Part shown: piece by piece, positions 1-44,909 of the stretch | Numbering within the stretch: position 1 is the first letter of the stretch | Layout: every line of letters begins with the position of its first letter | From: an uncultured Bacteroidota bacterium | GTDB taxonomy: Bacteria > Bacteroidota > Bacteroidia > JABEUT01 | Length of the DNA: 44,909 bases | Assembly: GCA_903863935.1 (NCBI GenBank) | Contig: CAIPDV010000088.1 | Span: 1-44,909, forward strand | Direction of reading: 5' to 3' | Translations under genes and position numbers: made by a program | The notes under the pieces: model-generated | Told to the model about the DNA's origin: nothing | The model's database searches: none | Seen by the model: the letters and a program-made list of their open reading frames with translations, nothing else

Positions 1-507
1 CAGAGAATCTAAAAAACCATGCAAAGCATGCTTGGAAGCCGCATACATCGAACGCTCCGGAAGTGCTATTTTACCCAACACGCTGCTAATTGCAACAATG
101 TGCCCGGATTTTTTTTCGAGCATTATAGGCAGTACATTTTTAGTTAAAGTGGTAACAGCAAAAAAATTCAACTCCATTATTTGCCTGTCAACTTCAATAG
201 TGCTTTCATTTACAGCAAAACGCTGCACCACACCTGCATTACAAACCAAAATATCAATTGTTCCCAATCGTTGTTTGATCTTCTCTACTATGGCTTCTGC
301 ATTCTCGGTATGATACAAATCCATTGGAAGAATCATACAATTTTCATCAGATAATCCCGCTTCCCGCTGAACCCGCTTAAGCTCTTCTTCCCTGCGGGCC
401 GTAAGAACTATTTTTGAGCCAAGTTTGGCAAACTCATTGACCAGTGCCTCTCCGATACCCGATGATGCGCCTGTTATCCAAACAACCTTTCCTGAAAATG
501 ACTTCAT
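1..507 (-). CDS. SDR family oxidoreductase, 3' end cut by window edge
   Basis: A short-chain dehydrogenase/reductase, read on the minus strand from an ATG at 507; 169 codons are visible and the frame is open to the window edge. It shows the classical SDR signatures: TGASSGIG at residues 12-19 (NAD(P)-binding Rossmann turn), NAG at 90-92, Asn114, Ser141/142 and the YAASK catalytic motif with Tyr155 and Lys159. An arginine pair at 38-39, after the second beta strand, suggests NADPH preference (inference). The substrate cannot be read from the sequence. The gene is divergent from the lipoprotein gene that begins at 637, and a TAnnTTTG box precedes it. Family assignment is firm; only the C-terminal substrate-binding part is missing. 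Confidence 0.93.
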   Translation of the reverse strand, partial: MKSFSGKVVWITGASSGIGEALVNEFAKLGSKIVLTARREEELKRVQREAGLSDENCMILPMDLYHTENAEAIVEKIKQRLGTIDILVCNAGVVQRFAVNESTIEVDRQIMELNFFAVTTLTKNVLPIMLEKKSGHIVAISSVLGKIALPERSMYAASKHALHGFLDSL

Positions 508-527
508 ATTTATTGTAGTAAACCTTG

Positions 528-535
528 CAAATGTA
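528..535 (-). promoter_or_regulatory. Putative -7 box of the SDR gene
   Basis: TACATTTG on the minus strand matches the Bacteroidota housekeeping -7 consensus TAnnTTTG and lies about 20 nt upstream of the SDR start. No convincing -33 TTG is visible. Confidence 0.55.
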
Positions 536-599
536 ATGTGAAAAAGCCATATACGAATCATAACCGCATTTTAGTTTAATTCCGTTACCTGAATTGCCT

Positions 600-607
600 T
601 ACATTTG
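600..607 (+). promoter_or_regulatory. Putative -7 box of the DUF4296 lipoprotein gene
   Basis: TACATTTG on the plus strand matches TAnnTTTG. It ends 29 nt before the ATG at 637, which supports that start over the TTG at 610, only two bases past the box. Confidence 0.55.
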
Positions 608-636
608 CATTGAACTTACTCCACCAATTGCAAAAT

Positions 637-1005
637 ATGAAGGCCTTTCTACCTGTTTTATTTATTGTATGCCTGCTCTCTGTTTCATGCAGAAATAATA
701 ATAAAATGAAGGTTCCTAAAGATATTTTAAGTCCTGACACAATGGTTGAGGTGCTTACAGATGTGCATTTAGTGCAGGCCTCACAGCGAATGGGAATAGC
801 CATTGACACAACAGATACAGCTTCCTCTGCTTCTTTCAGCTATGTATGGAAAAAGCACCGGATTACAGAAGATGAGTATAATAAGTGCCTGGATTTTTAT
901 TCACATAATCCGAGTTTACTGGATTCTATATATGAGAAAGTATTGAGTAATTTAAGCAGGCAAAAGGCCGAATTACAGGGCCGGAAACAGTTAATTAAAA
1001 AATAG
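637..1005 (+). CDS. DUF4296-type lipoprotein
   Basis: A 122-residue predicted lipoprotein. I start it at the ATG at 637 rather than the in-frame TTG at 610, because residues 1-18 then form a clean lipoprotein signal (hydrophobic run, then LSVSC with lipidated Cys18) and the promoter box lies just upstream. The body has the pattern of the DUF4296 family common in Bacteroidota: a proline-leading helix, then a D-V/I-H-L-x-x-A helix, and an EDEYNKCLDFYSHNP-like region near residues 75-90. A second, charged helix ends the protein. The function is unknown; the protein should sit in the periplasm or on the outer membrane. The glycosyltransferase start follows after two bases, so the two are probably co-transcribed and translationally coupled. 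Confidence 0.8.
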   Translation: MKAFLPVLFIVCLLSVSCRNNNKMKVPKDILSPDTMVEVLTDVHLVQASQRMGIAIDTTDTASSASFSYVWKKHRITEDEYNKCLDFYSHNPSLLDSIYEKVLSNLSRQKAELQGRKQLIKK

Positions 1006-1007
1006 GG

Positions 1008-2159
1008 ATGCACCTTTTAATCCATGTGCTATTTTTACTTTTCGTAGTCCTTAGTTCACTCTATTTCATTTATATAATCATTCATCTTATAAGCTGGGCA
1101 TTACTTCCGGTAAGTAAAACTGATGGGGCTATAATACCAGAAACTAAAATAACCGTTGTTATAGCTGCACGCAATGAAGAAGCAACTATTTCAAAATGCC
1201 TTGAATCTATTTTAAAACAAGATTATCCGGCTGATTTATTGCAAATAATTGTGGTGGACGATCACTCAACTGACAAAACAAAAGAAGTCGCAGAAAAATT
1301 ACTCGCTGAGTCAGATAAAAACTATAGATGTATTTCGAACCGTGAGAAATCACATGGTAAGAAGACTGCAATTTCTGAAGCTATAAAAAATTCTTCCGGT
1401 GAACTGATTGTAATAACCGATGCCGACTGTACAAGCCCTGCAACTTGGTTATCATCTATTGAAAATGAATATCGGACATCCGGTGCTTTTATGGTTTGCG
1501 GACCAGTTCAAATTTCAAATGAAAAAGGCTTGATAGGAAAATTCCAAAGCCTTGAATTATGTGGGCTCTCGTTACTTTCCGGTGCCGGCATTAAAGCAGG
1601 GCTCCCATTATTATGCAATGGGGCCAATATTGCCTATACTAAAAAAGTATTTGATGATGTTGAAGGATTTCATGGGATTGATAAAAACCCTTCCGGAGAT
1701 GATATACTGCTGATGTTTAAAATTCATTCTAGATTTCCGGGCAAAATCACATATTTGAAATCTCGTAATGCCATTGTTTCCACCGCTGCCCAAAACTCTC
1801 TTAAAGACTTTATTTTACAACGAATACGCTGGGCTTCCAAAGGACTTTATTCTAAAAACAAAGCAAATAGTTTTGTCAGCCTGCTTGTGTTTGGTTCTAA
1901 TTTTATATCCCTGCCGATTCTCATCTTTGTTCTTATCAAAATGAAATTCTTCCCTGTGGTAATGGGTTGCTTCGCGGCAAAATTCCTGGCCGATTTTTTA
2001 TTGCTTTTCTTCGGAACACAGTTTTTCAGGAAGAAAAACCTATTGATAATTTTTCCAATTGCAGAAATTATTACCTTGCTCTACATGAGTTGGATTGGGA
2101 TTGTTGCTAATTTCTCATCCTACAAATGGAAAGACAGACATTACAAACGCCTTGCTTAA
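1008..2159 (+). CDS. Membrane-anchored family 2 glycosyltransferase
   Basis: A 383-residue GT2 (GT-A fold) glycosyltransferase. A transmembrane helix spans about residues 5-32. The catalytic domain follows, with IAARNEE near 52-58, the nucleotide-binding VVDDHSTD near 82-89, the metal-binding DADC near 138-141, a GDD acceptor-site motif near 230-232 and QRIRW near 271-275, the Q/RxxRW type signature of processive synthases. Hydrophobic segments at about 290-375 make further membrane helices. It should transfer sugar from a nucleotide or dolichyl/polyprenyl donor to a lipid or polysaccharide at the inner membrane; the sugar cannot be told. It lies between a lipoprotein gene and a permease gene with 2-3 nt gaps, an arrangement suggesting one transcript. 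Confidence 0.9.
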   Translation: MHLLIHVLFLLFVVLSSLYFIYIIIHLISWALLPVSKTDGAIIPETKITVVIAARNEEATISKCLESILKQDYPADLLQIIVVDDHSTDKTKEVAEKLLAESDKNYRCISNREKSHGKKTAISEAIKNSSGELIVITDADCTSPATWLSSIENEYRTSGAFMVCGPVQISNEKGLIGKFQSLELCGLSLLSGAGIKAGLPLLCNGANIAYTKKVFDDVEGFHGIDKNPSGDDILLMFKIHSRFPGKITYLKSRNAIVSTAAQNSLKDFILQRIRWASKGLYSKNKANSFVSLLVFGSNFISLPILIFVLIKMKFFPVVMGCFAAKFLADFLLLFFGTQFFRKKNLLIIFPIAEIITLLYMSWIGIVANFSSYKWKDRHYKRLA

Positions 2160-2162
2160 CCT

Positions 2163-3362
2163 ATGTTATTCCTGAGTAAAAAAAACAAACCAATTGATTA
2201 TCTGTCCTTAAGCAGTAAGGCGTGGAAGAAATTCAAGAAAAATAAAATAGCCCTCGGTAGTTTTTATTTTATCATTCTGATTGTAGTTGTTTCAATTCTC
2301 GGCTATTCAATCACACCCGATTCTACACCCGATGCAAATAACCAGATTCTGCAACTCTCTGTGAAACCTCCGGGAACCAAGGTTACGATGCTACTTGTAA
2401 AGAAAAATCTTGATGTACAAAATTCATTCTTTTTCAAGAAAATGCTATTCGGTCAGGAAAGCCAGTTCTTTACGATTCCCTTATATAAATATAGTTTTGA
2501 AGGGAATGAACTGGTTGCCGAAACCTTTACAGGGAGCACCCCGAATAATGGACCAATAAAGAGATACAAGCTTAGTGAAATAATTTACGGAACTGAAAAT
2601 ATTTCTGCTCCGAATAAATCAAACGAGGAATTAAAAAGAGAAGTAGAGAAAAATAACATTGTTACTAAAACTTATTTACTAGGCACGGATCAGGAAGGCA
2701 GAGACATGTTAAGCCGCCTTATGATTGGTAGCAGGGTTTCACTTTCAGTGGGATTTATTGCCGTAATTATTTCTCTGATAATTGGAATATTGTTGGGTGC
2801 TACAGCTGGCTATTATAAAGGAAAGTGGGATAGTTTTGTTACGTGGTTAATAAGCGTGGTCTGGTCTCTTCCTACTTTATTACTTGTAATTTCAATTACC
2901 CTGGCACTTGGAAAAGGCTTCTGGCAAATATTTATTGCGGTGGGCCTTACTATGTGGATTGATGTTGCCCGGATTGTTCGCGGACAAGTTATTTCCTTAC
3001 GCGAAGAAACATTTATTGAAGCGGGAAAAGCCATGGGTTTTTCTACTTCAAGAATAATTTTCAGGCACATACTCCCTAATATTACCGGAACGATAACCGT
3101 TGTAGCTGCCGATAATTTTGCTGCGGCAATTCTTCTTGAAGCAGGTTTGAGTTTTCTAGGTATTGGTGCACAACCCCCAACAGCTTCATGGGGCTCAATG
3201 ATAAATGCAAACAGGGGTTTTATCATTACCGATTCTTCCTATCTGGTCTTTCTTCCTGGTGTATGCCTTATGTTATTGGTGCTGGCGTTTTTCCTTGTTG
3301 GTAATGGATTGAGGGATGCCCTGGACAACAAAAGCGAGGCAAGCCAATTGGTGGGTGCCTGA
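2163..3362 (+). CDS. ABC transporter permease, OppC/DppC type, with extra periplasmic segment
   Basis: Inner-membrane permease of the dipeptide/oligopeptide (OppC/DppC) family, 399 residues. A first helix lies near 33-50. The family signature LLGTDQEGRDMLSRL appears only at about 172, and the EAA loop that contacts the ATPase is at about 286-306 (EAGKAMGF...HILPN). A run of membrane helices covers 190-390. The region between helix 1 and the GTDxxGRD motif is about 120 residues, longer than I expect for classical DppC, so it probably forms an added periplasmic domain. No OppB, ATPase or binding-protein gene is next to it, so its partners must lie elsewhere. It follows the glycosyltransferase by three bases. 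Confidence 0.9.
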   Translation: MLFLSKKNKPIDYLSLSSKAWKKFKKNKIALGSFYFIILIVVVSILGYSITPDSTPDANNQILQLSVKPPGTKVTMLLVKKNLDVQNSFFFKKMLFGQESQFFTIPLYKYSFEGNELVAETFTGSTPNNGPIKRYKLSEIIYGTENISAPNKSNEELKREVEKNNIVTKTYLLGTDQEGRDMLSRLMIGSRVSLSVGFIAVIISLIIGILLGATAGYYKGKWDSFVTWLISVVWSLPTLLLVISITLALGKGFWQIFIAVGLTMWIDVARIVRGQVISLREETFIEAGKAMGFSTSRIIFRHILPNITGTITVVAADNFAAAILLEAGLSFLGIGAQPPTASWGSMINANRGFIITDSSYLVFLPGVCLMLLVLAFFLVGNGLRDALDNKSEASQLVGA

Positions 3363-3376
3363 TAAAATTTTACTTG

Positions 3377-4522
3377 CTATTCTTTTGAAAGGATTGCATA
3401 CTGAAACCTGAACATGAATCGAACAAACTGAAACGAACTCCACCAGAGAAACATTTGAAGCGGGTTAGCTCGCTTTTCATTTTCAACATTTGATATTTTT
3501 TTACTTGATTGGATAATTCTATCAAGCTCCCAACTTACCTTTGTCCTGAAGTCTTTATCCTTCACTTCCACATTTGTTTCAATACTGCTAAAGTGACTTA
3601 GGTGATTTATATTGTACGAACCTATGCTCACCCAATCATTATCTACAACAATTAATTTACCGTGCAAAATGGTTTTATTCCATTCGTAAATTTCAATATT
3701 GTTGCGGAGCAGCCACGCATACCAATAGGAAGTAGCATTTTTAACAACTTTCACATCGCTTACACCCGGAAGAATAACTCTTACTTTCACATTCCGCTTC
3801 GATGCATTTTTCAATGCCACCCTAGTTCGAGTACCGGGAAGAAAATAACTTTCCACTAAGGTAACAGATGATTGTGCGCTTCGTAAAGCATTAATAATAC
3901 TTGTAGAGATTCCTTTCCTTCTGTACAACCAATCGTTTTGTTGCAATTTTACAAGTATGCCTTGTGGTTTTGTCGGTGCTTTACTCGCTTTCTTATTTCT
4001 TCTGAAATAGCCTTTTTTTGACCATAGGCGTTCACACATATCTGAGATATCATCACAAATATTACCCTTTACATAAACAGCGAAATCAAGCCATGGAGTA
4101 TCAGCTCCCTTCAAACGATATTTATCATCGAAATTTATTCCGCCTATTAAAGCTTCTTTTCCATCTGCAATCAATATTTTATGATGAAGCCTTCTGCCGA
4201 AATGCAATTTTATTCCTTTAAATAAAGGCGAATGCATCCGGAAATTTATTCCGCATTCTTTTATGGTTTCAATTGTTTCAGATTTTAGCTCATGCGATCC
4301 AAATGCGTCAATCAGCAGGTTCACTTCAACCCCTCTTTCAACTGCCCCAGTAAGCAATTTTATGGTTTCCAGCCCAGTTGAATCATCCGAAAAAATATAG
4401 GTTTGCAAATGGATCTTGTGCAAACTATTGCGGATAATTTTATTGGCACGTTCAAAAAAATCATCACCACTATTTACGAATTCTACTTCTGAGGCAAAAT
4501 TATAGGAAGTCTTTTTCTTCAT
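3377..4522 (-). CDS. Phospholipase D-like protein, cardiolipin synthase type
   Basis: A 381-residue protein of the PLD superfamily with two HKD motifs: His113-x-Lys115-x4-Asp120 followed by GGINFDD, and His287-x-Lys289-x4-Asp294 followed by GSYNIN. Paired HKD motifs with this spacing and the GG/GS-x-N ends fit bacterial cardiolipin synthases such as ClsB, which join phosphatidylglycerol with another phospholipid. Unlike ClsA there is no N-terminal pair of membrane helices; a hydrophobic aromatic stretch at the C-terminus (about 355-375) could be a membrane-contact helix. An interrupted small membrane-protein gene lies 22 nt upstream on the same strand. Another PLD-type transferase or nuclease is possible but less likely. 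Confidence 0.87.
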   Translation of the reverse strand: MKKKTSYNFASEVEFVNSGDDFFERANKIIRNSLHKIHLQTYIFSDDSTGLETIKLLTGAVERGVEVNLLIDAFGSHELKSETIETIKECGINFRMHSPLFKGIKLHFGRRLHHKILIADGKEALIGGINFDDKYRLKGADTPWLDFAVYVKGNICDDISDMCERLWSKKGYFRRNKKASKAPTKPQGILVKLQQNDWLYRRKGISTSIINALRSAQSSVTLVESYFLPGTRTRVALKNASKRNVKVRVILPGVSDVKVVKNATSYWYAWLLRNNIEIYEWNKTILHGKLIVVDNDWVSIGSYNINHLSHFSSIETNVEVKDKDFRTKVSWELDRIIQSSKKISNVENEKRANPLQMFLWWSSFQFVRFMFRFQYAILSKE

Positions 4523-4544
4523 ACCTCAAACCCTGCAATACATT

Positions 4545-4832
4545 CTAATTTTTATACTCCTCGTGACCACTTCTGTCATCACCTTCTGTCTTCACAAAAT
4601 ATATTGCAAGAATGATCAGCAACACTTCAAACCCGAGGATATAATACTTATAATCCATAACCTTGAAAGAGACAATATTACTCCACCACCAGCCGAAGAA
4701 ATGCATCGGATCCTGTTTCAAGTGTATATAATACTACAAGAAACTTATCATAGTGTAAGCAACAAAAACACAACCTATGGCAATTAAATTACCGCGGATG
4801 AAATGCTTTATAATGTGTGGAATCTTTTTCAT
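4545..4832 (-). pseudogene. Small two-helix membrane protein gene with one in-frame TAG
   Basis: Read on the minus strand from the ATG at 4832, a 96-codon frame encodes a coherent small membrane protein except for a single TAG at codon 33 (4734-4736). Before the stop, a basic N-terminus (MKKIPHIIKHFIRGN) leads into a hydrophobic helix. After it, the same frame continues through DPMHFFGWWWSN and a second helix (YYILGFEVLLIILAIYFV) to a charged tail ending in TAG at 4545. The amino-acid pattern is protein-like on both sides and there is no frameshift, so this looks like a recent nonsense mutation, a sequencing error or, much less likely, readthrough. I do not recognise the family. It is immediately upstream of the PLD gene. 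Confidence 0.6.
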
Positions 4833-4926
4833 GGAATCAGATTATAAAATATGAAGGTGAAGATACAAAATAAAATTAAGGTTACTTTTACAAATCAAAT
4901 AGCACACTAATCCATTCGATAGCTCC

Positions 4927-5544
4927 ATGGCTGAATTTATATCCATAATACCTTCTGAAATTGATGAGGACGCCCTTGCATTAGCCATTGAATGTCTTGA
5001 ATCAGGTGGTGTTTTAATTTATCCTACTGATACAATTTATGCAATGGGTTGCAGCCTTAATCATCCAAAGGCTATAGAACGTATGGCCCGTATAAAAGAT
5101 ATCCGGGTTGATAAAGCTGTGTTTTCCCTCATCTTTCATGACTTTACGGAGATTGCGAATTATACCAAGCCAATGAGCACATCCATATACAAGCTTATGA
5201 AACGCTGCTTACCCGGGCCTTTTACATTTATCCTTAATGCCAACTCCAATATAAGCCGATTGATGAATACCCGCCGGAAGACTGTTGGAGTGCGTATTCC
5301 AGACAATGCAATCATACTAAAGTTAGTAGAAAGGATCGGGTGCCCCATCGTATCCACATCCCTGCATGATGAAGATGAAATTGTAAAATTCCCGACAGAC
5401 CCTATGGAAATTTACAACCATTATGACGACAAGGTTGATATGGTTATTGATGGAGGATTCGGGCATAATGAAGAATCAACTGTGGTTGATTGTACCTCTG
5501 AAGAACCTTCACTGATAAGGCAGGGAGCCGGAATATTAAATTAA
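4927..5544 (+). CDS. YciO/Sua5/YrdC-family protein (threonylcarbamoyl-AMP synthase-like)
   Basis: A 205-residue member of the Sua5/YrdC/YciO family, whose studied members make threonylcarbamoyl-AMP for the t6A37 modification of tRNA. Family features: GGVLIYPTDTIYAMGC near 28-43 (nucleotide and threonine site), KDIR near 57, PGPFTFIL near 96, TRRKTVGVRIP near 116-126, VSTSLHDEDE near 140 and LIRQGAG at the C-terminus. The RRKTVGVR block and the STSL motif resemble YciO more than TsaC, and the length matches E. coli YciO (about 206). Whether this copy or another supplies the tRNA function is open. The stop codon overlaps the stop of the convergent peptidase gene. Confidence 0.9.
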   Translation: MAEFISIIPSEIDEDALALAIECLESGGVLIYPTDTIYAMGCSLNHPKAIERMARIKDIRVDKAVFSLIFHDFTEIANYTKPMSTSIYKLMKRCLPGPFTFILNANSNISRLMNTRRKTVGVRIPDNAIILKLVERIGCPIVSTSLHDEDEIVKFPTDPMEIYNHYDDKVDMVIDGGFGHNEESTVVDCTSEEPSLIRQGAGILN

Positions 5545-7010
5545 TTTACTCCGTAGGTTGCCAGCATGTATGCCATCATGGCAACACCCGCGGCACCAAG
5601 TTCAAGCTCACGCTTATTTACCTTATCAAATGTATCAGCCGCTGTGTGATGGTAGTCAAAATATCGTTGTGAATCGGGCATTAAACCAATCATAACGGTA
5701 CCTGATTTTTGTAATGGCTCAATATCCGTACCACCTTCCCCGCCTGTGAAATCATAAATTCCATATGGAAGGAACAGGTCCTTCCAGCCTCTAATCTTTT
5801 TCCGCTGAGTATCATTACCACCCACTCCAAAACCCCGTGGAGAAAATCCTCCGGCATCTGATTCAATGGCAGCAATATGGTTTTCATGATGCAGTGCCGC
5901 AAGTTCAGCATACTTCATTGCACCACGTGTACCGTTCTCCTCATTCATAAACATGACAAAGCGAATGGTCCGTTTTGGTTTTATTCCGAGTGCTTTGAAA
6001 GTTCTTAGTACTTCCAACGTGTGAACAATGCCTGCCCCATCATCATGCGCTCCCTGCCCCAATTCCCATGAATCCAAGTGTCCGCCAATGGTTACATATT
6101 GATCAGGATGTTCCGTACCTTTTAATTCTGCAACAACGTTGTACGATTTTTCATCAGGTAGAGTAGCACAACTCATTTCGAAATGAAACTTTGTGTTTTT
6201 GTCAACCGTTAATTGTTTGTGCAGCAATTCCGCACCAACAGTAGATATGGCGCAACATGGAATTTTTGGAAATGAATCATTATACTGCATTGCACCTGTA
6301 TGCGGATAATCGTCCAACGCATTTGTCATGGAACGCACCACTGTGCCAACAGCACCATATTTCGATGCCATACTGGGCCCTGCCCATCGTTGTGCAACCG
6401 CCTTTCCGTATGCCCCGAAGGTCATAATTTCTGTTTCATCAAATGCTCCGTTAAAGAAAACTATTTTACCGGCAATGCCTGATCTTCCAAGTTTTTTCAA
6501 TTGCGCCAAACTGTCTATTTCAATTATGGGAGCTGTTAAACCACCTTCCGGAGTTGCAACGGAACGACCCAATGCACAAATATTCACGCTATACTCACCC
6601 GATTGTGTTGTAAGAATTTTTGCTGTTTCCTTTGCACCACGCACCCAATGCGGAACCATGCATTCTTGTTTGAAAACAGTATCAGCCCCTAGACTTTCCA
6701 TTACCTGGTAAGTATATTCAACGGCAGCAGCGGCTTGCGGAGAACCTGTCAGCCTCCCTCCTATTTTATTGCTCAGATAATCCAGATATGAATAACATTT
6801 TCCATGTAATAAAATCTCATTAGCCAGTGCCCGGAACATCACAGAATCCGCTTTGTAATTATTTGGCTCACCGGGAGCTGATGCCACTATATTTCCGGTG
6901 ACAGGAGTATTCGCATTACTTGCAGCGGGAGCATTTTTTGTTGCAGGATTATTACACGAATAAAAAAGGGAAATAGAAATCAGACCAACTAGCGGGATAT
7001 GATTTTTCAT
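5541..7010 (-). CDS. M28 family zinc peptidase, lipoprotein
   Basis: A 489-residue exported aminopeptidase or carboxypeptidase Q-like enzyme. The N-terminus is a lipoprotein signal with Cys19 (FYSC). A protease-associated-like insert occupies roughly 125-275. The metallopeptidase domain carries the M28 zinc ligands: His311 in GGHLDSW, bridging Asp323 in AHDDGAG, catalytic Glu357 plus Glu358 in MNEENG, Asp385 in ESDAGG and His455 in YHHT. All ligands are present, so it should be active, releasing amino acids or dipeptides in the periplasm or at the cell surface. It starts 14 nt after the T9SS protein gene on the same strand and may be co-transcribed with it. Its 3' end overlaps the YciO-type gene by four bases (TTAA). 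Confidence 0.92.
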   Translation of the reverse strand: MKNHIPLVGLISISLFYSCNNPATKNAPAASNANTPVTGNIVASAPGEPNNYKADSVMFRALANEILLHGKCYSYLDYLSNKIGGRLTGSPQAAAAVEYTYQVMESLGADTVFKQECMVPHWVRGAKETAKILTTQSGEYSVNICALGRSVATPEGGLTAPIIEIDSLAQLKKLGRSGIAGKIVFFNGAFDETEIMTFGAYGKAVAQRWAGPSMASKYGAVGTVVRSMTNALDDYPHTGAMQYNDSFPKIPCCAISTVGAELLHKQLTVDKNTKFHFEMSCATLPDEKSYNVVAELKGTEHPDQYVTIGGHLDSWELGQGAHDDGAGIVHTLEVLRTFKALGIKPKRTIRFVMFMNEENGTRGAMKYAELAALHHENHIAAIESDAGGFSPRGFGVGGNDTQRKKIRGWKDLFLPYGIYDFTGGEGGTDIEPLQKSGTVMIGLMPDSQRYFDYHHTAADTFDKVNKRELELGAAGVAMMAYMLATYGVN

Positions 7011-7024
7011 ATTAACTGAAACAA

Positions 7025-8746
7025 TTAGTTTTTAACGAATTTTAAAATAGTTTTTTTACCTGTATGTATTTCATTTACGGAAATAAAATACACTCCCGGA
7101 TTTAATCCGGAAATATCAATTACACTCTCTAACCCTTGTTTATTAAAACTTGCAAGCGTTTGTCCAACTACGTTATAAAGCATAATTTCCTTCTTACCTT
7201 CATAAGTTCCTGCAAGCGTAATTTTATTTGAAGAAGGGTTTGGATAAACTACATATCCGTCATTAGGTGAAGTAATATCCTCAATTCCCGAAGGGCTTGA
7301 GCAGGTTGATTTATCCGCATGAATATTACATGTGAATACATTATAGAAACCGCCGGAAACCTTGTTCCATGCTACAACTGCTTCTCCTTTGTTTGTTCCA
7401 ACCGCATTCAAATCGTAGTTCGGGTTGAAACCATCATAGTTTGTAATGTTGCCAAAACCAACTCCAGGAAGTGCCCATGTAGCATATAAAGCACCTGCGG
7501 TATCAAGTCCTAATGCATATAATTTTTCAGGATTATTTGTATTAACATAAAACACATATTCGCCTTTGTTACCATCAGAAGCCGGGTATGGGTAAGCTGA
7601 ATATCCGCCATGCGTAATGGCAGTATCATTCCATAAGATCGTGCCATCCGATTTTAATTTCATTGCTGCAACATCATTAAAAGTATTCAGATTATTATAG
7701 GTCATCAGGAAATTCATATCGGCTTCCTGTTTCACTTCAAGATAATCTATTCCATTTGCATTGTTACCCGCAAGTAAAGTACCAAATGTTGCAAGCAACT
7801 GGGTACCCGTAGGGCTAACTTGTTGCATATAACACTCACCATTTGCACTCACCCTTGACTCGATCCAGAACACAACTGCGTTGTTGGAATTATCGGCGTA
7901 AAGCCAAAGGTCATGATTAATTAAAGGATATACATCAGGCCCGGATGAAAGCATAACCCCCGCTGAAGACCAGCCACCGGCAAGGGCTCCGTTAGATGCA
8001 TTATATTTATCAAGGAATAAAGAAGTACCTCCAATAGGGCCATTTGCCCAAACTACATATACGGAACTTTTATCGGGAGTTAATGTAATTTGCGGATAAT
8101 ATTCAGCAACACCTGCATTCACCGCTATATTAGTACCCGCCGGATTCCAGTTGATGGCAACGTTTCCATTACTGTCTATACGTTGCATCATTACATCCTG
8201 CGAAGTGAAATTCATCACACTATCCCATCTCGTCCATGCAAGATAAACTCCATCAAATTTATCGCTGACGATAAGCGGATATTTGTGATTGTATTTTGAA
8301 CCACCCGAACTTACTTGAACCGGGGTGCCACTATTCCACAGGGCTACACCGGCACGTGTGTATTTCTGTACAAATATGGAACTGCGCTGGTTTCCGCTTG
8401 GGTAACCATACCATGCCACTATTACTCCACCATCTTCTGCAGTTATAATTTGAGAAGCATAATCATCTCCGGTAGGGTCTGCAATTATTCCACCAGCAGG
8501 CCATCCGGAAAGTAAATTGCCATTCGAATCATATGCTGCGGTATGTATTTTACTATTTTGGTTTGCAGTTGTATCAGTAGCTTGCCAGGTAACGTAAAAA
8601 CTGCCATTTGCAGCAGCCGATACAAATGGCCTGTGATGATTATCTGCCGTGAAAGACACCTGCGTTCCACCCGATACCCACTGGGCTTGGATGACAAATG
8701 AAAAATAGAAAATGAACAGTGAAAATGAAAGTATTGATTTTTTCAT
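7025..8746 (-). CDS. Secreted protein with T9SS type A sorting domain
   Basis: A 573-residue secreted protein. I use the ATG at 8746, not the upstream in-frame start at 8842, because residues 1-22 then form a signal peptide (MKKSILSFSLFIFYF..., cleavage near AQW) and the promoter box at 8773-8780 would fall inside a longer reading. The central 450 residues contain repeating units with W-G/A-N and D-x-N-G-N patterns (for example QRIDSNGN, KLKSDGT, DTAGAL), which look like a beta-propeller or repeated beta-sheet fold. The last 75 residues are a type A sorting domain: VYPNPSSNKI, LYNVVGQ, ISGLNPGVYFISV and a lysine-rich end. No enzyme motif was seen; the ligand is unknown. Confidence 0.88.
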   Translation of the reverse strand: MKKSILSFSLFIFYFSFVIQAQWVSGGTQVSFTADNHHRPFVSAAANGSFYVTWQATDTTANQNSKIHTAAYDSNGNLLSGWPAGGIIADPTGDDYASQIITAEDGGVIVAWYGYPSGNQRSSIFVQKYTRAGVALWNSGTPVQVSSGGSKYNHKYPLIVSDKFDGVYLAWTRWDSVMNFTSQDVMMQRIDSNGNVAINWNPAGTNIAVNAGVAEYYPQITLTPDKSSVYVVWANGPIGGTSLFLDKYNASNGALAGGWSSAGVMLSSGPDVYPLINHDLWLYADNSNNAVVFWIESRVSANGECYMQQVSPTGTQLLATFGTLLAGNNANGIDYLEVKQEADMNFLMTYNNLNTFNDVAAMKLKSDGTILWNDTAITHGGYSAYPYPASDGNKGEYVFYVNTNNPEKLYALGLDTAGALYATWALPGVGFGNITNYDGFNPNYDLNAVGTNKGEAVVAWNKVSGGFYNVFTCNIHADKSTCSSPSGIEDITSPNDGYVVYPNPSSNKITLAGTYEGKKEIMLYNVVGQTLASFNKQGLESVIDISGLNPGVYFISVNEIHTGKKTILKFVKN

Positions 8747-8772
8747 GGCGTATTGTTTAGCGTTAGTGAATA

Positions 8773-8780
8773 CAAATGTA
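8773..8780 (-). promoter_or_regulatory. Putative -7 box of the T9SS protein / M28 peptidase unit
   Basis: TACATTTG on the minus strand (consensus TAnnTTTG), 26 nt before the ATG at 8746. It supports that start codon. Confidence 0.55.
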
Positions 8781-8842
8781 AAACAATACCGCATTATTCT
8801 GCCATTTTCCTTAAAATTGAGATTCTGAAGTTCCAAAAACAC

Positions 8843-8850
8843 TACATTTG
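8843..8850 (+). promoter_or_regulatory. Putative promoter of the C25-like protein gene
   Basis: TACATTTG matches the -7 consensus. A TTG lies 23 nt upstream, within the loose -33 spacing known for Bacteroidota promoters. The coding start follows about 32 nt downstream. Confidence 0.55.
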
Positions 8851-8882
8851 TTTGTCGTTAAATATCCATTTAAAGTCCCCCT

Positions 8883-10901
8883 ATGAGAAAAATTACCCGA
8901 AACCTTTTCCTTTTATTATTTATTGGATGGAATATTTCTGTCTGTGCGCAGGATCCGGTAAATCAAACTATTCAGCTAACTACCACTGTTCAAAAAGCAA
9001 AACCCAGCATTACATTTTCTTGGGATACAATAAAAGATGCAGCCAGCATAACCGTTTACAGAAAAACAAAAACAGCAACATCATGGGGTGGCGTTAAAGC
9101 CACACTTTCTGCAACTGCCACAAAATATATTGACACAACAGTGAGCATTGGAACGGACTATGAATATAAAATTCACGAAACCGGAAGTGATACGGCAGAA
9201 ACATACGTGTATGCAGGAATTGAAGTCCCCGTAACTGAAGCACGGGGTAAAATGATTTTCCTGGTCGACAGTACAATGATTGATTCACTCCGCAATGATT
9301 TATGGCATTTGGAGATGAGTTTAATTGGAGATGGCTGGACCGTTATCCGGAAAAATGTTGGGCGTAATGCACCCATTCCTTCTGTAAAACGAATTATTAA
9401 AGACATTTATTATGCTGACCCTGCCAATGTAAAATCCGTATTTATTTTTGGGCATGTTCCGGTGCCCTATTCGGGAGATATGAATCCTGACGGGCATCCT
9501 GACCACCTGGGAGCTTGGCCCTGCGATGAATATTATGCTGATATTGACAGTGCATGGACCGACGCTACCGTTAATGACACCCTGGCCGCACGAGTACAAA
9601 ACCGCAATAAACCCGGCGATGGTAAATTTGACCAGAATGATCTGTCGGATATGTTCGGAGACCAGGTAGAACTGGAGGTTGGAAGGGTTGATTTGTCAGA
9701 TATGCCATCGTTCTCACATACCGAAACACAGCTTTTAAAGCAATACATTAATAAGGACCAGAATTATAAATTTAAAATTATTCAACCGTTGAGACAGGCA
9801 TTAATTGCAGATAATTTCGGAAGTTATAACCTGGAATATTTTTCAAGCACCGGATGGAGAAATTTTGCAGCCTTATTTAATTCAGCCAATGTAACAGAAA
9901 ACGACCCGGGCTACTTTAGTGCTATGTCCTCACAAAGTTATTTGTTCTCGTATGGATGCGGAGGAGGAACATATACCTCTGCAGGAGGAATTGGCTCCAC
10001 TACTGATTTTGCAGCAGATTCCGTTCAATCGGTTTTCACCATGTTGTTTGGCAGCTATTTCGGAGACTGGGACAGCCAGGATAACTTTTTACGTGCTCCT
10101 CTCGCATCAAAAGGCTGGACCCTAACCAACTGCTGGGGAGGAAGGCCTTACTGGGATTTTCATCACATGGGCCTGGGGGAAACTATTGGTTATTGTGCTA
10201 AACTTTCCATTAACAGTGCTAATACTCTTTACCTGACAAACCATACCTATCCCTGGCTTGGTCAATATTGCAGCATGGCTTTAATGGGCGACCCGTCGCT
10301 TCGATTGCATGTAGTAGCTCCGCCTGCAAACCTTGCCGGTGCAACCAATCATGGGTATATTGATTTATCTTGGACAGCCGCTGCTTCTACCGATTCTGTA
10401 CTCGGTTATTACATGTACCGCCTTGATACAGTTACACAGATATATAATAGAATAAGCCCTTCTATAATTACAACCTTGAACTTTACAGATATTACTCCTT
10501 TCAATGGTAAAAACTATTACATGGTTCGTTCCATACGACTTGAAAAATCAGCCAGTGGAACCTATTACAATCTGAGCCAGGGAATGTTTGATACCACATT
10601 TATTAACCTTACCGGCATACCTCAAATTGCTATGCAAACCGTGGGAATCAATGTTTATCCTAATCCGGCAAAAGACAATATAAATGTGCAGTTTACGCTT
10701 CCCGCAAGCGGAGAAGTAAAATTAACCCTGATCAATATTCTTGGGGAACAAGTAATGGAGTTAGTTAATACAGAGCTCACTTCGGGCCAGCATACTATTA
10801 ATGTTGATGTTTCAAAATTACCTGCCGGAATGTATTATTTCAGACTGCAAACGAATAACTCATCCGATACATTTAAAAAGGTGGTTGTGAGCGGGCATTA
10901 A
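8883..10901 (+). CDS. Gingipain-fold (C25-like) secreted protein with T9SS type A sorting domain
   Basis: A 672-residue secreted protein: signal peptide 1-22 (ending VCAQ), an Fn3-like domain at about 30-115, a central domain at about 120-475, a second Fn3-like domain at about 480-565, and a type A sorting domain (NVYPNPAKDN, INILGEQV, LPAGMYYFRLQ) at about 595-672. The central part resembles peptidase family C25: FIFGHVPVPYSGD near 187-199, GRVDLSDMP near 267-275, and the terminal LMGDPSLRL at 467-475. By hand alignment the GHG histidine position reads SYGCGGG (Cys359) and the nucleophile strand reads FGSYFGDW (Ser391 where Cys is expected), so the usual His-Cys pair appears absent. It may be a non-peptidase adhesin or use other residues. 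The family call is moderate. Confidence 0.65.
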   Translation: MRKITRNLFLLLFIGWNISVCAQDPVNQTIQLTTTVQKAKPSITFSWDTIKDAASITVYRKTKTATSWGGVKATLSATATKYIDTTVSIGTDYEYKIHETGSDTAETYVYAGIEVPVTEARGKMIFLVDSTMIDSLRNDLWHLEMSLIGDGWTVIRKNVGRNAPIPSVKRIIKDIYYADPANVKSVFIFGHVPVPYSGDMNPDGHPDHLGAWPCDEYYADIDSAWTDATVNDTLAARVQNRNKPGDGKFDQNDLSDMFGDQVELEVGRVDLSDMPSFSHTETQLLKQYINKDQNYKFKIIQPLRQALIADNFGSYNLEYFSSTGWRNFAALFNSANVTENDPGYFSAMSSQSYLFSYGCGGGTYTSAGGIGSTTDFAADSVQSVFTMLFGSYFGDWDSQDNFLRAPLASKGWTLTNCWGGRPYWDFHHMGLGETIGYCAKLSINSANTLYLTNHTYPWLGQYCSMALMGDPSLRLHVVAPPANLAGATNHGYIDLSWTAAASTDSVLGYYMYRLDTVTQIYNRISPSIITTLNFTDITPFNGKNYYMVRSIRLEKSASGTYYNLSQGMFDTTFINLTGIPQIAMQTVGINVYPNPAKDNINVQFTLPASGEVKLTLINILGEQVMELVNTELTSGQHTINVDVSKLPAGMYYFRLQTNNSSDTFKKVVVSGH

Positions 10902-10954
10902 CATAATAGAAAGGTTGATTCTACATCTATATTTATAATGAATTGAAAATTTAC

Positions 10955-10962
10955 TAAGTTTG
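10955..10962 (+). promoter_or_regulatory. Putative -7 box of the C10 peptidase gene
   Basis: TAAGTTTG matches TAnnTTTG and ends 25 nt upstream of the ATG at 10988, in the 86-bp gap after the C25-like gene. Confidence 0.5.
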
Positions 10963-10987
10963 TACATAAACGCCTAATACCCTTTCC

Positions 10988-13291
10988 ATGAAGAAAAATA
11001 TACTTGTATTGATTTTCGCAATTATTTTTGCCGGAGAATCGTTTGCCAATGGGATAACAAACAGTGAAGCGAAACTTGTTGGCACCAATTTTTACAAACA
11101 GAATTCATCAAAAAATATTTCCGCAGTAACGCTTGCCTACACAGAAACAGGCACCGATGGAAGTCCGCTTTATTATGCATTCAATATAAATTCAAGCGAT
11201 GGATTTGTGATTGTGGCGGCTGATGATGCCTATTATCCTATCATTGGGTATAATGACAAAGGGCGTTTTGATATGACCAAGCCCTCACCTGAATTTAAAA
11301 GCTGGATGACTAAATACGCAAAACAAATAGCGTATGTAAAAACCAATCATATTCAACCAACATTGGATGTTACCACAGAATGGAATGCCTATACTTCCGG
11401 AAAAACAAACACCGGAAAAAGACATCTTCCGGGTTCTGTTCTTCCGCTCACAAATGAAATCTGGAACCAATCGCCTTACTTTAATGCAATGTGTCCCGGT
11501 GGTTCTGTTACAGGTTGCTGCGCAACTGCCATGTCTCAAATATTGAAGTATTGGGGATACCCAAAACACGGATTGTTATCGAATACCTATAATGAAAACA
11601 CGCCTCAATACCAAAATAATTATGGGGTACTGAGCCGTAACTTTTATAACGATTATTTTAATTGGGCAGCTATGCCCGATACAGTTAATTCACCAAATGC
11701 TGAAGTAGCAAAACTGCTTTTTGATTGCGGTATTTCTATTGATATGAACTATGGCCCCGGTGGCAGTAATGCACAGGTTATTTGTCCTAATTCTTTTTCC
11801 AATCAAGGTGCTGACTCTATTTGTAATCAAGCATCGTATGTTAAATTTTTCGGATACAACAGGCATACCATTCAAGGATATTATAAAAAACAATTTTCCG
11901 ATTCAGTTTGGACTGCAATGATGAAAAATGAACTGGATCACGGAAGATTAATACAATACACCGGAGGCGGTGATATTGGCCATACATGGGTTGTTGAAGG
12001 GTATAATTCAAGCTCACAATTCTATATGAACTGGGGATGGGGAGGTTCGTCGAATGGCTACTTTGCACTGAATGGTCTTATAAGTAATTTCGATTCATTA
12101 GAGCAGGCATGCATCGGAATTGAGCCACCGGCAGCGTATGCGCAGTTTTATGCAAACAATACTTCCGTGCATACCGGTTCAGGCGTTTACTTTTCTGATG
12201 AAAGTTTATCACCTAAAACAATTACAGGTTGGCATTGGTCATTCCCCGGTGGTACTCCTTCAACATCAACCTCACAAAACCCATTGGTAACCTACGATTC
12301 AGCGGGCATATATAGTGTGACTCTTATTGTTGATGCAACCAGTGGGTCGGATACAATTACAAAAAGAAATTACATAATTGTTCAGCCAAATAATGTTTCG
12401 CTGCCATTTACGCAAACCTTTGAAAGTAGCACGTTCCCTCCTAAAGGATGGTATATAAACAATCCAAATAACTGGGGGACTTCGAACAATTCCTATGGCA
12501 GCTTATGGCAACTTTATTCTCATGCCAATGGCGGCGGATATGGAACGAGCAACAATTGCATGATGTTCTATAACTTCAATGCCGGGTACCGTGATTATTT
12601 ACTAAATGAGCCACCCATCCCTAACCCTATTGGCGGACAAAACCAGCAGATATATACTTCCACTTATAATTTTACTTATGTAGTGAAAGATTCTCTTTCT
12701 TTTGATGTTGCATACGCTCCTTATAATACAACCTATAGCGATACACTTGCGGTCTATTATTCACTTGACTGCGGCGTGACCTGGAACAATATCTATTTCA
12801 AAGGTGGCATGGATCTCGCTACAACAGCTACTAACATTTCTACCACCGGAGACACCCTCGGATTTATTCCAACAACAACCCAATGGAGAACTGAAGTTAT
12901 TAATTTGCCTTCCCGTGTTTACGGACAACCTTCCGTTATGTTTTCATTCGAAAACCGCTCCTACTGGGGTGGACAGCTATACCTTGATAATATAAGCGTG
13001 CCTAAAGGCGTAACCGAATCGGTAAATTCAATTATAGCAAACAATCCAACTATTTCAGTATTTCCTAATCCAAATAACGGGGAGTTTACAATTAGGTTCA
13101 GTCATCCCGCACAAGCAAGCATAGAAATATACAACATGCTTGGAGAGAAAGTCACTTTTGTTGCCCTGCAACAAGTTCAGGGTGACAATCTCATTAATCT
13201 TACCAATGAGCCAAACGGAGTATATTTCTACAGAGTATTATCACAGGCGGGAAACTTGATTGGAAGCGGAAAATTAATTATTCAAAAATAG
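10988..13291 (+). CDS. C10 (streptopain) cysteine peptidase with PKD and T9SS sorting domain
   Basis: A 767-residue secreted cysteine peptidase. Order: signal peptide 1-20; a Spi/streptopain propeptide-like region at about 22-120 (DGFVIVAADD); the catalytic domain at about 150-375; a PKD domain at about 380-465 (WHWSFPGGTPSTS); a jelly-roll-like domain at about 470-680; and a type A sorting domain at about 695-767 (VFPNPNNGEF, IYNMLGEKV, EPNGVYFYRV). The nucleophile is Cys177 in TGCCATAMSQILKYWGYP, which aligns with the GCVATA motif of SpeB; the following residue is a second Cys. His332 (GHTWVVEGY) and NWGWGG at 348-353 complete the active site. It should be exported by the type IX system and degrade proteins outside the cell. 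Confidence 0.93.
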   Translation: MKKNILVLIFAIIFAGESFANGITNSEAKLVGTNFYKQNSSKNISAVTLAYTETGTDGSPLYYAFNINSSDGFVIVAADDAYYPIIGYNDKGRFDMTKPSPEFKSWMTKYAKQIAYVKTNHIQPTLDVTTEWNAYTSGKTNTGKRHLPGSVLPLTNEIWNQSPYFNAMCPGGSVTGCCATAMSQILKYWGYPKHGLLSNTYNENTPQYQNNYGVLSRNFYNDYFNWAAMPDTVNSPNAEVAKLLFDCGISIDMNYGPGGSNAQVICPNSFSNQGADSICNQASYVKFFGYNRHTIQGYYKKQFSDSVWTAMMKNELDHGRLIQYTGGGDIGHTWVVEGYNSSSQFYMNWGWGGSSNGYFALNGLISNFDSLEQACIGIEPPAAYAQFYANNTSVHTGSGVYFSDESLSPKTITGWHWSFPGGTPSTSTSQNPLVTYDSAGIYSVTLIVDATSGSDTITKRNYIIVQPNNVSLPFTQTFESSTFPPKGWYINNPNNWGTSNNSYGSLWQLYSHANGGGYGTSNNCMMFYNFNAGYRDYLLNEPPIPNPIGGQNQQIYTSTYNFTYVVKDSLSFDVAYAPYNTTYSDTLAVYYSLDCGVTWNNIYFKGGMDLATTATNISTTGDTLGFIPTTTQWRTEVINLPSRVYGQPSVMFSFENRSYWGGQLYLDNISVPKGVTESVNSIIANNPTISVFPNPNNGEFTIRFSHPAQASIEIYNMLGEKVTFVALQQVQGDNLINLTNEPNGVYFYRVLSQAGNLIGSGKLIIQK

Positions 13292-13302
13292 ATTTCCTAA
13301 GG

Positions 13303-14031
13303 CTACTTTGATAGCCACCATTCAATTAGCACAATACTTGTATTGTACGTAAAATGGCATGCAATTCCATAAAGTATAGTATTATATTTTGCCCTCAAAT
13401 AGCCCATGGCTAAAGCAAAAGGGAATAACCATATCACCGAAAGAATGGAAAAATGCAGAATGGTAAACAATATAGAAGTAATTAATATCACGGCATTTTT
13501 ATTGGTAACATGAAGCAGTTCAGTAAATAAAATTCCCCTGAATGCTATTTCTTCAAATATAGCGGGGACCAGACCTATGCTTATTACAGATAGCAAAAGC
13601 GGATAGGGAGATTCTTTGTAATAGTCATAATAGGCTTCCTGCGTGCGGTCGAATAACGTATTATTTAAATAATTCGCAAATGTCTGTACTGCAAAAGCCA
13701 TACCGATTGCTGACACCACAATAATGAGCAATATCAATGGATTCAACTTTCTAACATTGAATAATTCCTTTACACCTTTAAAATTGATGAAAAAGAAAAT
13801 AATAATAAGACCGATAAAAATTACATCGGAAATAATGATGGTCTGTAAATCCTGCTGAAATTTAGTGAAACGCAACAAGGCGATATAACCAAGCAGAACA
13901 AAAAAGAATACCGATACTTTGTTCACGTGCTTCTCAAAGGATGGGGCCTCATCAGCAATTAGCCGCTTACCGCAATTGCTGCAAAATACAGCCTTGCTCC
14001 TATTCTCCTGCTGGCACTCCGCGCATCTCAT
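13303..14031 (-). CDS. CPBP family intramembrane metalloprotease with N-terminal zinc ribbon
   Basis: A 242-residue membrane protein. The N-terminus is a zinc ribbon with Cys3, Cys6, Cys17 and Cys20; several membrane helices follow. The CPBP (CAAX protease/Abi) motifs are all present: EEIAFR at 160-165 (Glu160, Glu161, Arg165), FTILHF with His193, and HFTYN with His226 and Asn230. Members of the family cleave within membranes and serve in prenyl-protein processing or bacteriocin self-immunity; the role here is unknown. The start overlaps the upstream zinc-ribbon gene by 32 nt, so the two are almost certainly co-expressed. The zinc ribbon could regulate the protease or bind a partner (inference). 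Confidence 0.9.
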   Translation of the reverse strand: MRCAECQQENRSKAVFCSNCGKRLIADEAPSFEKHVNKVSVFFFVLLGYIALLRFTKFQQDLQTIIISDVIFIGLIIIFFFINFKGVKELFNVRKLNPLILLIIVVSAIGMAFAVQTFANYLNNTLFDRTQEAYYDYYKESPYPLLLSVISIGLVPAIFEEIAFRGILFTELLHVTNKNAVILITSILFTILHFSILSVIWLFPFALAMGYLRAKYNTILYGIACHFTYNTSIVLIEWWLSK

Positions 14032-14629
14032 CCGATTCGTTCAGGTCTGTTGCAGTATTGATGGCTTCCAGTTCGGCACTTAATCTTTCGGAGTTCTTCA
14101 CGGCTTTATATCCGTAATAAAATGAACTGATAATAACAATTCTTAAAACAATTCCTTTGTAAAGTGTGGTTGGATCGACAATGCCATTGATAACAATCAA
14201 AACAATATATATAAAGAATCCTGAAAGGATAGCAGCAAAGGGATTTGTATTGCACCAAATAGCCAATCCGAAGTAAATACCGGCTATAATGGCAGATGCA
14301 ATTATAATAGCCATTTGGTTCGGTTCATTAACGCTGGATATGACACCAAATATTAAATTGATCGCTCCCAGTAAATAAAGATAACTCCTTGCGCTTTTTA
14401 TTTGTTTACGCTGTTCATCCAGAAGTTTTCTTTTTTCTTTCAGCCTTGCTACAAACCCCTGCATCTCGCTCTGGCTACCCTGCTGAGGAAATCCGCAATG
14501 CGGACAAAATTTGTCTTCCTCTTTAAGCCCGGTTGATTTACAATAATAACAAACCGACATATCGGATATCACAATTTCCTTCTTTTTCCGAATCCGTTCA
14601 CGCTCCAGTTCTCCTGATGTTGGTGACAT
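14000..14629 (-). CDS. Zinc-ribbon membrane protein of unknown function
   Basis: A 209-residue protein, or 186 residues if the internal ATG at 14560 (MSVCYYC) is used; both starts are plausible, and I keep the longer one only as a default. It has a zinc ribbon with Cys27, Cys30, Cys42 and Cys45 (long-form numbering), a basic coiled-coil-like helix (RLKEKRKLLDEQRKQIKSARS) and then about four membrane helices over residues 85-180. The C-terminus is acidic and soluble. It shares zinc-ribbon-plus-membrane design with the overlapping CPBP protease gene downstream. No enzyme motif is visible and I do not recognise the family. Confidence 0.8.
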   Translation of the reverse strand: MSPTSGELERERIRKKKEIVISDMSVCYYCKSTGLKEEDKFCPHCGFPQQGSQSEMQGFVARLKEKRKLLDEQRKQIKSARSYLYLLGAINLIFGVISSVNEPNQMAIIIASAIIAGIYFGLAIWCNTNPFAAILSGFFIYIVLIVINGIVDPTTLYKGIVLRIVIISSFYYGYKAVKNSERLSAELEAINTATDLNESDEMRGVPAGE

Positions 14630-14734
14630 AAAAGGTGATTTATTTTGTTGATTATGTGGCTAAAATAATAAATTTCAGTAAATGAAAAACAGGCCACACT
14701 TCAGGCAACAAAAAAATCAGTGAAGTATATCTGT

Positions 14735-16951
14735 CTAATTATTAGTGTCTATCCGGGTAACTTTAACAACCCCATCCACTTTTTGAAGTTTTTTCATCAG
14801 GTCGGTTAGGTGGGCTGTATCGTGTACAAACACCATCATGTTACCTTCAAAAGTACCGTCGTTCGTGTCAAAGCTGATATAACGCATATTTACGTTCAAC
14901 TCCTTTGAAATGATCTGAGTTATTTTATTTACCAATCCTATTTTATCGATACCCGTAATCTTTATTCCCGCCAGGAAGGAGATCAATTTCTGGCTTGTCC
15001 ATTTTGCTTTTACAATACGATATGCGTGATTGCTTAAAAGCGCAATTGCATTCGGGCAGTTTACACGATGTATTTTTATGCCTTCATGCACGGTGATAAA
15101 TCCAAACACGTCATCTCCCGGAATCGGGTTGCAGCAGGGAGATAATTTATATTCCAGGTTCTGCATATTGTCACCGATCATAAGCGTATCCTGCTTACCA
15201 CGGGCTTTTGAAACAAGCTCCTCTAATGTCGGACCCTGATTTTGCGCCTGGTTATTGGTTTTATCGTCCTTCGCTTCCAGATATTCTTTCAATTCTTTGT
15301 TGGTCACTCTTTCAAGAGCCGCACGGTAAAAGAGTTCCTGGCTGTCCTGCAATTTTAAAAATGCAGTTATCTTATTTATATTCTCATCATTGAAATCAAT
15401 TTTCAAATGACTCATTTTACGCTTCAGTATCTCCCGTCCTTCGGCAGCCTGCTTGTTTCTTTCCTCTTTCAAAAGTGCTTTAATAGCAGCTTTTGCTTTT
15501 GCCGTTACCACATAATTTATCCAATCTGCTTTAGGTGCCTGTTTGCTGGAGGTAAGAATTTCCACCTGATCGCCGCTGTTTAACTTATGGCTAAGCGGAA
15601 CTAGCTTATGATTCACTTTTGCTCCTATACATTTTGCTCCTACCTGCGAGTGAATATCAAATGCAAAATCGAGCGAGGTAGAATTTACCGGCAGGGAGCG
15701 CATTTCTCCCTTTGGAGTAAACACAAATATTTCGTCGGCAAAAAGATTCAGTTTAAAATCGTTGATGAAATCGAGTGCGTTGCTATCCGGATTTTCAAGC
15801 GATGTGCGTATCTTCTTCAACCACTCTTCTAAAGGGTCTTCTTCTCCATGGCCGCCCTGTTTGTATTTCCAGTGGGCAGCATACCCTTTTTCGGCAACTT
15901 CGTTCATCCGTTCACTCCGTATTTGCACCTCTACCCATTGCCCGTTGGGGCCCATAACTGTTGTGTGCAAAGCTTCGTAACCGTTTGCTTTGGGGGTGGA
16001 TATCCAGTCACGCAGCCTGTCAGGGTTCGGATAATAATAATCGGTTACCAGTGAATACACCCTCCAGCAATCCGATTTTTCCTGTTCCGATGGTGAGTCA
16101 ATTAAAATACGTATAGCAAATATGTCAAAAACTTCTTCAAAAGGAACACCTTTGTTTTTCATTTTATTCCAAATAGAATAAACTGATTTGGGCCGTCCGA
16201 ATATTCTGAACTTGAATTTTTGTTCGTGCAGGGCTTCCCGTATCGGAGTGATAAACTTATGGATATAGCGTGTACGTTCAGCCTGGGTATCTTTTAATTT
16301 CTGGGCGATCTCTGCAAACAAGGCGGGTTCGGTATATTTCAATGACAGATCCTCCATCTCCGATTTGATGGTATTTAACCCAAGCCGGTGTGCCAGCGGG
16401 GCATACAAATAAAGTGTTTCGGATGCAATTTTAAGTTGCTTGGTTCTTTCCATTGAATCAAGCGTACGCATATTATGCAGGCGGTCTGCTAACTTAATTA
16501 GTATCACGCGAACATCCTCTGCAAGGGTAAGCAACATCTTCCGGAAGTTCTCTGCCTGCAATGAAGATGAGGCATCAAACACACCGGAAATTTTGGTAAG
16601 TCCGTCAATAATAGAAGCTACTTTTTTACCGAACATTCCCTCAATATCCTTCAGAGTTATGTCGGTATCCTCTACGGTATCGTGCAGCAATGCGCAGGCA
16701 ATTGCAATGGCCCCTAATCCAATTTCTTCGGCTACAATACGTGCTACAGCCAGCGGATGATAGATATATGGTTCCCCCGATTTACGCCTGGCATTTTTGT
16801 GTGCCTCAAGGGATATATTAAAGGCCTTACGGATTAATTTCTTATCGCTGTCATCTAACTTATACCGGCATGAACGCAATAAACCACGGTAGCGGTTCAA
16901 TATTTCCTTTTTTTCTAATTCGGCTTCAGGGGTAATAATTTCTGTCTCCAT
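14735..16951 (-). CDS. relA/spoT: Bifunctional (p)ppGpp synthetase/hydrolase, Rel/SpoT
   Basis: A 738-residue long RelA/SpoT homologue controlling the stringent response. The N-terminal hydrolase domain has the metal-binding HD residues intact: His65, His90-Asp91, the adjacent ED (94-95) and ADRLHNMRT near 155. The synthetase domain shows RPKSVYSIWNKM at 253-264, Arg281 (FDIFAIRI), and EVQIRSERM...AEKGYAAHWKYK at about 341-363. A TGS domain is at about 405-465, a conserved-cysteine region (SPCCNPIPGDD) at about 605, and an ACT domain at 660-738. Both halves keep their catalytic residues, so it should both make and degrade (p)ppGpp. A TAACTTTG box lies 10 nt upstream of the ATG, giving a short leader. 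Confidence 0.97.
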   Translation of the reverse strand: METEIITPEAELEKKEILNRYRGLLRSCRYKLDDSDKKLIRKAFNISLEAHKNARRKSGEPYIYHPLAVARIVAEEIGLGAIAIACALLHDTVEDTDITLKDIEGMFGKKVASIIDGLTKISGVFDASSSLQAENFRKMLLTLAEDVRVILIKLADRLHNMRTLDSMERTKQLKIASETLYLYAPLAHRLGLNTIKSEMEDLSLKYTEPALFAEIAQKLKDTQAERTRYIHKFITPIREALHEQKFKFRIFGRPKSVYSIWNKMKNKGVPFEEVFDIFAIRILIDSPSEQEKSDCWRVYSLVTDYYYPNPDRLRDWISTPKANGYEALHTTVMGPNGQWVEVQIRSERMNEVAEKGYAAHWKYKQGGHGEEDPLEEWLKKIRTSLENPDSNALDFINDFKLNLFADEIFVFTPKGEMRSLPVNSTSLDFAFDIHSQVGAKCIGAKVNHKLVPLSHKLNSGDQVEILTSSKQAPKADWINYVVTAKAKAAIKALLKEERNKQAAEGREILKRKMSHLKIDFNDENINKITAFLKLQDSQELFYRAALERVTNKELKEYLEAKDDKTNNQAQNQGPTLEELVSKARGKQDTLMIGDNMQNLEYKLSPCCNPIPGDDVFGFITVHEGIKIHRVNCPNAIALLSNHAYRIVKAKWTSQKLISFLAGIKITGIDKIGLVNKITQIISKELNVNMRYISFDTNDGTFEGNMMVFVHDTAHLTDLMKKLQKVDGVVKVTRIDTNN

Positions 16952-16961
16952 AGTGTATGCA

Positions 16962-16969
16962 CAAAGTTA
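16962..16969 (-). promoter_or_regulatory. Putative -7 box of the Rel/SpoT gene
   Basis: TAACTTTG on the minus strand, 10 nt from the ATG at 16951, predicts a leader of only a few bases. No clear -33 TTG. Confidence 0.5.
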
Positions 16970-17041
16970 GTACAATTAGGAATGAGAAATTAGGAATCAG
17001 GAATTAATTTCAATACCATTTTCACCCATTTGCCCATCCTT

Positions 17042-17203
17042 TTCATTCATTAGCCCCGTCCTTCAGGTCGGGGAATAGAGTACGGCTCTTATTAATTCAG
17101 AGGGCTTTAGCCCTTGAATCAATTTGCATGTAAGGGCTAAAGCCCTCGAATGGGGAGGGCGTTTTACCTCTCCCCGCCCTAAAGGGCGGGGCTAATGAAT
17201 GAA
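17042..17203. repeat. Symmetric four-hairpin MITE/REP-like element
   Basis: A 162-bp nested inverted structure. The outer ends are perfect 12-bp inverted repeats (TTCATTCATTAG at 17042-17053 and its complement at 17192-17203). Inside each is a G+C-rich hairpin: 17054-17073 (imperfect, CCCCGtCCT/AGGtCGGGG) and 17172-17191 (perfect 9-bp stem CCCCGCCCT/AGGGCGGGG with an AA loop). Inside those are two small hairpins built on AGGGCT/AGCCCT at 17101-17114 and 17133-17146, complementary to each other. There is no transposase here; the form fits a non-autonomous element or a REP doublet of the kind mobilised by RAYT transposases (inference). Confidence 0.8.
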
Positions 17204-17227
17204 GCCCTTAAAATTTTGGAAATATTG

Positions 17228-17264
17228 TTATTTTGAACGAAGGGAGGAATCTCTGGAGTTATTA
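17228..17264. repeat. Short interspersed-repeat-like segment
   Basis: This stretch reads TTATTTTGAACGAAGGGAGG followed by AATCTCTGGAG. It resembles short dispersed sequences I recall from many Bacteroidota genomes. It replaces the expected continuation of the Fic frame, so it probably arrived with or after the truncation. The identification is from memory, not from a search. Confidence 0.4.
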
Positions 17265-17422
17265 GGTGAGAGGGTATTTCCTTCAAGGCGATTAGAATTA
17301 TAACTAAACTCCAAACGAATTTTTTCATCCAATTTTTTTTGGAACTCAGGCTTAATTGGTTTCAGTTTGTCCAATTCAGCTTTTAAGGCATCTATCTTTT
17401 TTATAAGTTCGTTTAGTTCCAT
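17228..17422 (-). pseudogene. Truncated Fic-family protein, N-terminal remnant
   Basis: From an ATG at 17422 the frame encodes about 51 residues resembling the Fic_N region: an initial charged helix (MELNELIKKIDALKAELDKL), then LKPIKPEFQKKLDEKIRLEF, then SYNSNRLEGNTL, matching the conserved (Y/T)NSxxIEGNTLT signature of Fic/DOC AMP-transferases. Immediately afterwards the sequence turns into unrelated repeat-like DNA and stops. The catalytic HPFxxGNGR motif and the entire Fic core are absent. It can therefore only be a remnant, and no intact Fic gene is nearby. Fic proteins are often parts of toxin-antitoxin or effector loci that turn over quickly. Confidence 0.72.
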
Positions 17423-17521
17423 TTTAATTTTTATCCTATTCACAAAAATAATCAAATAAACTCTTTCCAATAATTTGTCACGCATTTGCCATACACTTGC
17501 CACGCATTTATATGAACAAAA

Positions 17522-17641
17522 AATTATATGTCAGTACCCCTAAAGCACTGACATAAAAATAGGGCATTTAAAATTCTTACAATCAATTATATACAGCTAT
17601 ATGTCATAAAATGAATTTTTTGATTTTACTGACATATAATT
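17522..17641. repeat. Inverted-repeat pair with internal hairpin
   Basis: A perfect 15-bp inverted pair, AATTATATGTCAGTA at 17522-17536 and its complement at 17627-17641, bounds 120 bp. Inside, TATGTCAGT (17527-17535) also pairs perfectly with ACTGACATA (17547-17555) across an 11-nt loop, and further ATATGTCA copies occur. No coding sequence lies inside. It could be a degenerate small mobile element or a set of operator sites. Confidence 0.65.
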
Positions 17642-17865
17642 GATTTTCGGCCTCAAAAAAATCATGAAAAAATCAGTTGATTTTTACTTTTAACTCCCCC
17701 CCAGTCAATGACTTTTTAAGAAAACACTTTTTGGTGGCTTATTTTTGCATTGTAGTTGACAATAGTCTGTGGTGAGTTGTCAGGCATGGCTTACCATTTA
17801 CCACTGATAACTACCAACTGAATAATTATAACTGACTACTGATGACTGACTACTTTATATCGCTC

Positions 17866-17980
17866 CATTGCTTAGCATTGCAAAAAGCAATAGAATATTT
17901 TTTAAAATACTTTAAATCAGTTAATTATAAAACTAGGTTTTATTGCTATCTATTGCAAAATCCATTGCTTTTTATTGCAT
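17866..17980. repeat. Cluster of ATTGC/GCAAT pentamers upstream of hemE
   Basis: Seven or so ATTGC or GCAAT motifs are concentrated in about 115 bp (CCATTGCTTAGCATTGC, AGCAATAG, TTATTGCTATCTATTGC, CCATTGC, TTATTGC). They occur in both orientations with irregular spacing. They may be degenerate repeat remnants or binding sites for a regulator of hemE. The density is visible; the meaning is not. Confidence 0.45.
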
Positions 17981-18078
17981 TTTCCGGATGCTCCCCGCCA
18001 TTATTCACGGTGTAAAAAATACCCTCATAACTTGAAAAATTCTATAAAACAGAAAAATTAAAAGTCGGAAAATAGTGG

Positions 18079-18086
18079 TACGTTTG
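18079..18086 (+). promoter_or_regulatory. Putative -7 box of hemE, implying a nearly leaderless transcript
   Basis: TACGTTTG fits TAnnTTTG and ends only four bases before the hemE ATG. With the usual spacing the transcript would start at or next to the A of the ATG. Confidence 0.55.
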
Positions 18087-18090
18087 CACT

Positions 18091-19113
18091 ATGAAAAACG
18101 ACATTTTATTAAGAGCAGCCCGGGGCGAAGAAACAGAACGAGTGCCTGTCTGGATGATGCGCCAGGCTGGCCGTATACTGCCCGGTTACCGCAAAATAAG
18201 GGAAAGGGTAAAGGACTTTCAGGAACTTGTAAAGACCCCTGAACTGGCTTGTGAAGCGACTATTGAACCTGTCAATTTATTAGGTGTTGACGCTGCCATT
18301 ATTTTCTCCGACATACTTGTTGTACCTGAAGCCATGGGTCTGGATTACCAGATGCTAGAAAGCCGAGGACCTATTTTTGAAAAGACTATTCAAACTCAAA
18401 AAGATATAGATTCAATTAGAATAGGTTCTACCGAAAACTGGAATTACGTGGTGGAGGCTTTGAAGCTAACCCGCAAGGAACTGAATGAACGGGTTCCGCT
18501 TATTGGTTTTGCAGGAAGCCCCTGGACCATATTTGCTTATATGACCGAAGGAAAAGGGTCTAAAACATTTTCGGTTGCAAAACGGATGTTATACAGTAAC
18601 CCTGAAATGGCTCATGCCCTTTTGGATAAGATCACCCAAACCACCGTTAAATACCTGAAAGACCAGGTGAATGCAGGTGCCCAGATAGTTCAGATATTTG
18701 ATTCCTGGGGAGGAATACTTTCTCCTGAATCATACGAGGAGTTCTCATTGCCTTACATCGCTAAAATATGTGATGAACTAAGTAAACTGGTGCCCGTGAT
18801 TGCATTCCCGAAAGGAGCTTTCTTTTCAGCCAAAGCGATTGCCAAACTGAATTGCAATGCCATTAGTTTAGATTGGACGGTTGACCCTGCCGAAGCCAGA
18901 CAACTATTGCCAGGCAAGGTACTCCAGGGTAACCTGGACCCTTGTGTTCTATATGCCGAACATGCTGTAATTAAAGCTAAAACCCATAAAATGCTGGAAC
19001 AGTTCGGTTCTAAAAAGTACATAGCCAACCTGGGGCATGGGGTATATCCCGACATTCCTATGGATAATGTGAAGTTCTTTATAGATACCGTTAAGCAATA
19101 TCAAAGTAAATAA
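18091..19113 (+). CDS. hemE: Uroporphyrinogen decarboxylase
   Basis: A 340-residue enzyme of heme biosynthesis that removes the four acetate carboxyls of uroporphyrinogen III to give coproporphyrinogen III in the cytoplasm. The N-terminal signature VPVWMMRQAGRILPGYR (18-34, with the substrate-binding Arg24 and Arg28) is diagnostic. Further family marks are FSDILVVPEAMG near 71-82, FAGSPWTIFAYM near 139-150, IFDSWGG near 200-206 and LGHGVYPD near 315-322. The length is normal. It stands alone here, while another heme gene, hemJ, is about 8 kb downstream. The start is set by the promoter box just upstream and by the family N-terminus. Confidence 0.97.
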   Translation: MKNDILLRAARGEETERVPVWMMRQAGRILPGYRKIRERVKDFQELVKTPELACEATIEPVNLLGVDAAIIFSDILVVPEAMGLDYQMLESRGPIFEKTIQTQKDIDSIRIGSTENWNYVVEALKLTRKELNERVPLIGFAGSPWTIFAYMTEGKGSKTFSVAKRMLYSNPEMAHALLDKITQTTVKYLKDQVNAGAQIVQIFDSWGGILSPESYEEFSLPYIAKICDELSKLVPVIAFPKGAFFSAKAIAKLNCNAISLDWTVDPAEARQLLPGKVLQGNLDPCVLYAEHAVIKAKTHKMLEQFGSKKYIANLGHGVYPDIPMDNVKFFIDTVKQYQSK

Positions 19114-19181
19114 TCCGTTAAAGAAACCTACCCAACCTATTAGCACTGACTTACGTTATAGGATAATATAGGGATTTTTAC

Positions 19182-19189
19182 TATTTTTG
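19182..19189 (+). promoter_or_regulatory. Putative -7 box of the 704-residue surface protein gene
   Basis: TATTTTTG matches TAnnTTTG, 18 nt before the ATG at 19208. Confidence 0.45.
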
Positions 19190-19207
19190 TAACTTGCCAC
19201 ACTATAA

Positions 19208-21322
19208 ATGATATTTTGTACTAAGAAATATTTCCGCTTGCTTCTGGTTATTTTCCTTTTTGCAGGCTATGGCAAAGTTGAAGCACAGATTAGCGATTCC
19301 GTGAACATCCGTTGTGTGTCGGTGGATGCATTGGGTGATGTTACACTTACTTGGATTTTGCCTTCCAATACCAGTCTTATTGCTGATGGATACAATAATT
19401 ATACCGTATTAGCTTCACCCACCAATATAGTGGGCACATACAACCCGGTTGCAACTGTTACAAATCCGGCACAGAACTCCGTATTTATTCCTGTAGGTTC
19501 ACTTCCTAAATCTCCCAATGCAGGCAAGGTTTATTTTTATGTTTCCACAAACAATTCATCTACTAATGCTTACAATTCAAAAATAGACTCATCCATGTTT
19601 CTGAGTTTGGTTAACACAGGGGGTATAGCAGAATTGAGTTGGAATGGAATTGCAAATCCTCTTTATTCATCATCCAGCCGTTGGTTTAGGATATATCAGT
19701 CATATGGCCCAAGCTATACCTGGAACCTGATTGATTCGGTAAATGTTAATACCATAGCCGGTGGCTTATACAACTATTATGATACCATTACCCAATGTAA
19801 AGATTCGATAGATTATATGGTTCAAATTGATGACTCTATTGGGTGTACTTCCACTTCTAACTATACAGGCGCAACTTTTACGAATTCAAAACAACCTTCC
19901 ATTGTATATATGGATACTGTAAGTGTTTCCGGAAGCACAGTTAATGTAACATGGTCCTTACCTTTAGGCCGCAGGCGGAATGTGATTGGGTACATAATAT
20001 ATGAGTACATTAATACTATTTGGGTGCCTATTGACACCGTTTGGGGAATAAATAATACCACCTATAATTTTACAAAAGGAAACCCGGATAGCACGGGTTA
20101 TAGCTTCCTTATTGCCTGTTTAGATAGTTGTAACCAATTAGGCCCTCAAAGTCTCAACCAATCTACTATCTTTCTTCAAGAAAATCCGGAACCATGCGCC
20201 CAGCGTAACACACTTTCCTGGAACCAATATGTAAACCTGGTTGGTTCTGTTAAAGGGTATCGGGTTTATGTAAGTATCTCTAGCGGACCCTATCAGCTGC
20301 TTGGAACAACTGGTCCATCAACCCTACAATACATAGACAGTAACTTAACCACGAAAGAGTTGCGATGTTACATTGTTCAGGTAGTCGACTCCCTGAGGAA
20401 AGATACCACTGCATCTTCCAACATGGTTTGCTATTATGTTCAATCATCACCTAAACCAGCCTATAGATACCTGCGAACAGCCAGTGTCCAACTTTATAAC
20501 AACGGAATATTTGTTTCCGATTATATTGACACCCTTTCGGTGGCTATGAATTATGCATTCCAACGGGCGGATACTACAGGAGTTTACTCAACTATTTATA
20601 CGGCTCCAGCGCCGCATCACTTCACTGACCTAGTGAATTATGTAGATAATTCAGTAGATCCAAATGCGGAGAGCTACCAGTACAGGGTAGTTACCTTAGA
20701 TAGCTGTAATCTTGGAATCGACACTTCTAACATTGGAAAGACCGTATGTTTAAAGGCTATTGGTCAGGCTGACGGAAATAATGTGTTAACCTGGAATGAT
20801 TATGAAGGTTGGTTTATTAGTCCTTATGATTATCTGATATATCGTTCAGTTGATTCAATAAATTATGCTTTTGTCAATAGTGTTAATTACTCCAATGCAG
20901 GACAAAATACATATACCGACAATATTAAGGGTACCATTATTGGGCAAGGTACTTTCTATTATTACATATTAGCAAGAGAAAGGAATGGATTTCGTTCATT
21001 TTATGATACTTCATTCTCTAATGTTGCCAAAGCATACCAGGATCCGACCGTATTTATTCCCAATGCATTCAACCCTAAGGGGGTTAACCGCATATTTAAG
21101 CCTGTAGGGGTATTTATAGATGTTAAAGGATACGACTTTATCATTCTTAACCGCTGGGGAATTAAGGTGTTTGAAACCAACGACCCGAATGTTGGCTGGG
21201 ATGGAACCTATGCCGGAGGCAAGAAACCGGAACAGGAAGAAGTATATGTATATCTTCTTACCTACACATCAAGCAAGGGACAGTACTTCCAAAGGAAGGG
21301 CACTGTTACTATGCTGAAATAA
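19208..21322 (+). CDS. Surface protein with T9SS type B (gliding-motility-associated) C-terminal domain
   Basis: A 704-residue secreted protein. A signal peptide covers about 1-27 (MIFCTKKYFRLLLVIFLFAGYGKVEAQ). Four or more Fn3-like beta-sandwich units follow, recognisable by repeats of W-x-L-P, L-S-W-N, G-Y-x-x-Y and Y-x-D motifs (about 30-120, 130-215, 225-320, 325-405, 505-605). The last 90 residues are the CHU_C/gliding-motility-associated domain used as a type B sorting signal: PTVFIPNAFNPKGVNRIFKP, then IDVKGYDFIILNRWG, VFETNDPNVGWDG and a terminal beta strand. It has no enzyme motif and is probably a surface-exposed or secreted adhesin. It shares architecture with the 936-residue protein at 39474-42284, so the two are distant paralogues. 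Confidence 0.9.
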   Translation: MIFCTKKYFRLLLVIFLFAGYGKVEAQISDSVNIRCVSVDALGDVTLTWILPSNTSLIADGYNNYTVLASPTNIVGTYNPVATVTNPAQNSVFIPVGSLPKSPNAGKVYFYVSTNNSSTNAYNSKIDSSMFLSLVNTGGIAELSWNGIANPLYSSSSRWFRIYQSYGPSYTWNLIDSVNVNTIAGGLYNYYDTITQCKDSIDYMVQIDDSIGCTSTSNYTGATFTNSKQPSIVYMDTVSVSGSTVNVTWSLPLGRRRNVIGYIIYEYINTIWVPIDTVWGINNTTYNFTKGNPDSTGYSFLIACLDSCNQLGPQSLNQSTIFLQENPEPCAQRNTLSWNQYVNLVGSVKGYRVYVSISSGPYQLLGTTGPSTLQYIDSNLTTKELRCYIVQVVDSLRKDTTASSNMVCYYVQSSPKPAYRYLRTASVQLYNNGIFVSDYIDTLSVAMNYAFQRADTTGVYSTIYTAPAPHHFTDLVNYVDNSVDPNAESYQYRVVTLDSCNLGIDTSNIGKTVCLKAIGQADGNNVLTWNDYEGWFISPYDYLIYRSVDSINYAFVNSVNYSNAGQNTYTDNIKGTIIGQGTFYYYILARERNGFRSFYDTSFSNVAKAYQDPTVFIPNAFNPKGVNRIFKPVGVFIDVKGYDFIILNRWGIKVFETNDPNVGWDGTYAGGKKPEQEEVYVYLLTYTSSKGQYFQRKGTVTMLK

Positions 21323-21348
21323 CAACGTCTTAAAAAAAGCTGGAATTC

Positions 21349-21708
21349 TTATTTAATTATAATGGTAGTACTAACCGATTGCCCAATTGACAATTGAATA
21401 ATGCCTGAACCTTTAAGGGTATCGTTAAGGGCAAGTCCTTTTGCAACCGCAACATTAAATATAGCCGGAAGGGTAAAATCAAAATTGCATTTGCCTGAAG
21501 AGTTGGTAGTACCATTGCCTTCAACCTGTCCGTGAGGAGCATAAAGCTTAACGGTTGCACCGCTAACAGGGTTGCTGTTAGAGTCTTTCACTGTAATTAC
21601 AACAGGGCAATCAGTGGTTCCTTTCTGGCACGCTGTTTGAGAGCCAAAAATTGACAATAGAGCCAAAAAGGATAAGGAAAAACAGCTAAGGGTAATAATT
21701 TTCTTCAT
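21349..21708 (-). CDS. Small exported protein with carboxypeptidase-regulatory-like fold
   Basis: A 119-residue exported protein from the ATG at 21708. The ATG at 21744 would lie inside the -7 box, so I reject it. Residues 1-27 form a signal peptide with Cys27 in SQTACQKG, a weak lipobox, so it may be a lipoprotein. The remainder is one immunoglobulin-like domain of the CarboxypepD_reg type: VVITVKDSNSNPVSGATVKLY, then a TNSSGKCNFDF turn and a final strand ending VSTTIIIK. Such domains act as stalks or bind carbohydrate or protein partners; no specific function can be given. It lies convergent with the surface protein and divergent from the cyclophilin. Confidence 0.82.
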   Translation of the reverse strand: MKKIITLSCFSLSFLALLSIFGSQTACQKGTTDCPVVITVKDSNSNPVSGATVKLYAPHGQVEGNGTTNSSGKCNFDFTLPAIFNVAVAKGLALNDTLKGSGIIQLSIGQSVSTTIIIK

Positions 21709-21741
21709 GCAAACTGAAAAATCACGTACTTTTACGACGGG

Positions 21742-21749
21742 CAAATATA
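21742..21749 (-). promoter_or_regulatory. Putative -7 box that fixes the start of the small exported protein
   Basis: TATATTTG on the minus strand fits TAnnTTTG. It overlaps the upstream in-frame ATG at 21744 and so argues for the downstream ATG at 21708. Confidence 0.55.
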
Positions 21750-21763
21750 AACACTTTTACTAA

Positions 21764-22630
21764 ATGAAAGGAAAAATTCTAAAAACTCTTATCTTTTCAG
21801 TAATTACTTTAGTTACTGTTAATTCGTGCGTTGCACAAAAAGGAAATAAAAAATCGGTTAAGAAAGACGGGGAAACCAAGGTGCTTATTAAAACTACCAA
21901 GGGCAACATATTAGTTAAACTATATGATGAAACTCCTTTAACAAGGGATAATTTCATCAAACTTGTAAAACAAAAATATTACGATAGCACCCTATTTCAC
22001 AGGGTTATACAAGGATTTATGATTCAGGGTGGCGACCCACAATCGAAGAAAGCTAAGCCGGGTGTTATGCTGGGCAATGGAGATATAGGATATACTGTTC
22101 CCGCTGAGTTCAGGCCTGATCTTTTCCACAAGAAAGGAGCCTTGGCATGCGCCAGAAACGGGGATGAAGTAAACCCAACCAAAGCTTCATCAGGCTGCCA
22201 GTTTTATATTGCCCAAGGCAAAGTTTATAAGGATTCAGAGCTTACCATGATGGAAGAAAGGATAAATATGGGCTTAAAACAACAGATCTTCAGCAAGCTG
22301 ATTGAAAAACCTGAAAACCATGACCTGAAAATGAAGTTTGTTAAGTTTCAGAACGAAAGCAATATTGATAGTTTAAGGGCATTAGCAGCAAAAATTGAAC
22401 CTGAGATCGATACCATATATAGCAAGACACCTAAGTTTAAATATTCTGACGAGCAAAGAAAGGCATATACTACAATAGGTGGTGTTCCTCACCTGGATGG
22501 CAATTACACCGTTTTTGGCGAAGTGCTGGAAGGGCTTGAAGTGATAGATGCAATTGCATCTGTTAAAACTGGGCCTGCTGACCGACCAGTTGAAGATGTT
22601 AGGATAATAAGCATGGAGTTTGTGAAATAA
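21764..22630 (+). CDS. Cyclophilin-type peptidyl-prolyl isomerase, exported
   Basis: A 288-residue peptidyl-prolyl cis-trans isomerase, speeding proline isomerisation during folding of envelope proteins. A signal sequence ends at Cys22 (VNSCVAQ), so it is probably a periplasmic lipoprotein. The cyclophilin core has FHRVIQGFMIQGGDP (active-site Arg and Gln) near 78-92, and ALACARNGDEVNP and GCQFYIA near 125-150. The domain is split by a roughly 80-residue charged helical insert before HLDGNYTVFGEVLEGLEVID near 243-262, an arrangement I recall as usual in Bacteroidota. pheS starts three bases after its stop, so the genes are likely co-transcribed. Confidence 0.93.
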   Translation: MKGKILKTLIFSVITLVTVNSCVAQKGNKKSVKKDGETKVLIKTTKGNILVKLYDETPLTRDNFIKLVKQKYYDSTLFHRVIQGFMIQGGDPQSKKAKPGVMLGNGDIGYTVPAEFRPDLFHKKGALACARNGDEVNPTKASSGCQFYIAQGKVYKDSELTMMEERINMGLKQQIFSKLIEKPENHDLKMKFVKFQNESNIDSLRALAAKIEPEIDTIYSKTPKFKYSDEQRKAYTTIGGVPHLDGNYTVFGEVLEGLEVIDAIASVKTGPADRPVEDVRIISMEFVK

Positions 22631-22633
22631 GGT

Positions 22634-23662
22634 ATGGAAGACAAGATCAAATCCTATCTGGATGAAATTAACGGAATCGCTATCTCTACGGATGAACAGG
22701 CGGAACAATTCCGATTGAAATACCTGAGCAAAAAAGGACTTATCACCTCTCTTTTCGATGAATTTAAAACCATTGCACCGGAACAACGCAAAACAATCGG
22801 CAAAATACTGAACGAGCTAAAGCAGGCTGCCGAACTAAAACTTTCAGAAGCAAAGTCTGCCAGCCAGCCAACCTCTGCCGTAAGCAATGCCCAACTTGAT
22901 CTTTCTTTACCTTCCGACCCATTTAATCTTGGTTCAAGGCATCCTATTTCTATAATAAGAAAACAAATGACCGATATTTTTACTAAGATCGGTTTTGTTG
23001 TTTCCGAAGGCCCTGAAATTGAAGACGACTGGCATAACTTTGGTGCACTGAACTTTCCGGCAGACCATCCTGCCCGTGATATGCAGGACACCTTTTTTGT
23101 AGAAACAGAAGGCGATGAAAAATGGTTATTGCGTACCCACACTTCCTCAGTTCAGGTTAGGGTAATGGAGAACCAAAAGCCGCCTATACGTACCATTTCT
23201 CCGGGGCGTGTTTACCGTAACGAAACCATTTCAGCTCGTGCTCATTGCCAGTTTCACCAGGTGGAAGGCCTATATATTGATGAAGGAGTTTCATTTGCCG
23301 ACTTAAAGCAGACCCTTTACTATTTCGTTCAGGAAATGTTCGGAGATAAAATTGAAATACGTTTTCGTCCATCCTTTTTTCCATTTACCGAACCAAGTGC
23401 CGAGATGGATATCACCTGCCTGATATGCGAAGGGAAAGGCTGTCCGGTATGTAAGCATAGCGGCTGGGTAGAAATTTTAGGTTGTGGAATGGTTCATCCG
23501 AATGTGCTCGATAATTGCAAAATAGATAGTAAAGTTTACACCGGTTTTGCTTTTGGAATGGGTATTGAACGTATTGCCATGCTTAAATTCAGAGTGAACG
23601 ACCTTCGACTATTTTTTGAAAATGACATGAGGTTTTTATCGCAATTCAAATCGGTTATTTAA
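22634..23662 (+). CDS. pheS: Phenylalanyl-tRNA synthetase alpha subunit
   Basis: The 342-residue alpha subunit of the phenylalanyl-tRNA synthetase alpha2-beta2 enzyme, charging tRNA-Phe in the cytoplasm. The first 90 residues are the coiled-coil tRNA-binding arm. The class II catalytic core shows [13 protein letters not shown] near 98-111 (motif 1), [35 protein letters not shown]-type sequence near 118-155, [22 protein letters not shown] near 194-215 (motif 2) and [15 protein letters not shown] near 302-317 (motif 3). A Cys-rich loop near 253-270 ([17 protein letters not shown]) fits a structural metal site seen in some bacterial PheS. The beta subunit gene is not in this window. It lies three bases after the cyclophilin stop. 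Confidence 0.97.
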
Positions 23663-23671
23663 AAGTACGCT

Positions 23672-24568
23672 ATGAAGATTATTGAATGCCCACGCGATGC
23701 AATGCAGGGAATAGATGAATTTATTCCTACTGATATAAAAGTAAAGTACATCAATTCACTTCTGAAAGTAGGTTACGATACAATTGATGTGGGAAGTTTT
23801 GTTTCACCCAAAGCAATTCCGCAAATGAGGGATACAGCCGAGGTGTTAAAGAAAATAGACATGACCTGTAGGGCGACGACCCATGTGTCGTCCCAACATG
23901 ATGAGGGAACGACGACACGTAGGTCTTCTCTATTAGCCATCATTGCTAACCTGCGCGGAGCCCAGGATGCAGTACAGTTTGATGAGGTGAATTATTTAGG
24001 GTTCCCGTTTTCTATTTCTGAAACTTTTCAAAAAAGAAATGCAAATTCCACCATTGCGGAATCGCTCGTCCGCGTTGAAGAAATACAAAACTTATGCATT
24101 CAGCATAGAAAAGAGTTGGTAGTTTATTTATCAATGGCCTTCGGAAACCCATACGGAGATGAGTGGAGCAGCGATATTGCCATTCACTGGTCGCACAAGT
24201 TGCACGATATGGGAATTAAAATAATTGCTCTATCAGATACTATAGGAGTTTCAAACCCTGAAAATATAACTACACTATTTTCTGCACTCATACCTGAATT
24301 GAAAGATGTGGAATTTGGAGCACATTTACATACCACACCCGACAAATGGGAAGAAAAAGTTAATGCAGCATACAATAGCGGCTGCCGTCGCTTTGATGCC
24401 GCCATAAAGGGTTTTGGAGGTTGCCCCATGGCGAGTGATAAACTAACGGGTAACATGCCGACTGAAAACCTATTGAGCTATTTCAGAAACAAACAAATAC
24501 CGCTTTCGATAGACATGGATGCCTTTGCTCAATCGATGTTAATCGCTGGCGAAGTTTTTCCTCACTAA
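23672..24568 (+). CDS. Hydroxymethylglutaryl-CoA lyase with an in-frame palindromic insertion
   Basis: A 298-residue HMG-CoA lyase, cleaving HMG-CoA to acetyl-CoA and acetoacetate (leucine or ketone metabolism). Family marks: IECPRDAMQG near 3-12 with catalytic Arg and Asp, VGSFVSP near 43-49, HLHTT near 219-223 (metal ligands), and the signature SGCRRFDAAIKGFGGCPMA near 236-254 with the active-site Cys near 251. Residues 66-83, between KKIDM and LLAIIANLRGA, read CRATTHVSSQHDEGTTTR. I recall only about five or six residues in this interval in relatives. That extra DNA is palindromic and repeat-like (listed separately). The frame is intact, so the enzyme may still work. It follows pheS by nine bases. 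Confidence 0.9.
   Translation: MKIIECPRDAMQGIDEFIPTDIKVKYINSLLKVGYDTIDVGSFVSPKAIPQMRDTAEVLKKIDMTCRATTHVSSQHDEGTTTRRSSLLAIIANLRGAQDAVQFDEVNYLGFPFSISETFQKRNANSTIAESLVRVEEIQNLCIQHRKELVVYLSMAFGNPYGDEWSSDIAIHWSHKLHDMGIKIIALSDTIGVSNPENITTLFSALIPELKDVEFGAHLHTTPDKWEEKVNAAYNSGCRRFDAAIKGFGGCPMASDKLTGNMPTENLLSYFRNKQIPLSIDMDAFAQSMLIAGEVFPH
23863..23925. repeat. Palindromic repeat-like insert inside the HMG-CoA lyase gene
   Basis: The segment is bounded by GACCT (23863-23867) and AGGTC (23921-23925). It contains GACGAC/GTCGTC (23875-23880 with 23887-23892, 6-nt loop) and an alternative perfect pairing GTGTCGTC (23885-23892) with GACGACAC (23911-23918). The composition and symmetry differ from the surrounding gene and resemble small dispersed palindromes. 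Being in frame, it adds about 16 residues. Confidence 0.72.
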
Positions 24569-24682
24569 CTTAATTGTTGATTTATTTTATTATTAAACCT
24601 GATTACTAATCTAGTTAATACAAGAGGTTTTAACTAATCATTTCTCAAATCTTTCCTATCTTCACCGTCCATTTTAAAAATT

Positions 24683-26794
24683 ATGAAGCTATACCCGTTA
24701 TCACTTGGTCTGCTTTTATTTGCAGCCTGTAATCAGCCCGCTCCGGTAAAAGTTGAAAAACTCAACTATCCACAAACCCGCAAGTGCGATACCATTACTA
24801 CATACTTTGGCGTGAAGATAGCCGACCCATACCGCTGGCTGGAGAATGATACATCGGCCGAAACAGGGCAATGGATAGCTGCTGAAAATAAGGTAACCCA
24901 GGATTATCTTTCCAGAATTACATTCCGTGATTCACTTAAAAAACGCCTGACCGCACTCTATCATTACGAAAAATACAGTGTGCCATTTATGCGTGGCAAA
25001 TATGTTTTCTATTATAAAAATAATGGTTCACAAAACCAGAGTGTGCTTTATGTTCAGGAAGGATTGTCAGGCACTCCAAGAATTCTGCTTGATCCGAATT
25101 CACTCGCAAAAGACGGTACAGTTTCCATGTATGCTATCTCTGTTTCCAACGACCAGAAATATTTGGCTTATGGCATAAGCCGCGCCGGCTCTGACTGGAA
25201 CGAGTTTTATGTACTCGACATTGCTACGGGAAAACAATTGAACGATACACTCAATTACAGTAAATTCTCTGAACTCGGCTGGCAAGGCGATGGTTTCTAC
25301 TATACTCGCTATGAAGCTCCGGCAAAGGGACAGGCGTTAGTGAAATCAAACGAAAACCCGATGATCTATTTCCATAAAGTGGGAACTTTGCAAAGTGCAG
25401 ATAAACTAATTTATGAAGACAAGCAACATCCGAAACGCACGTTAGGCGCATATACTACCGATGATGAAAAATATCTGATTGTGCACTTTGAAGAAGCTTC
25501 CGACAACAATGCGTTCTCTGTGAAAGACCTTACTAAGCCGAATGCTCCATTTGTTCCGGTAGTAACTACTTTCACAAGCGATAATACAGTAATTGATGAT
25601 AATGGAACCCAACTGCTTGTTTATACCAACAAGGGTGCATCCAAGTACAGGTTAGTATGGATTGATATTAATAAACCGGATACCACCAACTGGAAAAATG
25701 TATTACCTGAACAGGAAAACCTATTGCAGGGTGTTAGTTTGTCGGGCGATAAGCTGATTGCATCATATCAGGACAATGTAAAGACAAGGCTGTATGTATA
25801 TAGCATGGTCGGAAAAATGATTACTGAAATAAAGTTGCCGGGATTAGGCAATAGTGATTTTTCGGCAAGTAAAAAGAATACAACTGTGTTTTATTCATTT
25901 ACCAATTACATCACGCTTCCAACTATATTCAGCTATGATGTGACAAGTGATAAATCTACTCAATTTGCCAAGCCTGATAATGGTTTCAAGTCTGATGATT
26001 ATATAACTGAACAGGTATTCTATCCAAGTAAGGACGGAACAAAAATACCAATGTATATCGTTCATAAAAGAGATATTAAATTGGATGGAAACAATCCATG
26101 TTTCTTATATGCTTATGGAGGGTTCAACATCAGCATACTTCCTGCATTCAGCCCTGGAGCCGCATTATTCCTAGAGCATGGAGGTGTTTATGCAGTGCCT
26201 AATCTCCGCGGTGGTGGCGAGTTTGGCGAAAAATGGCACGAAGCTGGAACTAAACTTAACAAGCAAAATGTATTCGATGATTTTTACGCTGCATCCTCTT
26301 ATCTGGTAGATAATAAGTATACCTCCCGCAGCAAACTGGCAATACATGGCCGTTCTAATGGTGGTCTGCTGATTGGTGCTTCTATGACTGAACATCCCGA
26401 AATGGCAAAAGTAGCTCTGCCGGGTGTTGGCGTTTTGGATATGTTACGTTACCATAAGTTTACCATCGGTTGGTCATGGGCTAATGATTATGGCACAAGT
26501 GATGATTCAATACAGTTTCATAACCTTATAAAGTTTTCTCCATTACATAACGTGCATGATACAACATATCCTGCAACCCTTATCACAACTGCCGATCATG
26601 ATGACCGTGTGGTACCTGCTCACTCATTTAAGTTTGCTGCAACATTGCAAGCTCACCAAAAAGGCGACGAACCAGTTCTTATTCGTATAGACCACAACGC
26701 TGGCCATGGTGGCGGAAAACCAATGTCGAAACAAATTGATGAGTTCGGGGATATGTGGAGCTTTGTGTTCTACAACCTCGGTATGAAGTGGTAA
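24683..26794 (+). CDS. Prolyl oligopeptidase (S9A), exported lipoprotein
   Basis: A 703-residue serine peptidase cleaving after proline in peptides. It has a lipoprotein signal (LLFAACNQ, Cys16), so it should be in the periplasm or outer membrane. The N-terminal part (IADPYRWLENDTSAET near 45-60) and a seven-bladed propeller at about 75-415 gate the active site. The alpha/beta-hydrolase domain has the catalytic triad: Ser558 in GRSNGG, Asp641 in DHDDRVVPAHS and His675 in NAGHGGGK. Ser, Asp and His numbering falls close to porcine prolyl oligopeptidase (554, 641, 680). All three are present, so it should be active. It is flanked by a 114-bp gap before and 57 bp after; it appears to be a single-gene unit. 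Confidence 0.95.
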   Translation: MKLYPLSLGLLLFAACNQPAPVKVEKLNYPQTRKCDTITTYFGVKIADPYRWLENDTSAETGQWIAAENKVTQDYLSRITFRDSLKKRLTALYHYEKYSVPFMRGKYVFYYKNNGSQNQSVLYVQEGLSGTPRILLDPNSLAKDGTVSMYAISVSNDQKYLAYGISRAGSDWNEFYVLDIATGKQLNDTLNYSKFSELGWQGDGFYYTRYEAPAKGQALVKSNENPMIYFHKVGTLQSADKLIYEDKQHPKRTLGAYTTDDEKYLIVHFEEASDNNAFSVKDLTKPNAPFVPVVTTFTSDNTVIDDNGTQLLVYTNKGASKYRLVWIDINKPDTTNWKNVLPEQENLLQGVSLSGDKLIASYQDNVKTRLYVYSMVGKMITEIKLPGLGNSDFSASKKNTTVFYSFTNYITLPTIFSYDVTSDKSTQFAKPDNGFKSDDYITEQVFYPSKDGTKIPMYIVHKRDIKLDGNNPCFLYAYGGFNISILPAFSPGAALFLEHGGVYAVPNLRGGGEFGEKWHEAGTKLNKQNVFDDFYAASSYLVDNKYTSRSKLAIHGRSNGGLLIGASMTEHPEMAKVALPGVGVLDMLRYHKFTIGWSWANDYGTSDDSIQFHNLIKFSPLHNVHDTTYPATLITTADHDDRVVPAHSFKFAATLQAHQKGDEPVLIRIDHNAGHGGGKPMSKQIDEFGDMWSFVFYNLGMKW

Positions 26795-26851
26795 TAATAG
26801 CGTAAGCCCTATCACGTTCCGCGAAAACGGGATTTATGTATCTTTACACCA

Positions 26852-27223
26852 ATGAATGAAACACAAAAAACAGGCGGTGAAGGAGAAACTGAAGCATTGA
26901 ACTATCTGCGTTCAATCGGTTATGAAATCCTTGAAAAGAACTGGAGACACAGTAACCAGGAAATAGATATTATTGCAAAAGACAAAACGTTTTTAGTTAT
27001 AGCCGAAGTAAAAACACGTTCCAGCAATGCTTTCGGAGAACCGGAAGCCTTTGTGAACAGGCAAAAGCAAAGGAACCTCATTAAGGCCGCAAACGCTTAC
27101 CTTGAAAAGAAAGACCTGATGCTTGAAATTCGTTTTGATATTTTATCAGTTATGAAGAACGGAGAAAACTATAAAGTGAATCATATTCAAAATGCATTTT
27201 ACCCAATATTAAACCGATCATGA
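26852..27223 (+). CDS. yraN: YraN/UPF0102 family nuclease-fold protein
   Basis: A 123-residue YraN family protein with a restriction-endonuclease-like fold. Conserved elements: GEXEALNYL near 10-18, NWRHSNQEIDIIAKD near 30-44 (a D in the position of the catalytic acid) and VIAEVKTRS near 49-57 (the ExK core). These are the residues expected of a PD-(D/E)XK nuclease, but the cellular role of the family is not established. The stop overlaps the hemJ start by four bases, which suggests translational coupling. Confidence 0.93.
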   Translation: MNETQKTGGEGETEALNYLRSIGYEILEKNWRHSNQEIDIIAKDKTFLVIAEVKTRSSNAFGEPEAFVNRQKQRNLIKAANAYLEKKDLMLEIRFDILSVMKNGENYKVNHIQNAFYPILNRS

Positions 27224-27789
27224 ATTACACTTATATACTTGCACTGCACATAATTTTCGTGGTAACATGGTTTGCCGGGCTGTTCTATATTGCACGGCTT
27301 TTCATCTATCACACCGAAGCTGAAAAAAAACCGGAACCAGAAAGAACCATTTTGCAGGACCAGTATAAAATTATGGAGAAGAGGCTATGGTATGGTATCA
27401 CCTGGCCATCTATGATACTTACCTATGGTTTCGGAGGTACTTTACTCTATACAGTTTATGGAATTAATATTCCGCCATGGCTATTGGTTAAATTAACGTT
27501 CGTCTTTGGACTAACACTATACCATATTCAAAATCATGCTCTATACAGGCGTTTGGCAAAAAATAAAATCACATGGACCTCCACACAGCTCAGGCTCTGG
27601 AATGAACTTGCAACAATTTTTCTGGTGACAATTGTATTTATTGTAATCATTGGAGACGGGCATCATAGTTCCGGAGATGGCTCCGTAAGCCCTATCTGGG
27701 GAATTATCGGCTTCCTTTTATTCGCTTTCCTGATGTGGGGAGCAGTTATGATCTATAAAAAAGCGAGGGATAAAAAATCAAAAAAATAA
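27220..27789 (+). CDS. hemJ: Protoporphyrinogen IX oxidase, HemJ type
   Basis: A 189-residue inner-membrane protein of the HemJ (UPF0093/CopD-like) family, which oxidises protoporphyrinogen IX to protoporphyrin IX. Conserved features: LHIIFVVTWFAGLFYIARLFIYH near 9-31 with His10, Lys91 in WLLVKLTFVFGLTLYHI and several membrane helices; the C-terminus is basic and cytoplasmic. A loop (GDGHHSSGDGSVSP) near 146-159 is unusual, being rich in His, Ser and Asp. It overlaps yraN by four bases, with kmo two bases downstream. hemE is elsewhere in the window, so heme genes are dispersed here. Confidence 0.88.
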   Translation: MNYTYILALHIIFVVTWFAGLFYIARLFIYHTEAEKKPEPERTILQDQYKIMEKRLWYGITWPSMILTYGFGGTLLYTVYGINIPPWLLVKLTFVFGLTLYHIQNHALYRRLAKNKITWTSTQLRLWNELATIFLVTIVFIVIIGDGHHSSGDGSVSPIWGIIGFLLFAFLMWGAVMIYKKARDKKSKK

Positions 27790-27790
27790 T

Positions 27791-29158
27791 ATGAATGAAA
27801 AACCAATAGCAATTGTAGGAGCGGGACTAGTAGGCTCATTGCTGGGAATCTATTTATCGCAACGAGGATATAAAGTTGAATTATTTGAGCGCAGGGATGA
27901 TATGCGTGCAGGAAATATGATGGGTGGAAAATCCATTAACCTTGCTCTGTCTGACCGTGGCTGGAAGGCTTTACGCGGAGTTGGCATTGCAGATGAAATT
28001 ATGAAAATTGCCATCCCAATGAAAGGCCGCATGACACATGATATGGAAGGCAAAACAAATTTTCTTCCATACGGGAAAGAAGGACAAGCTATATATTCTG
28101 TATCACGCGCTGGATTGAATTGCCTCCTGATGAGCCTTGCAGAGCAGAAGGGAAGTAAGATACATTTCAATAAACGCTGTAAAAGTATTTCCTTAAAAGA
28201 TGCTTCATTAATTGTAGAAGACCCGGTAACAAAACAAGAGAATCATTTTTTTGCATCCCGAATATTTGGTACTGACGGAGCATTCTCTGCTGCACGTTTG
28301 CAAATGCAATTATCAACTGACCGGTTTGAATACTCCCAGCATTATCTAGATTATGGATATAAAGAATTGCATGTACCTCCCACTAAAAGCGGAGAGCATG
28401 CAATGGATAAAAATTGTCTGCATATTTGGCCACGAGGCAAATTCATGATGATTGCTTTGCCCAATATTGACGGTAGTTTCACATGTACTTTATTTTTCCC
28501 TTTTGAAGGTGAGGAATCGTTTTCGACATTAACAACAAAAGAATCAGTTAAGAAATTTTTCGATAAAACATTTCCCGACGCTGTCCCACACATGCCTACT
28601 TTATTGGAAGATTTCTTCCATAATCCTTCGGCCTCATTGGTGACAGTTCGCTCATACCCATGGAGCTTCGAGGATAAGATGTTGCTGTTGGGGGATGCAG
28701 CCCATGCTATTGTTCCGTTCTACGGGCAAGGGATGATTTGTGGCTTTGAAGATTGCACTGTGCTGAACGAAATTATGGATAAATACCTGACCAATCCGCA
28801 CGATGAAGCTGGTTGGAAAAAGGTTTTCGAGGAAACTCAAAAATCCCGCAAACCCAATTCAGATGCAATTGCAGAGCTTGCTGTAGCGAATTTTGTTGAG
28901 ATGCGCGACCTTGTTGCACATCCTGATTTTATATTGCAGAAAAAAATTGAAGCACATTTCAGCACCAAACATCCTGATAAATGGCTGCCACTTTATTCAA
29001 TGGTTACATTCAGTGATCTGCCCTACAGCTATGCATTGGAACGTGGCCGCAAACAAGATCAGATCATGAAAAAAGTATTGGCTACTCCCAACATTTCTGA
29101 AAAATGGAATTCAACGGAAGTGGAAGAAATGATGATGAGCTTGGTTAAGAACAGTTAA
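27791..29158 (+). CDS. kmo: Kynurenine 3-monooxygenase
   Basis: A 455-residue FAD-dependent monooxygenase that hydroxylates L-kynurenine to 3-hydroxykynurenine using NADPH and oxygen. It has the FAD-binding GAGLVGS at 10-16, the ER of the second Rossmann strand near 33-34, GGKSINLALSDRGWKALRGVGI near 45-66 (KMO-specific block), the GD-containing motif GDAAHAIVPFYGQG at about 301-314 and IEAHFSTKHPDKWLPLYSMVTFS near 382-404. The C-terminus lacks an obvious membrane anchor, unlike the eukaryotic enzyme. Neither tryptophan dioxygenase nor kynureninase is in the window. It is followed after nine bases by a PLP-dependent decarboxylase gene, and the four genes from yraN onward are one tight cluster. 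Confidence 0.93.
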   Translation: MNEKPIAIVGAGLVGSLLGIYLSQRGYKVELFERRDDMRAGNMMGGKSINLALSDRGWKALRGVGIADEIMKIAIPMKGRMTHDMEGKTNFLPYGKEGQAIYSVSRAGLNCLLMSLAEQKGSKIHFNKRCKSISLKDASLIVEDPVTKQENHFFASRIFGTDGAFSAARLQMQLSTDRFEYSQHYLDYGYKELHVPPTKSGEHAMDKNCLHIWPRGKFMMIALPNIDGSFTCTLFFPFEGEESFSTLTTKESVKKFFDKTFPDAVPHMPTLLEDFFHNPSASLVTVRSYPWSFEDKMLLLGDAAHAIVPFYGQGMICGFEDCTVLNEIMDKYLTNPHDEAGWKKVFEETQKSRKPNSDAIAELAVANFVEMRDLVAHPDFILQKKIEAHFSTKHPDKWLPLYSMVTFSDLPYSYALERGRKQDQIMKKVLATPNISEKWNSTEVEEMMMSLVKNS

Positions 29159-29167
29159 TTCTCTTTC

Positions 29168-30607
29168 ATGAATTCTGAACTTGAAAAAATTCTTGAGCTT
29201 GAAAAAGCAGCGCGGGAGTTAGAGCCTACAGCTGAATTGCGCAAGGCAGCAAGAGATTGGGTTGTCGATTACACAGAGCATTTCATTGATAACATTGAAA
29301 CAACTCCAGCATTTGTTTCGGAAAGAGAATCGAGCAACATACTTGAACATTTATCGGTAAGTGAGAATCCAAAACCTTTGAATGAAGTGCTTGAAACGCT
29401 GAAAAAAGGATTGGATATTTCAGGCTTAAATCCTGCATCGGGTGGGCATTTGGGGTATATTCCCGGGGGAGGTATCTACTATTCATCCTTGGGAGATTAT
29501 TGGGCTGACATTACAAACCGTTATGCAGGAATATATTTCGCAGGACCCGGAGCCGTGCGGATGGAAAATAGTTTAATCAGGTGGGCGGCAGAACTTATAG
29601 GATATCCTGCCGACTGTGCCGGAAATCTTGCCAGTGGCGGAAGTATAGCAAACCTTTCAGCAATAGTTTGTGCGCGAGATGCTCAAAAAATTACTTCAGA
29701 AAAAGTAAAACGCTCAGTGATATATGTTTCATCACAGGCACATCATTGCATATTCAAATCTATTAGGATAGCCGGGCTTTCAGAGGCTATTATACGATAT
29801 TTACCTCTTGATGAAAACTACAGAATAAAACCGGATGCGCTTAAAGAATTAATTGATCAGGATTTAAAAAATAATCTCATCCCTTTTCTTGTTATTGCAT
29901 CAGCTGGCACTACCGATGTGGGTGCAGTTGACCCATTGGAAAGCATTGGTAAGATTGCAAAAAAGTATAATCTCTGGTATCACATTGATGGGGCTTATGG
30001 CGGTTTTTTCATATTGACAGAGTATGGAAACCAAGCCCTGAAAGGAATTGAATTATCAGATTCAGTTGTACTCGATCCTCACAAAGGTTTGTTCTTACCC
30101 TACGGACTTGGAATGGTTTTGGTGAAAAACAGGCAGTCATTAATGAATTCGCAATACTACAAAGCAAACTATATGCAGGATGCTTTAAGTGCCGATGAAG
30201 AATTATCTCCTGCCGATTTATCGCCTGAACTCACCAAACACTTCCGTGGATTACGGCTTTGGTTACCTTTGCAATTATTGGGATTAAAGCCCTTCAGAGC
30301 CTGTCTTGAAGAGAAATTAATGCTTGCCAGATACTTTTATTCTGAAGTAAAAAAGATGGGCTTTGAAATGGGGCCTTATCCCGAACTGTCTGTTGCATCT
30401 TATCGATACATACCAAAAACAGGCGATGCGAATGCATTCAATAAAAAAATGATGGAAGAAATTGTAAAAGACGGAAGAGTATTCATTTCCTCCACAATGC
30501 TGGAAGACCGCTTTATGCTTAGGCTTGCAGTGCTTAGTTTCCGAACGCATTTATCTACTGTAAATATTTTGTTGGATCAATTAAGGGAGAAAACTAAGGG
30601 CCTCTAA
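29168..30607 (+). CDS. PLP-dependent group II amino-acid decarboxylase
   Basis: A 479-residue fold-type I decarboxylase of the aromatic-L-amino-acid/glutamate decarboxylase group. Visible marks: NPASGGHLGYIPGGG near 88-102 (substrate loop), GNLASGGSIANLSAI near 152-166 (phosphate binding), AHHCIFKSIRIAG near 191-203 (stacking His), HIDGAYGGF with Asp274, and the PLP lysine Lys306 in DPHKGLFLPYG. It should remove the carboxyl of an aromatic amino acid such as tryptophan, tyrosine or a kynurenine; the substrate cannot be told. It directly follows kmo, which makes 3-hydroxykynurenine, but a functional link is only suggested by position. Its stop overlaps the stop of convergent rodA (shared CTAA). 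Confidence 0.9.
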   Translation: MNSELEKILELEKAARELEPTAELRKAARDWVVDYTEHFIDNIETTPAFVSERESSNILEHLSVSENPKPLNEVLETLKKGLDISGLNPASGGHLGYIPGGGIYYSSLGDYWADITNRYAGIYFAGPGAVRMENSLIRWAAELIGYPADCAGNLASGGSIANLSAIVCARDAQKITSEKVKRSVIYVSSQAHHCIFKSIRIAGLSEAIIRYLPLDENYRIKPDALKELIDQDLKNNLIPFLVIASAGTTDVGAVDPLESIGKIAKKYNLWYHIDGAYGGFFILTEYGNQALKGIELSDSVVLDPHKGLFLPYGLGMVLVKNRQSLMNSQYYKANYMQDALSADEELSPADLSPELTKHFRGLRLWLPLQLLGLKPFRACLEEKLMLARYFYSEVKKMGFEMGPYPELSVASYRYIPKTGDANAFNKKMMEEIVKDGRVFISSTMLEDRFMLRLAVLSFRTHLSTVNILLDQLREKTKGL

Positions 30608-31869
30608 CGCAGAATCTGCAACCTGTCTGCATCCAACCTAAGGAAGATAAACATCAGCAGTGTGAAGGCCCAGAATGAAGAACCACCATAACTGATAAAT
30701 GGCAAAGGAATCCCGATAACAGGCATCAAGCCAAGGTTCATACCCACATTAACAGCAACATGAATAAAGAATATCGAGGCAACGCCGTACCCATATATAC
30801 GGCTAAATGGTGAACGTTGTCGTTCAGCTAAAAAAATTAAACGTATTATTAAAATAAAATAGAGTATCACAATAAATGCCGCACCTACGAAGCCCCATTC
30901 CTCGCAGGGAGTTACAAAAATAAAGTCGGTGGCGTGCGCAGGAACATAGTTCAATTTCGCCTGTGTACCCTGTAAATACCCTTTCCCGAAAACACTTCCT
31001 GAACCTATTGCAATTTCAGCCTGGTGCAGGTTATAACCTTCTTTACTGTTGTTTACATTTTGTTGCAGGAACACCTGGATACGTTTCTTTTGGTGAGGTT
31101 CCAGGTGATTGAATGCATAATTGGTTCCAAAAACAATTACTAAACAGAGCCCAAGAATAGCACCTACTTTAGAAAGGTCTTTTAATTTTCTTCGTGTAAA
31201 AATCAGAAATGCAAGCAATGCTAAACCTGCCAGCACTATTGAAAGGACCACTTTATTACCCACCAATGCCAAAATAAAAAGTGCGATCAACATGAAACCA
31301 CCGAGTAAAATATTGCCCGATAAGCCTTCTCTGTATAGTACAAAAATGAAGGCTGTATAGGTAATAGCCACACCTGTTTCATTTTGTAAAATTACAAGCA
31401 GCATTGGCATAAGCACCATTGCAGCAGCAACCAAGCGTATCTTTTTTTCATCCGATGCTTTCTTTTCATTACTCAAATATTTGGCAAGGCCCAGGTTTAT
31501 GGCGAATATTCCCAGTTCGGCCGGTTGTATTCCTATCTGTCCGATCTTAAACCAGGAATGACTTCCTGCAATATCTTTACCTATAAACCTTACAGCTATA
31601 TCCATGAAAACAATTATTCCATATAACGGATAACTGAAAACTGAAAAGAAGCTCGCGTCCGAAACCATGATTAAGAAGGCCAGTATGAATCCGGTAATTA
31701 TCCATACGAATTGTTTACCGTAACGTTGAGAAAAGTCAAATATGCCAGGGTGTGTTGTATTATATACGGCGGAATAAATATTGAGCCATCCGATCAATAC
31801 AATACATAAATAGATACCGATAGTAAACCAGTCAATATGCGGAATAATATTACTGCGGCGGTCACTCAT
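30604..31869 (-). CDS. rodA: Rod-shape determining protein RodA (SEDS glycosyltransferase)
   Basis: A 421-residue integral membrane protein of the SEDS family that polymerises lipid II into glycan strands together with PBP2 in the elongasome. About ten membrane helices are visible. Conserved blocks include GSHSWFKIGQIGIQPAELG near 98-116 (with the RodA PAE motif), NDTG-like QNETGVAI near 160, GKGYLQGTQAKLNYVPAHATDFIFV near 296-320 and GIPLPFISYGGSS near 384-396. An insertion near 210-275 is basic (RRKLKDLSK). It overlaps the mrdA gene by eight bases. It is the last gene of the purH-mreB-mreC-mreD-mrdA-rodA series. Confidence 0.96.
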   Translation of the reverse strand: MSDRRSNIIPHIDWFTIGIYLCIVLIGWLNIYSAVYNTTHPGIFDFSQRYGKQFVWIITGFILAFLIMVSDASFFSVFSYPLYGIIVFMDIAVRFIGKDIAGSHSWFKIGQIGIQPAELGIFAINLGLAKYLSNEKKASDEKKIRLVAAAMVLMPMLLVILQNETGVAITYTAFIFVLYREGLSGNILLGGFMLIALFILALVGNKVVLSIVLAGLALLAFLIFTRRKLKDLSKVGAILGLCLVIVFGTNYAFNHLEPHQKKRIQVFLQQNVNNSKEGYNLHQAEIAIGSGSVFGKGYLQGTQAKLNYVPAHATDFIFVTPCEEWGFVGAAFIVILYFILIIRLIFLAERQRSPFSRIYGYGVASIFFIHVAVNVGMNLGLMPVIGIPLPFISYGGSSFWAFTLLMFIFLRLDADRLQILR

Positions 31870-33772
31870 CTTTATGCTTGTGCTTTTTGATGGTTGCTAC
31901 TTTTGCTTCTGCCGCATTATGCTTTTTCTTTTTGGGTGCATTCTTTTCTTCAGCAAGATATTGAATTGTATTTCCTTCCAGCATTTTCTTTTCTATTTCC
32001 ACCCTCTTGATTGTATCGTTCAAATATTTTTCAATCATTAAACTTGCTATTGGCGCAGCCCATTCAGCACCCCAACCGCCGCGTTCAATAACCACACTTA
32101 CAGCTATCCTGGGATGATCTTTCGGCGCAAACGCGATGAACAATGAGTTATTCCTTCCATTCGGATTTTGGGCTGTGCCTGTTTTTCCGCACATCACAAT
32201 ACCCGGAATCTTACTGGCAGCAGCTGTTCCATCATTCACCACATCGCACATACCATCGGCAACAATATTGAAAAACTGTGCATCAATTGGCACAAAATGT
32301 TTGGTTGCATACTTTTTCATTGTCGGCCTATCAGCAATTGACCGAATGATATGCGGTAAAAAATAATATCCCCTATTTCCTATTATTGAAGCCTGATTTG
32401 CGAGTTGCAATGGAGTTACTCCCAGTTCTCCCTGACCAATAGCCAGTGAAATAATTGTTGATCCTTTCCAATGCCCCTTGCCATGATATTTATCGTAATA
32501 TTTCTGCGTAGGTAGTGAACCCCTCAATGCACTTGGCAAATCAATATCCGGCCGTATGCCAATGCCAAAGCTGGTTACATAACGACGCCAGGAATTAAAT
32601 GCCTCTTCCGTGGAACTGTATTTTTTGTTGTTCATAATACTCATGAACACATTACAGAAATACGTGTTGCACGATAGAGCTATCGCTTTTTCAAGTTGCA
32701 GTGAGCCATGCGCAGCATCACAACCAACTGATATTTTTCCCAAATGGAATGCTCCCGGGCAACTGTAAGCAGTATTTTCATTCAATACGCCTTCCTGTTG
32801 GCCTATAAGCGCCTCAATAGTTTTGAATGTGGAGCCCGGTGGGTACATAGCCATGAGAGCCCGATTAAATAAGGGTACATTGATGCTATCGCGAAGAAGT
32901 TTCCCATAATTTTTTGCACGAACACTTCCTACCATCATATTCGGATCGTAGAACGGACTGGATACGAGTGCTAATATTTCTCCGGTTTCCGGATCTATTG
33001 CAACAATACTGCCCGCTTTGTTCTGCATCAGTTTCTCACCATATTCCTGAAGTTCCGCATCAATAGTACAGGTAAGGTTTGCACCCGTTACAGGCAATGT
33101 ATCAAACTTTCCATTTTTATAATCCCCAACTTCTTTATTCATGGCATCAAACATCATGATCTTAATGCCCTTTGTTCCGCGCAATTCACTTTCATATGAC
33201 TCCTCTATCCCGCTTATACCAATATAATCACCCTCTTTGTAATTCGGATTGCGCGCACATAATTCCTTATTTACTTCACCTATGTAGCCCAAAATATGTG
33301 GCGCAACTTTCATCGGGTATCTTCGTACAGTCCGCACCTGGGAGGTAAATCCATGATATTTAAAAAGTTTTTCCTGAAAAGAAGCGTAAATTTCCGGAGT
33401 CACTTTCTTCAAGAATACGGAAGCATGATAAGCTGTGTTTTGAATGGTTGCTTTTTTAATTCCGGAAATAAAATCTGTCTTGGTAATTCCCAAATCATTG
33501 CAGAAAGAATTCGTGTCAAAATCTTTTACGAGAGATGGAGTAACAAGAATATCATAGGCTGCTTCGTTAGTAACTAATAAGCGGCCTTTGCGGTCATAAA
33601 TACATCCTCTTGGAGGGTATTGTGTTACATGGCGAAAGGTTTCGTTACTTGCATCAAGCTTTAGCGTTTCGTCAATAACCTGCATATAAAACAAACGGAT
33701 GATAAACGCTATGCAGGCAATCAGAAAGATGCCGCCAATAATATATTTCCGGTCGCCAAACAGACTATTCAT
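31862..33772 (-). CDS. mrdA: Penicillin-binding protein 2 (elongation transpeptidase)
   Basis: A 636-residue class B penicillin-binding protein that cross-links peptidoglycan during cell elongation, paired with RodA. It has one N-terminal membrane helix (about 11-30), a pedestal domain with the RGCIYDRKGRLLVTN motif near 55-69, and the transpeptidase domain with active Ser314 in PGSTFK, SxN at 367-369 (SCN) and KTGTA with Lys530. The C-terminal tail (about 600-636) is lysine-rich with KKKK and HKHK runs, probably a cytoplasm-independent disordered end. Overlap with rodA and with mreD (four bases) suggests coupled translation. Confidence 0.97.
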   Translation of the reverse strand: MNSLFGDRKYIIGGIFLIACIAFIIRLFYMQVIDETLKLDASNETFRHVTQYPPRGCIYDRKGRLLVTNEAAYDILVTPSLVKDFDTNSFCNDLGITKTDFISGIKKATIQNTAYHASVFLKKVTPEIYASFQEKLFKYHGFTSQVRTVRRYPMKVAPHILGYIGEVNKELCARNPNYKEGDYIGISGIEESYESELRGTKGIKIMMFDAMNKEVGDYKNGKFDTLPVTGANLTCTIDAELQEYGEKLMQNKAGSIVAIDPETGEILALVSSPFYDPNMMVGSVRAKNYGKLLRDSINVPLFNRALMAMYPPGSTFKTIEALIGQQEGVLNENTAYSCPGAFHLGKISVGCDAAHGSLQLEKAIALSCNTYFCNVFMSIMNNKKYSSTEEAFNSWRRYVTSFGIGIRPDIDLPSALRGSLPTQKYYDKYHGKGHWKGSTIISLAIGQGELGVTPLQLANQASIIGNRGYYFLPHIIRSIADRPTMKKYATKHFVPIDAQFFNIVADGMCDVVNDGTAAASKIPGIVMCGKTGTAQNPNGRNNSLFIAFAPKDHPRIAVSVVIERGGWGAEWAAPIASLMIEKYLNDTIKRVEIEKKMLEGNTIQYLAEEKNAPKKKKHNAAEAKVATIKKHKHKDE

Positions 33773-34281
33773 GATGCATTTCTGAAAAAGAGGCTCTGGG
33801 TTAACAGAATAAGAATCAGTGTTGCAATTCCACTTAGAACAACTTTAAACAGGGTAGTGAAGAAGTTGTGCATAGAGAACATTTCCAGATAAAAGAGCAC
33901 CGTATGATGTAGAATTATCAAGGTGCCTGCATAACTCAGCATCCATCGTAAGCCCATTGAACCAACGGTAGCATTTGCATCAGCATTATATTCGCCTGCC
34001 GGGGCATAAAACCGCAAAATAGCAGGTCTGCAAAATGCCATCAAAGTGCAAGCGGCCGCATTCATTCCCATGGTATTGTAAAACATATCAATAATTAAGC
34101 CTGTGGCAAATGCAACAAGCAATACAATACTTTTATTAAGACGGAAGGGTAGCATTAGTATTGCAGCAATAAAAACAAAGGGATTAAAAAATATTCCAAG
34201 ATCCAGATGCCGGACAATAGTTACCTGCAGGAGAATAAAAAAGAGAAAACGTAAAAAATTCTTTCCTGCTTCAATTATCAT
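33769..34281 (-). CDS. mreD: Rod-shape determining protein MreD
   Basis: A 170-residue membrane protein with five or six hydrophobic helices (residues about 5-28, 33-65, 75-95, 105-125, 140-165), matching MreD in size and in position between mreC and mrdA. It links MreC to the elongasome in the inner membrane. The sequence itself is weakly conserved, as for MreD in general; the DMFYNTMGMNAAA region near 63-75 fits the family helix that precedes the conserved Gly. It overlaps mreC and mrdA by four bases each, consistent with one transcript. The order of the cluster makes the call secure. Confidence 0.9.
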   Translation of the reverse strand: MIIEAGKNFLRFLFFILLQVTIVRHLDLGIFFNPFVFIAAILMLPFRLNKSIVLLVAFATGLIIDMFYNTMGMNAAACTLMAFCRPAILRFYAPAGEYNADANATVGSMGLRWMLSYAGTLIILHHTVLFYLEMFSMHNFFTTLFKVVLSGIATLILILLTQSLFFRNAS

Positions 34282-35126
34282 TTCGCCTTTTCATTTAACC
34301 CGTTTGCAGCATCGTCCTCCAACTTTTCCTTTTCAATTTTCCTCAAATCACTAACTACATAAACATATCTCAGATTTTTGAAATCGGTAGATAGTTTTAC
34401 CCGAACGGTGTAAAAATATTGTTCAGGAATTTCTTTAACAGATTCTACCTCTCCTATCATTATACCTTTAGGAAATGTATTGGAAAACCCGCTGGAAACA
34501 ATAGTATCACCCACTCTCACTTTTTCACTCATAGGTATCTGGGCAAGTGTAGCAAAACGATAATCCATTTTTTCTCCCCATGATAAAGTGCCAAAAGTTC
34601 CGCTCTTTTTAAACATAGCACTCACCAAAGCCTTTTTGTGCAGTAGCGACATGACCACCGAATAGTGTGAAGAGACTTTCACTACCACACCAACAATTCC
34701 TTCGGGGCTTATAACTCCCATTCCTTCACCAATCCCCTGGTCGGAGCCTCCGTTGAGTGTGATATAATTATTGGGAAGGTTAGTTGAATTATCAATAACT
34801 TCTGCCAGAATAAAATTGAATTCCTGACCGAATGGATTTGTTTTTGGTATTTTTTTATGTGCCGAGGTATCTTTTATTTCACTTGCCAGATGCAATAGTC
34901 TTGCGTTTTCATCGGCGAGTTGCTGATTTACTTTTTTTAGATTGAAATATGTTGTAACGCCTGAATATGCACTATAAACCGTACCGGCTATTTTATTCGA
35001 TGAGTTGAAATAACCTGCTTCATGATAATAGTTGTTTGAGAAAACAAAAATTAAAGAAATTATTTCCAAAACAACAAAGAGTACAGCAAAATAAAATTTT
35101 CTGAGAAAAGCGATTATACCGTACAT
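34278..35126 (-). CDS. mreC: Rod-shape determining protein MreC
   Basis: A 282-residue bitopic protein of the elongasome that bridges MreB to the periplasmic wall-synthesis enzymes. An N-terminal membrane helix (about 10-30) is followed by a coiled-coil region (LKKVNQQLADENARLLHLASEI near 62-84) and then the double beta-barrel MreC domain: LNGGSDQGIGEGMGVISPEGIVGVV near 126-150, VGDTIVSSGFSNTFPKGIMIGEV near 207-230 and the TDFKNLRYVYVV end near 255. The acidic C-terminus (EDDAANGLNEKAK) extends beyond the family core. The gene begins 37 nt after mreB, with a hairpin in the gap, and overlaps mreD by four bases. Confidence 0.96.
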   Translation of the reverse strand: MYGIIAFLRKFYFAVLFVVLEIISLIFVFSNNYYHEAGYFNSSNKIAGTVYSAYSGVTTYFNLKKVNQQLADENARLLHLASEIKDTSAHKKIPKTNPFGQEFNFILAEVIDNSTNLPNNYITLNGGSDQGIGEGMGVISPEGIVGVVVKVSSHYSVVMSLLHKKALVSAMFKKSGTFGTLSWGEKMDYRFATLAQIPMSEKVRVGDTIVSSGFSNTFPKGIMIGEVESVKEIPEQYFYTVRVKLSTDFKNLRYVYVVSDLRKIEKEKLEDDAANGLNEKAK

Positions 35127-35142
35127 GGCGGATAGCTGTTGG

Positions 35143-35163
35143 CTATTAGCGAATTGCTAATAG
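35143..35163. promoter_or_regulatory. Perfect 8-bp hairpin between mreB and mreC
   Basis: CTATTAGC (35143-35150) and GCTAATAG (35156-35163) form a perfect stem with a five-base loop. It begins immediately after the mreB stop codon and ends 16 nt before the mreC start. No T-run follows on the coding strand, so it is more likely an mRNA-stability or processing element than a terminator (inference). Confidence 0.6.
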
Positions 35164-36189
35164 TTATGATTTGAGCAGGAAAGGGAAACGATGGATATTT
35201 TTAAGCGCAATACCCGCACCACGCGCAACAGCTCTCAATGGGTCTTCTGCAATGTGAACAGGTAATTTTGTACGTGCAGAAATACGTTTATCCAATCCGC
35301 GAAGCATTGAGCCTCCACCAGCAAGGTAAATACCGGTGCGATAAATATCGGCAGAAAGTTCAGGCGGAGTTTTTTCCAAAGCTTGCAGAATTGCTTCTTC
35401 AATCTTTGAAATGGATTTATCCACTGCATGTGCAATTTCAGAGTAGGAAACTTGTATCTCCTTTGGAATACCGGTCATCAAATCACGACCATGAACAGGA
35501 TAATCCGGTGGTGGGTTATCTAATTCAGAAATTGCAGCACCTACTTCAATCTTTACGCGTTCAGCGGTTCTTTCACCTATCAGCATATTATGCTGACGAC
35601 GCATGTATTCTTCAATATCGGCAGTAAATTCGTCACCTGCAACACGTATTGAATTGTCGCATACAATACCACCAAGTGCAATAACTGCGATATCAGTAGT
35701 ACCACCGCCAATATCCACAATAAGGTTACCCATTGGTTCTTCTACATCAATACCGATACCGATTGCTGCAGCCATTGGCTCATGCAATAAATACACTTCC
35801 TTTCCACCGGCATGTTCAGCCGAATCACGCACTGCGCGCTGTTCTACAGGAGTAATTCCGGAAGGAATACAGATAACCATTCGTAGTGATGGAGTAAACC
35901 ATTTCCTGCCTGTATGGGTCATTCTTATCAACTCCCGTATCATGCTTTCAGCAGCGTTAAAATCGGCAATAACGCCATCCCTAAGTGGACGAATGGTCTT
36001 AATATTCTCATGGGTCTTACCGTGCATCTGCTGGGCAATGCGGCCAATCGCAATAACCTTGCCTGTCATCCGGTCAATAGCCACAATCGAAGGTTCGTCC
36101 ACAACAACTTTATCGTTGTGAATGATGATCGTGTTTGCAGTACCAAGGTCAATGGCTATGTCCTGCTGCAGAAAACTGAATAATCCCAT
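35164..36189 (-). CDS. mreB: Rod-shape determining protein MreB (bacterial actin)
   Basis: The 341-residue bacterial actin homologue that polymerises under the membrane and guides cell-wall insertion. Actin-fold motifs are all present: phosphate 1 IDLGTANTII near 13-22, KTHENIKTIRPLRDGVIADF near 55-75, phosphate 2 VDIGGGTTDIAVIALGG near 158-174, GERTAERVKIEVGAA near 206-220 and the adenosine motif TGIYLAGGGSMLRGLDK near 286-302. The length is typical. It heads the shape cluster on the minus strand; mreC follows after a 37-nt spacer containing a perfect hairpin. purH lies 128 bp upstream. Confidence 0.98.
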   Translation of the reverse strand: MGLFSFLQQDIAIDLGTANTIIIHNDKVVVDEPSIVAIDRMTGKVIAIGRIAQQMHGKTHENIKTIRPLRDGVIADFNAAESMIRELIRMTHTGRKWFTPSLRMVICIPSGITPVEQRAVRDSAEHAGGKEVYLLHEPMAAAIGIGIDVEEPMGNLIVDIGGGTTDIAVIALGGIVCDNSIRVAGDEFTADIEEYMRRQHNMLIGERTAERVKIEVGAAISELDNPPPDYPVHGRDLMTGIPKEIQVSYSEIAHAVDKSISKIEEAILQALEKTPPELSADIYRTGIYLAGGGSMLRGLDKRISARTKLPVHIAEDPLRAVARGAGIALKNIHRFPFLLKS

Positions 36190-36317
36190 AATTAGTTAAA
36201 AGTTTATAAAGTTTAAAGTTCCTAAAGTCGAACAAAATAATTGTGTTGGGTCTGTATGTTTTCTTTGCAGCATAGCTTCACTTTTTACTTTACAATCTTT
36301 GTGAACGTTATAACGTA

Positions 36318-37823
36318 TTAATGTTTAAAATGTCGTGTTCCGGTAAGTACCATTGACATGTTGTTATTATCACAATATGCTATGGACTTATCGTCGTTAA
36401 TTGAGCCACCGGGGTGAATTACAGAAGTTATTCCGGCGTTGTGTGCAATTTCCACGCAATCGGGAAAAGGGAAAAAGGCATCAGATGCCATTACGCTTCC
36501 TTTCAGATCAAATCCAAACGCACCTGCCTTTTCAATGGCTTGTTTCAGCGCATCAACCCTGGATGTTTGCCCGGTTCCGGCAGCAAGCAACTGTTTGTTT
36601 TTTGCTAGTACAATGGTATTTGATTTGAGATGCTTCACAATTTTATTGGCAAATTCCAAATCGGTTTTTTCCTGGGAAGATGGCTCAAGTTTGCTTACCT
36701 GGCGCATATCCGCAATCAAATCTGTTTTCCAGTCACGGTCTTGCTCCACTACCCCGCTTAACAAGGAACGGAAATTCTTTGCCGGAAACTTAAAAGATGG
36801 TTTTGAAACCAGCAGCATCCTGTTCTTTTTTTGTTTCAGGATATCCAATGCGGCTACTTCGTAGGAAGGTGCAATTAAAACTTCAAAAAATAAATTATTT
36901 ATTTCCTTTGCTGTGCCCTCATCAATGGCGGCGTTCGTAATCAATATTCCGCCAAAGGCAGATACAGGGTCGCCTGCCAGTGCATCTTTCCAGGCATCTA
37001 TTAAAGTTGCACGCGAAGCCAGCCCACATGCGTTATTATGTTTAATTACAGCAAATGTAGTTTCGTTAAATTCAGAAATTAAATTGAACGCTGCATCAAT
37101 ATCAAGTAGGTTGTTGTATGAAAGTTCCTTGCCATGTATCTGTGTGAACGCGTCATCCAGGTTTCCGTAGAATGCTGCCTTCTGATGCGGGTTTTCGCCA
37201 TATCGCAATGTTTTTACTCCACTTATTTTTTTATTGAAACATGCAGCACCTCCGGTAAAATATGCGTTGATCTGTGTATCGTAATTCGAGCTTACTTCAA
37301 ATGCACGTTTGGCAAGTTCCTTGCGGAGCTCAAGGGTTGATTCACCATTTTCATTTTCCAGCACTTCAAGCAGTTTCCCATATTCATTCTTAGATGGGAT
37401 TATCATCACATGCTGAAAGTTTTTAGCTGCTGCACGAATAAGTGAAATGCCACCAATATCAATCTTTTCAATTATTTCATCTTCCGGTTTGCCTTCAGCA
37501 ACGGTCTGCTCGAAAGGATAGAGATCAACCACTACATAATCGAACGGTGGTATCTCATATTTATCCATTTCTGCCACATCGCTTGCCAGGTCTCTCCTGC
37601 CAAGTATTCCTCCAAAAACACGGGGATGAAGGGTTTTTACCCTGCCTCCAAGTATGGAAGGGAATGAAGTTATACCCTCAACGGGAACAACATTAATCCC
37701 TAAATCTTCAATAAATTTTTGAGTTCCTCCTGTGCTGAATATAGTAATTCCGCATTTATCAAGCTGGCGTACAATGGGTTCTAATCCTTCCTTATCGAAT
37801 ACAGATACGAGTGCGTTCTTCAT
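36318..37823 (-). CDS. purH: Bifunctional AICAR transformylase / IMP cyclohydrolase
   Basis: A 501-residue enzyme for the last two steps of IMP synthesis. The N-terminal IMP cyclohydrolase domain (about 1-195) starts with ALVSVFDKEGLEPIVRQL and has the STGGTQKFIEDLG and VKTLHPRVFGGILGRRD signatures. The transformylase domain (200-501) has LRYGENPHQKAAFYG near 206-220, AFNLISEFNETTFAVIKHNNACG near 246-268 with the Lys-His pair, DPVSAFGGI near 286-294 and the C-terminal ASDAFFPFPD and AQ-like IHPGGS motifs. It is cytoplasmic. A TAATTTTG promoter box lies about 40 nt upstream. The intergenic space to mreB is 128 bp, with several AAAGTTTA-like repeats. Confidence 0.97.
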   Translation of the reverse strand: MKNALVSVFDKEGLEPIVRQLDKCGITIFSTGGTQKFIEDLGINVVPVEGITSFPSILGGRVKTLHPRVFGGILGRRDLASDVAEMDKYEIPPFDYVVVDLYPFEQTVAEGKPEDEIIEKIDIGGISLIRAAAKNFQHVMIIPSKNEYGKLLEVLENENGESTLELRKELAKRAFEVSSNYDTQINAYFTGGAACFNKKISGVKTLRYGENPHQKAAFYGNLDDAFTQIHGKELSYNNLLDIDAAFNLISEFNETTFAVIKHNNACGLASRATLIDAWKDALAGDPVSAFGGILITNAAIDEGTAKEINNLFFEVLIAPSYEVAALDILKQKKNRMLLVSKPSFKFPAKNFRSLLSGVVEQDRDWKTDLIADMRQVSKLEPSSQEKTDLEFANKIVKHLKSNTIVLAKNKQLLAAGTGQTSRVDALKQAIEKAGAFGFDLKGSVMASDAFFPFPDCVEIAHNAGITSVIHPGGSINDDKSIAYCDNNNMSMVLTGTRHFKH

Positions 37824-37862
37824 TTTTTGTGCTGTAAATCCCTCTTATTTTTTAGTGTTACG

Positions 37863-37870
37863 CAAAATTA
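37863..37870 (-). promoter_or_regulatory. Putative -7 box of purH
   Basis: TAATTTTG on the minus strand fits TAnnTTTG, 39 nt before the purH start. No clear -33 TTG. Confidence 0.45.
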
Positions 37871-37939
37871 TCTCTTTTACCAATCACTTTGAGACTTATC
37901 AAAACTTATTTTTTCAAGAGGTGTTTATAACTCTGGAAA

Positions 37940-37966
37940 GCCTTTTAAAAATGCACTTTAAAAGGC
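37940..37966. promoter_or_regulatory. Perfect 10-bp palindrome upstream of the 198-residue lipoprotein
   Basis: GCCTTTTAAA (37940-37949) and TTTAAAAGGC (37957-37966) are exact complements separated by seven bases. The palindrome lies 13 bp before a TACTTTTG -7 box and thus covers the -33 position, the expected place for a dimeric operator (inference). It could also be a hairpin from the end of an unseen transcript. Confidence 0.6.
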
Positions 37967-37979
37967 AGGAAATAAATGC

Positions 37980-37987
37980 TACTTTTG
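37980..37987 (+). promoter_or_regulatory. Putative -7 box of the 198-residue lipoprotein gene
   Basis: TACTTTTG fits TAnnTTTG, 25 nt before the ATG at 38013, directly downstream of a perfect palindrome. Confidence 0.55.
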
Positions 37988-38012
37988 AATAGTGAATATA
38001 TCATTTTAAAAG

Positions 38013-38609
38013 ATGAAAAAATTAGCGTTGCCACTTTTAGCATTTGTACTCTTCTTTGGAAACTGCCATAGCACAGCAATTAAAAATAGAAGCGATGAAA
38101 AACCAGCAGATGTTGCTAAAACGCCGCGTACTGACACAGTTTTGGAGCAGGAGTATTATGATTTTTATAATTCGATACATCTTTTGCCCGCGACAATGGC
38201 AGTAAATGCAGAAAGAATATATATACAACGCTACAATCAAATGAAAGATTCAACTCCAATTATTTTCTCAAAAGAGGATAGTTTATATATGATGAAGCAG
38301 ATAACCAGATGGCCTGATGGATACAGTTGGCAAAGCGATAAACTACAGACAAGTCGGGTGCTGGTCAATGATAGTATTAATGCCATATCTAAGTCCATTC
38401 GGCAGGATAAAAAAACGGGAGAATTCTTTGGCAGGTTTGAATATATAAGGCTTTCAATACCTATATTTTCGAAGGATAAACAATGGTGTATCTGTTCTGT
38501 TTCATATTATTGTATTGGCGAATGTGAAGAAGAAGGTAAAATGTATATTTACAAGAAAATTAAAGGCACCTGGGTTCTCATGTTCTCCACAATTACCTGG
38601 ATTACATAA
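38013..38609 (+). CDS. Lipoprotein of unknown function
   Basis: A 198-residue protein with a lipoprotein signal: MKKLALPLLAFVLFFGNC, Cys18. After a charged linker (about 20-45) it forms an alpha/beta domain with DFYNSIHLLPATMAVN near 51-66, FSKEDSLYMMKQITRW near 85-100, and paired strands ending WCICSVSYYCIGECEEEGKMYIYKK near 157-180. Cys160, Cys165 and Cys169 could form disulfides or a metal site in the periplasm (inference). I do not recognise a family. A palindrome and a -7 box lie just upstream, so expression is possibly regulated. The next gene on the same strand has its own promoter. Confidence 0.78.
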   Translation: MKKLALPLLAFVLFFGNCHSTAIKNRSDEKPADVAKTPRTDTVLEQEYYDFYNSIHLLPATMAVNAERIYIQRYNQMKDSTPIIFSKEDSLYMMKQITRWPDGYSWQSDKLQTSRVLVNDSINAISKSIRQDKKTGEFFGRFEYIRLSIPIFSKDKQWCICSVSYYCIGECEEEGKMYIYKKIKGTWVLMFSTITWIT

Positions 38610-38622
38610 AGGGTATTATGCC

Positions 38623-38630
38623 TACCTTTG
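38623..38630 (+). promoter_or_regulatory. Putative -7 box of the metallo-hydrolase gene
   Basis: TACCTTTG fits TAnnTTTG, 19 nt before the TTG start at 38650. It argues against any start at 38515, which would lie upstream of the promoter and inside the preceding gene. Confidence 0.55.
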
Positions 38631-38649
38631 TCTTGTAAAATTATCATTC

Positions 38650-39411
38650 TTGAAAATTACATTTCTCGGAACAGGTACATCACAGGGAGTCCCTTTAATA
38701 GGGTGCGATTGTGAGGTATGCCTGTCAACCGATGAAAAAGACAAACGCCTCCGCTCTTCCATTTTAATTGAAGACCAGGGATACGTATTTGTAATTGATA
38801 CCGGGCCTGATTTCCGGCAACAGATGTTGCGCGAAAATGTGAAGCGGTTGGATGCTGTAATTTTTACGCACGAACACCGTGATCATATTGCCGGCTTGGA
38901 CGATATAAGAGCCTTTAATTTCACCATGAAACAAGCCATTGATGTGTATGCAGATGCTAATGTCGATAGGGCTTTGCGGAAATCACTATGGTATATTTTT
39001 TCGGAAGAAAAATACCCCGGCATCCCAGAAGTAAGAATGCATCATATATCCGGAGACCCCTTTACGGTTGGACACACAAAATTTATTCCAATAGAAGTTC
39101 TTCATCACAAACTTCCGGTATGGGGTTTCAGGGTAAATAGCTTCACTTATATAACCGATGCCAACTTCATCTCTGAAAAAGAAAAGGAAAAAATATATGG
39201 CTCCGAAGTACTCGTTTTAAATGCACTTCGAAGAGAAAAACACATATCGCATTTTAGTCTTGAAGAAGCAATTACTTTGGCCGAAGAACTAAAACCAAAA
39301 ACCACTTATCTTACCCACATCAGCCACCAGCTTGGCAAACATGAAGATATCGAAAAAGAATTACCTCCGCATATTCATCTTGCTTACGACGGATTAAAAC
39401 TGGATTTATAG
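38650..39411 (+). CDS. MBL-fold metallo-hydrolase, PhnP/cyclic phosphodiesterase type
   Basis: A 253-residue metallo-beta-lactamase-fold hydrolase. The start is the TTG at 38650, giving MKITFLGTGTSQGVPLIGC, the usual N-terminus of this family; the frame is open further upstream but that would overlap the preceding lipoprotein gene. The metal site has the HxHxDH motif at 74-79 (THEHRDHIAG), then DIRAFNF; Cys19, Cys21 and Cys24 (GCDCEVC) fit the PhnP-type zinc site, with further ligands near ITDANFIS and LTHISHQLG. It probably cleaves a phosphodiester such as a cyclic phosphoribosyl compound; the true substrate is unknown. No phosphonate genes are nearby. Confidence 0.88.
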   Translation: MKITFLGTGTSQGVPLIGCDCEVCLSTDEKDKRLRSSILIEDQGYVFVIDTGPDFRQQMLRENVKRLDAVIFTHEHRDHIAGLDDIRAFNFTMKQAIDVYADANVDRALRKSLWYIFSEEKYPGIPEVRMHHISGDPFTVGHTKFIPIEVLHHKLPVWGFRVNSFTYITDANFISEKEKEKIYGSEVLVLNALRREKHISHFSLEEAITLAEELKPKTTYLTHISHQLGKHEDIEKELPPHIHLAYDGLKLDL

Positions 39412-39458
39412 GAAATTTATATCTCTCCGAAATTCTACAGGGCTTTAGAATTATTGCC

Positions 39459-39473
39459 AGTCGGGCTCCGACT
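39459..39473. terminator. Hairpin between convergent genes
   Basis: AGTCGG and CCGACT form a perfect 6-bp stem with a three-base loop directly after the stop codon of the minus-strand surface protein gene, in the 62-bp gap to the metallo-hydrolase. There is no clear T-run, so terminator function is uncertain; similar AGTCGG...CCGACT pieces may also be dispersed repeats. Confidence 0.4.
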
Positions 39474-42284
39474 TTACTTACCTCTTATTATCTCAATAAA
39501 CCCTTTCAGGACGACTGGAACAATTCCCTTGAGACGGATTTCGTTTACCGTGCATATATAATAGTAAACCCCGTCAGGGCAAGGCTGTCCTGAGTGTTCG
39601 TCAGTACCATTCCAGTTTATATTAGGGTTTGTTGTATGGAACATAAGCTGTCCCCAGCGATTATATATATTGATGTCAACATCTTTTATATACCTGTAAG
39701 GTTCAAGCGGAGTGAAGAAATCATTCGTGCCATCACCATTGGGAGTAAATACATTTGGCAATGTATATTGCGGGCAATTGTCAACGCAAACCGTATTAAG
39801 TGGGATTGCTTGTCCTGCAGAATCAAAAGCATAAACCGCATAACAGCCTGCTACAGAAGCTAAATTAGCAATTACAAATATGGTATCTTCCGGATTATTA
39901 ATAGTAGCAATTGGAGCCATGTCGCCATTCTCAACCGGAGTGTACCATACCTGGTAACTTGTTACCTTATTGGCCCTCGGGCAAAGCCTGTCCGGGTTAC
40001 TCCAGACAAGAGAATCAACATATAGTGTACACTTTACATTAACAGTTAATGGTGGAGCACAAGGGGCAATTGTATCTTGAGGTGTGGCGCAAATAGTTTC
40101 GGAAGAATCGAAAAGCGGATGCATGATGTTGGTATCGGCATAATGATTTTCCGTTTTAACATAGTAACAATATTGGGTGCCATTATGCAATTCTGTGTCT
40201 ATATAAGTTGTGCCAATAGTTTTACCTATGAATGAATATGGACCTGAAACCGAACGATAAACATAATTAGTATCGTTTGTCCATGGCACTTTGGCAGACC
40301 AGCCCAAGGTCACCTGCTTATCCCCTCTTTGCGTCCTCAAATATGTGGAAGAAGCTGTTCCGGAAGAACCTACAAGTTTGAAACCATGAGATAAAGGATC
40401 GGTGTAAGAGAAATCAATTTTATAATTATAACTATCCAATGCTGTATTTAATCCTGTGTCGGAATAAGTTGCGTATTGTGGAATTGCAGTGAATTTAGGA
40501 TACGTGAAAGAGGCAATTTGTGAAAACAATTTACTGTTCATACCTGTTGCGTGCGACAAAACAGTTTTATAAGGCGGTGGGAATTTTGTAGTATCAAGGT
40601 TAAGAGTATCAGCAATCGGCCTCATCCAACGGAGAAACATTTCACCCTTACTTAAATCTGTCGTTGTAACACTAACATTGGTAAGCACAGGTACACTTAA
40701 TTTTATTAACGCGCATACACTATTGGAAGCAATACTCTGCGATGCAGATTCAAGCGGATAGGTAGCATCTACAATATAACTATAATCAACACCGGGAGAT
40801 AGTCCTGCACCACCATTACTGTCGCAATAGGTGGTATTCGTAATTCCAACATTCGTGGCTATCAATGTATATCCTGAGGATGGGGGCACCCCTGTGGTGC
40901 ATCCATCGTGTATCCATGGTGTACAGCCTATCTTTCTATAAATATTATATCCGGTTGCCTGAGGGCATGGGCTTTGTCCCCAACTTAAACAAACGGTAGT
41001 ACCAGTAATGGTTTCGACAAGATTGGGGGGGGGAGGACCAACAACTGTGATAAGCGCAGTGCCATAACCGCTATAATAATTTGTATCGGGTGGAAACCCG
41101 CTTCCTAAAGCTTTTTCCGTTGCCCTCAGAACAAATATGTAAGGGTTTGCACGTACTTCAGGACAGTTGGTCGCCCAATTAATAACAGGAAAAACTGGGT
41201 CTCCATGTGAAGAGGTGCCAGTGATAGTTGCAGGTGGAGAAAGGGAGAGCGGTTCCCCAGCGTAAGTAATATATAGAGGTTCAGACGAAGGAGATCCTGT
41301 AGCTTTAAATTTATGATTGAAAGTGTCTCCTGCAATAACACATGTATCGATACTTGTAACAGTAGGGTTATAGTCGCAATTTCCATTTATAATAACCTCA
41401 AGCTCCAGCTCAACCGTATCAATAGGCACAATTTGCTTTTCCAATTGCCCACCAACCGAAATATAATTTCTCCGCACCGTTGTCATTAATATTACAAAAT
41501 TCCATTTCCCTGCTATTGCATTGCACCAGGACAAAGTACCCGTTATTGCATCAACCTTAATTGTACCCGAAGGAACAACCGGATCGTTACCCGGACAAGT
41601 TTCACCTCTTTTTGTACTGGTGTTCAAAAAAAGTGAATGACCCAGAGAGTAAACTATACTGTCATTAACATCAGATGGCGGGGTTGGTATATAAGCACCC
41701 GGATTATATGTATAACATTCTCCTGCACACCCATATTGACAAACCGGGGAATTCGTAATTAACGGAGAATTTACACAGCCTGGGATAAGGAATGCATTGG
41801 CGCAAATGGTAGTATACATATAATAATCTACATTTACTGAACCCGTAATATTATCAATATTAGCCATCCGGTCAGGGTCATCCATCCACAGGGTATAATC
41901 ACCGGGTCCATCATAAGTATGTGTTCCCACATAAATATTGATCTTTCTGGCATCAACCAAAGGAGTTGGCGGGGTGGCATCAAATTGATAATTGCAAATT
42001 GGGACTCCATTGGGATAGTTATTATCATCAATAGGGCCATTCTGCCTGTACAATAATTCATTACTCCCATCACCCCAATAGATACGCATAGTATCTCTGT
42101 CTACGGTAGTAAGGTAAGTATTGGTATAACTAATAATAGTAACCTGAATAGTATTACCGCCCAGGCATTTATATGCGATATAGCCACCTACCTGGTGTGT
42201 TGCATGAGCAAAAAAAGATAAAAACAGGAATATAAAACTTCCGAGTACTTTTCTCACAATTTTTCCGGTTACTCTGTTATTCAT
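39474..42284 (-). CDS. Large surface protein with T9SS type B C-terminal domain
   Basis: A 936-residue secreted protein. A signal peptide covers about 1-28 (ending FAHATHQ). An N-terminal module (about 28-310) is Cys-rich and matches the start of large gliding-motility-associated proteins, beginning THQVGGYIAYKCLGGN. Several Fn3-like units follow (about 310-830), with W-G-Q/W-S-A-K and Y-N-I-Y motifs. The last 90 residues are the type B sorting domain: LPNVFTPNGDGTNDFF, DVDINIYNRWGQLMF, NWNGTDEHSGQPCPDGVYYYI. It is likely exported by the type IX system. A nine-cytosine run encoding PPPP lies near residues 416-419, so slippage could switch the protein off. It resembles the 704-residue protein in architecture. 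Confidence 0.9.
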   Translation of the reverse strand: MNNRVTGKIVRKVLGSFIFLFLSFFAHATHQVGGYIAYKCLGGNTIQVTIISYTNTYLTTVDRDTMRIYWGDGSNELLYRQNGPIDDNNYPNGVPICNYQFDATPPTPLVDARKINIYVGTHTYDGPGDYTLWMDDPDRMANIDNITGSVNVDYYMYTTICANAFLIPGCVNSPLITNSPVCQYGCAGECYTYNPGAYIPTPPSDVNDSIVYSLGHSLFLNTSTKRGETCPGNDPVVPSGTIKVDAITGTLSWCNAIAGKWNFVILMTTVRRNYISVGGQLEKQIVPIDTVELELEVIINGNCDYNPTVTSIDTCVIAGDTFNHKFKATGSPSSEPLYITYAGEPLSLSPPATITGTSSHGDPVFPVINWATNCPEVRANPYIFVLRATEKALGSGFPPDTNYYSGYGTALITVVGPPPPNLVETITGTTVCLSWGQSPCPQATGYNIYRKIGCTPWIHDGCTTGVPPSSGYTLIATNVGITNTTYCDSNGGAGLSPGVDYSYIVDATYPLESASQSIASNSVCALIKLSVPVLTNVSVTTTDLSKGEMFLRWMRPIADTLNLDTTKFPPPYKTVLSHATGMNSKLFSQIASFTYPKFTAIPQYATYSDTGLNTALDSYNYKIDFSYTDPLSHGFKLVGSSGTASSTYLRTQRGDKQVTLGWSAKVPWTNDTNYVYRSVSGPYSFIGKTIGTTYIDTELHNGTQYCYYVKTENHYADTNIMHPLFDSSETICATPQDTIAPCAPPLTVNVKCTLYVDSLVWSNPDRLCPRANKVTSYQVWYTPVENGDMAPIATINNPEDTIFVIANLASVAGCYAVYAFDSAGQAIPLNTVCVDNCPQYTLPNVFTPNGDGTNDFFTPLEPYRYIKDVDINIYNRWGQLMFHTTNPNINWNGTDEHSGQPCPDGVYYYICTVNEIRLKGIVPVVLKGFIEIIRGK
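41025..41033 (-). repeat. Nine-base homopolymer (poly-C on the coding strand)
   Basis: A run of nine G on the plus strand lies inside the 936-residue surface protein gene, coding for the PPPP in GPPPPN. It is the longest G/C homopolymer I noticed in this AT-rich window, and a one-base change would shift the frame. Confidence 0.85.
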
Positions 42285-42385
42285 TCTCTATGACTATTGA
42301 AACCTGGAAAAGTAAAATTTATTTTAAAAATAATTGAAAAATACCGTATTCAACAATATAATTCAATATTAAATCATAAAGGAAT

Positions 42386-42592
42386 CTATTTTATTTGCCC
42401 CTTTGTTTCATCCGCATCTTTACCTGCATTATCCTTATCAGATGTACCTTTTGATGCATCCTTGAATTCTTTTATCCCCTGACCCAGTCCCTTCATTAAT
42501 TCCGGAATTTTCTTACCACCGAATAATAATAATACAACTGCGAGTATCAGAATAATTTCTCCTGGTTTTATAGCTTCTAGAAAAAGTAACAT
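42386..42592 (-). CDS. tatA: Sec-independent protein translocase component TatA/E
   Basis: A 68-residue TatA/E family protein. It has a short N-terminal region ([13 protein letters not shown]), a membrane helix [15 protein letters not shown] near 14-28 with the conserved FGGKKIPEL hinge, and an amphipathic helix [14 protein letters not shown] near 33-46. The tail ([21 protein letters not shown]) is charged and disordered. TatA rings form the pore that exports folded, often cofactor-bound, proteins. tatC is not in the window. A TATCTTTG box with a TTG 21 bp further upstream provides a good promoter match. Confidence 0.94.
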
Positions 42593-42616
42593 GGCTTTTT
42601 ATTTTAATTATTACCC

Positions 42617-42624
42617 CAAAGATA
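42617..42624 (-). promoter_or_regulatory. Putative promoter of tatA
   Basis: TATCTTTG on the minus strand fits TAnnTTTG, with a TTG 21 bp upstream, and lies 24 nt before the ATG at 42592. Confidence 0.6.
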
Positions 42625-42690
42625 CTACTTTTCGGGCAATTGTATCAATGTCATGATAATAATCACATAAAAAGGGATAAAACAGAAGGT

Positions 42691-44028
42691 TTATAGTTTT
42701 CTGGTTTCCTTAAAACCGGTAAAAATTAAACCCGAAATTATGCAAAGTGCACATCCAAAAATACCACTGAGCCTTAGCCCAAAATCGTGTCCGGGGTCTT
42801 TGCCATAAATGGTAAGCATGGCAAACACTGCTAATCCGAATGTCTGTCCTACTTTAATTGAAAAAAAGTTTACGGCAAAATAAGTGCCTTCCCTGTTGTC
42901 ACCGGTCAATGCAGCATTATCGGAAGCTATCCGGGCAAGCAATGCATTGGGTAAAATCCCGAGTGTTGCTACCGGAAAGGAAGCTATGCCAAGGAAAAGA
43001 TATAGCTGAACAACAGGCGGCATAGCTAATTTCCCAATTAAGGCTATACCTGCAAACACAAATCCGAGAATAAAGAATGAAATTACCAGCAACTTCTTTT
43101 CTCCAAATCGTTTGGCAAGTAGATTAACAATTGGGAAAAACATAAGAGCCAGTAAAAAGGTGTATCCTATGAATTTGGAGCCTTGGGAAGCATCTATGTG
43201 ACACAAAACCGTTAAAAAATAAAGCATGCCATTTGTAATAATATTAAGTGCCATAGAATATGCCAATACTGCAATAATAAAATAGATGAAATTCCGGTTT
43301 GAGAGGCTTTGTTTCAATGCTTCCATTAGTGGCGTTGAGGATGGAACCGAACGGCAATACTTTTTTTCATCAACAGTAAGAACCGGAATGAGCATTATTA
43401 AGCCACCCATAACAGCCAGTGAAACTGCTGCATATTGAACGCTTGTACCTCTTTCTGTCAAATGTAAAAGATATGCGAATAAATCAGCTATGTTATTGGT
43501 TAGTGACGCAATGAATGCACCCAGTGCAAACCCTACCTGCTGGAAAGTAGAGAGCCTGATCTTGTCTTCATCGGTTGTTGCAAGTTCAGGCAATAATGAG
43601 TTATAAGGTATGATATAGGTAGTAGCAGCCATAAAGAATAGTGTTAAAAAACTTGCCAGCCAACCAATATTTAACCTGCTCACTTGCCTTGCAGGCGGAA
43701 AAAACACCAATATGCAACAAACAACTGCCGGAATAATACTGAACATCATAAATGGTATTCTCCTACCCCTTTTACCTTTATGTGAATCACTCATCTTTCC
43801 AATAAATGGATCGTAAAAAGCGTCTGAAAGCCTGCCTCCTGCGGTAATTAGGGCCATAAGCGTGAAAATACCCAAAAAAGTGCGTTGCGTTATTAACACA
43901 TGTAACCCCGATCCTTTAGGCGGTATATAAAAATATACGAGCATTACCCCTATCAGGTTAACCATGATAGACCAACCCATCATACCTGTAGCATAAAGTA
44001 TCTGCTTGTTTAATGTAAAAGGTTTCAA
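42691..44028 (-). CDS. MFS transporter, GPH (glycoside-pentoside-hexuronide) type
   Basis: A 445-residue, twelve-helix inner-membrane transporter. The family signature DAFYDPFIGKMSDSHKGKRGRRIPFMMFS near 68-96 matches the MelB-like GPH branch, which moves sugars or glycosides with H+ or Na+. YIIPYNSLLPELA near 139-151 and GDNREGTYFAVNFFSIKVGQTFG near 377-398 are also typical. The start is a TTG (44028), as no ATG fits the conserved N-terminus. The substrate is unknown; no sugar-catabolic gene is adjacent in the window. A truncated outer-membrane-like protein gene lies 43 nt upstream on the same strand. Confidence 0.9.
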   Translation of the reverse strand: MKPFTLNKQILYATGMMGWSIMVNLIGVMLVYFYIPPKGSGLHVLITQRTFLGIFTLMALITAGGRLSDAFYDPFIGKMSDSHKGKRGRRIPFMMFSIIPAVVCCILVFFPPARQVSRLNIGWLASFLTLFFMAATTYIIPYNSLLPELATTDEDKIRLSTFQQVGFALGAFIASLTNNIADLFAYLLHLTERGTSVQYAAVSLAVMGGLIMLIPVLTVDEKKYCRSVPSSTPLMEALKQSLSNRNFIYFIIAVLAYSMALNIITNGMLYFLTVLCHIDASQGSKFIGYTFLLALMFFPIVNLLAKRFGEKKLLVISFFILGFVFAGIALIGKLAMPPVVQLYLFLGIASFPVATLGILPNALLARIASDNAALTGDNREGTYFAVNFFSIKVGQTFGLAVFAMLTIYGKDPGHDFGLRLSGIFGCALCIISGLIFTGFKETRKL

Positions 44029-44071
44029 AATATGACAGGCTTTGGCGTGTAAAGATACAAAGCCCTGTCTA

Positions 44072-44909
44072 TTATTGAATGGTATAGACTAAATTAATGG
44101 TTCCGTAAGCCAATGGCTTGGATGGAACGCCTTTAACTTTATATATTGGACCATTATAATTAAAGGCTGGCTCCAAATCAAATTTCCCAATTTTGAGATC
44201 GATGGTTACAATCACATTATAGTCTAATAAAGCGAATGGGGCATTTTGCGTTGGTTTCTTCTTTTTATATGCCTGAACAAGAGCGGTATCTCCCACATTT
44301 GCAAGATAATGAGTATAGGAGTTCGTGGTTCCAAAATCCACATTACCTTCCGGAACAATCAAAAGAGAAGTCTTTTTACTTATGCCAATTTTAAACGTAT
44401 GTGAAATATCTGGCGTGAAAATAATATCACCCGGCGTTTTTATGGTTGACGAACTCTTATAGTATTCATAATCTACCGTAAATCTACCTTCTGATTCGCC
44501 TATCCAGTGGTCGATGTATGATTCAACATTATCACTTAAATCAGCACTAATTGATAGAGGCGTACGCGCTCTCACCCAGTAATGCGTAAGGTTAAAATTT
44601 AATGTTGTGTTATCGGTCAGGTCAATATTCCAGCCCGGATTTAATGCAAATACGTCAAACCCTCCGCTATCTTTAACAAAAATAAATTTATCACTTACCC
44701 CTATATAAAAACCCTTAGGAGCAGAATAGGTGAAACTTGGTTCCATGTAAGGTAATTTTTTACCTGCATGAAGACCATGCGATGACTGGTCACTTCCAAA
44801 CTCCAACCCTATTTCATAGGACCTGACATTATCATCATCGGTAGTATCATCATCACCCGCATTTTTTGCAGAATCAACCAAAGGATGGGAAGTTTTATCT
44901 GTATGGATA
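44072..44909 (-). CDS. Putative outer-membrane beta-barrel protein, 5' end cut by window edge
   Basis: A partial protein: the frame is open to the window end, so the apparent TTG start at 44881 need not be used and codons before it (IHTDKTSHP) continue the protein. About 279 codons are visible. A low-complexity acidic stretch (AKNAGDDDTTDDDN) is followed by alternating hydrophobic and polar strands, for example YEIGLEFGSD, KGFYIGVSDKFIFV, LNFNLTHYWVRA and INLVYTIQ at the C-terminus, the pattern of transmembrane beta strands ending in an aromatic-rich residue pair. I therefore infer an outer-membrane porin-like barrel, but no family was recognised. The MFS gene follows 43 nt downstream. Confidence 0.6.
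   Translation of the reverse strand, partial: IHTDKTSHPLVDSAKNAGDDDTTDDDNVRSYEIGLEFGSDQSSHGLHAGKKLPYMEPSFTYSAPKGFYIGVSDKFIFVKDSGGFDVFALNPGWNIDLTDNTTLNFNLTHYWVRARTPLSISADLSDNVESYIDHWIGESEGRFTVDYEYYKSSSTIKTPGDIIFTPDISHTFKIGISKKTSLLIVPEGNVDFGTTNSYTHYLANVGDTALVQAYKKKKPTQNAPFALLDYNVIVTIDLKIGKFDLEPAFNYNGPIYKVKGVPSKPLAYGTINLVYTIQ

Follow-up and report, generated by a model that had tools for sequence, protein, structure and literature searches.

REP-associated tyrosine transposases (RAYT, or TnpA_REP, of the HUH-Y1 family) bind GTAG-type REPs and cleave them as single strands, the cut usually falling at a CT next to the hairpin; in the case of TnpA_REP of E. coli and Stenotrophomonas, cleavage takes place at the CT adjoining the REP (PMC8266576). 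GTAG REPs lying in frame within genes were catalogued in 2013, O. terrae having the highest number, in the main text of Di Nocera et al. (2013; PMC3733652), where the repeats named for Bacteroidetes are of the CGTC type, with no GTAG type among them, and where RPE-4 and RPE-6 are equated with CGTC REPs. In the REPtrons of TnpA_REP (RAYT) subclass 2.4, known from Bacteroidetes and Cyanobacteria (Quentin et al., 2018; PMC6006769), in-frame REPs located within tnpA_REP, between the HUH and Tyr motifs, are a hallmark, and in-frame REPs within RAYT genes of Bacteroidetes have thus already been published (PMC6006769).

The REPs described here belong to the genome of an uncultured Bacteroidota bacterium (GCA_903863935.1, hereafter G000), a draft of 126 contigs. 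They share with the GTAG REPs, BIMEs and REPINs of the main text of PMC3733652 a GTAG foot, an 8-bp stem, head-to-head dimers and an association with tyrosine transposase genes, and, like them, they are found in intergenic DNA as well as in frame inside genes. They also resemble the subclass 2.4 REPs (PMC6006769) in being canonical long REPs with three G-C pairs at the base of the stem. Like the Rickettsia palindromic elements (RPE), they are palindromic repeats that propagate into genes of functional proteins while keeping the reading frame, whereas those elements carry a CGTC tag or are longer unrelated palindromes, have no link with a transposase and belong to another phylum.

An insertion in an HMG-CoA lyase-like gene

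The window (the whole stretch analysed, 44,909 bp of contig CAIPDV010000088.1) encodes at 23672..24568 (+ strand) a protein of 298 aa (PF00682) that scores 62 bits against the Pfam HMGL-like model (cut-off 29) and whose best matches among solved structures are HMG-CoA lyases (up to E=1.6e-35). We call the gene lyase-like because its score against the NCBIfam hydroxymethylglutaryl-CoA lyase model, 190 bits, lies under the cut-off of 246. An earlier note on this DNA had pointed to about 16 extra residues in the protein, and the alignments (tblastn, MAFFT) confirm them: at 23867..23929 (+ strand), 63 bp take the place of 15 bp in the relatives (five codons, e.g., NTKSK), a net gain of 48 bp and 16 aa. 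Exactly these 16 residues, or 48 bp, are lacking in 29/29 relatives aligned by tblastn, including eight of the same genus with 78-85% identity.

The pN/pS of the gene against its eight same-genus orthologues is 0.11-0.17, which is not above the values among those relatives; outside the insert, the gene is under purifying selection. The HLH motif (residues 218-220) and the GGCPMA motif (249-254) of the catalytic region are intact and invariant. The insert-bearing gene is probably functional. In an AlphaFold model built from 30 sequences (mean pLDDT 88, pTM 0.88), residues 69-82 have a pLDDT below 50 and are flanked by a helix (55-61) and a strand (86-90), so that the insert is predicted to form a disordered loop linking helix to strand. 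In TIM barrels, helix-to-strand loops point away from the active site. The peptide ATTHVSSQHDEGTTTR is one example of a candidate for proteomics of the source organism.

The insert is a dimer of REP hairpins

The DNA of the insert consists of two GTAG-tagged REP hairpins arranged head to head, a dimer similar to a BIME or REPIN. The first hairpin, REP1 (23868..23894, + strand), is laid out as GTAG-GG(c)GACGAC-CCATGT-GTCGTCCC, with the foot GTAG at 23868-23871, the 5' arm GG(c)GACGAC at 23872-23880 (including a single bulged C at 23874), the loop CCATGT at 23881-23886 and the 3' arm GTCGTCCC at 23887-23894; it measures 26-27 nt and has an 8-bp stem with one bulged base. A spacer, delimited on the sequence at 23895..23904, separates it from REP2 (23905..23933, - strand), which is inverted and decayed. 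The arms of REP2 are GACGAC and GTCTTC and its loop is ACGTAG; its core is identical at 17/18 positions to a REP with an AC/GT stem, a match equalled by 0/2000 shuffles, and its outer stem has decayed. The REP2 foot, ATAG (CTAT on the plus strand), is one change away from GTAG and overlaps the CTA codon of the conserved Leu87. The element runs from the GTAG at 23868 to the CTA(T) at 23932/23933.

The palindromic DNA with a perfect hairpin pairing reported in the note is real, GTGTCGTC (23885-23892) being perfectly complementary to GACGACAC (23911-23918), and this pairing joins the two halves of the dimer. The GACCT (23863-23867) and AGGTC (23921-23925) that it had taken as borders are indeed complementary; this pairing is partly fortuitous because the left GACC is host gene sequence, and the element actually begins and ends some 5-8 bases further to the right. 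RNA folding of the palindromic stretch gave z = -2.6, with 0/200 shuffles equally stable, and DNA folding gave z = -1.8.

A covariance model (R1), built from 17 other copies with the lyase copy left out, recovered REP1 with 31.2 bits, the E-value being 5.9e-5 when the window is searched and 0.005 when the search covers the whole genome. The lyase copy has a stem pair type of its own, AC/GT, likewise compensated; this AC-type stem was not seen elsewhere in the genome, a point against the origin proposed below. An Rfam search of the whole window gave no family match. It could be proposed that a variable loop has simply changed in length in the ordinary way and that the palindrome arose by chance, as the site is a surface loop whose residues do vary among relatives. 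We dropped this extremely unlikely reading, which is refuted by the genome-wide E-value of an independent model, by the presence of two REP halves, the second with the shuffling result given above, by a loop length that is constant across the 29/29 relatives shown, and by sister copies in other genes. It is just as hard to credit that the assembly stitched a REP from elsewhere into the gene: the genome is a repeat-containing draft, yet the lyase copy is identical to no other (the best reaches 89% over 27 bases), it is far from either end of its contig (mid-way along 44.9 kb) and leaves the frame open, and the same pattern is seen in several genes, one of them common to an independent genome.

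The window contains a second repeat, unrelated to the REPs. This 164 bp sequence (17040-17203) is intergenic, adjoins a RelA/SpoT-like gene, and has long inverted ends, TTCATTCATTAGCCCCG...CGGGGCTAATGAATGAA, around an inner palindrome of the GGGCTTTAGCCC type. The genome has about a dozen copies of it, some complete and some partial. Since one end copy (C45:15482) is located less than 200 bp from a Y1 transposase gene (C45:14954-15298), this repeat may represent a TIR/TIRYT-type family.

A family of REPs inserted in frame

The 17 sister copies have the consensus GTAGGGGnnGACCCRYGTGTCnnCCC. Pairing is conserved in 99.3% of the stem cells, with a covariation score of 0.371 against 0.103 after shuffling (0/500), and covariation is seen at both variable positions of the stem, where three pairs change on both sides (21 cells versus 5.8 in shuffled alignments, 0/500). 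A plain DNA search with the 63-mer yielded only weak sister matches because the stems vary, and patterns together with the covariance model were therefore needed to find the copies; the counts given here come from these two types of search. Across the whole genome the covariance model has 24 matches at E<=1, corresponding to about 10 loci. The further copies that the note had proposed to look for thus exist, both in genes and between them, and the lyase residues are not shared by close relatives, i.e., the reverse of the two observations that it had named as fatal to an insertion.

Six of the approximately 10 loci are located inside open genes, all six in frame. Besides the lyase-like gene (window 23868-23933), these genes, whose families were assigned by HMM, encode aspartate kinase (aspK, C40:7881), GMP synthase (guaA, C42:146491), BshC (bshC, C42:147627), leucyl-tRNA synthetase (leuS, C52:40653 and 40707, a head-to-head dimer) and a RAYT-type transposase (C80:5226-5972), the last with four REPs including a head-to-head dimer. 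The remaining REPs are intergenic or without a recognisable gene (C80:2376-2715, C104 and C69), and one pair lies just past the aspartate kinase stop (C40:7624-7695). This number of loci, with several intragenic insertions that are lineage-specific and have a known pre-insertion state, sets the family apart from the REPs presented in the main text of PMC3733652.

Read forward, the REP encodes a peptide VGxDPCVxP in BshC, LeuRS and RAYT, and in reverse a peptide GxTHGSxPT in aspartate kinase, LeuRS and RAYT; the lyase reads it in a third frame (CRATTHVSSQ). Since three reading frames are used, it is the DNA hairpin that spreads and not a single peptide. The commonest stems have a stop in only one of the six frames (the TAG of the foot), and TT-type stems have more. 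In bshC, the REP-containing unit has expanded in tandem in G000 (TPLVKQGVNP repeats, C42:147535-147652), forming a minisatellite born from a REP within a gene; another genome of the genus, G005, has a shorter version at the same site.

The note had compared the palindrome with the Rickettsia palindromic elements and had suggested a mobile protein-coding palindrome. In-frame mobility is upheld by the relatives without the insert and by the sister copies in the same genome, and the comparison holds for the spread in frame within genes; the element itself is a GTAG REP dimer and no RPE. One might still see in it a CGTC-tagged relative of the RPE without a dedicated transposase, given the similar in-frame insertion into unrelated genes and the letters CGTC within the stem GACGAC/GTCGTC. 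This is very improbable, since the feet of the sister copies are GTAG or one change from it, their stems are of the form GGGnnGAC, and a RAYT-type gene is associated with them, whereas the CGTC repeats are described in the main text of PMC3733652 as having no dedicated transposase. With the GTAG foot and the RAYT gene, we did not retain membership of the RPE or CGTC repeats. Nor does the element form a new class: the GTAG foot, the covarying hairpin of 20-40 bp, the dispersed copies and inverted dimers, and the transposase gene containing four of the same REPs identify a GTAG-tagged REP dimer of the RAYT-linked type.

The RAYT-type gene

The RAYT gene at C80:5226-5972 is intact. Its REPs are inserted between the HFH and Tyr motifs, the reading frame containing MPNHFHAI, next VGADTRVRP...GEHTGSPL and after it the Tyr region NYYEHII, an arrangement that corresponds to the hallmark of subclass 2.4. 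The protein matches the NCBIfam model REP_Tyr_transpos (NF047646) with E=7e-16 and 58 bits, below the cut-off of 80, and scores 21.2 bits against Pfam (cut-off 23), possibly because the REPs split the gene. Unlike what is described for subclass 2.4 REPtrons (PMC6006769), the genome that carries this RAYT gene also has in-frame REPs in five housekeeping genes.

RAYT-type genes with internal REPs were also found in G027, G051 and G071, which are distant genomes of the same class. In two of them (G071:C40:31656-32723 and G027:C135:4720-5631), long hypervariable in-frame tandem repeats, e.g., LGEPLSGDS, stand between the two internal REPs of the RAYT gene; the loop between these REPs seems to be an expansion hot spot.

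Distribution among relatives

The inserts of aspartate kinase, GMP synthase and LeuRS are absent from the same-genus orthologues, and altogether four of the five housekeeping inserts are missing in every relative examined. The exception is BshC, whose insert is common to G000 and G005, with a different length, and lacking in the other relatives. Within the genus, REPs are present only in G000 (20 matches at E<=0.05) and G005 (9 matches). Apart from bshC, their REP sites adjoin different genes in the two genomes, and the sites therefore turn over. At G005:C80:3925-3953, the REP foot GTAG appears to end a reading frame of 719 codons, as described for REPs elsewhere.

A pattern scan of GTDB detected the identical 26-mer in Chloroflexota, Planctomycetota, Patescibacteria, Campylobacterota and Firmicutes; some of these copies are intragenic and in frame, as in a folC-like gene of Sulfurovum and several RAYT genes. 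The Sulfurovum gene (MAG JAKIUE010000082.1, 1776-3002), which on reading its sequence resembles folC (folylpolyglutamate synthase), carries the same REP type twice in frame. In-frame insertion of REPs into a housekeeping gene appears to occur in another phylum as well.

Origin of the lyase insert

We propose, with a probability of roughly 0.88, that a REP dimer was copied or moved into the lyase-like gene in the lineage of G000, likely by a RAYT protein, and that it contributes a short disordered peptide without a required function. The mover would be a REP-associated tyrosine transposase acting on single-stranded DNA, presumably the RAYT of G000 or a lost relative of it, and the same process would have produced the in-frame REPs of aspartate kinase, GMP synthase, leucyl-tRNA synthetase and BshC. 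Three features would have allowed the insertion to persist: a net length divisible by three, a REP with stops in few frames and a site that is a surface loop from helix to beta strand, canonically away from the TIM-barrel active site; it would be selectively neutral.

The main rival to movement by RAYT is template switching at replication. REPs would then spread without a transposase, by template switching or recombination of hairpin DNA, with the RAYT gene as a passenger. About 15 bp of host sequence have given way to the dimer of 62-65 bp, so that either the insertion was not clean or the flanks changed later, and this loss is more in keeping with a templated patch than with a clean insertion. 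A CT stands immediately 5' of the GTAG foot in the lyase (23866-23867); it is not firm evidence of cleavage, as the other REP insertions of the genome have no such CT in common, which favours spread without transposase, as does G005, whose REPs are accompanied by no more than a weak match to RAYT. The lyase site shows no target duplication, and none is expected for this transposase family. Of the features of a MITE of a DDE transposon (terminal inverted repeats and target site duplication), the inverted dimer is present and no duplication is seen at a site that, with about 15 bp of host sequence replaced, is not clean. We nevertheless consider spread without transposase unlikely: REPs and a full REP-containing RAYT-type gene co-occur in G000, G027, G051 and G071, a foot conserved as GTAG together with a stem that covaries indicates that a protein recognises the REP, and RAYT-dependent cleavage of REPs is known experimentally (PMC8266576).

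Implications

What is new in the present case is the host and the number of well-bounded insertions in housekeeping genes. REPs are named as extragenic elements, yet most REP loci of G000 are intragenic, and all of those are in frame. Annotators should not take peptides encoded by REPs, e.g., VGADPCVRP and THGSAPT, for conserved protein features, and these peptides may lower family scores. A more ambitious and rather doubtful idea is that the REP/RAYT system of this lineage has adapted to coding sequence and is a regular source of new loops in housekeeping enzymes; if this were true, the few stops, the self-insertion into the RAYT gene and the high intragenic share would be the outcome of selection favouring spread that is compatible with coding. 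Genomes of the same genus reveal the pre-insertion state of four of the five housekeeping genes, which provides a ready natural set of loop insertions with which to gauge the tolerance of essential enzymes, and to ask whether RAYT inserts REPs freely into coding DNA and selection sorts the survivors.
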